NCBI RefSeq assembly: GCF_000264995.1
Contig: NW_006767435.1
Span: 1,051,523 to 1,115,522, forward strand
Length of the DNA stretch: 64,000 nucleotides
Origin: Punctularia strigosozonata HHB-11173 SS5
Lineage: Eukaryota; Basidiomycota; Agaricomycetes; Corticiales; Punctulariaceae
Reading direction: 5' to 3'
In this document: one piece after another, positions 1-64,000 of the stretch
Position numbering within the stretch: position 1 is the first letter of the stretch
Layout: the number at the start of each line of letters is the position of its first letter
Notes under the pieces: generated by a model
Told to the model about the DNA's origin: nothing
Databases searched by the model: none
Seen by the model: the letters and a program-made list of their open reading frames with translations, nothing else
Made by a program: the position numbers and the translations under genes

Positions 1-970
1 GTTTCGCAGTACTTTGCCGGTACCTCTTCCAACGGCACCGCGTCTTCCTCCGGGGACGGCAACGTCGCCAGCACCAGGTGCGTGATCCACACTTGGCGCT
101 ACCGTGACCATCCATGCTGACGTTTGTGTTCAGTCACACGAATGCCGCGGCTTTCGCAGGTGGCTTCTCCGCCGGCGCCGTGGCGCTCATCCTTGGCGCG
201 TTTGGGCTGTTCTACTGGCTCCGCCGGCGCAAACGGCGGTCAAGGGCCGTCGTTGACAACCAGGAGGACGGCAAAGTCGACCTCGTGGGAGACGGAACGA
301 CCGCGAGCGCCCCATACGCGACGTACGTGCCAGCATGGACGGCGGCGGACGGGAGCACCACCAGCGCGGGCGCCCCGTGGACCGCGTCGGGCTCGGTCTC
401 GTCGCCCTCCCTCCCGTTCTCGCCGCAGTCGGCTTACCTGGTCCAGTCCCCGGGCGCTGGGACGATAGCATCTGTGCCGACGCCTCAGACGGGCAAGCGG
501 CACAGGGGGAATCGGGAACGCCGGGGCGACGGCGCGACGACACCCAGCGACAGTCTCAGTCCGACTATGAGCTCACCCGCGACGAACTACAGCCGCGATC
601 CGACGACGCGGTATCGCCACGCGCACAGGCGTAATATCTCGGAGACCACGGCGGGCACGGGTGCGGTGTCGACCGCGACGGGGTCTGGACCTTACTCTTC
701 GTGAGTATCGAAATCCTGCTCATCTTTGGAAACGTCGCTAACACGACCTCGGGCGCTGTGTTTAGAGAACCGGAGACGGACGCGGGCCCGGCGTTCGATC
801 CGTACCAGGCGCCGCCACCGCAGTATGGCCAAGTGTTCCAACCGCCAGGCGATCCGGATCGGCTCGCCAAGACCCCAGCGTTCACTATGACGGGACCGGC
901 ACCTCCTGCTGGGCCATCGGCCTCGACGCCGCAGGCACGAGAGTCAAGACCGTTACCCACGGCGCCTTAA
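1..970 (+). CDS. Single-pass membrane protein, 3' end of gene (partial)
   Basis: The gene enters from the left edge. Exon 1..77, intron 78..133, exon 134..700, intron 701..765 and exon 766..970 join in one frame to a TAA stop. What remains begins with a Ser/Thr/Asn-rich, probably glycosylated outer segment, followed by one hydrophobic helix (GGFSAGAVALILGAFGLFYW) and a strongly basic stop-transfer run (LRRRKRR). A long Pro/Ser/Thr-rich cytoplasmic tail of about 230 residues comes last. This layout matches the many fungal surface proteins with a Mid2/SKG6-like transmembrane segment, which act as wall sensors or have no known job. The N-terminal outer domain that would decide the family is outside the window, so no function is claimed. 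Confidence 0.75.
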
Positions 971-1491
971 GGATAATACAATGCATTGTGTTTCGCATCT
1001 TCCGTGCACTGCTTTGGGGTCTTCATCTGATCATCTGTGGTGTATTATCATCTCTTTTTCGGGATTTTTCTTGCTTCTGCATACATAGACCACGCTCGTT
1101 CACCGCTTTGGATCATCATATGCTGTATACATTCATTCGGAATCTGCTGTTCTGCTACTTATATATACCTTGTACTTTGTTCTCTTGCCCGATATTGATG
1201 TGCTGAACCTTCGTATAACGCGATCAGCCTTCACCTGCTCGTCCATGCCCTGTTCACGAGCAGGTTGCTGAGCTCGAGCTTAAACCCGCCCTCCGGTAAC
1301 CGACTACAACGATGAAGGATATGATATGTATACAGTGAGAGCTATCGACAGGGATGGTGTGTAATGGACAGCGAATTAGCGATTGGCGAGGTGAAGATAG
1401 GTCCGGATACAGTGCTGAAGAGAGCAAGGGGAGATACGAGTGAGATGAGATGAGGGAGAGTGGTGACCCGATACGATGAAGAGGAGAAAGC
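971..1491. other. Intergenic, convergent 3' ends
   Basis: AT-richer spacer between two convergent genes. It contains no open frame with coding character and no recognised repeat; it should hold the two 3' UTRs and polyadenylation signals. Confidence 0.6.
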
Positions 1492-3626
1492 TCAGTCAAG
1501 GTTCTCGAAGCCATCCACAGGAGCGTTGAATCGCCATCTGCCTTCTTGGAAACCAACGGCGGTATCTTCTAGCATAATCTCGTTGCGCTTCTGCACGTAC
1601 ACCTGGGAGGGGAAGGCACAGCGCTCAGTACAGTTCGTCCTAAAGAGGCTGTGCGGGATATCAAGGACAACGCACCGTCTTGTCGGTCACCTTCTGCCTC
1701 AGCGCAGCCACATCAGCCGCCTCGAATGGCGCCTCGAGCAGGCCGCTCAGCTCCTCGACCGCCTGCTCGAGGTCGCTCTGGTTGTCCTCGAACAGCTCTT
1801 TCGCGTTCCCCGGGCTGAGGTAGTACGCCATCGCGTACGTCCACTTGAGCGTCATCCGGCATTTGAACACCTCGTCCACGGCCTTCTTCATGAACTGCAC
1901 CTCAATCCAGGTCAGCGCGGACGAAATCTGCATCTCCTCCATCTTCTTCTCCGTCTTCGCGTACAGTTCGAGCTGCAGCTTCGCGGATTGTTCGTGGTTC
2001 GCCCAACGATTGTAGTACTGGATTGATAGCGCGCGAGGTGAGCATAGGGTCGGGCTGATCATTGTGCAGCAAACGTACATGAAGATAGCGTTCTAGCGAG
2101 GCACGACTCTTGGACTGCGCGTCTCGTGCGTCTACACCAGCCTTCTCGTCGAATCGGTTGCAGGAGTACCAGGAAGTCCCGTGCTCGGACCAGGGGCCCA
2201 TGCATACCCAGCAGAATTCGTGCTTGCACTTCTTGCACGTCATATGGCTATGATTTTAACTCCATTAGCAAACGAATTCTCGCATCCGATCGCGGAAGAC
2301 CACGCACTTGCAGCCACCGTTCTTCTCGATCGTGCTCTGGCACTTGCTGCATTCCTTCGTGTTGCTCTTGATCCAGTTCGCGGTCTCGCTGTCGTCCGCG
2401 CACTTCTTCAGCCACATCTTCGCCACCGCGCACACACACGGGCGATGGTCGGCGTCGATATCGCATCCGAAGCAGAACTGATGCGCGGCATTGCCTCCGC
2501 ACGTCACGGTAGGTACAATCGTGGCGAGCGAGCTCTTCGTGGACGCCGCGGGGCACGAGACGGTGTAGTTGCAAGACGGATAAGGACAGAACTTGAGGCG
2601 CTTGTTCGCAGCGACGTAGTCGCGCACGAGCAGCTCCTGGAAGCGCTGCCAGGTCGCAGTGTCGTCGCCGAGCGCCTTCCGGACGAAGTCGTCGTTCGCG
2701 ACGAGCTGGCAGCCCTCGGCCATGCAGCGGATCACGTGTTCACCCTCGCCGCGGATCTTGCTCGTCATGTACGCGTTCCAGCAGCCGGTGCAGAACGCGT
2801 GCGCGCAGTCGAGCGAGAGCGTGTCCGTTTGGGTATCGTCGAAGCAGATCGGGCAGACGAAGGGCGCGGGGCTTGGGGCACGTGGGGGCGGGGTCGAGCG
2901 AGAGGGCAGCCGGGCGGAGTCTGCGGGGGAGCGGCGGGCGGCGCGCCGCACATTGGAGAGGATGCCGGAGGAGGTGGAGGCGCCGGGCGAGCGGGTTGCG
3001 GACGGGGAGGGCCGGGGTGGGGGCGGCTGCGTGATGCCGGCGGCGACAAGCACGGCGTCGGCGTTGTCCATGTACTTCTCGGTCAGGCGCTCCTTGTTCC
3101 AGTTCATATGTCGAAGTAGGAGGGCTGCGGTATTGGCCTGTGTGCATGGGAGTGAGTGTCTGTATTCGTTGGTCGTGCGATCATCGGATACGGCAGGCGG
3201 ATGACGGGCCCGTGGCTATCGGCGCCTTCGAGCCACCACACGATATCCAGCACATGTCCGTGCAGCAGAACGGTGCCGCCATCCGCGAGGATGCTCACAA
3301 GGAAAGAGGGGGTGATCACTCACGTCTACGCCGAATATGCTGCTGATGCCCTCGATATCTGACCTCATATGCTTCTCGACCTCTTGCTGGCTCAGCGAGT
3401 CGTATTCGACCTCATACACCTTCTTCTTCTCCTTCAGCGCCGTCTGAATGTCGTCGTTGAAATCTATATCCATGTCATCGTCGGACGGTGCGGAATCTAC
3501 GCGCTTTATCAGCAATGCAGTCACCACGGGCCGATATGCAACACATGTACGCTCACCATCGTCGGCCCCGCCCATGTCCTCGTCGTCGTCAAAGTAGTCG
3601 TCATCGCTGTAGTCCAGATCCGACAT
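1492..3626 (-). CDS. Ariadne-family RBR E3 ubiquitin ligase
   Basis: Six exons on the minus strand (3626..3557, 3496..3324, 3137..2308, 2247..2079, 2017..1676, 1602..1492) join in phase to a 564-residue protein. It begins with an acidic segment ([18 protein letters not shown]) and a UBA-like region ending in [14 protein letters not shown] Pro/Ser-rich linker leads to RING1 (CPICFDD...[10 protein letters not shown]), then the IBR and RING2 with the catalytic-cysteine motif GGCNHMTC and the [13 protein letters not shown] signature. The Ariadne domain closes it, ending [11 protein letters not shown] ligases take ubiquitin from an E2 onto the RING2 cysteine before passing it to the substrate; the Ariadne domain is autoinhibitory and partners with neddylated cullins. 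All expected zinc-binding residues that I could follow are present. The only oddity is the low-complexity insert before RING1. Confidence 0.93.
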
Positions 3627-3792
3627 CGTCTCGCTGGATCAAGGGTAGGGTGGCTCGCTCGGGTGGTGGTGGGGGGATGGGACCTGCGCCTGCTGCCGAC
3701 GGGCTGTAAGCATGACGCGATTTTGAACTCCGACGAGTCCGATCCAGCGGCACTGGTTTCTTCCTCTTGACTCGATTAAGAAAGAGATTTGG
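3627..3792. promoter_or_regulatory. Bidirectional promoter between RBR ligase and LysRS
   Basis: Only 166 bp separate the start codons of two divergent housekeeping genes, so both core promoters and 5' UTRs must lie here or reach into the neighbouring gene. The sequence shows GC-rich, CT-biased stretches but no clear TATA box. Confidence 0.55.
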
Positions 3793-6060
3793 ATGCTGAG
3801 GGCGCTGCGATTATCAGCCAGGCCCTTCCTCCAACGTCCACAGCGACCACCGCCGCCTCTCATTGTACATTACCGCAGCAAAACCATGTCGGCAGAACCG
3901 GTCAAGGAACCCGTCGCGGGCACGCACAAGGACCCCGTCACGGGCGAGATGATTTCGAAGACGTGCGCAAAAATTATTGGTGTCGTCGTGGACGGGCATT
4001 GACTGGGATGCAGCGAGCTCAAGCGGCGCGAGAAACAACGGGCGAAGGATGCCAAGAAGGCTGAAAAGGCGGAGAACGCGCCACAGGCTGCTGCACCGAA
4101 GGCAGCTGCGGTCAAGGAGGAGGACCTCAACCCGAATGTGAGTCATGTCAGTCATCTTTGTGCAATATGACATGTGAATATTGTTCTCCTTGAATAGCAA
4201 TACTTTGAGCTTCGTTCGAGGCAAATACAACGACTACGCGAGACGCAGCAGCCGAATCCGTATCCCCACAAGTTCGATGTGTCGATTTCCGTCCCGCTCT
4301 ACATCAAAGCGTACGGCCCTGCCGGTAAGATCTCCGCTGGAGAGAAGCTAAAGGGCACCACGGAGGCCATCGCCGGTCGCGTACACAACATCCGCGTGTC
4401 GAGCAAGAAGCTCATCTTCTACGACCTGCACTCGGAGGGACAGAAGGTCCAGATCATGGCCACCGCACAGTGAGAGCACGTTCTTGCACTCTTTTCCGTG
4501 ACAATGAGCTGACTCTGCTCTCCAGGGATGCCAAAGATCCTTCGAAGTTTGAGGAAGTACACGACGTCTTCCGTCGGGGCGACATCGTCGGTGTCGTCGG
4601 CACGCCCTGCCGCACCAAGCTCGGCGAGCTCTCGATCGTGCCCTCCGAAATGATCCTCCTCGCTCCCAACCTCCACCAACTCCCCTCGTCGCACTTCGGT
4701 CTGAAGGACCAAGAGACCCGGTACCGAAAGCGCTACCTCGACCTGATCCTCTCCGAGGACACCCGCCGGATCTTCCTCACCCGGTCCAAGATAATCAACT
4801 ACACTCGGCGCTTCCTGGACAACCTCGGCTTCCTCGAGGTCGAGACACCGATGACGACCATGATCGCGGGCGGCGCGACCGCGAAGCCGTTCGTGACGCA
4901 CCACAACGACCTCGACCTCGACCTCTACCTCCGTATCGCGCCGGAGCTCTACCTGAAGCAGCTCGTCGTCGGCGGCCTCGACCGCGTGTACGAGATCGGG
5001 CGTGTGTTCCGGAACGAGGGCATCGACCTCACGCACAATCCCGAGTTCACGATCTGCGAGTTTTACATGGCATACGCGGATATGTACGATATCATGGACC
5101 TCACCGAGTGCCTCGTCGAGGGCATGGTCAAGTACCTCACCGGCGGGAAGACGACGCTCACGTACCACCCCGAGGGAAAGGAGAGCGACAAGGTGTACGA
5201 GCTCGAGTTCAAGCGTCCGTGGAAGCGGTACGATATGATCGAGACGCTGGAGGAGAAGACGGGCGTCAAGTTTCCGCCGGGAGATACCCTCCACACCGAG
5301 GAGGCGAACAAGTTCCTGCGCGAACTGTGTGTTAAGGTGCGTTTGCGCAGACGCGACGATGTGCGAAGGTGGTACTGACTCTTGACGTGGCAGCACAACG
5401 TCGAATGCAGCGAGCCGCGGACCAACGCGCGCTTGCTCGACAAGCTCGTCGGCGAGTTCATCGAGCCCCTCTGCATCTCCCCCGCTTTCATCGGTGCGTG
5501 CATTATCGATGTTTGATGGAGGCAACGACGCTTACTCGGTCGCTTTTACTCCAGTCGGCCACCCGCAGGTCATGTCCCCCCTCGCCAAGTGGCACCGCTC
5601 GCGCCCGGGCCTGTGCGAGCGTTTCGAGGGCTTCCTCTGCGGGAAGGAGTTCTGCAACGCCTACACCGAGTTGAACGACCCGTTCGAGCAGCGGCTGCGG
5701 TTCGAGGAGCAGATAAGGCAGAAGGCGCAGGGCGACGACGAGGCGCAGGATATCGACGAGACGTTCGTCGACGCGTAAGTCAGCTTTTCCCTTCTTTCCA
5801 GCTATCCCCTGATCGCGTGCTCAGGCTCGAGCACGGTCTCCCTCCGACGGGCGGATGGGGTATCGGTATCGACCGTCTGGTCATGTTCCTTACGGATTCT
5901 ACCAGTAAGTGGTTCCTTTCGCGTTCGTTCGCCCGACGTCGCTGACCGACCGCTTTGCGATGCAGACATCAAGGAGGTACTGCTTTTCCCGGCTATGAAG
6001 CCTATCGAGACTCCGACAAATCAGGCGTCGACTCAGCCTGGTCCTGGAGGACAAGTATAA
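3793..6060 (+). CDS. KRS1: Lysine--tRNA ligase, class II, probable dual cytosolic/mitochondrial
   Basis: Eight exons (3793..3962, 4014..4137, 4198..4469, 4526..5336, 5394..5493, 5555..5774, 5825..5904, 5966..6060) give 623 residues from the first ATG or 592 from the ATG at 3886. After a Lys-rich N-terminal helix comes the tRNA-binding OB fold ([19 protein letters not shown]), then the class II core: motif 1 near LEVETP, motif 2 [17 protein letters not shown], and motif 3 [17 protein letters not shown]. The enzyme charges tRNA-Lys with lysine using ATP. The 31 residues before the second ATG ([20 protein letters not shown]...) are Arg-rich and free of acidic residues, like a mitochondrial presequence. 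The first ATG has a poor context (T at -3) and the second a good one (A at -3), which would suit leaky scanning. The gene appears whole. Confidence 0.95.
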
Positions 6061-7049
6061 TACTGCGATATTCTAATTTCAGTCGTAGCTTTTGGAGACT
6101 TCTGCCGCTCTCGAATACGATGATGCATGCTGCGTGGGTCCGAGTCGAGACTATCAGCAAACGGGATCTTATTGCAGGATCCGTCTTAACCAACCAAGTC
6201 CTTCACCTGCCGAAAGCAGTGATGACCCGACGCTTCGTATCCAACGCGAGTCCGTGAGATCTCCACCGAGAGATCACCGGAAGCTAGACCGCAACCGGTA
6301 AGTATCCCAAGTGCATGAGAACGCCCTTAGAGTTGGTCAATAATAAGTATGTGCCAACTGCCAAGTGTGATCTGAGTGTGATGCTCTCCAGCCGTCGGAC
6401 GCGGACGATGAAATGAGCTCAGAAGTCACGGAAGCGCCACGTACATCAAAATTGATGTCTCCCAACTTGGCAAGGTCCGGGACGAAAAGCCATCTCGACA
6501 CGACCAACTTGCAAATATACGGCTGCTCGACGTTCTTTTTCATGCATGCCCAGAAGTGCCTGACGATCCAGCCTAGCAGGTTCAGCTCGTGGTCAGAGGC
6601 CGCCGACTATCTTGCAAGAAAGACGATCGAGCGGCGAGCAAGGGATTTCGGAGGGTTGCCGAAAATAGCGACCCGGCTCTCCGAGACATTGCGTTGATAA
6701 ATAGTTCCCCGCACAACATGCAATGCCCTGTATTATCTGGGGAATAGTCGGCGTAGGCGGTTCACGGTTGTATGAGCAGTTGCATTTTATTATTGAGGAG
6801 AGGAGGGGGGCAAATGGGGGCAGCCCTCGGCAGACGGCGCCCAGCCTCTGTGAAAGGCGTCAGCCAGGGCGTGAGATCAAAAAGCAACATCCGGAGCTGG
6901 CGACCGCGCCCTCGTTACCTTTACCCGCTCGTCATCTGGCCTGAGCCCCCTCCTCGCCGTCTCCGTCCTCCAACCCGCCTACCACCACCACCCCGCCGCT
7001 CCTTTTCACCGGCTGCTGGCCTCGCTCTACTGAGGGCGTCGCTCATGCG
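6061..7049. other. Intergenic, no gene recognised
   Basis: Short open frames here (for example 6413..6697) have no recognisable domains and no splice pattern linking them. The last 200 bp are CT-rich, like the 5' leader of the glycosyltransferase gene that follows. Confidence 0.5.
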
Positions 7050-8765
7050 ATGTTGTATCTCACGTCGGACAACTTCCCCGTGTGTGCGTACCGCCTCTCC
7101 TCTTTCTGCGCGCGCGCTTCTTCGTTCGCGAGGCTGACGCTCATTTTGCCGCAGTCATACCGTTTGGTGTGATAGGGTGAGCACCGCACAACTGAACGAG
7201 TATATCGAGTCGCTGAGGGGACCCCTGTCTCTAGGTTCTATCGGTACTTATGGTACATCATCCGTCTCTCCGCCGCCTGGGCGTACAAGCCCGTCCCGCT
7301 CCCCGAAAACCCGACCTACATCGCCTCCGAAGATGTCACTATCATCGTGCCCACGATTGATGCCGGCGAAGAGTTCAAAGAGGCGGCGCACAGCTGGCTC
7401 GTCGGCAAACCGAAGGAGATCATCATCGTCACTGAGGAGAAGATGCGCGGGCCCTTGCAAGACCTGGCGAACGCCGTCAACCCGGACGTGATCCGGGTCA
7501 CGACCGTGCCCTTCGCGAACAAGCGGCTGCAGATGTCGCAGGGGATCAAGGAGACGACGACGGACATCATCGTCTTCGCCGACGACGACGCGATCTGGCC
7601 GCCGACGCTGCTGCCGTACGTGCTCGCCTGCTTCGAGGACCAGAAGGTCGGCGGCGTCGGCACCTCGCAGCGCGTGCAGCCCGTCGGGAAGAAGTTCACC
7701 GTCTGGGAGGTCCTCGCCGCTTTCCGGCTCACTATCCGCAACATCGAGATCGCGTGCTCGACGCACATCGATGGCGGACTGCCGTGCCTGTCCGGCCGCA
7801 CCGCCGCGTACCGCACCGTCATCCTCAAGGATCCCGAGTTTATCCACGGCTTCACGCACGACTACTGGCTCGGCAAGTACCACCTCAACTCGGGCGACGA
7901 CAAGTTCCTCACGAGGTGGATGGTGAGCCACGGGTGGAGCACATACGTCCAGTGCTGCAAGGAGGCGGAGCTGTTGAGTACGATGAAGCCCAACTGGCGG
8001 TTCTTGAAGCAAGTCCTGCGCTGGACGCGGAACACGTGGCGGTCCGATCTGAGGTCGCTGTTTATGGAGAGGCATATCTGGACGTCGCACCCGTACGTGG
8101 CGTACACGATGGTAAGGCTGAGAGCTCGGTTCCTTGTGCTGTGCTGGGACTCATTGTGGTTCGCAGGTTGACAAGCTTTTCAACCCCTTCACCCTCCTCG
8201 TCGGGCCGTGCCTCGTGGCCGTCGTGGTATGGAAGAGCACAAAACCCGTGGACGAGGGCGGATACCACTTGCCTTGGTGGTACGTTTCGTGCCTCGGTGC
8301 TCAGTAGTTCCACCCGATCTGACGTCTCCTCCAGGAACGTCATCCTCAGTTACTTCGTGTGGCTCATGGCGACCCGAACGGCGAAGCTCCTCCCCCACTT
8401 ATGGTGGAGGCCGCAAGATGTCATCTACGTACCCGCGTTTATCCTCTTCGGCTACTACTTCGCTATCATGAAGATTTACGCCCTCCTGACGCTGCACGAG
8501 GTGCGTCATTCCCGCTTTGTCTCCTTTTTGACTTCGCTCATGCTGACACACGGGACGCATATAGACTGGTTGGGGCACCCGGGCCGGTATTGGTGACCCG
8601 ACGGCGGCCACTGCCGCGCTCGACACCCAAAACGTCAAGCCGTCGCCGTCGAACGAGAAGCTTGCCGAGCCGCAGTACAGACAACCGCAACCTCAGCAGA
8701 TGTACCAGCCCCAACCGCAGTATGCGGGCGAGCAGATGGAGATGCAAGTAGGGTACGCGCGATGA
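7050..8765 (+). CDS. Membrane glycosyltransferase family 2 (polysaccharide synthase-like)
   Basis: Six exons (7050..7083, 7155..7176, 7235..8111, 8167..8279, 8335..8500, 8565..8765) join in phase to 470 residues. After a short N-terminal membrane segment the GT2 core reads VTIIVPTIDAGEEF, FADDDAIW (metal/sugar-nucleotide DDD), SGRTAAYR, NSGDDKFLTRW and a Q..RW-type motif (KQVLRWTRNTWR). Two or three transmembrane helices follow and then a Gln/Pro-rich tail. GT2 enzymes of this type polymerise or add sugars from nucleotide donors at the plasma membrane; in basidiomycetes the closest familiar case is the Cps1/hyaluronan-synthase-like group. The actual polymer cannot be read from sequence. The first two exons are only 34 and 22 bp; they are supported by frame and by good splice sites. 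Confidence 0.88.
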
Positions 8766-9695
8766 GCGAGACAGAGAGACACGAAATTCCTCTTGGACGC
8801 TACGCATTCGGTTATCCTTTCTTATCACGCCTACCCGCGTATTTTAATCCGACCCGCCTACATCTCTCGCAGCAACACGCATCTGTATACCCATCCGCAA
8901 CGCATTAGTCACGTCTACTCCCGCCACGCGTCCCCCTTTACCTCGCGCCTTCCTCCCCACCCTCAACCGCAATCAGTAATCCCGCTCGTCCCTACCGCCG
9001 CGCATATACCGCGTCTCACGTCTCGTTGCCCGCAACGGGTTGCCTGTACCATGGATCTTGGGTGTTTTTCGTGTACAGACATGATTGGGTATAGCTTATC
9101 ACTCTGCGCGTTGGGGGCTCGCGGATGGTTACTTAGCCTAATCAACGCTCGACATACTGGACTATGGTGTCGTTTTGTCTTTTCTCGTATTCTTTTGGTT
9201 TTTCTTCCCTTTCTCTTTCATCTGATACTCCCTTTATACGACACTCGCTTTTAAACTAGACGCTCGCTCGATCATCGTAACGAATGCATCTAAACCGAAT
9301 ATCTACGTCAGAAAATCCGACTGGGACGTCGTGATATGGTGTCGCGTGTCTGGAGCCCCTGTCTTGCTCCCCTGTCTCACTCTGCCAGATCTCCGGATCC
9401 ATGCCCCTCCATTAACGTTTGCTTCCGTCCTGGATGAGATCATCTTCGACCCGGAGATTGCACTTGTTTCACCGACGCGATGGACGTCGGCCAAGGCACG
9501 AAACGGACGCTCATGGCCTCGCATATATTCGACAATATCTGGCTCTTGGACAGAGTTCTTTGAGACCATGGCGTTGCCCTATTTTCGTCGTGCTATGTGA
9601 ACGCAAAAGCATGTCGGTATAAACTGGCGCCGCAGCACTCTCATGCTCAAGACCTTCGGATTGATACATCATACGACGACCTCGGGGATGAAATC
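8766..9695. other. Intergenic, no gene recognised
   Basis: Pyrimidine-rich 3' flank of the glycosyltransferase gene, followed by unannotated DNA. Overlapping open frames on both strands at 9303..9600 show no domain and are probably chance frames in GC-balanced DNA. Confidence 0.5.
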
Positions 9696-11838
9696 ATGGA
9701 ATTCATGATGTCCGAGGCCAAGGGGCATATACTGTTGCATGCAAATATGGCATGGGGTGCGTGCGCTCTCAAAGGGCCTATAGCATACTGATCAAAATCG
9801 TCTGCGTAGGTCATACAAGACCGCTGTGCAACTTTGCGGCGAACGTCGTCAAGCTGCGATCGGTTCATGTTACCCTCTTGACGCTTCCGCCGCTTGTCGA
9901 CCGGATTGGCCAGGAACTAGCAAGGAGTTTTCCGGCGGGTGAAAAGGAAGAGTCGTTGTTGCGACTCATCAGGTCGGTCCCCGCGGATGGTCGGTTATTG
10001 GTGACACTCTCAGCTGAAAGGTCTCGCATCGCAGGGTTGTATGTCTCCCGGTCAACAGGGAGGATCTGCCACATGGCGTGGACGGGCCGTTCCGCGAGAC
10101 GTATATCAAGCTGGTCAACTCTGAGCCTATCACTTGCTCCGTCCAGGGCATAACCTTCGAAGCCTTGGATCCTCCGACTGCGGCTATCATAGACGTGAGT
10201 GAACTCACGTATTCGCAAGCGGACCGTCTAGTAACGTACCTGACTCCATCTCACAGTTCACCGCCCTGTATGCGTTACGAGCTATCAAGGAAAAAAATCG
10301 GCCGATCCCGGTCCTCGCGTGGCAAAGTCACAATCCCGCCTACGTCGTCAAATGCAACATACCCGTTGAGGAAGGCGGAGATGGCGACATCAAGCTAGAC
10401 GTCGACCGGATCGCAGCGAAGCACGGAAAGAGCTATTCGGAGGCTTTCGACCTGGTGAGCCCTTCCTTGCCTTACCACGTGCGATGGATGGAGTCGATAT
10501 CCCAATCGCACAGTTCTTGGAAAACCTACCTGGAAGAGCCGTGCATGTTGCGGATTTGCCGCCCATGTACGATTACGAGTTTTGGCCTCAGCTTGTACGT
10601 CTGTTGCTTTAACTGGTCGCGACGGACGATCAATCGCACAACCCAGGTATCGCCTACCTTCAATGGTCCTATAGTTGATGGCCGTCATGCGTCCTACCAG
10701 TCAGTGGCTTCTAGAGCGCGAGAGATCCACGTGTGCTGACCCCTGTCCGGATTGCCCAGGTTCCTTCAAGAGTGCGACGGCGTCGTTCAAACCAGCGATC
10801 CATCCTGGAACAGGGGCGGCATTGACGCCATGGAAAGATGGATGTCAAGTTTCGTTCCGCCCCGCAAAGTGTACAGCGTAGGGCCACAGTTACCCTCGGG
10901 GCCACTAGAGTTTACCAGGAGCGGAGACCTGGCGCAATCCACAGTCTCCTTCGCCGTCTTGAACTTCTTGGATGGTAAATTGCAGTCGCACGGACAGAGA
11001 TCGGTATTATACGTATGCACGCTGAAAGTTTGCCCGTGTAGCAAGGAACTAACAATCATCCGTTCACAGATATCGTTCGGTACCGTATGGGGTCCTTGGT
11101 CCGGCCCGGACCTTCTATGGGTCATATTGGAGGTCCTCAAGGACAGGGATATGCCATTCGTGAGTGTTTGTATGTGACTATCAAGCACCCCATTATCTCA
11201 ACGGTCATGTATGCGTAGATCTTGGGTTGTGCTTCGCCGTTTGCTGCCATTCCAGCGGACATCTCCGGATGGATAGAGTCGTCCGGGATCGGCATCGTGT
11301 CGAAGTGGAGCCCGCAACAGACGGCCCTAGGACATGAGGTGAGTGAGATCATTTAATCGTTGCGATACCGACTTGAAAGCAACCCGGTCAGGCAGTCGGA
11401 TGGTTCTTGACGCATGCGGGTCAGAACAGCGCTATGGAGAGTCTGAGGGCCGGTATTCCCATGTCAGTCTCTTGGCCCCTGTAATACGCGGGCTTTATAC
11501 TGATCTCATGAATCAGGATATGTTGGCCCTTTATCGGGGATCAGCCCATCGTTTCGGCTACTCTGAGCATCAATCTCAACGTCGCGTATGAATTGACTGA
11601 GGTTCGCACCGGAAAAAGCGGCACGAGGCCTCTGCACCGAACCGGCAGGGCACCGGAAGGCTCAGCCGACGCTGTCCGGAGGGAATTCACGACGATTTTG
11701 GATGCAATGAACGGGCCGGATGGGCAGATCAAGAGACAGAATGCCGAGAGGATTAGTAAGGGCTTGCTGAAGACATGCATGGAAGGCGGGAGTGGCCGAC
11801 GGGCGATGATCAACCTGCTTGACGGCTTGAGTGTGTAG
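9696..11838 (+). CDS. UDP-glycosyltransferase, GT1 family
   Basis: Eleven exons (9696..9756, 9810..9972, 10035..10194, 10257..10454, 10514..10594, 10647..10699, 10760..11012, 11070..11159, 11219..11338, 11392..11462, 11517..11838) give about 523 residues. The N-terminal half starts with an HI-LL...AWGHTRPLC acceptor-side motif. The C-terminal half has YISFGTVWGP and the sugar-nucleotide signature running from WSPQQTALGHE through FLTHAGQNSAMESL to PMICWPFIGDQP. The enzyme should move a sugar from UDP-sugar onto a small hydrophobic acceptor (sterol, lipid or xenobiotic). No C-terminal membrane anchor is seen, so it is probably cytosolic. Exon 6 is the least certain: it was chosen because it keeps phase and gives introns of 52 and 60 bp. 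Nearby ATGs at 9705 and 9708 are alternative starts. Confidence 0.88.
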
Positions 11839-12084
11839 GTTGAGTCCGATTATGTTTGTACCATGGAATAACGATGGCGCCTTCCACTCAGAACAACGGA
11901 TGCTTTGTTGCGGCTTAAGATGCATTGCAAGTGTGTACTTTGCGAGAGAGAAAAGGGCCGATACACTACTATCACGACCTTCTTGGTCGAGGCGGCGAAA
12001 TAACCTTCAAGCCGTACCTCATTGCATGTACCATTACAGGTTATTCCGTACCGCCTCCATACCCGCTCCCCTTATCCCGCCTTT

Positions 12085-12390
12085 CCCTCCACGTCGTGTT
12101 CCATCCCCATCGCCTCTGCCCTCACGGCGTCATTGGCCAAGCTTGCTCGGGACATATTAGGTATTCCAGGTAAGCTCTCGCTTTGTACTCTTTCTCGCAC
12201 CATCCCTGAAGATGTTCTAGGTTGTGCTGTTGCAGTGGAGCGGATTTTTTCGGGCGGCCGTGATACTATTGCATTGCGACGTGCAAGCCTTAAGCCCGCC
12301 ACTATCCGCAGGCTCATGATCACCAAGAATCAGCTTATACTCAACCGAGCCACTCTTACACCTAAATTAGCTACCTTACGACCGTCTAGA
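12085..12390 (+). pseudogene. hAT transposase C-terminal fragment
   Basis: Reading across a small intron (12170..12220) gives LAKLARDILGIPG, then VAVERIFSGGRDTIALRR and LKPATIRRLMITKNQLIL. This is the hAT dimerisation (hATC) domain that ends these transposases. Nothing upstream encodes the rest of the protein (BED finger or catalytic core), and no terminal repeats were found, so this is an orphan scrap. The remaining sequence from 11839 to 12868 shows no gene; its last part is the promoter of the phosphatase gene. Confidence 0.7.
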
Positions 12391-12868
12391 CGGGTAGGCG
12401 GACAGGTTTGGTACGGGATGCGGCCCGTGTTTTCACGGCCCGCCTACCTTCTGCCGTCTGCTAGGAAGGAGGCGCCACACCATTAAATTACCCAAAAAGG
12501 CTCGTCGTCCGGTGCTTATTTGATTTTGGTTCATGACGTTGCGGTGTTGCGCCAAGCCTCCTCCAGCGGTCCTCCTCGTTCCCGATAACCATCGGGCTCC
12601 ACTCTGTTCAGCATTTTCTCTTCCTCTGGACTCTGACGCCATGCAACGCCTCGCGACGACGTCCGCTCCTCCCCAGCATCTCAACGGCATACATTTTTGA
12701 CGTCACCGCCATCATAACCGCAGCTCACATGCATCCTCCGGTCGCGTTATAAAATGTGCAGACAAGCAACTGGCGAGACCGTTTCGCCCCCTCGACTATC
12801 GTCGGACGTGCCCTTGAGCGCCAGCGCTCGAAGTGATTCTTGCACTCCATCTGAACTGAGCGACCAAC

Positions 12869-14381
12869 ATGCAGTCTGTGCGCCTTGCGCTAGTGCTCGC
12901 TGCGGCATCGACGGTCCTTGCGGCGCCACAAGCAGTTTCCTCTCTGACGTCTGCAGCTGCATCGGCGGCTTCCAGCGTCACCAGCGATGCAGGGTCGATC
13001 GTTTCGTCCATAACGTCCGACGTTGCGAAGGCGTTGCCTAGTACGTAACACACCATTTCGACTTTGGAGACTCAATAGTCTGACCCATACATCCAGCCGT
13101 GCTAGGGAACTGGCCAAGCCTGAGTGACATCGAGAAGAAACTCAACCTGAATGACTCGGAGATCAATAGTCTGCCTCCGTCTGCGCTGATGATCCCTTCG
13201 TATGCGAATTTTACGCCTTCGGGGTACGTCTTGCGCCATGCACTTCGCAACTGTCAAAATGCTTAATACGACTTTTCAGATGGAACGTCCGCTTCTATGG
13301 CCTTGTCTATAAACAACCGAACGTCTCCACCGACGACCTCGACTCCATCATCGATGGCCTCAAGACAAAAAACCTAAACAACACCCAGAAAGCGCTCCTA
13401 CAGAACCGGACGCAGGCGCTCGCTGCGATCCCGATCTCCCGCGCGAACGTCTCCGCGATCGTCAAGCTAAACGGCACGCTCGCCACGCCGGGGGGTGGTA
13501 TCGGCCTCAATACATCTGACGAAGTCGGCGAACTCGACGAGTTCCGGATTATCCCTGGTTTGAACAGCAACAAGTCCGTCTCGAACGTACAAGTTGCTGA
13601 GATCGGCATCCTGGACGTGGACGGACCGGGCAACACGACTACGCTCCTGGTACCGGAAACGGGCATCTCTGTCGTCTCCGACATCGACGACGTCCTGCGC
13701 ATCACCAAGGTCTACGTCCCGAACCAAGGCCTCTTCAACTCGTTCGTGCAGCCGTACGTCAACGTGCCCGGCATGACGGAGCTCTTCGCCTCCTGGCTGA
13801 AGAAGCTCCCGGGCGTGTCCTTCCATTACGACACCACCACGCCCGTCGAGCTCACGCGGACCTACGTCGAGTACCTCTTCGACAACTTCCCTCTCGGCTC
13901 GCTCGAGATGCGGCCGGTGAACCTCACCGAGCCCTCGCAGATCCTCGACGCGCGCCTCGACTCGCTCGTCCGGCTCTACCAGACCTTCCCCCAGCGCAAG
14001 TTCGTCCTCGTCGGCGACACCTCGTCCTCCACCCTCCTCTCCGCCTACCCGAACGTGACGCAGACGTTCCCGAACCAGACGCAGTGCATCTTCATCCGCA
14101 ACACGTCCGCGACGGACGCGGACGACAAGCTGCCGTACAGCACGAAGGAGTTTCAGAACCTCAATTCGAGCATGTACTTCTTTTATCGCACGCCCGAGGA
14201 TATCGTGAACCTCGACGTCGCGAACAGAGAGTGCGTGAACGCGAGCGTGCCCCAGAACGTGTCGTTTGGAGAGCAGGGCGGGCCGTTCAAGAGCGGCGCG
14301 GCGGCGGCTTGGGCGACGGCTTCCCGCTCAAGCTGGGTTGCAGCTCTCGTTGCTCTGGCGCTCGGCGTTACGTTGACTTGA
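12869..14381 (+). CDS. Secreted App1/DUF2183-type phosphatase
   Basis: Three exons (12869..13040, 13097..13223, 13280..14381) give 466 residues. The protein has a clear signal peptide (RLALVLAAASTVLAAPQA), a Ser/Ala-rich stretch, about a dozen N-glycosylation sites, and the App1 phosphatidate-phosphatase core: VVSDIDDVLRIT (HAD-type DxDD loop), SWLKKLPGVSFHY, LRLYQTFP-like helix, and KFVLVGDTSSST. Yeast App1 dephosphorylates phosphatidate at cortical actin patches in the cytosol. Here the signal peptide and the hydrophobic C-terminal tail (SSWVAALVALALGVTLT), which resembles a GPI-anchor signal, point to the cell surface. The usual Thr after the second Asp pair is Val. Substrate is unknown; phospholipid or another phosphomonoester are possible. 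Confidence 0.88.
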
Positions 14382-15775
14382 GCATGACATTGACCTACAA
14401 CATCCCACAAGGACTTTCGGTATGGGCCCGTTGGGCCGCACGTTACTCGTCGTGCTTTGTGTGGCAGCAGCCTCATGGAAGAACCAACTCTGTATTGTAT
14501 TTGCATGCATGTATTGGTATCAAGAGTTGACAGAACGACTCACCTTAATCCGAGACGTGAAGGACGACCGCGTAGTCCCTCGGCGCCACCGAGAAAACCA
14601 AGATATGTCATGTTATATTTCATTGGTATGAAGCGAGCGTCCATTTCGCAGTCCTGTGTTCCGGGAAGCGCCGACTTATAATATGAGTAAATGAACTTGT
14701 TGACGTATACAACCCTGTGTAGTGGCGCATAGCAGAGAGCAGCCACATCGAGGGGTAATTGCCGACACGACATATGTACTCTAGTTTGAAATTCAATCGC
14801 CCCTCAGTGACGCGCCGCGCCGCGTTCCTCTCTGCCTCTTTGCTATCTGCTTGTGTGTGCAACCCCACAGCACCCGGCGTATAACACTGCTGGGAACGAT
14901 GGTGCACATTGTCGTATCGCGGGCTTTTGATGCTCATCTTCTGTCAAAATCGACAGGCTACGGACGGAGGTGGAAGGGAGGGAGTAACGAGACGGGTCCT
15001 GTAATATACACAGTATGGTTAAGCTCTTCGCACTACCGTGGAACGAGGGCAGAACCAATGGATTATGTACCTGTAATATACACAGTATGGTTAACTACAG
15101 GAATGTGAATAAGTGTCCGTATACAGTCAATGGATATAATGTAGACTCACGCTCTTCGCACTACCGTGGAACGAGGGCAGAACGAAGAGCGCGGTTGCGA
15201 CAACAGGCAGATATTACAGTCACGTCCACATCAGTAAAGCACACGTAAACAAAGGGAGATAAGTGTCCATGCACCAATGAGACGGCGAGACCCACTCATC
15301 CTCCGCGCTGACCCACTGATCTTCCGCGCAGGGCTTGTACTTCAACATCTTCCTCTGCTCGGCTACGGTCTATCCGTGGAGTTTTCAGCCAACACGGATC
15401 GCCTTTTCTGCCCGGCTTCATACAGTATCGCTTCGAATGACGGTCCATGCTGCTGGATGCCCACCCATGTGATCGCAAAACCAATATAGAGCTGCACCTT
15501 GCAGTTAATCTCGGCCTCATACCGGTGAGACTGGACGATCAGAAGTACCTAGGACGGACAACGAGGTTTTCATATCGCCAGCTGGTTAAATGTCATCTGA
15601 CGCGACGACCATGAGCTGCTCCCAGCTTCTCTGTGAGTTCTGATTTGGATTGGAGCAATAGCCTTCCTGACCCTATCTGAACCAGGACAAGTCGCCCATA
15701 AATACGCTTTGCACCCATCGCCCACTCACGTCGCATCCCATTGCGACATTCCCTTGTCTCAATTCTCACCCACCG
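14382..15775. other. Intergenic, mostly featureless
   Basis: No coding region was recognised. The stretch holds the phosphatase 3' end, a short duplicated segment near 15.0-15.2 kb (listed separately) and, in its last 150 bp, a likely promoter for the GMC-like gene with a TAAATA-type AT box near 15699. Confidence 0.5.
14998..15186 (+). repeat. Imperfect tandem duplication
   Basis: A unit starting CCTGTAATATACACAGTATG at 14998 recurs at 15070. A second block (CTCTTCGCACTACCGTGGAA onward, about 32 bp) occurs at 15025 and 15151. The second copy is split by about 55 bp of extra sequence, so the pair looks like a tandem duplication followed by an insertion. Confidence 0.75.
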
Positions 15776-17639
15776 ATGGACGACAACTCTGACCTTGAGG
15801 CTACGAAAGCCCGTGCTAGCTTCGTGGAAGCGTTTGCGCCGAACACGGCGCCAGCCGCCGCAGCCGCATCCTACAACAACCCATTCGACCTTGTCATTAT
15901 CGGATCGGGCATGGGCGGAGGTGTACTGGCATCCGACCTCATCGACAAGAACATACAGCTCATGACCGATACGTCATCTGTCACAGTGCGCAAAGTGGCC
16001 GTAGACGCCGCGGCTCTCTTTAGTGCAGTCCTACGGTTCATCTGCGGGAACGACAAAGAGGATCCAAGGGCAATCTCTGGCATACGAAAGCAAGCCGCTG
16101 ATCTATGCGAGAAGATCGTCCGGCTCTCCGCGCCTGATGACGTCGTGAACGACTTGGTTTCCGATGTGCGACGGCGTGCAGCCGATCTTTTCGAGAACCT
16201 GGCGAGCGCCGCTGGTTCACCCGCAGAAGTGCAGGATCTCGCGGTGCAAGGGCAAAAACTCATCGCCGATCTTGTCGAGATCACCCCGGATGCCTACAAC
16301 GGAGACATGGCCAGAGACCTTCTTTCCAAAGCTCGGGCCCTTTTCGAGAGCGTGGCGAAAGCGGCCATCGACGTCGAGCCTGTCCCCGATGCAACCAAAA
16401 AAGAAATCTTAAGGCAGGCCGAAAATGTTTTCACGAAAATCGTACAATACGTTCGTGTCCTTTTCATCGTCTGTATCGAGCTCCCTCCTGATTAATATTC
16501 GCTTACGACAGCGCACTCGTCCACGGAGGATTCTCGTCATCGAGCGAGGGGGCATCATCTACCCATCGTACAGCCTGAATGGTCCTCATCCTACGGGGAA
16601 TCCCGCAGACCAGGCCAACGACATCATCTACAGGCGATTCACACAACACTTTGGGCTCCATCCAAACATGAGACCTCAATGCGCTGCTCGTAACTGCTGC
16701 TCCTGTAGGAGAGGCTGCGAAGGACAATATCCAACTTGTCCTTGTACCAGGCCATGCGACAGGCTATGCGACAAGCCATGCGGCAGGCCACGCGAGCCAC
16801 GCGACAAGCCATGCGATTGTGTCAAGACATGGCAGGGCGGTGGAATTTTCATGCTCGGAGGGCGGAGTACCGTATGGGGTCTCTTTTCTCCCAGGTACGT
16901 GATAGTTTGACTCGTATTCTATGCCGGCGTTGACGGTTTGTTCATCAGAATTGCGCCAGAGACCTTGAAGAGCCATTGGCCGGAGGCTGTTCGCGATGAC
17001 CTCGCTAGGCCTTCGGGCTCATACTACCGAAGGGCGGAAGCAACGATGCGACTCTCTTACCCGACTACCTTACCCCTGCATCAACTTGTGATCAATAAGT
17101 TAAATGTTTCCATCGCCAGCTCCGCCGTCAAGGATAAGGACGATCAGTCGAAGTCGAAGTCCTGCAAGGACAAGGTCGATCAGCCGAAGTCGGCATCCTG
17201 CAAGGACAAGATCGATTCCTGGCCGCTGCCTGAAACGCAATGGCAATGGGGCAGAATCTCCTCCCAATTCCGCCACGATCGGAATTTTACCTTCGCCGAA
17301 GGCGCGTTCAGTACCGTGGACCGTCTTCTGACCGTCGCGATGATGAATCATCCAACGGAAGACGTTAGAGAGGACTTTGACGATGTACCTCCAGGCGGAG
17401 CACACATCCTGGTCAATACTCAAGTGCACCGATTCGAACCGGCACTGGGCTGCGAAGAATCTGTCTCCTCGCGGCCTTGCGTTGTTGTCAGAACGGTCGA
17501 TGGTCGAGACACATTGCCAAAGGAGTACAAGATCTATTATCACCATGCCGTCCTTTGTGCGGGCAGCGTCGAGAGCGCCGGCATACTTCTGCGAAGCGTC
17601 AATGGCGACCCGACTCGGTGCGGCGACGAATTCGCCTAG
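15776..17639 (+). pseudogene. GMC-like flavoprotein with helical insert, C-terminally truncated paralogue
   Basis: Exons 15776..16450, 16512..16894 and 16949..17639 join in phase to 582 residues. The protein opens with an FAD-binding loop (FDLVIIGSGMGGG), then about 165 residues of helical repeats (AADLCEKIVRL, AADLFENLASA, ARALFESVAKA). Next come the second beta-strand ILVIERGG, GGRSTVWGLF, and the middle of a GMC-type fold up to HAVLCAGSVESAGILLRS. It then stops; the paralogue at 49978..55793 goes on for about 350 more residues that carry the catalytic region. Both intron positions match that paralogue. A Cys-rich stretch (PCDRLCDKPCG type) comes from a DNA microrepeat at about 16740-16820 and is absent from the paralogue. 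It is probably a non-functional relic. An N-terminal-only product is possible but would lack the active site. Confidence 0.75.
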
Positions 17640-18134
17640 TAGTTGTGCAGACGTAGTGGCGAATACGCAAATAGACGCCCCTCATGACATGGGAAAGCGC
17701 GGCCACAGATCAGCCCAGCTCCGGGCCGGCGTGATGGAGACCAAAAATGGTCGGGGCTATGTCAGCAGTGTCCGTTTATGTTAGCTGTGTCCGTTTCAAT
17801 ACATCACAGCTTCTTCGTGTAAATTTGTACGTCAATTGAAAGCATCGCCATGAAAACAAATGCTGCAAATAGAATCGGCTAAACTAATGGACCATGCGGA
17901 CGCTGTGCTTCTCAGGTCTCCAGGCTACTGCGGAAAGAAGCTGCCAACTAATGATGGCCCCTGTACCATGTGGAAGGTGATGCTTCTTTGTCGTCCTGTT
18001 TCCACACCAGACATGGTAAGATCCTTCTTGGTATCACTTAGTAGTGAAGCATAGGCAGTAACTGAGGCGTAGAATCATGATGTTAAAGGGACAGGAGTCC
18101 GTAACCAGGGCACATGCTCCGTCCGTGAACACCG
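17640..18134. other. No gene recognised
   Basis: Unique-looking sequence between the truncated flavoprotein gene and the minisatellite. No similarity to the lost C-terminal part of the flavoprotein can be seen on either strand. Confidence 0.5.
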
Positions 18135-18845
18135 CATGACATGAGGCGATAAGCTATGCTCTATCCGTGGATACCGCATGGTACGTTCGAGATCCATCAG
18201 CATGCTGTGTGAACGGAATGGAAACATATTTTGGGGGTCATGATGGAGGTGATGAGTTATGCTCCGTCCGTGGATACCGCATGGTACGTTCGAGATCCAT
18301 CAGCATGCTGTGTGAACGGAATGGAAACATATTTTGGGGGTCATGATAGAGGCGATGAGTTATGCTCCGTCTGTGGATATCGCATGGTACGTTCAAGATC
18401 CATCAGCATGCTGTGTGAACAGAATGGAAACATATTTTGGGGTCATGATGGAGGCGATAAGCTATGCTCCATCCGTGGATACCGTATGGTACGTTCAAGA
18501 TCCATCAGCATGCTGTGTGAATGGAATGGAAACATATTTTGGGGGTCATGATGGAGGCGATGAGTTATGCTCCGTCCGTGGATACCGCATGGTACGTTCA
18601 AGATCCATCAGCATGCTGTGTGAACGGAATGGAAACATACTTTGGGGGTCATGATAGAGGCGATGAGTTATGCTCCGTCTGTGGATATCGCATGGTACGT
18701 TCAAGATCCATCAGCATGCTGTGTGAACAGAATGGAAACATATTTTGGGGTCATGATGGAGGCGATAAGCTATGCTCCATCCGTGGATACCGCATGGCAC
18801 GTTCGAGATCAATCAGCATGCTGTGTAAACTGAATGGAAACACGT
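18135..18845 (+). repeat. Minisatellite, 103-bp unit, 7 copies, with 309-bp higher-order period
   Basis: Seven units of about 103 bp start near 18141, 18245, 18348, 18450, 18553, 18656 and 18758. Each contains CATCAGCATGCTGTGTGAAC. Three unit types can be told apart (GAGTTATGCTCCGTCCGTGG, GAGTTATGCTCCGTCTGTGG, AAGCTATGCTCCATCCGTGG). Units 2-4 and 5-7 repeat the same order, so a three-unit block of about 309 bp has been duplicated. The open frames across it are by-products of the repeat. Confidence 0.92.
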
Positions 18846-19221
18846 TCACTTCGAAGCGAACGTTCACCAGGGAATCTCGGGCATTCTTCGCCGCTTTACT
18901 ACCAAATGTATGCGTGCGTGCATTAGCTGTGCCAACTGAATGGAACAGAACCTCGCCTCCTTGCCCAATAACCCCAAAACGGGCATTTTGATATCTATCA
19001 CCAGGCATTTGATATCACCAGGACGAATGGACGGACGGATCATGACAGATTGATAGAAGCGAGGCAGTGTGGGATCGAAACACCACACCATAGCAACGTG
19101 GAGGAAACGAAGTTGCGGTATCTCTGGACCAGACGGTCATGAGACACATGCCCCCAAAGCGAGGCAGTGTGAGATCGTTAGATATTCACACAGACTCAAC
19201 TGGCTCACTCGAAGGTCATAA
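18846..19221. other. Spacer before the Harbinger element
   Basis: No gene. Small local duplications are present (GAGGCAGTGTGGGATCG near 19062 and a near copy near 19160; GGCATTTGATATCACCAGG with a partial copy just upstream). The last three bases, TAA at 19219..19221, are the putative target-site duplication of the transposon that follows. Confidence 0.55.
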
Positions 19222-19290
19222 GGGCCTGTTCGGTAGCAGGTCCAAACAGCGCTGAACGGTGTTCAGCGCTGAAAAGCTGATAATCGCGCA
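19222..19290 (+). repeat. Left terminal inverted repeat of the Harbinger element
   Basis: It starts GGGCCTGTTCGGTAGCAGG and includes an internal palindrome around CAGCGCTGAAC/GTTCAGCGCTG. It matches the reverse complement of 47752..47820 at 68 of 69 positions. Confidence 0.9.
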
Positions 19291-19386
19291 GTGCCACGTG
19301 CACCCGTTACAGGCGTGGGAGTCACGCCCTGCGTCGTGATTCTGGTGATTGTCGCGATCACTCTGTATCGTACTTCACATAACAAT

Positions 19387-20758
19387 ATGCCACCCGTACA
19401 AGACAATTATCCAAACGAGGAGCAGAAGAGGCTCATCTTGGTTGCTGCTGTGACTGCTGTCATCAATACCATCTGTGCTGCTGTTGCGATCACTGCTACT
19501 CCACTTGTTGATCGTATTCCTTATCACACATCTGCTCTTTCTGGATATGGATGGGTCTTGGAGCTCATCGATGGGCATCCTGACAGGATCAAGAATGAGC
19601 TTGGCATGCAGAAGCATGTTTTCCTTGGTCTGATTGCCGCACTTCAGATGGCAGGCCTTTCAGATTCACGTAATATCACCCTTCGGGAGAAGACAGCTAT
19701 TTTCTTGTACATGTCTGTGACTGGACTCCGGATCCGTCATGTTGCGGAGCGGTTTCAACACTCCAATGAAACTATATCCCGGTTAGTACTCAAGATCAGG
19801 TTGTTTATAACAACCACTAAATGTTCCTCCTAGGTACTATCGTGAAATTTTGACAGCCCTCACTTCATTCCCCTTCCACAACACCTACGTCTATCTCCCA
19901 AGTCATGATGCCCCTGTTCCCGAGGCCATAAGAAGAAATCCAAAATGGTTTCCCTACTTTGAGACTGTCCTTGGGGCTATTGATGGGACTCATGTGCGGT
20001 GCTGCCCATCTCTGGAAGAGCGTGCACTAGCACGTGATCGCAAGGGCCAGGTTACACAAAACTGCCTTGCAGCATGCAGCTTTGACTTGCGGTTCTTATA
20101 CATCCTTAGTGGATGGGATGGGGTTGCATCAGATGCACTCATGTTCAATGATGCTCGCACCAGCAATTTTCTGATACCACCTGGGCGGCGGTACCTCGCA
20201 GATGCTGGATTTGGCATCTGTGATGCCCTTCTGGTCCCGTACAGAAATGTCTGTTATCACCTTGCAGAGTGGGGGCGTGCTGCAGTCAGGTGAGCTCTAG
20301 CTCAGCTTCAGTTCTTCAGTTACTGACCATCTGATAGACCGGAGAACAGTCAGGAATTATACAATCTACGTCATGCCAGTGCTCGTAATGTGGTTGAACG
20401 TATATTTGGTATCCTCAAGTGTCGATTCCGGTATATTTTAACCGCTAGAAATAATGATATGCTGACTTTTTGTCTCAGGATACTGGACTGTCCTCCAGAG
20501 TTCGACATGAGTATTCAAGCTCGAATACCTCCAGCACTTGCTGCCATTCACAACTTCATTCGTCAGCATGACCCTGGCGAACTCGGAGATTTTCATGATA
20601 TTGTCAACAATGTACCTGTCCATGATGACCTTGGCGAACTCGGTCATGGACCAGCAACACGGGCTGAACGCCTCCGTGCAACAGCAGATTGGGATGCAAT
20701 TGCGGAAGCGATGTGGGTTGATTATCAAGCCTACACAAGACAGCACCACTACGGATAG
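19387..20758 (+). CDS. PIF/Harbinger DDE transposase
   Basis: Four exons (19387..19781, 19834..20289, 20338..20430, 20479..20758) join in phase to 407 residues with no internal stop. The protein has the DDE_Tnp_4 layout: an N-terminal helix-turn-helix region (TGLRIRHVAERFQHSNETIS), first catalytic Asp in GAIDGTHV (about residue 182), second Asp in GWDGVASDALMF (about 232), and the Glu in NVVERIFGILKCRF (about 305). A region ending IPPALAAIHNFIRQHD follows. It would cut and paste the element together with the Myb-like partner, which binds the terminal repeats. An upstream ATG at 19291 is in frame but adds a hydrophobic leader not usual for the family, so 19387 was chosen. Confidence 0.9.
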
Positions 20759-20777
20759 CTACTTGCTATGTAGTACT

Positions 20778-21045
20778 AACTATAAAAAAGAATTATTGAA
20801 TGCTGTAGTTTGGGAAAGGAATGATATCTCGCTCAAGCGCCGTTGCAACCACAGCTTGTGCAGTTCTCCATCAGTCAGACCGAGGTAAGTATCAGCATGC
20901 TTGACATCATTAGTGAACAAGTCCACAAGCTCCATCTTCTCGAGTCCCGTGAGATGAGACTCGAGTTCTTGAAGCTTGTGAATAGCGGCATGTTTGCGAT
21001 GCGGCGTAGGAATAGGTGCGGAACTGCTCAAATACCTCAAGTTTA
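20778..21045 (-). pseudogene. Harbinger Myb-like partner protein, C-terminal part
   Basis: The minus-strand frame ending at 20780 reads KHAAIHKLQELESHL, MELVDLFTNDVKHADTYLGL and LHKLWLQRRLSE. This is the typical C-terminal end of the Myb/SANT-type second gene of fungal Harbinger elements, which binds the terminal repeats and carries the transposase to them. Its 3' end faces that of the transposase gene, as expected. The frame breaks off just above 21045, and the N-terminal parts are found about 25 kb away at 46505..47603. Confidence 0.65.
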
Positions 21046-22176
21046 AATTAATTCGGTAGCTTTCATTTCAGTTAGCAGTATATATATATATATTTTTCAA
21101 GTAGAATAGACTAAACATGTACCTTAAAACTAGCCCAGGAAAGTCTGACCATATCAGGAAAGGATTACCAAGCAGCACCCAATCTTGGTCAGCATATGAC
21201 AAACCATGACTCAGCTGAGTCAGAAGCTGACTCAGCACTGCTAAGATGACTAATGTGACTCAGAAAACTGGCCTAGCTAAGGAGTATAAAATGTAGCCGA
21301 ACCGGCATGAATGAGCAATCAATCAGTTCCACTCTAATCACGCCCGGCAGTCGTCTGCCGAACCCTCTCTGTCAGGCCTCGAGTGCCTGGACAGCTCCTC
21401 TATCGACTCTACACAGCCGCCGTAGGCTGTTCGAATTCGTTTCCCTCGCTCTATCGTCTTCGCGACCAAAGGAACAACTGACCTCTCTCTCTTTATTTTT
21501 TTTAGGAACTTCGACGCTCGGCACGTCTCACAAGACCTCAACACAGGATCCCTCAAGCCTTCCATTTAGGCCCACTCACATCTTACCGTTTATAGGTATC
21601 GCCGACGAGCTCACAAGAAGCTTGTCCCATCAAATTCAAGTCAGGTTCAATAACCGACGGCCAACTGAGCAATCCCCGACTTAGGTAGCCCGGGACCTCA
21701 GGAGTTTGTGCTTTTGGCAGAAGAAGCTGAAGAATCGGCACTATACCTCTATCGCCTCAAGAATTCCTCTCGCCTCTTCAACACAGCCACTCACACAAAA
21801 CTCGTTCGACAACGCCCCGACAGAGCAGCCGCAATGGTCTCACCGAATTCACTGAGATTCGTGCCAAGGCCATTGATAGCTGACAAAACGGTGTCATGAG
21901 CTCGGCGTTGGGGCCGGGGTTGACTCCGCCCGACGTTTCTTGTTCGACAACAAAACAGATGGTGCCGTCGAACATGGTGTACTGCTCCGGTCACTGGTTG
22001 CAGGTGTCATGTGAGGTGGAGCCTGAGGAAGCGGCCCAGCACCTGGATAAGATGGAGTGCGAGGTGGCAGGTCGACGTAGGGCAAAGGCGAAGCACGGGG
22101 TGAAGGTGTTGACTCCTATAAAACATGATGTCACTCTGGCAACACATAAGACAAACGGCGTACCCAATCGTCCGGT
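21046..22176 (+). mobile_element. Possible LTR-retrotransposon remnant
   Basis: This block has promoter-like features in the arrangement of a long terminal repeat: palindromic GACTCAGCTGAGTCA-type motifs at about 21207-21240, a TATA-like box (GTATAAAATG) near 21285, and then a long leader-like segment with no sustained reading frame. No diagnostic protein region was recognised and no second repeat was found in the window. The family cannot be named and the assignment is weak. If right, it is an old, incomplete copy. Confidence 0.25.
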
Positions 22177-22460
22177 CATCTGAAAAAATCTTGATCTATA
22201 TAGCTGCCCCTCAGAGCTATGAACACTATTGTCGTGCTATGGATGCTATATAGAAGTCGCCCAGTTGCTATATAGTGCTATGGTCGCTATGTAGAAGTAG
22301 GTCAGTTGCTATATAGTGCTATATAGTAATTATAGGTAATATAGTTCAAAGTACTAGCTACATAGTGATACATAGCTCATAGGTGCAGTCAACATAGCAC
22401 CCATAGATTTGGTATGTATCTGTATAGTGGTGATAGCAGGGCTCCCAACTTACACCTTCC
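22177..22460 (+). repeat. CTATATAG-rich subterminal array, left copy
   Basis: The palindrome CTATATAG or a one-base variant recurs about a dozen times (GCTATATAGTGCTATGGTCG, GTTGCTATATAGTGCTATAT). Copies are separated by short unique spacers, so it is a motif array rather than a strict tandem repeat. Confidence 0.8.
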
Positions 22461-22639
22461 ATGATCTAAGTCAGTCTCAGGTCTTGAACTGTAATGTTAG
22501 CCTATACATTGTCAGATATATGCATGAATAAACTATGTACAAGGTTGCTAAGTGTCAAGGAGCTTATGGACTATATGAGACACAGTGGCCAACGCGGACT
22601 TAAAGATTCAACGCAAACCCATGCGTCACGTGACCTGGC

Positions 22640-23260
22640 TGTGACGCGTGTTTGCCCTCCGCGCTGGCAAATGTGGCTTGCTGTCTCAGCCCACCGCGCT
22701 GGCAAATGCGTACGACTCAGCGCTGGCAAATGCGCCCGGCGCCGCGCTTGCCAGTGCGCACATCATCGCGCAAGTCTCCACGCCTGCCCCGACCCTTTGA
22801 GTGCCCACCCCGCCCCTGCCGTCTGCCCTTCCCCAAGCGCGAGCCGCCAATGCGGTCGCGCTCGGCGCTGCTTCCACCCCTCGCCCCTGGCGTCTCAGCC
22901 CTGGCAGCCAAATGTGTACAGGGAGGTGCAAAACTTCGGCATGGAATGTAGAAAAAATCATGATAAAGACACAGCCTCCTGACCTGTACATGACATTCTG
23001 GTCAGTCAGCCATGCGCCTGTACACGGTATGTGTACACACTGGGGCCAGTACATGGTACGTGTACATGCGGGGAACAGTACGCAGTACGTGTACACGGCA
23101 CACGTCCATGGACCAGTCAGCGCCTGTACACGGTGCCTGTACACGGTGCCTGTACACAGTGCCTGAAAACAGACATATCAGTCAGCAGCAACCGTACACG
23201 GGAGCAAGGCCCTGTATTTGGAACAGGTAGGTACACAGGAAACCTCAAATGGTCGTGCGG
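22640..23260 (+). repeat. GGCAAATG, GAGCCGCCAA and TGTACA motif arrays, left
   Basis: First come four or five copies of GCGCTGGCAAATG-like units (22650-22760), then one GCGAGCCGCCAATGCGGTCG unit (22840-22880). These are followed by repeated CCTGTACACGGTG/TGTACACGG units (22984-23165). The second and third motif types recur near 44.15-45.48 kb in mirrored order. Reading frames across this stretch are compositional. Confidence 0.75.
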
Positions 23261-24327
23261 TACACAATCGTTATATGTATTGTGTAACTGTGTACAGAAT
23301 GCAGGGCTATGCTACATACCACCTACAACGTGGGCGTCAAACGAAGAGCGGCAGACGGACGGCGGGGAGCGCTGTCTTTGCCGAAGGATGGCCGGCAGCG
23401 AGAGCATCCATGTAGCAGAGATGGCTGTGGGCCACTACGGATCCTCGGTTTCAACGAAACATGGGCCGCAGCGAGAGCATTTGAATGGGGACGGCAGACG
23501 AGATTTGTTCAGGCTTCTGACAACGACCGCGGCGGATAGCGGGATAGTTGGGCTGCGAGAACGGACCGTGGAGCGGGGTGGTTTCAGTCTCAGCAACGCG
23601 ACAGGCAGGGGGAAGTTCGAGTATTGGAGGAAAGCATGTGCGGCGTGCTGCAAAATGGGTGAATACCAGCAGAACGGAAGCAATCTGAGCTTGGCTCACC
23701 CATGCGTACCAAACCCGAGACACATGGCCCCATCATCCGACAACACGGCCCCATCATCCATCTGACAACATGGCTCCATCATCCAGCACCACCCTCTCCA
23801 TGATCAGTTCCAGTGTCGGGCGCGGGTCATATGGGCCGCAGTATATGCTGGGGTTGTTGGAGTCATGGGCTCGCAAGCGTTGCATGCGGGCTTGGGCGAC
23901 ACAGCGATGCGTTGAGTCTTGACCATGCGCGGGGCCATAATCGTTTGAGAGGCACGACGTGGGTGCGATGGAAGTTGCTTCCTATAGTAAGGTGAGTGCA
24001 AGTACGGAGGGTGTGTGATAGCGACATACAGGCTAACACCTCGCCCTCGCCCTCTCAGCCCGTTGTGCCCGACCGCACCACCGACGCATGGTCGGATTGA
24101 GCAGCCGACACATCCGCACCGTTCACCTATGCGTCCACGCCTCGCAGCACGGCAGCCGATACCGGAACGGGAAACCGTTTTGAGGTCGATGCGCAACAGC
24201 AGCAAACCTAGGAAGCTGTTATCGATGGCGCGCGAGAGGAGGCGAGGTGGGTTCACTGAAAATGTATAGCAATGGATCACAGGCCCGTAGATTTGTCCTC
24301 CGGGGAATGGTAAGCGGAACGGACAAG
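23261..24327. other. No gene recognised
   Basis: Contains a long plus-strand open frame running on from the TGTACA array to 23765, with no domain and ending in a small CCATCATC microrepeat, and a GC-rich stretch around 24.0-24.3 kb. Nothing here can be supported as a gene. Confidence 0.45.
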
Positions 24328-25316
24328 CTAGCTTGAGGCTTCCTCGTAGCTGAGCGTACCGGTGTACTTGCTGGTGTCCGCACCGCTGAAGGTGAGCTCG
24401 CCGTTGGTGGTCTCCTCAACGGTGGTGGGGGCAAAGTAGACGCCGACAGCAGCGGTCTGTGTGAGATGGGATCAACAGGGTGCAATCAACAGTACACGAA
24501 AGGGATCATACCGAGATCGTGCCCTGGGAGTACAGATTGTTGGTAACGGTCGGGATCTCGGTGGTCGAGGAGCCACTGAGAGTGCCCTCGGTGAGGACGG
24601 TAGGACAAATGCCGAGGATACCATCGACACCAGAGAAGCCGGAGGGCCTGGAGGCAACACCGATGGACTGCTTGGTGATGACCAGGTTGGACAAGATGGT
24701 CACGGTGTCGGTGTCTGATGAGAGAAAAGAATTCGATGAATGATGCGCTTCCACGGTGACCAGAACCGTACTGACATTTGGTACTGGCGAAGGAACCGGA
24801 GCCGTAGCTCACAGAGACAGACTTTCCGGTAGAGCTAGACATGCTAGTCTTGACGTAAGACTTGCCAGCACCGACCCAGGTGCTGCTGTAGACTGCGTGA
24901 GAAAGGGTTTCGACGAAATTTGTCTGCTGCTTACCTCGAACCGGTGTCGATGATCAGGTCGTAGGAGGTGGCAGGGCTGCCGACGCCGACGCTGGCCATG
25001 TAGGTGACAGCCTCGTTGGTGACGCTGACAGAGTAGGATGCGTGCTTGTGCACGTTCTCGTGCTTCTCAGCGAGCGCGGCACCCTGCTCTTTGATGAGGT
25101 TTGATGCGAGCGCGGTCGGCCTCGATGATGTTCAAGGCGCCATTGGTGCCGTTGGTGAACCTGCGAGTTTCCCATCATTTATTCTTTGCCAGCAGCATAT
25201 GAACATTTCGACTTACCTGACCGCAAACGGTAGCTTGACGGGGGAGGGCTCACGCACAACCGGGGTCACGTAACCACCGATGGCGAGGAGCAGCAGAGAC
25301 AGCAGAGCGGAACATG
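24328..25316 (-). pseudogene. Pepsin-type aspartic protease (A1), truncated and frameshifted
   Basis: Translating exons on the minus strand gives a leader-like LLLLAIGGYVTPVVREPSP, an N-terminal part with FTNGTNGALNIIEADRA, then SYSVSVTNEAVTYMASVG and the active-site DLIIDTGSS (about 24.94-24.96 kb). TGKSVSVSYGSGSFA, FSGVDGILGICPTVLTEG and GELTFSGADTSKYTGT follow. These are the polyporopepsin-like landmarks of secreted basidiomycete acid proteases. At least two frame changes occur (near the leader and in the propeptide-like part). The frame stops soon after YTGTLSYEEASS, before the second catalytic DTG. It is therefore a dead host-gene copy of about 270 codons against a usual 400. Its introns are kept, so it arose by DNA-level copying, not from mRNA. 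Confidence 0.8.
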
Positions 25317-25710
25317 GCTAGTGTATGCTGAGGCTGTTTGTGTAACACGTAACTATCGCCCAGGAGCCAAGCCTAGAGCAATCAGCATTTGATCAGTACT
25401 ACAAGAAACCTCACCGCGCCGGGTCAGAGTGAGCAGGGGTTTAACATCTTAGAACTAAGGGTTTTCGAGGCTGGAAACTCGCGTTAGTCGTGAGTTCAAT
25501 TGAAAGCAGCGAAAGAACTCACCAAGAATGACATTACCCTAGGTGTGGGAGTGATGTAAGCTACAAGGCGTGTATAATATGGGAACATCGTGAAACGCAT
25601 GCAGTATGGTGAATGGTGCAAGGCATATCAGGGGAGAGCGTTGTAGATATCCATAAACATGAAAGCAGTGATTAAATGACGTTAAGAGCGGCATACTCCG
25701 CAATATGTTA
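25317..25710. other. No gene recognised
   Basis: Flank of the aspartic-protease relic, including what would have been its promoter. No coding region or repeat was seen. Confidence 0.45.
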
Positions 25711-25822
25711 AAGGCGGTGGCGGCACGGGAGCAACGACGGCGGTGGCGGCACGGGAGCAGCGACGGCGGTGGCGGCACGGGAGCAGCGACGGCGGTGGCG
25801 GCACGGGAGCAGCGACGGCGAT
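25711..25822 (+). repeat. 26-bp minisatellite, about 4 copies
   Basis: The unit GGCGGTGGCGGCACGGGAGC plus six more bases repeats four times with one or two substitutions. Confidence 0.9.
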
Positions 25823-25859
25823 GAAGATGGTGGCGGGCAGCAGCAGTGGTTCACGTAGA

Positions 25860-26480
25860 GCGATAGCGGCGATCGCAGACGATGCGCTGGATTGGTGGTA
25901 TATGCAAAGCAGTCACGGGGATCACAGACAATGGACGGATCGATGGTATAATGCAGAGCGGTCCTGGCTTTTGCAGACGGCGGGCCTGGTTGGTGGTATA
26001 TGCAAGGCAGTCGTAGCTTGCGCAGCTGACAGGCGGGGTACGGTGGTATATGCAAAGCGGTCACGGCAAATGCAAGCGACGAAGGCGGCGAGGGTATGTT
26101 CCAGCGTCCGCGTCCAATGCGGACGAGGGCTGCGTGTGCGATGTTCAAGCCTTTGCAGCGGGCACGGACGATGGCGACGACGGTGATATTTGCAGTCCGT
26201 CGCGGCAAATGCAGACAATGAGGGCGAAGGTAGTATGTTCAAGCTGTCACGGCAGATGCGAACAACAGCGACGAAAGCATATTTGCAGGCTGTCGCAGCG
26301 GATGCAGATGACGGCGGCAAAGGCGGTATGTGAACGTTGTGGGATGACCGGATGGTGGTATGTTCAAGCTGTCGCGGTGGATGCGGACAACGGCAATGAC
26401 GAGGGTATTTGCAGCAGCAGCCACGGTTTATGGACAGGTGGCGGGGTGGTTGTGACGCGGTATGCACAGATGGTATGGCG
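25860..26480 (+). repeat. Degenerate repeat region built on GGTATATGCAAAGC
   Basis: About ten diverged units of roughly 55-65 bp share a core like GTGGTATATGCAAAGCGGTC or GGTATGTTCAAGCTGTCGC followed by GATGCAGACAA. The open frames on both strands (for example 25708..26208 and 25922..26467) are repeat by-products with no domain. Confidence 0.65.
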
Positions 26481-26554
26481 CAAGGCCACTCAACGTCTTC
26501 TGAATACGAAGATTAATACCTGACGGACTCTTCCGGGAGATTGCAACACTTCAC

Positions 26555-29500
26555 TCACCTAGACGAGCCTGCCTTGGCCCTATTCCTCCCCTTCTTGGCG
26601 GGTACTGGCTTAGCAGACTTCTTCTGGCTACAAATACAAGGCAGTCAGTCAGAGATTGCACAAGCATAACTTAGGGCACTGACCGAGGCGACTTGCGATG
26701 GGGCCCAACCTTTGGCTTCTTCTTGGGCCTCGAGCTATCGTCGTCGTCGTCATTATCACTATCCCCGTCCTCCTCGGAACTCGAATGCGGGTCGTCAAGG
26801 CTCGGATCGTCCATATTGTCCCTGAGGTTCTGATCGCGGAGGAGAGCCGTCATCGCCTTCAACGACCACTCCATGTCCTCGGCAAGATACTCCAACTTCT
26901 TGCGCGACGTCCGATCCTGGACGCAATTGAAACCCCAGCTGAGCGCCTGAATCAGCACGAAGTAACCATTCTTCGCATTGCAGCAGAGAGCGCCCCAATA
27001 GATCTTCCCCTCCTCACGAGAAAATGGTAGCTCTCCTCTCCATCTGGGCTGCATCTTCGTGTACCATGCCTCCAAGTTGTTGGTATAGGCGGGGCCGTCG
27101 GCGATGGCTGGGTGGCTATCTTCAGGACGGCCGCGGCGAAGCCACTGCACAACTTCCTCGGGGCGCTCAGAGCTGGAGGGGAGCCTGCGCTATTGTCATA
27201 GATTAATCATGAGTTTTGAAAAAATGAACGATTTGTTTGTCAACATACCCTGTCTGGTCCTTCTATGAATCCTTCCGCGAGCTCAAACTCTTCGAAGGCT
27301 GGCATCAGAGTTTGATAACAAGTCGTACCGGACCATGACTCCTTGCGCCGAAGGCGTGCCGCCACGGTCTTCAGCCACTCCGGCGCATCCGAAGACTCGA
27401 GGCTATGCGCTTTGGCGGCTGCAATGGCGGCCAGGTACTCGCTTTGGCCACACGGAAACTCCGGGAAAGCACCCTCGCTGGTGGGAGTTGTTGGCAAAGA
27501 ATCTGACTGCAGCGGAAGCAGCCTAGAAGCAGAAGGGCGTGGCGTAGAGGAGTGGCCGTCGTCACCATTCTCCTCCTCGTCATCATCCTCCTGGTTGCCG
27601 GACAAAGCACAGAGGCGGGGATGCGAATTCCAGGCACGTCTTGAGAGCACGCCCGGTGCAGTGGCAGGAAGCGGCCGTGGCGGTGGGGATGAGGAAACCT
27701 CCTGGAGAGGACGACCAGCCAGGAACAATTGAGGAATAGGTGGAACAGCAAACGACTTCCTTGCAGAATGCGATTCCAACTCCTCGTCATCCGAATCCGA
27801 GAGAATCACGCGACGCAGATTCTTGAGGGGCCTCGGTTTGGGCCGCAACGGTGCTACCGGAGGTACGGAGGGTGGAGTAGACGCCGAAGACTGTGCCGTG
27901 GCAGAGGAACGAGTCGTCACCGGAGAGGACGCCAAAGACGATGTCGATGATGACGCTGACAAGGATCCCTTGTTGCTGAGTGGTGTGGCATCGTCACCCA
28001 CGGTCCCTGAGCGAGGCGCTGACTCCGCTGGTTTATCGACGGGCTCAGGCGGTGGAGTCGAGGTCGAGGAAGGTGTAGTTGCCTGCAACAGTGTTGAAGA
28101 CGGCGTTGACGAGTCCGATGTTGCCGAGTCCGATGTTGCCGTGTCTGATGTTGCCGAGGACGAGGACGTGGACGAAGATCTCTGGATGCCGAGCGACGGA
28201 ACGTCATTGACCGGAGTCCCTGAGCCAGGCACTGACTTCGCCAATTTTTCGACCGGGATTTTGACGAGCTGCTTCGTATACGCAGGCGACTTTGGCTTGC
28301 GCTTTCGCTTCGGTTTTGTTTGCGGCTTCTTCTCGGGGCTTGCATCCTCACCGGATGCGGCCTCGGTTCCGGCAGAGTCCTCTATGAGGGGGGCACCATC
28401 CGTATGGAATGCTACAGCGTCGGCGATCAATTTCATGGCCTCCTCCTCGCTGGTAACTTTCTTCAAAGAGACTTTGGCGCAGTCTTCAGGTGCTACACGG
28501 ATTCCCAACAAGGTCAATATCGGGTCGTAGCAAGGCTGAATCCGGCTAACACTTACAAAATACCTCGCGTAGGAACTGCGTGAACGGGACCAGGATGTCG
28601 GTCTTGTATTGTGGACACCAGTCTTCGAACTTCTGACCATTTGCTGTTTCGCCATCCGAAAACCTGTTGATAGTCAGCACATGATGAAGACGAAGACGGA
28701 TAGGATCACATACACAATCACGCTGAAGGCACCATCAGCGCCTGGTGTTGGGCCGCCCATCATCCGGAACGATACGAAGCCTGTCAAGTCCTTGACGGCA
28801 GACGCCTCCTCCTGCGCGAGTGCAGGAAGAAGTTGAATTGCTCTGTGAATTCAGAGTACGAGTGAGAACTGAATCTAGTCAAAGAAAGACGCATTCCTAG
28901 CGTACCTGTGAATGCGTATTGCTGCTTCACGATCGTCTTCGGTCCCAGGGTTAACAAGCTCCATCACGTCGTTCTCCGACTTGAGTTTCTGTCGGTATTC
29001 CTCCACAGCTGCTTTCACCTCTGGCGACTCCATCTCCAGCCGCTCGGTAAGCCACTTGGAGAAGTGGTTGACCGCTGGCCCCAGGATCTGACCCAGTTTC
29101 TGAAGGTCCAGCACGTACGGCGTCCAGACCTCCGTATTGAATTGCTCCTTGAGGTTCAGCTCCGGGTAGAGCTTTTCGTATGCGAAGCACGACTTCTTGA
29201 GGTTCTTCAGCTTTGGCTGGAGCTTCTCAATAAGTCTCTTGAGACCTGCAGACGCGGCGGGGGATTCGATGGTTGAACGGCCCTTGTTTTCTAATGCTTG
29301 TCGAATTTGCTATTGTATGTCATCAGCATCCGATGCATGACAGGCTGTGATGTGGTACGAACCCCCTGCCGTCTCACTCGACGAGCTACATACGTCGGAA
29401 GCGAGGATGCAGCCTCAAGGTTGCCGTTAACGGCCTTGAGTTCCTTCGGGGTGAAAGGAATAGCGTCGGGCATGGCCGCCCAGTACGATTCGAACGTTTT

Positions 29501-29719
29501 CGTGAAGAACTCGATTACGGTACCGTTCGAACGAGCAGCCCAGAGACCGGGAATGCATCCCTCCATGAAGGCGGTGTCGCGACGACTAGCCCATCTCTGA
29601 CCACGCTTGTATACCGGTTCATCGTCGATCACGACGCCATTGTGAATGGGAAATTCAGGGATGGTGTCGTCGTCCGCAGTAGAGTTCGTGACGGAAGAAT
29701 CCGAGGGCGTGGCCGACAT
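26555..29719 (-). CDS. Conserved-type basidiomycete protein of unknown function, 820 aa
   Basis: Seven exons (29719..29363, 29309..28906, 28842..28714, 28663..28557, 28492..27249, 27189..26684, 26627..26555) join in phase to 820 residues with good GT-AG sites throughout. The protein begins acidic and has a helical middle with FTKTFESYWAAMPD, then a long Ser/Thr/Pro-rich part with nuclear-localisation-like clusters (KPKRKRKPKSP). A conserved-looking C-terminal block follows (SERPEEVVQWLRRGRP, AYTNNLEAWYTKMQPRWRGE, ALSWGF), and then an acidic run and a basic tail (PKKKPKVGP, KKGRNRAK). From memory this C-terminal block belongs to families expanded in Agaricomycetes without known function. The composition suggests a nuclear, perhaps chromatin-bound protein; that is inference. 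It lies 280 bp from, and divergent to, the gene at 30000. Confidence 0.75.
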
Positions 29720-29999
29720 TAGCCTAAAGAGTCAATGACTGTGCTGGCAAAGCCACCGGCGTGAGAACGCTCCGTCGTCCGAATAAGACACCCGGTATTG
29801 TGGCGTATTTGGCCCATTGTATCAGTCACGTGCTGGTTGTTATTCCGGACACGCTGCTTGGTGTTCCGTTCGAACTTACTTCGCTATGTCTCAGAACAAT
29901 CTTAGAACAAGGAGATCGGTGCGTATCTGGCTCAGTTGATGGAATGTCTCTCTCACTGAGAGTAACCAGCCTTCTCATCAGAGCGGAGGCACCGCATTA

Positions 30000-30749
30000 A
30001 TGCTGGGTGCAGTTATTGAAGCCGTCCTTCGCGGTAAGCAAATCCTCCCTACACACTGATGCAAACTAACGTTCCCTCAGTTCACGGGGTTGTGCTTGAC
30101 GAAGATTACTCACCCACTAACCATGCGATGTGCATTTGCGGGTGCCACACGCCTACGACAGAAGTCGCACATGCGCACGACGGCAAACCCTCCAGCCCAA
30201 AACCCACCACTCGGGATTCCGACCCTGCAGGAACATCCAATCGTCAAAGAGGTGTCTGCCCCCCCAAAAGCTCCGATTCGACGGCCGGTGGTGGTCGAAA
30301 CCCTCGTCGCAATGATTCGGTGCCCGTCGCCAATCTGCAAGTCGTTCACACCAGCCACTATGTTTGTCCAGCCTGTGTCCAGCTGGTTATGGAGCAATGC
30401 AGCTACAACACAGGGTTGTTGGCAGCTGAGCTTTGGGAACGACCGGCCGGGCCGGACACAGGGCACGGCACGATTCATGCTTTTGGTCTAGCGGGCGAAC
30501 ATTATCATTGGCCGGCCGATGGCGCTCAGGGCCCATTTTACGTCGTGACTGCAGGAACGGCTGTCGGGTTGTTCACCAATCGGTATGGTTTTCCAGGTTG
30601 GTTGTAGAAAGTCGTTAACCTCTCTCGCCTCTGCTAGGCCTCTTGTAGAGAAACTCGCTGTGCAATACTCCGTTCACGAAGACTTTCAAAGTGCTTACGT
30701 TGAGTGGCTCGATGCGCTCCACGGCAATCGACTCGTAGTTACCCACTAG
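30000..30749 (+). CDS. Small protein with C-terminal RNase H1-N/viroplasmin domain
   Basis: Exons 30000..30033, 30081..30582 and 30638..30749 join in phase to 215 residues. The N-terminal half has a Cys-rich patch (HAMCICGCHTP) and a low-complexity linker. The C-terminal part, GPFYVVTAGTAVGLFTN, with the following exon (VEKLAVQYSVHEDFQSAYVEWLDA), is the small alpha/beta fold found at the N-terminus of RNase H1 and in viroplasmin (PF01693 type), which binds RNA/DNA hybrids or dsRNA. No RNase H catalytic domain follows. Agaricomycete genomes hold many such genes of unknown job. It faces another gene of the same kind (30933..33452), 3' end to 3' end. Confidence 0.72.
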
Positions 30750-30932
30750 GCCGATAGTTTCTCTTTGTCATTGACGGTGCTCCCCTTTCGGTATTACCTC
30801 TTTCATCGCGTCGTATCACAGCTGCAATTGTATGTGTTATTTCTAAACATAGCCGCAAGAAGGCAACAACATCAGAGTTTGCATGGAATCGTTCTGTTAT
30901 CGACATGACGCAAGAGCTACGACCTAATTCAT

Positions 30933-33452
30933 TTATTGCGGTACCACCCGAACCTTTTGCCCTTCCAACGCGCGTAAGAAGGCGGTATGAGCCTCGTGGA
31001 AGGTCCGATAAGAGCAGTGAGCATTTGATGGACAACGGAGCACCTCGTGCGCCGCGTCAGCCCTGAAACGCGTGTCAGACATAACCATCTTGAAACTAGA
31101 AAGGTACACACCATTCGGTCCAAATGCCGACCTGATGTCCGATGGTAACCACGTAGAAAGTCCCCGGGGCCCCTTGCGCATGAGGTGGTGGGAGATGATA
31201 CTCAGTGACCTCGGGAAATGGAGGCGACGGTGGTCTAGCAAGGGGAGACGACGGGGGAGAACGCCGCCTGCCTAGATTGAGACGTTCAACTCTAACCGCA
31301 TCTTGTCGTTGGTCTTCACACAATTGATCCTGGCCGGAAGAGCGCCGATCGTCAATGGCTTGATACGCAGGCGGTGGTGTACGCTCAACAGACGTCTGAA
31401 AGGAGCGGTTATACTCGGACGAGGCGGGGATAGGAATATGCTGTGGCGTTGAATGATCCTGAACTGACGTCGAATGTCCAGCAACAGTGCGGTGATCCTC
31501 TCGCGGACGATCAAGGAAGGGGCCTGGGCGCAGCGAGGACGCCCTCGAACAATGAGCGGAGGAGACCTGGAAGGGGGCATGCTGAGACTCGGACGGTTCA
31601 CGGTTGGGCGAGGCAATTGCTGCGCCCGGACCATAAGCCGGTCATTCTACGTTGGCGGCACCGCGAATCTCCCGCAGACGATCAGGGGAGAGGCATGGGC
31701 GCAGGGTCGCCGACCTCGAATGGTGAGTGGAGCAGCTGCGCCTCGACCGGGAGCGGGCCATTCTACGTGAACCTCCCGGGGACGACCAAGGAAGGGAATG
31801 GAGTGCTGCGTGGAGGTCCTCGAATGATGAGGGGAAGATGCAGGGAGGGAGACATGCTGAGATCCGGGACGCCCACTGTGAGACGAGTCAGTTGGTGTGC
31901 CTCGACCAGAAGTCGGCCGCTCAACGTCGACACCGTGAACCGCCCGTGGACGATCAGGGAAGGGACCTGGTCGCAGCGTGGGGGTACCCGAAGATTCTGC
32001 TAAGGCAGAAAGTGGGACTACAGGCGTGGGGTGCAGATACTCATATGGTCTGATGCCAAATTGCCGCGCTATTTCTCCGAGGTGGGCAGTCGGCCGTGGA
32101 GATCCTGTTGGCGACAGGAGAAGAGGGGGAAGCGGGGGCAAGGGCAAGCCGGAGGGAGAGGCAGATTGCAAAGACGCAAGCTCCATGTCACTGCCATTGG
32201 GGTCCTGCTCGGGAAGATCCGCAGCCTCGTCAACAGGTTCACTAAGCGGGAGAGCATAGAGGTCATCATCTCTGAATCCGGAGTTGGCAAACAAATCATC
32301 GTCATCGTGGTCCGACTGGCTGTGAACGGTACTGCTGTCACTGTAGCCTGAATTGCATGGTACCACGCCAGGGCCTGACAAAGGCAGCACGGGACAACGA
32401 GAATCCGACAGCGTTGGTCGCTGAAACACCACTGGGGCAGGCACGGCATGGGAAAGAATACTCCCGCATGATGTGCACACACGAGGGCCGTCGACGAGGG
32501 GACCACCGAAGCGGGCTTGATTCTCCTCATCTCTGTCATCGATGTCATGGGGCACGTCGACTCGCACGTGCTGGCTCGGACGTCCATGGGCGCCACCAAG
32601 GCGATTTGGCGGTGCCTCAACGGAGGAGTTTCCCTGCAACCTCGGAGGATCGAAAGCTCGTGGTGGGGCATTTCGAGGGGTGTCCTGGATTCCAAGAGCG
32701 CTGTCGTGCGGAACGGCGGGAACGCGGCCATCACGCAATCTGTGAGACGCAGAATAGCCATGTTGAACATGTGCATTGTCGCCTTGAGGAACAGTGCCTC
32801 GCGCGCTATGGGCATCAACGACGGGCTGGGCGCGCAGCACCTGGATGGGAGGATTGGCTTGCAATTTTCCTGTGGAGCACGGGAACACGAGATCTGGAGC
32901 CACACCGGCTTCATCCTGACTGAGGGCAAGACGGCTTAGGCTCTGCCATGCACATTCGATGGTGACGGGCTGTGTCCCTTGAGCCACGACGGGTGGTTCC
33001 GAATTTGAGCAAGACGTTGAAGCATGAGCCAGAGACGGAGCAGCAGCAGCAGATGGCGAGTCTTTGATCTGAGGTAGGTCATCTTCAGCGGCTTCAGCCG
33101 CACCGTGGCCATCGACACTGTATCCTGCTATGTTGCGTGTTGTCAAAGACAAATGACTATACGTGAGCAGGTACGACAGACCTTCTTCCGCGAGCATGCC
33201 GACAACCCAGCTAAGGCCATGACCAGCGTTTTCGCCTGACACCAAATCAGCCAGGGGCAGCTGGCACCCAAACCGAAATACGCACCGCCGCCAAGGTAGT
33301 CAATGAGCGCGCCGACATCGTGAACCGAATTCTCGTACAACGCAGCAAGGAGCGCCTCCCGGTTGCCTCGTGGAAGGTCTCTATACTGTCACAGAATCAG
33401 GCGGCTGCACGATACGAGGTTCAAGGCTTACCTGTTGCCTTCCACCCGTCAT
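30933..33452 (-). CDS. Large low-complexity protein with C-terminal RNase H1-N/viroplasmin domain
   Basis: The 5' exons are 33452..33432, 33385..33286 and one opening at 33235. The last exon ends at 30933. The N-terminus carries a short helical block (GNREALLAALYENSVHDVGALIDYLGG). About 550 Pro/Ser-rich residues follow with imperfectly repeated modules (RPGPFPDRPRAVHG, GRPREVHVEWPAPGRG). The end is GTFYVVTIGHQVGIWTEW and HCSYRTFHEAHTAFLRALEG, an RNase H1-N/viroplasmin fold. Between 31.65 and 31.75 kb the reading frame changes inside a module, so either an intron was missed or this copy is decaying. Exons between there and the C-terminal domain are therefore not fixed. It shares its domain with the convergent neighbour at 30000..30749. 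Confidence 0.6.
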
Positions 33453-33859
33453 GCAAGCATTGGGAAGCGAAAGAGATTGGGGTGAAAGAGGCGCCAGCGG
33501 GGCTTATAACAGGGCATAACGAAGCAACGAAATGACGGGTGCCTGCGGTCGTGAAGGGTGGCGCGCGTACACTTTATTGAGTAAAAGAAGATTGTGAAGG
33601 CCTAACGGCCCGCCATATATGTTCCACGGTATGGCCGCCAGCGTAGCCAAGCCGTAATATTATCGTGATGTATGTGAAGAGACTGGAGATATTATATAAA
33701 TTGGCGTACGGCGGAGACGCTGCACACCCATCAAGGCTGCGCCGTCAGACACTAAAACTTCGACAATCAGGTACAATAAGTAGCCAGGCGATTTGGCCAA
33801 ACGCATGTAATTTGCGCATCTAGCTTGCTTCTCTGGTCCGTGTCATTTGCAACGAGGCC

Positions 33860-34200
33860 GGCTTTGGGTGCGCAAGTCACCAAAGAAGAGATTCCCACCG
33901 TATCGATGACATCGACTTCTTGAAGCTCTTATCAGAATGCTTTACCGCATCGGAAGAGAATAACATGAGCCCACCAGGCTGGAGTTCGACTAGGAGCCCC
34001 AGGTTCCACATGGTGGAGATGCCGCCCTTGCTGATGATCGTGGAAGGCGTGAACCGTGCATTGGCCATTGGCATAGTTCTTCATAACGATGCGGCTGCCG
34101 ATGCTGAAGGTGACGGAGGCAACCGCCGAAGACTCCCGCAGGCCCGGGCTCTGTTCCGTAAGATCCGCTTGAGGAAGTTGAAAGTGACATGCAGAACAAC
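33860..34200 (-). pseudogene. Possible fragment of a TET/JBP-like dioxygenase domain
   Basis: The minus-strand frame reads TPSTIISKGGISTMWNLGLL, then VELQPGGLMLFSSDAVKHSD. Its pattern (gly-gly, hydrophobic strand, PGG-L-FSS, then His) resembles the C-terminal half of the 2-oxoglutarate/Fe dioxygenase fold of TET/JBP proteins. Those proteins are often linked with KDZ transposons in Agaricomycetes. The fragment is short, no HxD motif was found upstream, and the match is by eye, so this is a suggestion only. Confidence 0.25.
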
Positions 34201-35130
34201 AGCCTGCGTGTAGACCTTAGGGAAGGAGCATCAAGCCTAGGATCTAAGCTTGCGTTCGATATAAATTCGGTCAGTTATCAGGTTACGAAGTAGATCGTCG
34301 ATACCTTTTGACTTTCTCACTGTCGTTGGCGCTATGTAATATGTTAATGCACCATGGGCCGTGTAAACGTATCTTCCGACCGCACCCCGCGCTGAAGCCT
34401 CCATTCACGCAGGCGAAACTTCCGCGGTCGCGCTTGAGCTTCTCATGAGCGCAGCCTCAGCCTCCACCATGTTGTGTTGTTGTCTCGATCTGGCCATACG
34501 ATGGGATGCTGATAGGGCGTATTGTGTCGTAGCTCCATGCCTGAGGGTGCGGAGGCAAGGATAGCTACCACCTGTCGGTTGTGTCGTCCGAGCACTATGG
34601 TGTCGTGGGATCAAAAGCATGAGCTCAGGTCAATCCAAGGTACTCACTTGAATCCCTTGTACTACGCTGAGGGAGGAGCAACCTTGAAGGTGCGCCCTAT
34701 CTTGTCGAGGCTGTGAAGCCGACCGAGCAGTTTCCCTTTGGAGCTTGGCCCTCTTCCCATCAGACTTCGTCACTGTAATGGCATAATCAGAACAAATAGT
34801 AGACAGCGACAAAGAGGAGCGAGTTTACAAGACAGGATCGCGGCGGTTGAAGGAACAAGAAGCGGAAAGTCATTGGCTACGACCTAAGACCAGCCATATC
34901 CACGCCACTTCTGCTTCAAAGCTTCATCACCGCCACCCGATGTACCTTACGCGCTTGCCCAGCAATCTTACCCCTCGCATTGCAGACGGGTCAAGCGCAA
35001 GTCGCTTGAATTTGGATCGACAAAGCTTTAAGCTAGATGAGCTAATGTGAGATCCTGAATGCTCGTTGATAAGCATATCAATCTCCCATGGTGGGGCCCA
35101 TTGCTGCGGAAGGTATATTCGTTCTGGAGC
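34201..35130. other. No gene recognised
   Basis: Small frames on both strands without domains. The stretch lies between the possible dioxygenase scrap and a short TIR element. Confidence 0.45.
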
Positions 35131-35137
35131 CCTCAAC

Positions 35138-35990
35138 CCCGGTCAAAAGTCGCACGGCGTGAGTCGGCGGTGGATAGCGCAGGGCGGCGATGTGATTATT
35201 TCGCCGGCGCAGAAAGGCGCGGCAATGCGAGGGCGCGTTCGGAGTTCCCGATTAGGTGCGGCCCTCTACTCTTTGGTACAACGTCCGTTGTCTCCTCGCT
35301 CTGAGCTGCTCGGTTCTCGTACTCTTTCAATCTACTCTCTGCAACTGTACAACGACAAGGAATCTCGCCTGATCACGTGTTCGTTTTTTTCTTTTCTTCT
35401 GAGAGTCGGAAGAGTCGACGAACTCCAATCGTCTCTTTGTCCTCGACCACATCCATCCCCTTCTGGCGACTATCGGCTCTATGTGACGGTTTGTAACCAT
35501 GGTAACATTCTCTTCCCTCTATTGACCCATGGCTTATAGGGTGCATGTGAGAGAAGATTGTCGTGTTTACCGAGGTGCCTGTGCCAGCCCGCACGAGTCG
35601 TGTGGATGAAGGCACAGCTTCAGACACTTCCGGGGACGATATCGACGTGGGTAAGTACCCTTTGATGTCACACTGTGCACTGTTTGTAGCCCGGTAATCG
35701 TATAGCATATATTGTAAATTGCAATATATGCGCATTATAATAATATGTGGTGGAATAATCGAGCGGCGCGAACAGGCGCATATTGGCGGATCTCGTCTAC
35801 GTGGGCTGCCGCCGTTTCGTGCTGCTCTGCGCCACACCACACTGCACAGCGCCGCTGCAGACACTTTCTTATTTCGCTTTTCCGGCGCCAGCGTGTTCGA
35901 GGCAGCGCTCAGCGGCGGAATTTGCGTGCACCGCTCCACGCTGCTCATCGCAGTTCTCCGCCGTTCCGCGCCGTGCGACTTTTGACCGGG
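35138..35990. mobile_element. 853-bp TIR element, non-autonomous
   Basis: Perfect 22-bp terminal inverted repeats, beginning CCCGGTCAAAAGTCGCACGG, lie at 35138..35159 and 35969..35990. A 7-bp direct repeat, CCTCAAC, stands at 35131..35137 and 35991..35997 and looks like the target duplication. Inside there is no transposase. A minus-strand open frame of 208 codons spans most of it but has no domain. The 7-8 bp duplication would suit a hAT- or P-like mover; the superfamily is undecided. Confidence 0.75.
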
Positions 35991-35997
35991 CCTCAAC

Positions 35998-37468
35998 ATG
36001 CAACCAATGCCGCCACTGTCAGAGTTAGAGCGTACATAGTATTTTTGGTCTCACTTTCGTCAGCACGCTGTTCGGTGTTGCCCATTTCCGTGCACTTACC
36101 CATCAAGCAAGACGATCGGTACACCACCACGTTATAGCTATATTTATCATGAGTCTGTGCATAAGCTTACACTGTCGACCTGCGGAGTATGATCGAATGT
36201 ACATCGATTACGACGAGTAGCTGTTGTTATAAAGCTCACGATCTCATCAGAGGACCATCGTTCTTCGAACGTGCCATGCATCCTTGCCCCTACATCCAGC
36301 ATTCCTGCTTGATGGTGCGAGAGAAATGTTCCGTTATTCATGTTGCATATAGTCAATCCCGTAGCGTCGTGGTCTGACTGATACTCTACGGTGCGCCTAG
36401 TACCACTGGCCCACGACGACCGACTGCGGGCCGGTCAGTGGCAATCTGCCTCCCCTCAGAACTCCGTCCCTGAAGCCAGACAAAATCTCCGTGAATTCTG
36501 CGCCTTTAAATCGACATTCCAGCTACACTCAGAACAATAGAGAAAGGGCTGGATAACCTTGCAAATGCAGGTGGGCAGCCACGGAACGGATGCTCGTTTG
36601 TAGATGCGGAGGTCCAAAATTCTTGCTTCCCGGCAGGCTTCATACAAAATCAACACGGGGGCCGATGGTTCGGCAGCTCATTTTCATGCACCGACGCAAC
36701 CTGACCTTAGGGCTAGCTAGTTGTTCGCACACCAAGTCCGCTCGCTCTATTACGTCCAGCACTCCAGCATGCGCATGTTGCAGTACGCACTCCCGTCGTC
36801 TACTATGTGAGCTTATCATGATTTCTCCTGGCTGCATCACTGAATTCTGTGCTAGATCACCATCGAGCGCCTCCGACCACGAAGTCGTGGCTTCTGACTG
36901 TTCCGTAGTTTTCAAAGCCCAGTGACCCCAGAAACTTCGCAGCGCCAGGACCTGACCGACTGAACGGAAGCCAAGTATGAGGACTAGGGTCGGCATTGGG
37001 TCGGGCATCGTTGGGGCTGTCAATTGCGACCTTGGTAATTAGGTAGCATTCCCTCCAGCCGCAGCATTGTGGGGAGGGCTGGGATGCTAGGGAAGAGGCT
37101 TGCGGCGAGCTACCTTCGTGCTTTCCTGCTATTAGACGAGGTCACGCTCAATTTCCCTCTTTCAGAAGCAGTAGAGCTCATTGTGGTACAGGTCCATCCA
37201 ATGGCAGGCATGCGAAGCCATACTGCCCTTCCCCCCGCATACAAGCACATTTTGTGGAGCCCGGACCACGCCACCTGTCTTTGCGCCGCAACGTGTAACT
37301 CTGCACAGCGCGTGACGGTGGTGCCGAGTACGTACTATACTGTGCAAGGCCTATGCAACGCTGACTCTAGACTTCTACATCAGAATGCTCCCCTAAGGCG
37401 TGTCGCATACTATACATTAACGAGCACCTACGCTTCAGGCTTGACCACCATCCCCCTCCTCCCTCGAT
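35998..37468. other. No gene recognised
   Basis: Overlapping short frames with no domain. This is the upstream flank of the KDZ transposase gene and may hold its promoter. Confidence 0.45.
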
Positions 37469-40400
37469 ATGAAGAGAAAGCGTGGTGGCAATGGCCCCAA
37501 AATACATCTTGTTGCGCCCGACACTGCACATGAAATACGGGTGTCGCGGGACCAAAAAGGCCGTACCAAGCTCCGACACGCCTCCGTCGTCGTGCCGCCC
37601 GCAAGGCCGCTGCCCACGGCATCTCAAAGCAAGGATGTCAACGAAAGACAGACGCACACCAAGCCACCGTCTGTCTTCGCTGAACCTACGTCGGCAAAAG
37701 CCACTGGCGCTAAATCAAGCGCCAAAAAGCGGCCTGTCGCGGTGAGCGAAGCTCTTGATCAGGGTCGACTCATAATGCTGAGATTACATTAGTCCCAGAT
37801 GGACTCGTGGATTCCTCGTCGTGATGACTACCTCAATCGTCTCATGGTGGCCGAAGCATCCGACCCCCGTCAGCTATTGACATGTCAATCCATCGTTAAC
37901 GACGGCAAGGGGCCACCACGGATTTGCGGCAATGCCTCGCCACTTATTAGGTGCCGTGATTGCATTGATTGCAGCACTGTCGAGTGCAACGAATGCTGCT
38001 TGCAACGCCACAAGCGTCTCCCCTTTCACCGAATCGAGGTACGCTAAGTGTAAAGATATACACTTGAACTCTCACCTAATCAACAATCAGCGATGGAATG
38101 GGCGATATTTTGAAGACTACAGCCTCAACAGTTTGGGCTATGCGCTTCATCTATGCCGCTTTGGCGATGTGTGTGTCAACCCGAAGCCTGCTCACCCCGA
38201 CTTCGTTGCATTCCATACCAACGGCTACCATCGCTTGCACGTCAACTTCTGCGGCTGCGGCACGGTTTTGAAGTATGAACAACTGCTCTCGGTTCGCTTA
38301 TTCCCGGCCACGACAACGGAACCGCGAACCGCATTCACTTTTGACTTCCTGAATACATTCCATCTGCTCACTCTACAAGGCAAGCTTACCCTCCACGATT
38401 ATTATCAGGCCATCATCCGATGCACCGATAACATGAACGATGGACCCGGCGTAGTGCGTATTTTGGCTGCCGCAGGTTTACGTCGCTCATGCCATCCGTA
38501 GTGGAGGTACCATGACGCTATTCTTGCGACGCGTCAGTGGCGGCATCTCAAGATGCTCAAGAGAGCAGGAAGGGGGAACGATCCGACCGGGGTGCACGGT
38601 ACTCCTGACGGCGGGCTTGTTGTTGAATGCCCCGCGTGTCCGCATCCCGAACGTAATCTCCCTGACGACTGGCGAACAGACCCTCGGCAGTAAGCACAGA
38701 CCAGCACTTTGGATCCTGATCGTGTCGCTCACAACTTCACAGGTGGCTGTATACTCAGTTCATCGGGCTCGATGCCTGCTTCAAGCTCAAACTCAAGGAT
38801 CGTGGCCTCAGCGCTCTGCCTCTAGGCGACGGTCTTGCTTACTATGTCAAGGAGTCGGAGTACCAGCAGCATCTAAGTACATGCTCTGACGAAGTACAAG
38901 AGGTACGCCTGCTTGGTATTCCCTTGTCGCCGCCGTGGCCGACACCTTTTTATAGGCTGATATCGAGCCGTGTGACTCACATCACCATGCAGTGAGCCAG
39001 ATGAACACCAAGAATAGCGGACGAAAAGTTCTAGTAACCGGGATTGGAGGGGCCGTATGCGTGTGACATTCACTAGTCAGAAAGAACGGTGTAGCCGATC
39101 TGACAAGGGGAGAGTGGTGTGTTGGTCCCTCTCTTTGTAACCCTACTGGCGCGGCTTCTAATGTCGTTCGGGCAGGCAGGTCACCATGGACTATATTTTT
39201 TGGTCAACGCTCCTCGGTTGCACCGTAGCGTTGATCATAGCTTCCTACGACATCGCCTGCTCGTGGTCTATTCATCTTATGGATCGACTGCAGCAGAACT
39301 ACCCTTCCACGTGGGTTGCACAGTTTGTGAAGCTCGCGTTCATTTTCCTGCTACCGAAGATGCATATTCAAACCCACGGTTACAAATGTCGAAGGCTCTA
39401 TGACTTTCAGCACACACCTCACGTCGGCTGCACGCACGCAGAAACGGTGGAGCAACTGTGGGCGCACCTTGGAGGAGTGGCAACTAGTATAGTCGAAATG
39501 GCCCCAGCTGCTTGACGTGTTACCCTCGAGGACCACATGGGCAACTGGAATCATATGATGAAGATGAATATGGGTAAGCTTCATGTGTAAATCACCGACT
39601 GTGTTTATCTGAGTGTATACGCAGGCCTCAATATGTTTCGCTCTCTCACGGAAGCCCTAGACGAGAGAAGCAAACATCGACAACTTTTTGAGGAGCTTGA
39701 CGCTACTTTCGATCGGCCGACGGTGGGAAGATGGGCTAAGTTAGTGAAGGCCTTTGAGCACGACAAGAAGGAGGGAAAAGACCCCTATGCGGAGCCCGAG
39801 CTGTGTGAGTCACGAAGTTTGGTCCTCTAACTGCCTCAAATTAACATCCATCGTGCAGCGCAGACATATGATCAAGTCCGAAAAAAGCTGGAACAGGAGG
39901 AAAAAGCCTCAATGGACCCATCCGAACCGGATCATGACGTCTCTCCGTCAAAATATATACAACGCGCTTTGAAACTCTTGGACAGGCGGTATGTAAGGTC
40001 TTGCAGGTGGTTGTACTCAAGCTAACCTATCCCTAGCCGCGCTTTGAAGCAGGAGATGGATTTGCAACGGGCGGAACATCACCGAATAGGGCCTGATCTG
40101 CAAAATAAGCGCGAGGCGTTGGAGCGCGACGTCAGGAAACTGGAGGACATCACACCTGTGTACATGCCGTGCATCGCGATGGTACCGTCGGAAGTTGCAG
40201 ACCAAGACGCTTCGCCCTTGAAGGCCAGAGGCATGGGCTTCATTCATCTCCCTTCCTCGCTCGAGTCCGACAGCCTCAGGTCAACTGGGTGTATACGAGA
40301 TCTTGCCGATACCGAGTGCCAGATGCGCATCGCGGAAGCAGCCGACACCCTCCAAGCGATCTGTAGGATGCGACGGTCATACATGGGGCTCATTCACAAA

Positions 40401-41344
40401 TACAAGGTCAACATATCTGGGACGACCTCCGCAAACACCCGATCACATGCTATTCGGCGGAGTATTGCTCGCAAGATCCGCCTTCTGGTCCTAAAGTATC
40501 GCGACGCGTGGCGCGCCCTTTTGATACTCAGCCCCGACGGGAAGTGGAAGACCTTTCTTCATGAGCTTCACAATGACGATGTTCGTGGCCCTTACCCAGA
40601 GGAAAACGAGAGCGAAGGACGCCGCGAAGACTCCTGGATTTGGCGCTCGCGAGGACACGTCGTCCGGCAGGCTCTCATGCTCGACACTTCCTCTGGCGAT
40701 TGCGCGCTCAATCCTGACGAAGAGCTTGATGAAACGATGCTATATATGTGGGCAGGTGCTCGTGCTCGTGCGCTTCGATGGAGTGAAGAAGTGCAGCTCC
40801 TGGCGGAAGAAATGCGGCGTGTCGTTGCATTCCTCCATTGGCAGGCAGACACATGGGAGTCCAAGAAGGGTGCCCGCTCTCGCACTGATGCAGCCATCCC
40901 ATGTACTCCAGACACATCTCGTGGCGCAGACTGCTACGCTTTCCGCCAAGCCGATCTTTGTCGTGCGCTCGCGGCCGCTTTCGTCCGCCGATGGAAGCCG
41001 TTATTGTTTAGGGCCGGCCTCGGACAGCCGTGGATCTCTCGATATTCAACAACCCAATCGAAGACCGCAATTGTTCCCCAGGTTTCACCTGCGTCCCAAA
41101 GGACGGCATCCTCAGAGGATGCGGAGCTTACACCAAGTGCTGTTGCAGCGGGGAAGCAACGGGATGTAAATGTTGCGGAGAAAGAAGACGGACCGGATGC
41201 CGCTGAGGGGCAGGGAGAGGAGGAGGTCCAGGAAGACCAGGATGGCGAAGAGCACATGGAGAACGGCGAGGATGGAGAGGAAGGGGAAGGAGATGTCGCT
41301 ACCTTGGACGCTATGGACTACAGCATGTATCTTACAACAGACTG
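37469..41344 (+). pseudogene. KDZ (Kyakuja-Dileera-Zisupton) transposase, probably broken
   Basis: The gene starts MKRKRGGNGPKIHLVAP and has the KDZ order: a basic leader, a Cys-cluster zinc domain (CRDCIDCSTVECNECCLQRH), RWNGRYFEDYSLNSLG, the strand around IGLDACFKLKLKDRG, SYDIACSWSIHLMDR, GCTHAETVEQLWAHLG, and the HMGNWN region. A long helical C-terminal part follows with RSRGHVVRQALMLDT and an acidic tail. Many small introns separate the pieces. At least one in-frame stop (TGA at about 39513, before RVTLEDHMGNWN) and an unclear stretch near 38.5-39.1 kb suggest it no longer makes a full protein, unless these are unrecognised introns. KDZ enzymes are DDE-type transposases of very large elements in basidiomycetes. 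This is the only transposase gene inside the 22.2-46.5 kb block. Confidence 0.8.
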
Positions 41345-42612
41345 ATTATACCATACGTTTGCAGTACAGTTAAATGAACAGTTTTCAGTGCAGGCTGTGC
41401 ATCGTATGTCCGCTTTGATTACATAATGCAGTCACGTGCGAAACCACAGACATAAGTCGCGGCGCCAGCTCATCCATTCCTTCACCACGTCCACCACCTT
41501 CCCTTCCACAAAGCGCTGCATTTCCACATTGCTCTGTGCCTTGCCCTCTGCTATACGCGTAGCCCCAGGATGACATTATGGCCTACATGATTGCCCCATG
41601 GCCCTCAGGCCTATGCCTTGCAGCGGTGCGGTTGGATATGGACTAAGGTGCGTGCACCTATCTATCTCATTATGTATCACTCAACTGACGCCTTCATATA
41701 GTCCTTCCGAAATCCGTGAATTACGAGTATCTTTTAACTGCGCTCTGCGCTCTGCGCCATGTTATGCGCTCAGCCTCAGGACGACCTTCGACCCTTCGGC
41801 TTATGGTACCGCCTTCAAGGCCTATGCTTTGCCACGTCACAGTCTGATATGGGTTAAGGTGCGTCTACCAATCTCGTTAAGTCTTATTTGACTGACAGTG
41901 TCTTCATAGTCACACCAATACATATGAATACCGACCATGCCTCAACGGCGCTCAAGCATGCCCACCCGTCATGCCTGTGGGTGAATACTCTGTACTTGGC
42001 GCGCTCCCACTAACGCCGTATCTCAGTTGAGTTTGAACACATCCCGACGGCCAGGTCGTCACCTTGCGTCGGCACAGCTACTGTGCCTGCTGAACATATC
42101 AGTGCTCGTCCCTCTGAAGAACGGTGTCAAGTCCATCCGGTCCCGGTCCATGGAGCTGGCAACAATCGGTATGTATATCAGTCGCGTCATCATCTACAGA
42201 GCACTGATCCTACATGGAACATCTAGTTCATCAGTGGGGCTCCGTCGTCTAGTCCGGTTGCGGTTGGAGGAGCAATATGGAGGTACAACGCGAGGTCAGT
42301 TCATTAGTCATTTATCTCTCTCGGTAACAATACTTATCCGCTTGATTAACTAGATCTCACATGTGATTTGGGTGGCATTGGCAGTACGCAGATACCGCTG
42401 AACATGTCGTTCCAGTAGGTTCCCCAAGCTCTCAGTAGTCAATCAATTAGTGACGGATTGGTGAAGGTTGCCTGGTCTGGTTCCATGTAACGTAGAGTAG
42501 CCAGTCCTGTGCTCGGACCCCCAACAGCCGCCTGGTCCATTACGTGCATGGCGGGCGGTGTTGCGGCCGCCGTCGAGGGCAAAGGTGCCCCGCGGGCTGT
42601 CACTGTGGGCCG
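41345..42612. repeat. Diverged duplicated segments, no gene recognised
   Basis: A segment of about 105 bp at 41598..41705 (GGCCTATGCCTTGC ... GGTGCGT ... CTTCATATAG) recurs, diverged, at 41814..41915 (GGCCTATGCTTTGC ... GGTGCGT ... CTTCATAG). Both copies keep what look like intron ends, so they may be relics of a duplicated exon. Short coding-like pieces around 42.0-42.4 kb with plausible splice sites could not be assigned to a family. Confidence 0.5.
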
Positions 42613-43735
42613 GCCGTTGACGACGGCCCTTGCGGTGGTCATTGGTTTTGATCACCGCTGTCACTCGCCGACGCCAGGTCCCCCTCGGACCACAATGCCC
42701 ACAGCGGTCCCCGTTGCTGCCGCCTTCCACCTCAAAGATGCCCTGTGGGCGGGTCGTTAACGACGGCCCACGATGCCCGCAGTAGTCCCTGTTGCCGCCA
42801 CCTTCCACGTCGAAGATGCCCCGCGGGCAGGCCGTTGACGACGGCACTTGCGGTGGTCGTCGGCTTTGATCACCACCGTCACTCGCCGACGCCAGGTCCC
42901 CCTCGGACCACAATGCCCATAGCGGTCCCCGTTGCCGCCACCTTCCACGTCGAAGATGCCCCGCGGGCAGGCCGTTGACGACGGCCCTCACGGTGGTCGT
43001 CGGCTTTGATCACCGCTGTCACCTGGCGACGCCAGGTCCCCCTCGGACCACAATGCCCATAGCGGTCCCCGTTGCCGCCACCTTCCACGTCGAAGATGCC
43101 CCGCGGGCAGGCCGTTGACGACGGCCCTCGCGGTGGTCGTCGGCTTTGATCACCGCTGTCACTCGCCGACGCCAGGTCCCCCTCGGACCACAATGCCCAC
43201 AGCGGTCCCCATTGCCGCCACCTTCCACCTCAAAGATGCCCAGTGGGCGGGTCGTTGACGACGACCCTTGCGGTGGTCGTCGGCTTTGATCACCGCCGTC
43301 ACTCGCCGACGCCAGGTCCCCCTCGGACCACAATGCCCACAGCGGTCCCCGTTGCTGCCGCCTTCCACCTCGAAGATGCCCCGTGGGTGGGTCGTTGATG
43401 ACGACCCTCGCGGTGGTCGGTGACTTCATTCACCGCTGTCACTCGCCGACGCTAGGTCCCCCCCGGCCCACGATGCCCGCAGTAGTCCCTGTTGCCGCCG
43501 CCTTCCACGTCGAAGATGCCCCGCGGGCAGGCCGTTGACGATGGCCCTCGCGGTGGTCGTCGGCTTTGATCACCGCTGTCACCTGGCGACGCCAAGTCCC
43601 CCTCGGCCCACGATGCCCGCAGTAGTCCCTGTTGCCGCCGCCTTCCACCTCGAAGATGCCCCGCGGGCAGGCTGTTGATGACGGCCCTCGCGGTGGTCGG
43701 TGACTTCATTCATCGTCTCGGCGACGGCGGTCCCC
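42613..43735 (+). repeat. 140-bp minisatellite, about 8 units
   Basis: Units begin with GCCGTTGACGACGGCCCT or near variants at 42613, 42753, 42831, 42971, 43111, 43251, 43391, 43531 and 43671. Spacing is 140 bp throughout except for one shortened unit (78 bp, 42753-42830). Each unit contains TGGTCGTCGGCTTTGATCAC and a CACAATGCCCACAGCGGTCC-type segment. The many 60-180-codon frames across it are by-products. Confidence 0.95.
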
Positions 43736-44369
43736 CTCCCCGAGACCACGGCCCCGGCAACAGTGGTCCCGCCACCCGCCGTCACTCAGTGACTGCAAAC
43801 CCGACCACGCCGCTCACAGGTTGCGGCCGCCCTCCACGGCAAAGACGGATGACAGCATTACTGTGCAGGCTATTGAAGCAGCCAGGCCGCTGACATCGGC
43901 GCCGGCTGCCGGCCAGTCCTCTGTTGCGGTTGACAGCTACCCTACGAGATCACGTGATTCTGCCATGGATGCGGCATGTTCGTGATAGCGTAGGTTGTAT
44001 TTGTGCCGGAGGCTTACATACTCTTCGGAAGCTGTACAGGTTCCTTGTGTGTGGAGTCTGACCCGTGTGCCGGTGTACTCGCGTAATCGCTGTATCTCGC
44101 GTTACTAGATATTTTATTTGCAGTCGATGTACACGGATGGGGTGTGCCATTCACGTTCACGTGGAGGTGTGGTGGCTTCCCTGCGCTTTGGAAACCCTGT
44201 ACGCGTCATTGTGGTGCCTGTGTACACGGCACATGAGCCTGTACAGGGTGGGTACATCCAGAGTCCATCTTTGTACAGGAAACAGCCCGTGTTGTCTTCA
44301 TGATAAAGTTTACAATGCCAGCTGATTTTCTTCGGGCTGGCTGTACCCAAGTGGCACCCAGCATTGGGC
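43736..44369. repeat. Spacer and TGTACA-rich block, right
   Basis: Up to about 44.15 kb nothing is recognised. From 44150 to 44290, TGTACA-containing motifs cluster (GTGTACACGGCAC, CCTGTACAGGGTG, TTGTACAGGAAAC), like the block at 22.98-23.26 kb. Confidence 0.55.
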
Positions 44370-45476
44370 GTCTGCCCATTCCCGAGCGCGAGCCGCCAAC
44401 GTGGTCGTGCTCGGCGCTGCTTCCACCCCCGCCCCTGCCGTTCGCCCAGCGCCGAGCGCGAGCCGCCAATGCGGTCGCGCTCGGCGTCGCCTCCTACCCT
44501 CGTGGCCCCCCTTCGCCCGACGCCGAGTACAAGCCGCCAACACGGTCGCGCTCGGTGTCGCCCCCGTCCTCGCCCTTGCGCTCCCCTTCGCCCAACGCTG
44601 AGCGCGAGCCGCCAACGTGGTCGTACTTGGCGTCGCCTCGCCCCCTCGCCCCTCCTTCCCACAGCACCGAGCGCGAGCCGCCAACGCGNNNNNNNNNNNN
44701 NNNNNNNNNNNNNNNNNNNNNNNNNNNNNNNNNNNNNNNNNNNNNNNNNNNNNNNNNNNNNNNNNNNNNNNNNNNNNNNNNNNNNNNNNNNNNNNNNNNN
44801 NNNNNNNNNNNNNNNNNNNNNNNNNNNNNNNNNNNNNNNNNNNNNNNNNNNNNNNNNNNNNNNNNNNNNNNNNNNNNNNNNNNNNNNNNNNNNNNNNNNN
44901 NNNNNNNNNNNNNNNNNNNNNNNNNNNNNNNNNNNNNNNNNNNNNNNNNNNNNNNNNNNNNNNNNNNNNNNNNNNNNNNNNNNNNNNNNNNNNNNNNNNN
45001 NNNNNNNNNNNNNNNNNNNNNNNNNNNNNNNNNNNNNNNNNNNNNNNNNNNNNNNNNNNNNNNNNNNNNNNNNNNNNNNNNNNNNNNNNNNNNNNNNNNN
45101 NNNNNNNNNNNNNNNNNNNNNNNNNNNNNNNNNNNNNNNNNNNNNNNNNNNNNNNNNNNNNNNNNNNNNNNNNNNNNNNNNNNNNNNNNNNNNNNNNNNN
45201 NNNNNNNNNNNNNNNNNNNNNNNNNNNNNNNNNNNNNNNNNNNNNNNNNNNNNNNNNNNNNNNNNNNNNNNNNNNNNNNNNNNNNNNNNNNNNNNNNNNN
45301 NNNNNNNNNNNNNNNNNGCCTCCCCGCCAGCCTCCTGCCTCCCCGCCAGCCTCCCTCCTCTTGCCCCCCTTCGCCCGACGCCGAGCGCAAGCCGCCAACG
45401 CGGTCGCGCTCGGCGTCGCCTCCCAACCTCTGGCCCCCCCTTCGTCCGACGCCGAGCGAGAGCCGCCAAATGCGGC
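44370..45476. repeat. GC-rich satellite array with near-palindromic unit, interrupted by gap
   Basis: Units of about 70-75 bp carry GAGCGCGAGCCGCCAACGCG followed by GTCGCGCTCGGCGTCGCC, which together are close to an inverted repeat. About five units stand before the gap and about two after it, so the true copy number is unknown. All frames through the Ns are meaningless. Confidence 0.85.
44689..45317. other. Assembly gap (629 N)
   Basis: A run of N inside the GC-rich satellite, evidently a repeat the assembly could not cross. Confidence 0.99.
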
Positions 45477-45529
45477 TCCTTGCTCGGTACGCATCAGGTT
45501 CGGGAAGGCCGACAGTGCGCCGCTTGCTC

Positions 45530-46078
45530 CGGCAAGGGCAACAACGTCAGTAGCCCGACCCTGACGACTCCGGGCGCGTTGACGAAGTCCCCCGGCACGC
45601 CGTCGGGCGTGAGTGGCATGGACGCTCAGCTGCAGTCAACCCCGACCCGGACTCTGTGGATTGGATCCATCCCGTCGACGACCACTCCGGCGGCGATCCT
45701 GAGTGTCTTCAGTCCTTATGGTCCTATCGAGTCTGCGCGTGTTCTCACTCACAAGAACTGCGGCTTCAGTACGTGTTGGCCTACTCCCAGTGTTTAGTGA
45801 CTAATTCTCCGTTCATCGCTAGTTAACTTTGAGCGTTTGGACGACGCTGTGCGTGCCCGAAAAGCGCTCAACGGGCGTGACATCCTTGGTAGCGACGTCG
45901 GCGCGATCCGCATCGGCTTTGCCAAGGTTCCGGTCAAGAATGCCGCCGAGGGCGCGTCGAACGAGGACAGCGCAGCACCGTCGCTCCCCGTCAGCGGAAT
46001 TGGAGAGCTCAGCGTCGGAGCGTCTATCCACGCCCTGCGCAACGTCAAGGGTGCCTCGGCCATCCCGACCGACCAGTA
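45530..46078 (+). pseudogene. Fragment of a PUF/Jsn1-type RNA-binding protein gene (RRM region)
   Basis: Two exons around an intron at about 45770..45822 encode a Ser/Pro/Thr-rich lead-in and one RRM: TPTRTLWIGSIPSTTTPAAI, then YGPIESARVLTHKNCGF, INFERLDDAVRARKALNGRD and AIRIGFAKVP. SIHALRNVKGASAIPTDQ ends in TAG. The RNP motifs and the tail match basidiomycete proteins that carry an RRM ahead of Pumilio repeats (Jsn1-like mRNA-binding proteins). Here neither an N-terminus nor any Pumilio repeat is present, and the piece starts directly at the edge of the satellite array. It is a duplicated, intron-bearing host-gene scrap. Confidence 0.75.
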
Positions 46079-46219
46079 GGCCTTGCGAATGTCTGTAGTG
46101 CTTACATAATCAATACTTTCACTACTTGATACGCTTTTGTAACTTATTTAAAATATCATGAAAAATAATAATTCTTTACTAGAATTTGAATGATTACCAG
46201 TGATATATAATAAATTAAT

Positions 46220-46505
46220 AAAAGTAATTATACTCTGATGACTACAACATCTATTGAGCATATGATTGCTGTAGAGTTTACATAGGATATATAGTTGCAG
46301 TAGTACTGATGTGTGAGCTATATAGCACTGAGGTATGCCCTACATAGCTACTATAGCCATGACAGTACCCTCTATAGCACCTATAGCACTATGATAGCAT
46401 TGGCTGGTGGATATTTAGCATGGGTAGCAAAGGACATCGCTATGGACCTATGGAGGCTATATGGGACTATGTAGTGCCATATAGTGATCTAGATTTTTTC
46501 AGATG
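46220..46505 (-). repeat. CTATATAG-rich subterminal array, right copy
   Basis: The same motif array as at 22177..22460, in the opposite orientation: it starts on the minus strand with CATCTGAAAAAATCTAGATC. AT-rich DNA (46090-46220) lies on its inner side, and the Harbinger Myb-like coding sequence begins immediately outside it. Confidence 0.75.
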
Positions 46506-47603
46506 GTGTTTTTGCCCGGTTTGGTGTATTTTCGACCTCTGGCTCCGCGACTGGTTCTTCCTCATCATCGGCCTCATCCTCCAACGAAGAAGGGACATCA
46601 GCAGATGCCGTAGCCCCTGGGCGGAAGACATTTGCTCCGCGGACACGAGTGGGCATAAGCGCAATCATATCCTCCCACCACTCCCAGCCCTTATTTCGGA
46701 AAGGACTAATCTTTGGCTATTTCTGTTTACGGGCATTCAGACGCCATCGAGATATTTTCTGTATGGCATACCTTGCAATAGGCCCGCCATGGTGCATCTG
46801 ATTCCGCAGTAACATGGGCGCCGGTGTGAGGATCGATGTGACGTACTTTTGGTGCGTCGCTGGTACTTCCCCGACTTCGACACTGGAAGGAGGGACTTGC
46901 CTTTTATGGGCTTGATTTAGTAGAATAGTTCGACACGTGTAAGTTAGTCTTTAGTCTTAGTCTATCATCGTCGTCGTCGCCCACTTAGCTCGCTCTCGCA
47001 TTTCCTGGTCATAAGGACACAGAAGGTGCTCTGAGCTATGGGCTGGACGCGTTAACGTTATCGGCACCGATAGGCGCCCTCATCCCTCAGTCAACGCCGA
47101 AGAGGCGTTATACCAACCGCGCCGCGCAGGCGCATTCAGTTAACAGGTGCCGAAGAGGCGCTACGGAGCTCGCCAGTACTAGGACAGCCAAGAACAAGGC
47201 CACGTAGAACGCTGGTTGCGAAGAAGTGTTTTACAATCGAAGGTGAACCCCGATAACTTGTCATTCAAGGTGTCATTGATGGTGTTGTACGTGTCCCTGA
47301 GCTGGAAAGACAAGTCAGAACGAGCAACAAACGGCACAAGCACACAAAACACACGGCCTGCCATTTGTTCTTGCACGACCTCGCTGACTTCTGTTTCCCC
47401 TTGGTGCAAGTCGTGTTAAGGCTTGTAGCCAGCTCGTCGTAATGCTTCTCTTGAAAAAGCATGTTGTCGCCCGCCTTTTCCCGGTTGTCCGAGACCCATT
47501 TGAGCAGCATCTGCACATCTGTATCGGTAAAGTGGACTCTGCCCGAAGACTCCTGGGACTGAGCAGGCGTTTCGGGACCTGGAGACTGCTTGCGACGAGC
47601 CAT
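46505..47603 (-). pseudogene. Harbinger Myb-like partner protein, N-terminal and middle parts
   Basis: From an ATG at 47603 the minus strand reads MARRKQSPGPETPAQ and a Myb/SANT-like domain (VHFTDTDVQMLLKWVSDN, KSARSCKNKWQA). After an intron comes LRDTYNTINDTLNDKLSGFT. About 300 bp of unrelated sequence (about 46.88-47.2 kb, with a repeated GCCGAAGAGGCG motif) interrupts it. Coding similarity then resumes with TGAHVTAESDAPWRAYC, FRNKGWEWWEDMIALMP and RVRGANVFRPG. It ends in an acidic stretch exactly at the border of the CTATATAG array. The remaining C-terminus is at 20778..21045. Such proteins bind the element's terminal repeats and bring in the transposase. Confidence 0.7.
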
Positions 47604-47751
47604 AGAGGTGTTTCCGCGTAATGACAGTGAAGTGGTAGGTTGTTGCGAGCACGCAGGTCCGTAGGAGTCGAGCGACGACGAACGGCGCGTACAAACACGC
47701 AACGCGGCATGTGACTGATTGTGACGGTCACCGGAGGTCACATCGCCGTCA

Positions 47752-47820
47752 TGCGCGATTATCAGCTTTTCAGCGCTGAACGCCGTTCAGCGCTGTTTGG
47801 ACCTGCTACCGAACAGGCCC
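47752..47820 (-). repeat. Right terminal inverted repeat of the Harbinger element
   Basis: Reverse complement of 19222..19290 with one difference, followed by TAA at 47821..47823 as the putative target duplication. Confidence 0.9.
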
Positions 47821-47934
47821 TAAAAAGAATCCCCTCTTCACGTTTTCCCATCTCTCCCCAACTCGTCCCCCATCGACAAGTTACTCACTTACGCTTTCTT
47901 ACTACCACCTCTCGTGAACTGTTTTTTTGCCGCA

Positions 47935-49224
47935 ATGGATCCTGCTTATCGTAACAAGAGTAAGTGAAGCCCGTCGTTCCTCTTCGTTACCAGTGCTGAG
48001 TATTTCCCGCAGAGATCGTCGACCTGACCGAGGAAGAGGCCACAACCCTCGCGTTCTTGGGCCCAAGTGAGCTGCTTCGTCATTACACACATTCATCTAC
48101 CACTTATGACTGTCCGTCCACCTTGTAGACGTTGCTCCGGGTGTCAGAGTCATGGTTGACAAAGTGAGGGCTGATCCCACGAACCTTGGCTGTAAGTCTC
48201 TTCATCTTCTTTCTTGCGCGTTTCAGTTCCCACGTACTCACATCCTTTTGCCTTTCCAGCCTCGACCTGCTTCATGATCGACTGTATCAATCGCAGATAC
48301 CCAGCCCAGGCTCCCCCACAAGACACTGTGGCCTCTCCTACGTTTCCCGCCTCTCCCACCTTTCCCACCTCTCCCACCATCAGCGAGGCCGATACCCTCT
48401 ACTCCCGGCTCAGTAACGACTCAGAAGCCCTCACCGTCGTCTCCCCCGCACTCATCTCCAAGTTCGAGATGACCTACTGGTATCATGGCATTTCCGACAA
48501 CCCTCCCAAACTCATGTGGCGTTCCGATTTCGAGTCCAACCCCTTCCCCCTCCCCGCGCTTGGCGCCCGCTCCTTCAAAATCCCCCAGAAAACTGCCCAT
48601 GGTGTCTTCAATACGCCGCTTAACGCTGTGTGGGGTACTGTCGCTCCTCAGATCCTAGCGTCGATGAAGGCCCATGGCCTTAAGTACTCTGCGCTGAAGA
48701 CAGTGCGCTTCTCGACCGTCGAGGATGGCAAGGAGGAAACTTTGGGCCCAGTCGTGGTATGGATCGCGGTTCGTCCCAACACCACCAACGCCGAGGCTGT
48801 TCGCGATGCCACGCCCGATATCCTTAACATCCTCGCTGAATCCCAGATCGACGATGTCACCGTCGAGTGGTACGAAGGGTCGGTCGAAAGGCTGGTCGGC
48901 CCGCCTCTGATGAGCGTCGAGGACAACACCAGTCCCATATTCGGCCTCAACCACCCCTTTAACACTGGCCTCGGCATCCCCATCGCCAGGCAGTCCGATG
49001 ATGCGCAGGGCACTCTCACGCTCCTGATCCGGGAGATGAAGGCCAGCAACGGCGACCCCAGTGATAGAATCCTCGCCCTCGCCAACAAACACGTCGCCTC
49101 CGTCGACACGACCACCCCTTACGAGTTGGACGTGACCAACCCTCAACATATCCTTGTCTGTGGTGAACGTCGTTTCGCTCGTGCTCTCAGTTCTCCCAAC
49201 GCTCTCCCAACGCGCCAGTGCTGA
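47935..49224 (+). CDS. Fungal protein of unknown function with protease-like NKHV motif, 368 aa
   Basis: Exons 47935..47959, 48013..48066, 48129..48191 and 48260..49224 join in phase to 368 residues. After a Pro/Ser/Thr linker the protein has a conserved-looking domain (LISKFEMTYWYHGISDNPP, VWGTVAPQILASM, PVVVWIAVRPNTTNAEAVRD). A second part follows with GTLTLLIREMKASNG, ILALANKHVASVDTTTPYE and HILVCGERRFARAL. The LxNKHV segment recalls the His motif of trypsin-like folds. I recall this as a family expanded in Agaricomycetes without known function. The frame ends abruptly after the CGERR motif in Ser/Pro-type residues, so the C-terminus may be cut short compared with relatives. It starts only 115 bp outside the Harbinger right end. 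Confidence 0.68.
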
Positions 49225-49977
49225 TGAACCGTTTGAGTATATGAGCCGTTGAAACAGCTTTTGGTCTATAGGTCGCGATTACCCACGAGAACGCTAGATC
49301 GCGGCCATAGTGTCTGTCGCTGGTTGTATGATCGCAGGCTCGCGGTGTGTCATAGCAGATGAATGCCGGTGCCCAGAAAGCGCTGGGGCCGGGTGGTACA
49401 AAAGTACACGACGCTGTGAAGACGGTTGCGATGAAGCGAGCACTCGACTATGTAATCAGGAGTCGGTGATACTTGGGTAGCGTTCGCCGCTCTCGCGCCA
49501 ACAGCGTCGCGGGCTGTCCGTATGCATTTGGCTGCATTAACTGGTGATCGATGAGTCGTGGAGACGTTCTGGGCAGTGCTTGATTTTATATTATCACATC
49601 GCTTGGGGTCGGCGAGCGACTCCGGCGAGATTACGCTCCATCTTATATATTCACTTAGGGTGGCGATCATCCGGGAGCATACTTATACAGCATCCCAGCA
49701 AGTACCTCAACTCTCGAGGGGCGTGATCGAATACACTCTCGGGACGAGCATTCTTCGCAACGGTTCTGGTGGGCAATGATGGCTGCATGTCTGACATACT
49801 GATCACATAACTTGCCCCACATATCGGCATCCAGGGAGTCTGCAGGCATCGTACAATGAGTGCTAACGTCCAAACTTTCAATACCAGCCTAAGCGCGATC
49901 CATACGGCGCATCATTGGTATTGACCTTGCGCTTGCCCTTCGCGACATTAGTGAGACTTACGAATTTCGGAAGGTAA
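49225..49977. other. Intergenic, no gene recognised
   Basis: Convergent 3' flanks of the genes at 47935..49224 and 49978..55793. No repeat or coding region was recognised. Confidence 0.5.
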
Positions 49978-52900
49978 TCAGAACGCACCATGAACAGGAT
50001 AGTGGATAGAAGATGATCGCGAGGCTTGCGTACTGATATACGAGATGGGCCCCGTCGATTTATCGCCGAAGCCAACAGGGAGGCCGTCCAAGCCTTCGGG
50101 GTGTCCTTCTCCCCACGGAGACGGGTGAGGGAGAGGCACCACTGGCGCTGGGGGTGGCGCGACAATGAGTGCGACAGTCCCGGGCCAAACGGCCTGGACC
50201 GAGAAATCGGGCTGAGACGGGGGCCGTTCACTCCACACGGAAAGCAAGGGGGTAGGCCGTGGCACAGCGTACACGAACAGTGCTTCCCTCGTCTGCCGCT
50301 TCCACTCGCAGTAATTTCCCGGCGCAATCACAGACTCCAGAGGCCCCATGGCCTGCGCGTCTGATGAGTTCTCTGAGAGGGTCACGCGAGCGTAGACATC
50401 GATGGGCGTCATGTTGTAAACACGGATGGGCCGGGATGTGCGGAGCACCTGGCGTGGGGGGATGAGATAGTCGGAATGGCGGAGCGCCAGTGCGGCTAGG
50501 GTGAGGGAGGGATTCGCGCCAGGCGAGTGCGGGAAAACGGAGAGGTCGCAGACGGAGACGTTGCTCCACCCGTACTTCATCTTCAAGTCGTGGTCAACGA
50601 TCCCGCCCTTGTTGTCGTGGTCAGGCATTGGAATAGTGCCCAACTCGTGGGCGACGGTTCCGAGAGGAATTGTGCCAAGTTTGACCTTGCTGTCCAGATC
50701 TTCAAGCGAGATAAGATTGAACACATGTGGAGAAGAGCCGACGTTTGTCTGTTCCAGATATTGAAGATTGAGCGTGGTGGCGATCGCCTTCATGGACGCG
50801 AGGGCGAAACTGCGCATGACCTCCTTCTTCTCTTCCAGATAGGGAACCTTGGCGAAGTCAACGTCAATGACGGGGTGTTGTCTAGACGAATCGAGTTTGA
50901 CGGAGTTGTTTGGATTCAGACAAGTGGGGAGCATGTAGACGATGACGAGTTGCGGGAATCGGGTGGCAGAAAGACATCCTCGAGGTAGGAAGGATTCAGC
51001 GTCCACGGAGATGTTAACGAGTGCGGTCCCTTGGGGTTTGCCCTCCTTATCACGAAACGTGATATCCGTCTGGAGCTTCATGCCACCGAGCATGTCTCTG
51101 TACATCATGTTCCGATACACGAATGGCAGCGTCACATAGAGCATATGATGATCTGTAAGACGCCCGAATTCCTCTGTGAAATTGCCCCCATACTGACTAG
51201 TATCGCCGTCCACGCTTCGTAACAAGATGGCAGCGCTTTCGACGCTGCCGGCGCATAAGACAGCATGTCGACAATGGATCTTGAAGTCCTTTCCGTCATG
51301 CCTCACCACAACACGCGCGAGAGGTCGACCCGCCGTGTTGCTCCCAGGCTGTGATTCGAGGCGGTGTACTTGCGCGTTGACCATCACGTGGGCGCCGCCA
51401 GGGGGAACCTCGTCGAGGTCAACAGGTGTATCTTTCTCAGGATGGTTATCCATGGCTGTTGTCAGAAGACGGTCCACTGTGCTATACGCGCCCTCCGCGA
51501 AGGTGAAGTTGCGATCGTCCCTGAACCGAGAGGCCACTCTACCCCACTGCCAGTGCGGGGTGGGGAGAGGCCATGCCGCGCTTCGCTGCTCCGGCGAGTC
51601 GTCAATACAGAGGTTCAGCTTATCGATGAGGAGTTGATGAAGAGGGAGAGAGACTGGGTACGAAAGTCGCAATGCGCCTTCGGCCCTTCTGTAGTACGAA
51701 GCCGCAGGGTTAAGTAGAAGATCGTCGCAAATTTCTTGGGGCCAGTGGCCGCACAAGGTGTCGCTCGTGATCCTGAGGACAAGTTCTTTTATCAGCTCCA
51801 CGTAGAATGCATCGGGTACGGAGGCCGTTTCCCGCCAGGTCTCCAGTGAGCGCCACGCGCTGTCACGCTGCTGGCCACCCACCGCAGCAACGGTATACCC
51901 GCTAGCAGACCCCTCTGTGGCCAGGCGAAAATACATACGCACGTAGCAGAAAGCATTTATGGTAGGTAAACATCAATTGAAATGAATTTACTACAGGCCA
52001 CGTTGTATATTTGTGCGGTGATGAGGCGCGTGCACCCGGGCGAGCGCTTGACATGACCCAGAACACGTCCTCTTCAGGTCGTGCCTATACGGCGGTTTGT
52101 ATATTCTTTCCCTGGAAAAACTGCGCATGGTTGACGTGTGCACCGCGTAACAGTACAATTCTCCAATAACGGAGTTGGTCACTCTCTATTCAGTACCCCT
52201 ATTGATCAGGGTGACGCAGGCAACGGCTGGCAATCAATCGAGGCTGTCTTGATTCGGTAAGGTTTTTACACATCTGTATACAAACCATAGTATGTGTACT
52301 GACGCGGGTCCAGGCTCAACAATACCTATGCTACTTCCCCTCGGTTCCCAGTGTATGGGCCCGAGTCCAACGGCACGATGAGTCTGATAGGTAGCCATAT
52401 TGTTATCACAAGTACTCGTGGATCATTGACGTTTGGGACGTGTCTTTCACAGATGGGTCCGGACCCGGCGGTTACACTGAGCTGATCCCCGAGCGAGTTG
52501 CCGAAACTCGTGCGCTCGCGGATTCGCTCAATCTCCTGCCCTACCTTACGGGGTCAGGGAGATTGTTCGCTGCATCGTTTAGGGACAAAACCTACACTTC
52601 CGCCAGGGTCGACTGGATGATCTCCTTCGTGCACTGATTTCTGTGCGGGCATTCATTTGGCAACACCACCTAGTCAACCGTGGAGAATGGGTGGTAATTG
52701 TGCCTCTGCAGCCGCTTGCTAGTGCCACCTTGACGACACGGCTTCGGTTGCAAACTCCAGACCAACATCGACGGTACTTCTCGGCTAGCCAACGCTGCCG
52801 CTCGTGCTTCTGTACAGAGAGTTACCCGCAACACCATTGCGCTCTCTAATCTTGCCCGTGCCACTGCCGCTGCCCTAGGTGCCTATGATCGCTCACGCGC

Positions 52901-55793
52901 CCTCTCCGAGCAGGAGCGAAGGGTGAAGGACGACAAGCTCAACTTCGCCGTCACACTGCTATGCCGTGCGAGCGGCGTGTTCGCGTACGTGTCTGAAGCC
53001 GTGCTTCCGCAGTGGGAGGAGGGGATCGCCGGCAAGCCAGGGATCTCCCGCCCTCCCGATCTGAACAGGGAGGTCACCATCGGCCTCTCCAAGTGCGCGT
53101 TATTCCCTGCATCTGGATTGTTACCAGCAAAGAGGCTTGCACATTCCCGCAGGATGGCGCTCATGGACGCGCAGACGCTCGCGATCCACAAGCTGCTCAC
53201 GAAGGCGACGGTCGAAAGCACGTTCTCGCTGGGCCCGCCGCTCCCGAAATTGCACCCATCGCCGGTGCTCGTGGCGAAGCTGCACCTCGAGTGCGCAGAG
53301 ACCTACGCCTCCGCGCTCGAGCTTGCCAAGACGCCCGGCGCGTCGCACAAGCCGAAACATCCTTTTGGACTCGGGAAGTAAGACGCGGACGATGACGGCG
53401 CCGGAGGGGGCGAAGTCGCGAGCGAGCTGAGAAGGTATTTGGCGGACGAACACACGTTGCACGCGGTGCTGGCGCACAAGTGGCTCGGCGTCGATGCGGG
53501 CTCGGCGTCGGGCGGCGCGCGGGGAGGCGGGCTCGGCCGTCACTTTTCTGGCGTGGGCGAAGCGCGAGCTGGACGAGCTCGGCCGGCGCGGGGTGAGCGT
53601 CGGCGGCGGCTCGCGGGAGGATGACATGCGCAAAAGGCGGAGGCACGCACGTGGCTGAGGGTCGAGAGCAGCTCCACCGCCGCCGGCAGCTGGTCATCGA
53701 CAAAGACGACGACTTCATGATCCCTTACGCGACGATTTTCAGGGTCATGTATATGACTGCGGTACGCGAGCGGCGCAGTCGCTGGGTTATATTCACAAGA
53801 CGAAGGTTGTCGGAAAGGCGCACGAGTGCACTGGTATTGTGGCAGTGCACAAGGGCGGTCACAATGGTATCTTTCTCGATATTCTCCTGTATCATCTCTT
53901 GTTATGATATTGTTTTACAAGAGAAATATTAAGGAGAGATTTGGCGCAGCACAGGGGTCCAGTATCTAGAGGGAAAGGATTACTGTGCATCCACCCCTAA
54001 TGCAACATCGCCCCCTAATGCAACATCGCCCCCTAATGCAACATCGACACAAATCCCTCTCCCGTTCCTTTCCTGCTCAGCTGTTTGTCTCGGAAAAAAA
54101 TATATGTACTCTCAAACATCTATAAATACTGTATGTAAGAGATGAAGTAGGAACGAGGCTTGGTTCGGGCTACAGAAAAACATTAGGACTGCTCGAGTGA
54201 GTTGATGCAACATGTCGCGAGTACTCCACGGCCTCGCTTCGCCGGATCGGTAGCGCAAAATTCATGGAAATATTTGGTAGTACTCAATACCTTGTATCCT
54301 ATCTGCTACGCCATCCCGATTTGCGATTGCTGTAATAATGCCGCTGTAGGAGGATGTTCAACACAAAGGACGATGTTGGCGTGACGGATGAGTTCAAACT
54401 CCGCCTGCGTTGATTGGCCTGAGCCGCTTGAGCCCTGCGTTGCGCTGCAGCCTGTCCTAGTTCGGCACCTCGGCAAATCGTGACCGCGTGTGATGATCTC
54501 GCAACTTTGGCTGGTGCTCACTTCGTCTCGCCGGCATCTCGCTGGCAGAGTTGAGGCTCAACCAAAATATTTGAGACGCTGGATGACATATCTATAGCAT
54601 CCTGGCTATATACTACCAAAGTTTCGGACAATTTCAAGCTGATTTGAGGGAGATATAACCCCAATGCAACATGCGTTGCATTAGGGGTGGATGCACAGTA
54701 GCCGCGATGGCCACAGGATGCCAAAGATGGCCCAGTGTGACAACAATGCCGCGTCACGTCCCGTCACGCCACCTCACAGACCTGGCGGGAAACGGCCTCC
54801 GTAATCGGGTCTGCTCATACCTGGGAATAAACAAGCCCCATACTGTGCTTCGGCCTCCTAGGGTGAAGACAGCTCCTCCGTTCCAGTTTCCACGCTCGGG
54901 ATTTTCCGCAAACTGACACCGGAAACGACGGAAAAAAGTGTCGTTGGCCTGATCTGCAGGATTGTGCGTGGGTTGAGGGCCATTCAGACTATGCGAATGG
55001 AAGATCAGGCCGCCCCTGTCAATGATCAGGATCCTTCTGGGCCGGCCACGCTATTGGACGAAGTCAGCGATGCGAGTCTGTAGAATGACACAGCCAAACC
55101 TACGTATTTGATACACTTTACGAAGAGCTTGGCAGCTTCCCCCGGGAGATCTCTCTTCGTCCAGCCAACCTCAGGACTCTCAGGCCAAGATACGACATAG
55201 TTGAAAACATCCGCTGCTTCTTGTTGGATGTCTGTCTCTAGGTCTCCAGTGACGACACCTGATGCGAATCCGGAGAGAGACGCTATCAAGTCAGCAGCCT
55301 GCGCTGCGATAGCGGACTTATCGTTCGGGGTTTGGACGAGGGCATTTGCAATCCTTTCAAACAAGTCGGCAGCCTGTTCCCGCATCTTGCGGGCCTCTGG
55401 TGCGATTTGATAGTCAGGAACAGATGAGCGTACGATAATATCGCAGAGGGCCGCAGCTCCCACCCGAACGGCGGAGATGAACAACTTGAGATCGGTATGG
55501 TCTCCCTCGGCAAATTGCGCGATCGACTCGAAAAGGTGTTTGGCGAGTCGTTGGACATCCTCAACGGTCGACTGGGACGTGACTGACGCCGTATTCGCGG
55601 CCAGCTGCAGGTTTTTTTCGATGAGATCGGAGGCAAGCACGCCGCCTCCCATGCCAGATCCGATGATAACGATGTCGAATGGATTCTTGTGTGAGTGATC
55701 GGCGACTTCATCGGGCTTCAGAGCGTGGAAGTATCCCTCCACAATGCTGGCACAGGCTATAACGCCCGGGGAATGAGTATCGTTACTGGCCAT
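49978..55793 (-). CDS. GMC-like flavoprotein with helical-repeat insert and beta-rich C-terminus, 904 aa
   Basis: Three exons on the minus strand (55793..55104, 55050..54821, 51772..49978) join in phase to 904 residues. The intron between exons 2 and 3 is 3048 bp because it holds a transposon. Order: FAD loop DIVIIGSGMGGG (about residues 38-50); six helical repeats at about 62-235 (AKHLFESIAQF, AAALCDIIVRS, AADLFERIANA, AADLIASLSGF, AADVFNYVVSW, AAKLFVKCIKY); second strand ILIIDRGG; GGRSTVWGLF. The GMC middle part follows (HAVLCAGSVESAAILLRS), then the C-terminal signature DLSVFPHSPGANPSL near residue 722, and finally about 100 extra residues (RPIRVYNMTPIDVYARVTL, REALFVYAVPRPTPLLSVW) that look beta-rich. 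GMC enzymes oxidise alcohols or sugars with FAD; STVWG is reminiscent of the pyranose-2-oxidase group. No signal peptide is seen. The start at 55793 was preferred over 55823 by comparison with the paralogue. Confidence 0.85.
52300..53760 (+). pseudogene. palC-like (BRO1-domain pH-signalling) gene copy inside the transposon
   Basis: Pieces in all three plus frames line up with the BRO1-type pH-response protein PalC: VSFTDGSGPGGYTELIPERV, then LTGSGRLFAASFRDKTYTSA, GEWVVIVPLQPLASATLTTR, RNTIALSNLARATAAALGAY and DDKLNFAVTLLCRASGVFAY. After a kept intron (about 53094..53154) come MALMDAQTLAIHKLLTKA, LGPPLPKLHPSPVLVAKLHL and ELRRYLADEHTLHAVLAHKW. PalC links the ESCRT machinery to the Pal/Rim alkaline-pH pathway. 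Several frame changes and a stop after KTPGASHKPKHPFGLGK mean this copy cannot make the protein. The retained introns show capture from genomic DNA. The family call rests on recognition by eye; another BRO1-domain protein is the alternative. Confidence 0.65.
53983..54698. mobile_element. 716-bp MITE with TA target site, nested in the palC-bearing element
   Basis: Perfect 24-bp inverted ends (CTGTGCATCCACCCCTAATG plus CAAC) occur at 53983..54006 and 54675..54698, flanked by TA at 53981..53982 and 54699..54700. Next to the left end, CCCCCTAATGCAACATCG repeats three times; a related palindrome (CCCCAATGCAACAT...) sits at the right end. No coding capacity. End sequence and target site suggest a Tc1/mariner- or Fot/pogo-type MITE. 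Confidence 0.85.
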
Positions 55794-56825
55794 GAGTGTA
55801 GAGTGCGGGGCCGGAAGCAGCAAAAGCGCTGATGTGGACGTCCGAGCGACAAACCAGGGTCTATATGGACGTTCGACAGATCAAGATCTGGGAAACCGCA
55901 TCGATGACGGACAGTGAGATGCCGCACCCAGCCAAGTTTGTTGAACAGGTTGAACCCGGCCAAAGGAAGTGAAAACGAGCCAATCGTGATGGCAAACGAA
56001 GGCATATGAGCTCCAGAGGCATGTTCGCAAGCCTCATGTGAAGCGCAACGAGGCCTAACCTGAGATAGTAGCGGCTGGGCAGAGAAGAAACGGGAAAGGA
56101 GATGCCCGAAGACACAAAGCAGGATATGTTATCAGAAGCATGCTTGAGAGTGAGACTCATGCCCCGTGGTACTGTAAGCGCGTAGTAGGACATATTGAGG
56201 TCGTTTTTGAAGTAAGGTTCGACAGGCGTATGCGTTCGTTGTATTGTTGATGAAAACGCATGTCCTTCGCCGCGAGCGGAATCCAGCCGGCACTCTATGA
56301 TCAGGAGGATCGGATGAGGCAGAAATACGGTTTCACGTACCCGTTCCCTCGTGAGCGCTCCAAGTGGCTTGGGCCTCTATGCACGCAGCGGTATCACCGC
56401 ATTCATCTGGAATCGCAACAGTTCCTCCGGATACCTCCCACGTCCTCGGGAGGCTGGGGAGGCATGGAGGAATCCCCCATCACTAGAGGTCTCAGGAGGC
56501 AACGTATGACCTCAGCAGATGCGCTGGAGGTGCACGCGTGCCTCAAGACGCTGCCAGAGGTTGGCCGGAGGTGCAAGAGGCTGACGTTATGCTACCTCTG
56601 CACCGCAGATACACCTATAGCCGATAGGTAACGTTTTGTATTGTGTAGACATACTAACAATCTATCTATATGGCATCATGCCGCATCGTGACCTCCTTCT
56701 GCGATCTGTCGGCGTGCCTCCCAGCGGCGCTCAGCGGCCTCCAACCGGTTTTCATCAAGGCGAAGCGACCGGACATGGGTCGGCTGGGCTTCTATTGGAG
56801 CCTTCGCATAGAGCCTTCCTGCATG
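55794..56825. other. Intergenic, no gene recognised
   Basis: Promoter side of the flavoprotein gene and outer flank of the Plavaka element. A plus-strand frame at 56260..56631 has no domain. CATCACTAGAGG near 56478 contains CACTA, but no matching inverted end was found on the far side, so it is not called as a terminus. Confidence 0.45.
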
Positions 56826-59298
56826 TTAATAGGACGCAACGGGTGTAAACGTTGACGTGGCGTACCGAGCGTTCTCGGTGAGTCCACGTCTGATTGTGGC
56901 CATACCGTATGGAACACGGTTCTGCCACTGCTCGAGCGCGGCCAAGTGCTCTTCGAATACATCCTTGTACTCTTTCTCCGAGAAGTTCAAGCGTTTCTCT
57001 TCACCAGTCTTCCACTCGTCAAGAACACATTCGATCTATATGGCAGGTCAATCCAAGAATACATCACAGAAGAAGGTCACATACAGCAGTGAGAATCAGT
57101 GCCAGTGTCGTCAGCGGCAGCTCGGGAGTGAAGTATTGCTGATGAATGACACCGGGCGAAAGACGATCCTTGAATAACGTAGAGTTGAGCACATCTTGTA
57201 TCACTGGATGTTCAAATTCTCCCTCTTCGGCTTCTGGATTCTGATCAAAATGCTGACCTCAGCCGCGATGCATAGTTGAGGTGGATTATCGTACCTCGCA
57301 GTAGAACCTTGCGTTATCCTTCAAAAGTTCGACGCGATCACGGTTGAGCCGTGTAATCGTGGGATTGGTCTTGCTGGGTGGTCGTAGGCCATATTGTCCT
57401 TTGACATGAGGACGTGCGGCATCCCGGATGGACCCACGAATATGTGAGCCTCGATTTGTAATCTGTTCCGTTCGTAGTAAGTCTAGTTGGGGAAGAACGA
57501 CACGAAAACACGTACCAGCTTCACTAAATCCTCCGTCAGATCACCTTCAACCCCTTTCTGACGACACGCGTGGCTCCATGCTCTTTTGGCCCACTGCACT
57601 TGCTGATCTGCGGATGGATACGGACAATCTGTGCAGATGAATGTGTCGTAGAGTGATTGTGCATATGAAAGGGCAGCCTTTCCAGCGTGATCATAGTCTC
57701 GAGCAACAGGACGCCCGCGTGACCCGGTCGTACCATCGCTCGATCGCATCTTCTTCACCACCCGTACCGCATCGGAGGATGGCCGTTGTCGATGCGACTT
57801 GGCGGTAACACGAGGAGGCGGCAGTTCAGTGCGAGCCGGCACAGGCGATGAGCTATAATTGTTATGACATGTCAGTACATCGGAGTGTAGTCTGATGGCT
57901 CCCATACCAAGATCTGCGATCCGTGGCGACATTGCTCATTCGACGACTTTCAGCAACATGAATTCTTTGTGGGATTGTATTGTCAGCTCAAGTTGATTGT
58001 GTAGCCTTGTACATACCTTGACGGAGATGAACTACGGGGAAGGGCGTTCCAATCGAACTCATCTTCTTCGTCGTGCAGCATGCCTGTGTCTTCTTGATCA
58101 TCGGAGGCTCTATCATGCCATTCTTGGTTACCACCAGATTCGTCCTCTGCATACACAGGATTTAGATGATTATGCGAGTGTGCGCTGGGTAGCACACCAG
58201 GACGGGACAGGTGCGGCACGGTGGTCTCTGAGCTGTCGGCACTGATCGATATGGGCTCTGAATGTTTCGGGATAAGGCCTGATATGTGGACAGGGTTCTT
58301 CCGCTGCATTAGACCATGTCAGTACACCTAGTACGCATGGAATGAATGCCACACGAACCACAGGTTGGATAGAAGTTTCATTCCCAGCGGAGTGAAGCAC
58401 CGTGGTTGGTCGATGGATAGTAGTCGCGGAGAACTGCCCACACTCAGTGTCGAAGTACCGTACAAATTATTCATGACTTGCCTGCATCTGTTCATCCAGC
58501 TCTTCTTCTGCATACACAAGGCTGCTAGGATTGTGCAAGTGCGCGCTGGGGAGCACGCCAGGACGGAACCGGTGAGGCACATTGGTCTTTGACCTGTCTG
58601 CGCTAATCATTCTGGGCTCGGGACGCTTCGGGATATGCCCTGATGTGCGGACAAGACTCTTCCGCTGTGAAAGGTCTGAGTCAGCACAAATAAGCACGTA
58701 AGTTAAATGTTGCATGGACCACAGGTTGGATAGGAGCTTGATTCTCAATAGGACGAAGCGCCGTGGTTGGCTGAAGGACCGTAGTCGTGGAGAACTGTCA
58801 ATACTGAGCATTCAGATATTGTCCAGAGTGAATATGACCTACCTGTGTTTGCGTACTGGGCTCCTCTTCCATATACTCGAGCTCCGACTCCAGATCAAGA
58901 TCATCTGCTACGATAGCATTGAGACAAGTTGAATGCAGGTCAGTGATGACTGGATATATGAATGACACTGATACCTTGGTAATCATTCGCTGCTTCTCTG
59001 CGTTGGCGGTCTCGCAGCCTCTGCTTTGCCATGTTCTCTTGCTGCCGCTTCTGTCTTTCTGCTGCACCCGTGTCTGTTATGATATGTGTGGTTAGTTTCT
59101 CAGTATCATAGAGGGACAGGGCGTGATCCAACCAAGTTGTTTCTGGCGCATGGACGCGCCTCTTCGCCGTGGGCCCTCTACAACATTCCCTTCATCGATT
59201 CCGTCGTCTCGTGGGCGCTTGTGGGAAGCTTGATGTGTGCGGTGGGTTGCTTGTCCTGATGTATTCCCATTCTCTGCAGGATACGATGTACGTGCCAT
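56826..59298 (-). CDS. Plavaka partner protein (DUF6532-like)
   Basis: About ten exons run from ATG at 59298 to TAA at 56826..56828. The N-terminal part is basic and then coiled-coil-like (AAERQKRQQENMAKQRLRDR) and acidic (DLDLESELEYMEEE). Two tandem copies of a two-exon module follow (FSTTTVLQPTTAL with RKSLVRTSGHIPKRPEPR; FSATTIHRPTTVL with RKNPVHISGLIPKHSEP). Then comes the conserved domain: DYDHAGKAALSYAQSLYDTF, WAKRAWSHACRQKGVEGDLT, TNRGSHIRGSIRDAARPHV, ARFYCE and LTTLALILTAIECVLDEWK, ending RGLTENARYATSTFTPVASY. Proteins with this domain accompany Plavaka transposases; their role is unknown. The exon joins in the duplicated module are approximate. Confidence 0.72.
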
Positions 59299-59446
59299 TA
59301 GACGCGAATGAGGTGGAGGTAAAGGAGAGCTTGTGGCGCACCTCAACAGGACCGTTCAACAAAACCACGTGAAGCGGCACGCTCGCAGTACATTTCTGGT
59401 GATGTTAAGCCCTCCAGATGATTCTCTTCATCTCATTCTGCATGCA
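59299..59446. promoter_or_regulatory. Bidirectional promoter of the Plavaka gene pair
   Basis: 148 bp between the divergent start codons of the transposase and its partner. No clear TATA box; the region must contain both 5' leaders. Confidence 0.45.
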
Positions 59447-62400
59447 ATGCCATTCTGTAAACATTGCGGAGCTCATAAGCCAACATCGGGTTCCATCAAG
59501 CAGCACATTCGTCTTACCTCAAGTTGTCGGGACAAGCACCGCGCAGAGATCCAGCAGTTCAACATCAATGTACTAGACATCGAACAAGACACCGAGCACG
59601 AAAGCTGGCGATACGATCATCACCGTAACAGGCAGCCTGAACCGGCGACTGCAGGTGTTACCTTCAAAGCGGCCACATTCGACAATCCTGAACCCATAAC
59701 GGATCCATCAATTGATCATGTCGATATTCCAGGACTCGGAGATGCGGGAATCCATCCAAGTCGCTCTTCTGCTGAAGACAGCCGTACCACTCCAGCAAGC
59801 CGCTGGGATGAGCCATCCGAGTGGGACCGCTATGCAGAGCTATATCCGAAGCCTGCTGGGGTACCAATAAGCACAGAGAAACGTGCAACACCATTTGAAA
59901 AGATTCAAGAATTGGAGGCTACGAATGGGATGTGGGGTGGATTTGAGAGTAAGGGCGAGTGGGAGCTGGCTAAGTGGTTGCTGCGAAATGTCGGGCAGAA
60001 TCAGCTTGAGAACTTTCTCAAGCTGCCCATTGTGCGTTCCCATGATCAGCTTCCGTGTCCAGAACAAGGCTCTGAAGTAGTTTACCTTAGGTAAAAGACA
60101 AAATAGCTCCATCGTTTACAAGCAAGAAATCGTTTTTTGAGCGTATCGATGGACTCCCCACCGATGGACCTGGCTGGACATGCGACACTATCACAATTGC
60201 AGGTGACCTTCATGGAGACGACGGTGATCTACTCACCGAAGAGGTCGAGCTTTGGCGCCGGAATCCTGTCGACTGTGTACGGGATCTCATTGGCAACCCT
60301 GCCTTCAAAGACTTAATGTCATATGTGCCGGAGAAGGTGTATGCCGATGCGGAAGGGAAGGTTCGCCTATACGATGAGATGTGGACTGGTGATTGGTGGT
60401 GGAACATTCAGGTATGAATGGCATCACTAGTAGTCTCCAAAGCCGTGAACTAATCACATACACTATATAGGATCGCCTTCCGGAAGGTGCAACCGTCACA
60501 CCAGTTATCCTGTCGTCGGACAAGACACAGTTGTCAAATTTCAGAGGAGACAAGTCCGCTTGGCCAGTCTACCTTACCATTGGGAATATCGAAAAGGCCA
60601 CTCGACGCAAGGTTTCGTCACATGCAACAGTCCTTGTCGGTTACATACCCGTTGCCAGCCTCGCATGCTTTTCGGACTCGACAAGATCTGTCGGGGGATA
60701 TCGTCTCTTCCATCATTGTATGTCACGCATCCTCGAGCCTCTCGTCTCTGCAGGTCGTAACGGGGTTTTGATGACATGTGCGGATGGGTTCCTCCGTCGA
60801 GTCTTCCCGATACTAGCTGCATATATCGCCGATCATCCAGAGCAGTGCCTCGTGGCAGCGTGTCAGGAGAACTTTTGCCCCAAGTGCCGCATTGAGCCGA
60901 CGCGCCGTGGAGAACCAGTAACGGGTCAGCCCCGCGATCCAAAGCGAACATTGAAGATTCTAGAGCATAAGCGTACTGGAGCCAGAGTAGCGGCATTCAA
61001 GGACGAGGGCCTCCGGCCAATCTATGAACCGTTCTGGAAAGACCTCCCGCACTGCGATATCTTCATGTGCATCAGCCCGGATATTCTTCATCAGCTTCAC
61101 AAAGGCCTCTTCAAAGACCACTTGGTCAGATGGTGCACACTCGCCGCTGGCTATCTTGGAGAACTCGAGCTTGATGAACGTTTTCGTCTCATGTCCGATT
61201 TCTGGGGGCTTCGTTATTTCAAGGATGGCATATCGCATGTCAAGCAGTGGACGGGGAAGGAGCATAAGGAGATGGAGAAACTGCTTGTTGGGGTCATCTC
61301 CGGAGCCGTTTCGCAAGACGTAGTTCGGGCCGCACGTTCGGCACTTGATTTCATCTACTATGCACAATTCCACAAGCACACCGACCGGACCCTCTCAGCC
61401 ATGCAGCACTCCTTTGACGACTTCCATCGCTACAAGGACGTTTTTGTCCGTCAGGGAATCCGGCAGCATTTCAACATTCCGAAGCTTCACTCCCTTGCGC
61501 ACTACATCCCTATGATACGTTGTATCGGCTGCATGGATGGATACAATACCGAGGCGTCTGAACGGCTCCATATCGACTACGCAAAGGATGCGTATAGGGC
61601 TACAAATAAGAAAGATTACACGCAGCAAATGACGAAGTGGCTCATGCGACAGGAAGCGGTCGATCAATATGATGCCTACCTGGATTGGCGTCTGCAACGG
61701 TTTTCAGATGATGCCACATCTCGAGGGAATTCCGCTCCAAATGGCGCCGATCAGGAGAGCGAGGAGTTGGTGACCGCAATTTCTGATGCATCGTGCAAGT
61801 ACAAGATTGCTGTAGAGCCGCCCCTGCGAAACATCAGTGTTGCACACCTCGTCGAGAAGCACCATGCCGTACAATTCCTCTCTGCGCTTGAGACATACCT
61901 GAAAACTCGTGCTGATAGCGCGAATGTAATACCCAATGATTCCGACCGCTTTGACCTCTACAAACAGCTTGTCCTTCTTCTTCCTCCAACCCCAGTCGCC
62001 TCCTCGCCGTCCTTCGACAAGATTCGCGCCTTTCCCGGAGCTCCCAAGAACAACATTCTGAAACAAGCGCCATCGCACTTCGATACGGCTCTCATACATG
62101 TTCCGGCCATAGCAGATGGCAGCACATCCGAGAATGTCGTTGCTGGTACGTCAGATTTGGCCCATTTATATATGTGAAGCTGCATAACAATACATCAGGA
62201 TTGCAAGCCGCACAAGTACATGCTATCTTTGACTTACCGCAGTACTTCATCCGGTCATCCGCAAGAGTCCGGTTGGCTTATATCCAGTGGTTTCGGCCAT
62301 TTAATGGTCCGGACGAGCCTAGTGGAATGTTCACAGCAACTCGGGCCATGCGCGGAGGACAGCCTGTGGGCGAAGTCATTCCACTCGACCGTATCGCAGG

Positions 62401-62554
62401 CTCTTGCCACCTTATCCCTCAATTCGGAACCAAAACGGACACGTCATGGACGCGCGAAGCCGTACTAACACAATGTAAAAGAGTTTACCTTAATCCTTGG
62501 ATTAATATTCGTACTTTCTTTCTCTTACGACAGCCTGATGCGCAGCTTCGATAG
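59447..62554 (+). CDS. Plavaka transposase (CACTA-like DDE)
   Basis: Four exons (59447..60031, 60091..60411, 60471..62145, 62199..62554) join in phase to 978 residues. The protein starts with a C2H2-like finger ([20 protein letters not shown]), then an Asp/Pro-rich stretch and [20 protein letters not shown]. The Plavaka core follows: [47 protein letters not shown] (first Asp in SSDKT), LLTCADG-like [69 protein letters not shown] and [20 protein letters not shown] (Glu region). The C-terminal SCHLIPQFG block is also typical. It would mobilise the element. No stop or frame break is seen, so it could be active. Intron 1 was placed at 60032..60090 because only that acceptor keeps the frame. Confidence 0.9.
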
Positions 62555-62689
62555 CCTTCAAATACTGTTACATAGCAAGCAGAATATATGTACACGAGAA
62601 AAACCGGCGCACAATGATGAAAAACTCCCACAGCCGTGTTGAGGCTTGCACGTCGGTTGTGATCCTCTGATGTACACGATCAAAGGCGA

Positions 62690-62905
62690 GTTGCTGCGCC
62701 CGTGTTGTCGATGATGAGGTGCTACGTCCGCCGAGCCGCTGCGCTTGCGTTGTCGATGACAAGCCGCTGTGCTGCTGCTGTGCCCGCCTAGTCGATGGCG
62801 AGCCCCTGCACCGGTATTGTTGATGGCTAGCCATGGTGATCCCCCGCCCCTGTGTTGTCGATGGCATGCCCCCGCGCCGGCGTTGTCGATGGCAAGCTGC
62901 TGCGA
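62690..62905 (+). repeat. Degenerate 30-40-bp repeats with TTGTCGATGGCAAG core
   Basis: About six units share a core such as GTTGTCGATGGCAAGC preceded by a C-rich CCGCGCC-type stretch. They may be subterminal repeats of the Plavaka element, since they lie just beyond its transposase gene. Confidence 0.65.
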
Positions 62906-64000
62906 GTCTCTATATAAGCGGCTTTGAGGGCGAGTGTGTCAGGGAGAGTTGCCAATGTGACGTACAGAGGTGCGCGCCCAGCGCAAGCCCATACGTCATG
63001 GCCTATGATGTGGCCGGTCTTCTTCGTGGGCGGATGTGAGGACGCCAGCGCCATTCATGCTGAGCGTCGCCTTCAAAAAGCGGACGGCGGTAAGGTACGT
63101 GTGGGAATGGAGCAACAGCAGCGAGAGAAATTCAAGCAGATGTGGCATTTGCCACATCTGAGGACTTAGTCGCGAGACGCACGCGACCTCCTACGACCTC
63201 CGGAAGCACACGCACTACCTCGGGCGTCTCCCAGTGACTCAAAGGAGGTCACGTGAGGCACGCGGCTGCCTCCTGGGTTGAGGCAATTTCCAGATGTTCT
63301 GCCGAGCTTTATATCCTCTCGGGCAAGTCTAATGGCATCGCGGAACCCGGTGTTGACGGCGTCTTCGATCTCGACGACGGCTCGGAAGCTTCGGCAGAAT
63401 GCAATGGCGCAGCCACGTACAGTTGGCGCGACACATACGTGAATTTGCATTCTTATCGGTGATGACCCATACTCACATTCGATTTTAGATCGGCGGATGA
63501 ACATTGCGACGGAGTCTATGCATATGTATAGACGATATCATGGCCATTGGTTTTGGAAGGTCCCGTCGAACACCAACTTCGTGTCTCCAGGCTCGCCACG
63601 CGTTCACCTCATGGAGCCTACAAACCGCTACCCGGTGTACTTCTGGTATATATACCACCCTGGGACCTGAGCCCCTTCCATCGCCTTTGCGAAGTCCGCC
63701 GCATATGTATAGGCCACACGATGGATATAGACTTTCGAACATTCCGTCGAACATGAACTCTATACCTTCAGGAGCGTCGGTGATATGGCACATCATGTGT
63801 TCACACCACGATGCACAGAGTTTGACCCCCCAGCTTCAACGGTACACAACTACATTTGGTGCCTGCCACTAGCTTCCCTCCGTCCTTTTTTCCACTCACT
63901 CGCTGTATGCACCATCAGGTTCCGCCGCTTTGCCGACCACTATTCCAGCCCATGAAGCTGAAGACGTCTCACACCCCGGAACCATTTGCCTCCTGCGTTT
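62906..64000. other. No gene recognised
   Basis: Overlapping plus and minus frames (for example 63253..63462, 63485..63796, 63504..63872) have no recognised domain. Parts of 63.5-63.8 kb show inverted self-similarity (GTATAGACGATATCATGGCC against TATGTATAGGCCACACGATGG-like stretches), which is why frames open on both strands. The last 100 bp could be the start of a gene beyond the window. Confidence 0.4.

Follow-up and report, generated by a model that had tools for sequence, protein, structure and literature searches.

Can the first Rossmann unit of a flavoprotein, a stretch tightly spaced in the GMC branch measured here and used to find FAD enzymes, harbor a whole domain between its helix A and its strand 2, and what might such a domain do? 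The question is raised by a gene, called gene A here, that lies in a 64,000-nucleotide stretch of fungal DNA (the window, C3:1051523-1115522 of a 33.6-Mb genome in 32 contigs). We compared gene A with its relatives in the same genome, and searched its parts against sequence and structure databases.

Gene A and the position of its insert

Gene A (55793..49978, minus strand) was modeled with three exons, the splice sites being picked by eye and by comparison of four related genes. All three exons are open and, once spliced, give exactly 904 amino acids, the length proposed in the preliminary description. Its parts are as follows.

55104..55793, minus strand: exon 1, an open frame with the N terminus, Rossmann strand 1, GxGxxG, helix A, and the whole helical insert; donor TAC/GTAGGT, phase 0
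55104..55601, minus strand: helical insert, residues 65-230, six units (from the repeats and the codon-position bias)
55051..55103, minus strand: intron 1, 53 nt, phase 0, at the junction of insert and strand 2; position common to genes C and D, intron lacking in gene B
54821..55050, minus strand: exon 2, from Rossmann strand 2 (RRILIIDRGG) through GGRSTVWGLFIPR (splice model)
51773..54820, minus strand: intron 2, 3,048 nt, phase 2; its counterparts measure 52 nt (B), 54 nt (C), and 61 nt (D)
49978..51772, minus strand: exon 3, the remaining GMC protein with the catalytic motifs and a C-terminal extension (GMC_oxred_C match)
50626..50649, minus strand: HELGTIPM, residues 682-689, the GMC histidine motif (sequence and alignment)
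50512..50514, minus strand: Asn 727 in SPGANPSL, the second catalytic residue by alignment (Ser in gene B)

The protein thus runs from strand 1 through GSGMGG (from residue 45) and helix A into a 166-residue insert (residues 65-230), followed by RGRPRRILIIDRGG, with the strand-2 acid at residue 241. From the first Gly of GxGxxG to this acid we counted 196 residues in A, 193 in C, 192 in D, and 37 in B. As a yardstick, we took a further GMC protein encoded in this genome and used the 80 best of its 135 prokaryotic relatives, which represent one branch near that query and do not survey all GMC proteins; 75 were measurable, and the spacing was 24 residues in 73, 23 in one, and 86 in one. The value of 86 comes from a false upstream start, since the locus string contains a normal 24-residue unit. 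Within the genome itself, the spacing could be measured in only one to two GMC genes (22 and 24, on their own counting scale), because introns break the others. The spacing of about 24 residues from Gly to acid is therefore found in none of A, C, D, and B, even the 37 residues of B being 13 longer than the prokaryotic yardstick. The insert between GxGxxG/helix A and strand 2, on which the preliminary description was built, is real, as is its occurrence at the matching place, with the adjoining phase-0 intron, in the paralog at 15776..17639. In the titles, abstract openings, and passages surveyed in the open-licence literature of PubMed Central, there was no description of an insertion at the helix-A/strand-2 site.

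Beyond the GMC domain, the C terminus of gene A (49978-50472) and the ends of B and D form a conserved extension of 164 to 173 residues. A search of the genome with it up to an E value of 10 returned A, B, and D only; it had no Pfam match, and its best match in the PDB had an E value of 0.7.

The insert consists of six repeat units

The units of gene A are anchored at residues 84, 113, 141, 166, 193, and 220, and successive AADLFE-I anchors are 29/28/25/27/27 residues apart in A, 29/28/24/27/29 in C, and 29/28/24/27/28 in D. The six repeats announced earlier are thus borne out, whereas a constant unit of about 28 residues is not, the spacing varying from 24 to 29 across the three proteins. When a profile was built from two of the insert-bearing proteins, its six best nonoverlapping matches in the third were exactly that protein's six units in all three tests, and none of 1,000 shuffles reached the profile score in any of them. 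Since the three inserts are homologous, units of the same index were also left out of training; 17 of the 18 units still scored with a P value of 0.0044 or less, and the remaining one, unit 4 of C, with 0.0158. Plain self-comparison gave a weaker signal: the lag test returned P values of 0.008 (A), 0.001 (C), and 0.012 (D), and gapped self-alignment against 60 shuffles each returned z scores of 3.7, 10.0, and 6.3, the observed score of gene A (48) falling below its best shuffle (49).

The mean helical moment at 100 degrees was reached by none of 300 shuffles in A, C, or D. The sequence of each unit suggests a single helix, some 20 residues long, followed by a turn, so that the six together may form a helical bundle. 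The insert carries a net charge of -8 in A, -5 in C, and -11 in D.

The insert is coding and evolves more quickly than the core

In A, C, and D, the insert is open, in frame, and coding. Differences among the three fall on 64 to 72% of third codon positions and on 39 to 51% of first and second positions, and the excess at third positions is significant in each pair (P = 1.4e-7, 1.2e-4, and 1.3e-4). Its pN of 0.46 to 0.47 is below its pS of 0.64 to 0.79, yet above the pN of the core for the same pairs (0.25 to 0.32), which indicates that the insert is kept although it changes faster. Identity is 30 to 34% in the insert and 52 to 60% in the core.

A family of four genes, one of which probably lost the insert

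Searches of the genome gave four known members, all on the contig that carries the window.

C3:396708-393782: gene D, 929 aa; open full-length frame with the insert and short introns
C3:1115694-1118022: gene B, 758 aa; open full-length frame, just past the end of the window
15776..16450, plus strand: gene C exon 1, with the insert (15962-16450, 163 aa; splice model)
16512..16894, plus strand: gene C exon 2, which includes an additional Cys-rich repeat stretch (splice model and repeat analysis)
16949..17639, plus strand: gene C exon 3, which ends early (a genome search with exon 3 of gene A matched it with its first part only)

Only D combines the insert, full length, and short introns. Gene C, the paralog named in the preliminary description, is a truncated gene of 582 amino acids that ends before the catalytic part. 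B has neither the insert nor intron 1: its sequence there is NLQLVASAGTSRRKPRRILVIERGG, and it becomes similar to A, C, and D again at the codon after their intron-1 acceptor. The view of the insert as a family trait therefore holds for A, C, and D and fails for B.

Core identity is 67% between A and B, 55% between A and D, and 52% between B and D. For A and B, a dN of 0.23 against a dS of 1.08 points to a core under constraint; the dS of the other pairs is 2.08 or more, near saturation. The codon tree groups A with B and C with D (AB/CD, 100/100), rejecting A with C (p-AU 0.017) and not A with D (p-AU 0.069), and trees under nucleotide models give the same grouping (78/76 and 89/80 on two column sets), while a quartet under a protein mixture model leaves the four genes open, with a lean toward A with D (41/4). 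Because the codon tree favors A and B as sisters, B probably lost the insert, and a single loss of insert and intron together is the simplest reading. A root on the branch of B would turn this loss into a gain, but the dS values speak against it.

A transposon in gene A and other features of the window

The unusual length of intron 2 in gene A is due to a mobile element.

51817..54803: DNA transposon in intron 2 of gene A, 2,987 bp; 26-bp perfect terminal inverted repeats, ATCGGG on both sides

Relatives of its end sequences occur on contigs C1, C12, C14, and C21. The element carries a fragment resembling a BRO1-domain gene (frame 52734-53378, 3.6e-6, below the Pfam cutoff), and a stretch 91% identical to it, belonging to a frame whose BRO1 score exceeds the cutoff, is present at C3:2241261-2242082. 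The transposon looks like a case of gene capture. Nested in it is a second element of about 720 bp (53981-54700) with 26-bp inverted repeats of its own and at least 11 other near-full-length copies in the genome (79 to 97% identity).

Gene C contains coding tandem repeats at 16748-16816 and 17129-17216, which A and B lack and D lacks for the most part; in them, a 12-nt unit encodes a Cys/Pro-rich stretch and a 36-nt unit a Lys/Asp-rich stretch. Downstream of this truncated gene lies a minisatellite (18143-18842; 103-nt unit, 6.8 copies, 92% matches). The genes of the window have introns, and some of its frames encode Plavaka transposase or KDZ-associated CxC2 domains, features that suggest an agaricomycete fungus.

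No natural relative of the insert was found in the databases searched

Searched alone by profile, the insert had no match over the Pfam cutoff, in line with the novelty suggested for it earlier, and nothing better than 0.023 among the PHROGs. TetR_C_33 (PF13305) was considered and rejected: it matched the insert of A only, one of the three inserts, with 20.3 bits against a cutoff of 26.8. Against the PDB, only two entries fell below 0.001, both helical: 9r1o (9.7e-6), which we take from its name to be a designed protein, and 7udj (6.3e-4), which is titled as one. Kinship to either was rejected, the matches being read as the regular amphipathic composition of helical bundle and repeat designs. 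No natural family was thus found for the insert in the Pfam, PHROGs, and PDB searches.

Within the genome, searches up to an E value of 10, with the best candidates scored, returned the insert in A, C, and D only. The pattern of the family alignment, scanned against prokaryotic and viral DNA, matched at 83 and 44 places, among which tblastn found no relative, and tblastn of B against plasmid records found none either.

What the insert may do

In a Rossmann unit, the C-terminal ends of the strands and the N-terminal end of helix A hold FAD, and the connection from helix A to strand 2 runs along the opposite edge. An insert in this connection would therefore more likely serve docking or self-association than capping. 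The explanation that we prefer, and to which we give an even chance, is that of a self-contained six-helix domain that provides an outward docking or self-association surface, leaves the FAD chemistry in place, and was lost in B. The block of about 165 codons that ends the exon, with the phase-0 intron directly after it, would encode six amphipathic helices, one per repeat, seated where helix A connects to strand 2 in the presumed FAD-binding unit. Antiparallel helices that are even in number would bring the chain back to its point of exit, so that the Rossmann unit could close as usual and both FAD and the His/Asn chemistry could be kept. The domain would point outward at the side of the fold, as a docking or self-association surface and not as a lid, by analogy with the insertions linked to oligomerization at other sites of pyranose and alcohol oxidases, and B would have lost it together with the intron while keeping the enzyme core. 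Several observations weigh against this explanation: the protein quartet leans toward A with D, a grouping that the codon test does not reject; the insert evolves more rapidly than the core, which would be expected of a loosely constrained spacer; and the likeness to pyranose oxidase is thin, other GMC structures following close behind.

Exchangeable apolipoproteins are built of proline-punctuated amphipathic helices, and the insert could, by the same logic, be a lipid- or membrane-binding patch that recruits the enzyme to membranes or lipid droplets. Its units are amphipathic with Pro and Gly breaks, their helical moment is beyond the reach of 300 shuffles, and upstream of gene C there is a frame (13170-14378) that encodes an APP1 phosphatidate phosphatase domain. 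We nevertheless consider this role doubtful, as the negative net charge of all three inserts is unfavorable for acidic membranes, no lipid-binding family appears among the Pfam matches, and a single APP1 neighbor is weak evidence.

That the insert is a tolerated, fast-changing spacer in a decaying family is unlikely in our judgment. Its identity is little above half that of the core, B does without it, C is truncated, and gene A has been struck by a transposon. However, the spacing of the six units is nearly exact in three deeply split paralogs, and the reading frame and codon bias are preserved. As for the repeats capping the FAD site or the substrate entrance, as the preliminary description had it, the insert does lie inside the FAD-binding unit in sequence, but the connection that holds it belongs, by Rossmann topology, to the edge away from the cofactor, and B retains the enzyme core without it; we consider this role very improbable. 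Finally, a gene-model artifact, with the insert normally spliced out, would account for the direct passage of B from helix A to strand 2 and for its resumption at the intron-1 acceptor codon of A, C, and D, but it is most improbable given the coding signal within the insert and the lack of a suitable donor: all three modeled donors have the form GTNNGT, which, checked by eye, recurs at none of the 46 phase-0 GT sites within the inserts of A, C, and D, so that in-frame skipping is unlikely.

With the docking or self-association domain as the preferred reading, these genes may represent, though we put this at somewhat short of an even chance, an undescribed fungal GMC clade. In this clade, an exon-bounded six-helix domain would occupy the helix-A/strand-2 crossover, break the Gly-acid spacing, and have been cleanly lost, with its intron, in one gene whose catalytic Asn became Ser; it would be a removable module tuning the location or the partners of the enzyme. 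A domain inserted in the first Rossmann unit would show that a large detour is tolerated there. The insert-free sister B offers a natural control for testing the role of the domain.

A divergent GMC protein and its known relatives

GMC_oxred_C (PF05199) matches three of the four members (best 2.2e-15; A with 57.4 and B with 54.7 bits against a cutoff of 24.6; 3.1e-15 for the gene A frame 49981-51957), C having no match because it stops before that part. GMC_oxred_N (PF00732) is matched weakly by three of the four (best E value 0.0041, 17.4 bits) and stays below its cutoff of 23, which the insert may help explain, though the insert-free B is also below. GSGMGG or GTGMGG is found near the N terminus in all four members and HELGT in A, B, and D; at the second catalytic position, A and D have Asn where B has Ser (SPGASPSL).

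The best solved relative is the pyranose oxidase 9fl2 (3e-7 by profile), with the pyranose dehydrogenase 4h7u close (1.1e-6); B alone matched 9fl2 with 2.1e-7, the next entry following at 2.5e-4. In NCBIfam, MftG (all four members, best 1.2e-9; B with 35.3 bits against an equivalog cutoff of 387.45) and cholesterol oxidase (three of four; B with 31.7 bits against 850) rank above pyranose oxidase, all far below their cutoffs. Pyranose oxidase itself (TIGR02462) was rejected as a family assignment, being matched by one of the four members with 13.1 bits against an equivalog cutoff of 544.9. The stretch GIHWTCATPR of 9fl2 aligns to STVWGLFIPR; the His of its IHW, which we take to be the flavin-linking residue, is replaced by Val in the family (TVW). 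Based on the family matches, the missing flavin-linking His, and the catalytic pairs, A to D are a divergent GMC protein with some likeness to pyranose oxidase that lies, by the tests of that family, outside it.

The likeness extends to several features. The branch of pyranose oxidase and C-glycoside oxidase (9fl2, 8qve) has in common with the present family a GG-W-PR stretch and the His motif, an Asn as the second catalytic residue, as in A and D, and N termini that lack a signal peptide (judged by eye for the family). Unlike pyranose oxidases, A, B, and D have the extra C-terminal extension of 164 to 173 residues.

Other GMC enzymes carry insertions as well. Those of pyranose oxidases (head, arm, and insertion-1) differ in name and size from the present insert in the part of PMC10807413 that we drew on, and a passage of PMC6509819 treats the head site and the insertion site of alcohol oxidase as equivalent. 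Insertions in both enzymes are linked to oligomerization in sections of these two reports (PMC10807413, PMC6509819). The fungal GMC proteins with an alcohol oxidase or head-domain insertion, which the same portions of PMC6509819 tie to oligomerization, resemble A, C, and D in being GMC proteins with an inserted domain, but they carry it near the C terminus, whereas that of A, C, and D lies between helix A and strand 2. CtFDO from Chaetomium thermophilum, as described in excerpts of PMC8171062, is likewise a fungal GMC protein with extra helices and has a His-Ser pair, as the alignment suggests for B; its extra helices, however, are at residues 367-400 and 407-457, and A and D have His-Asn.
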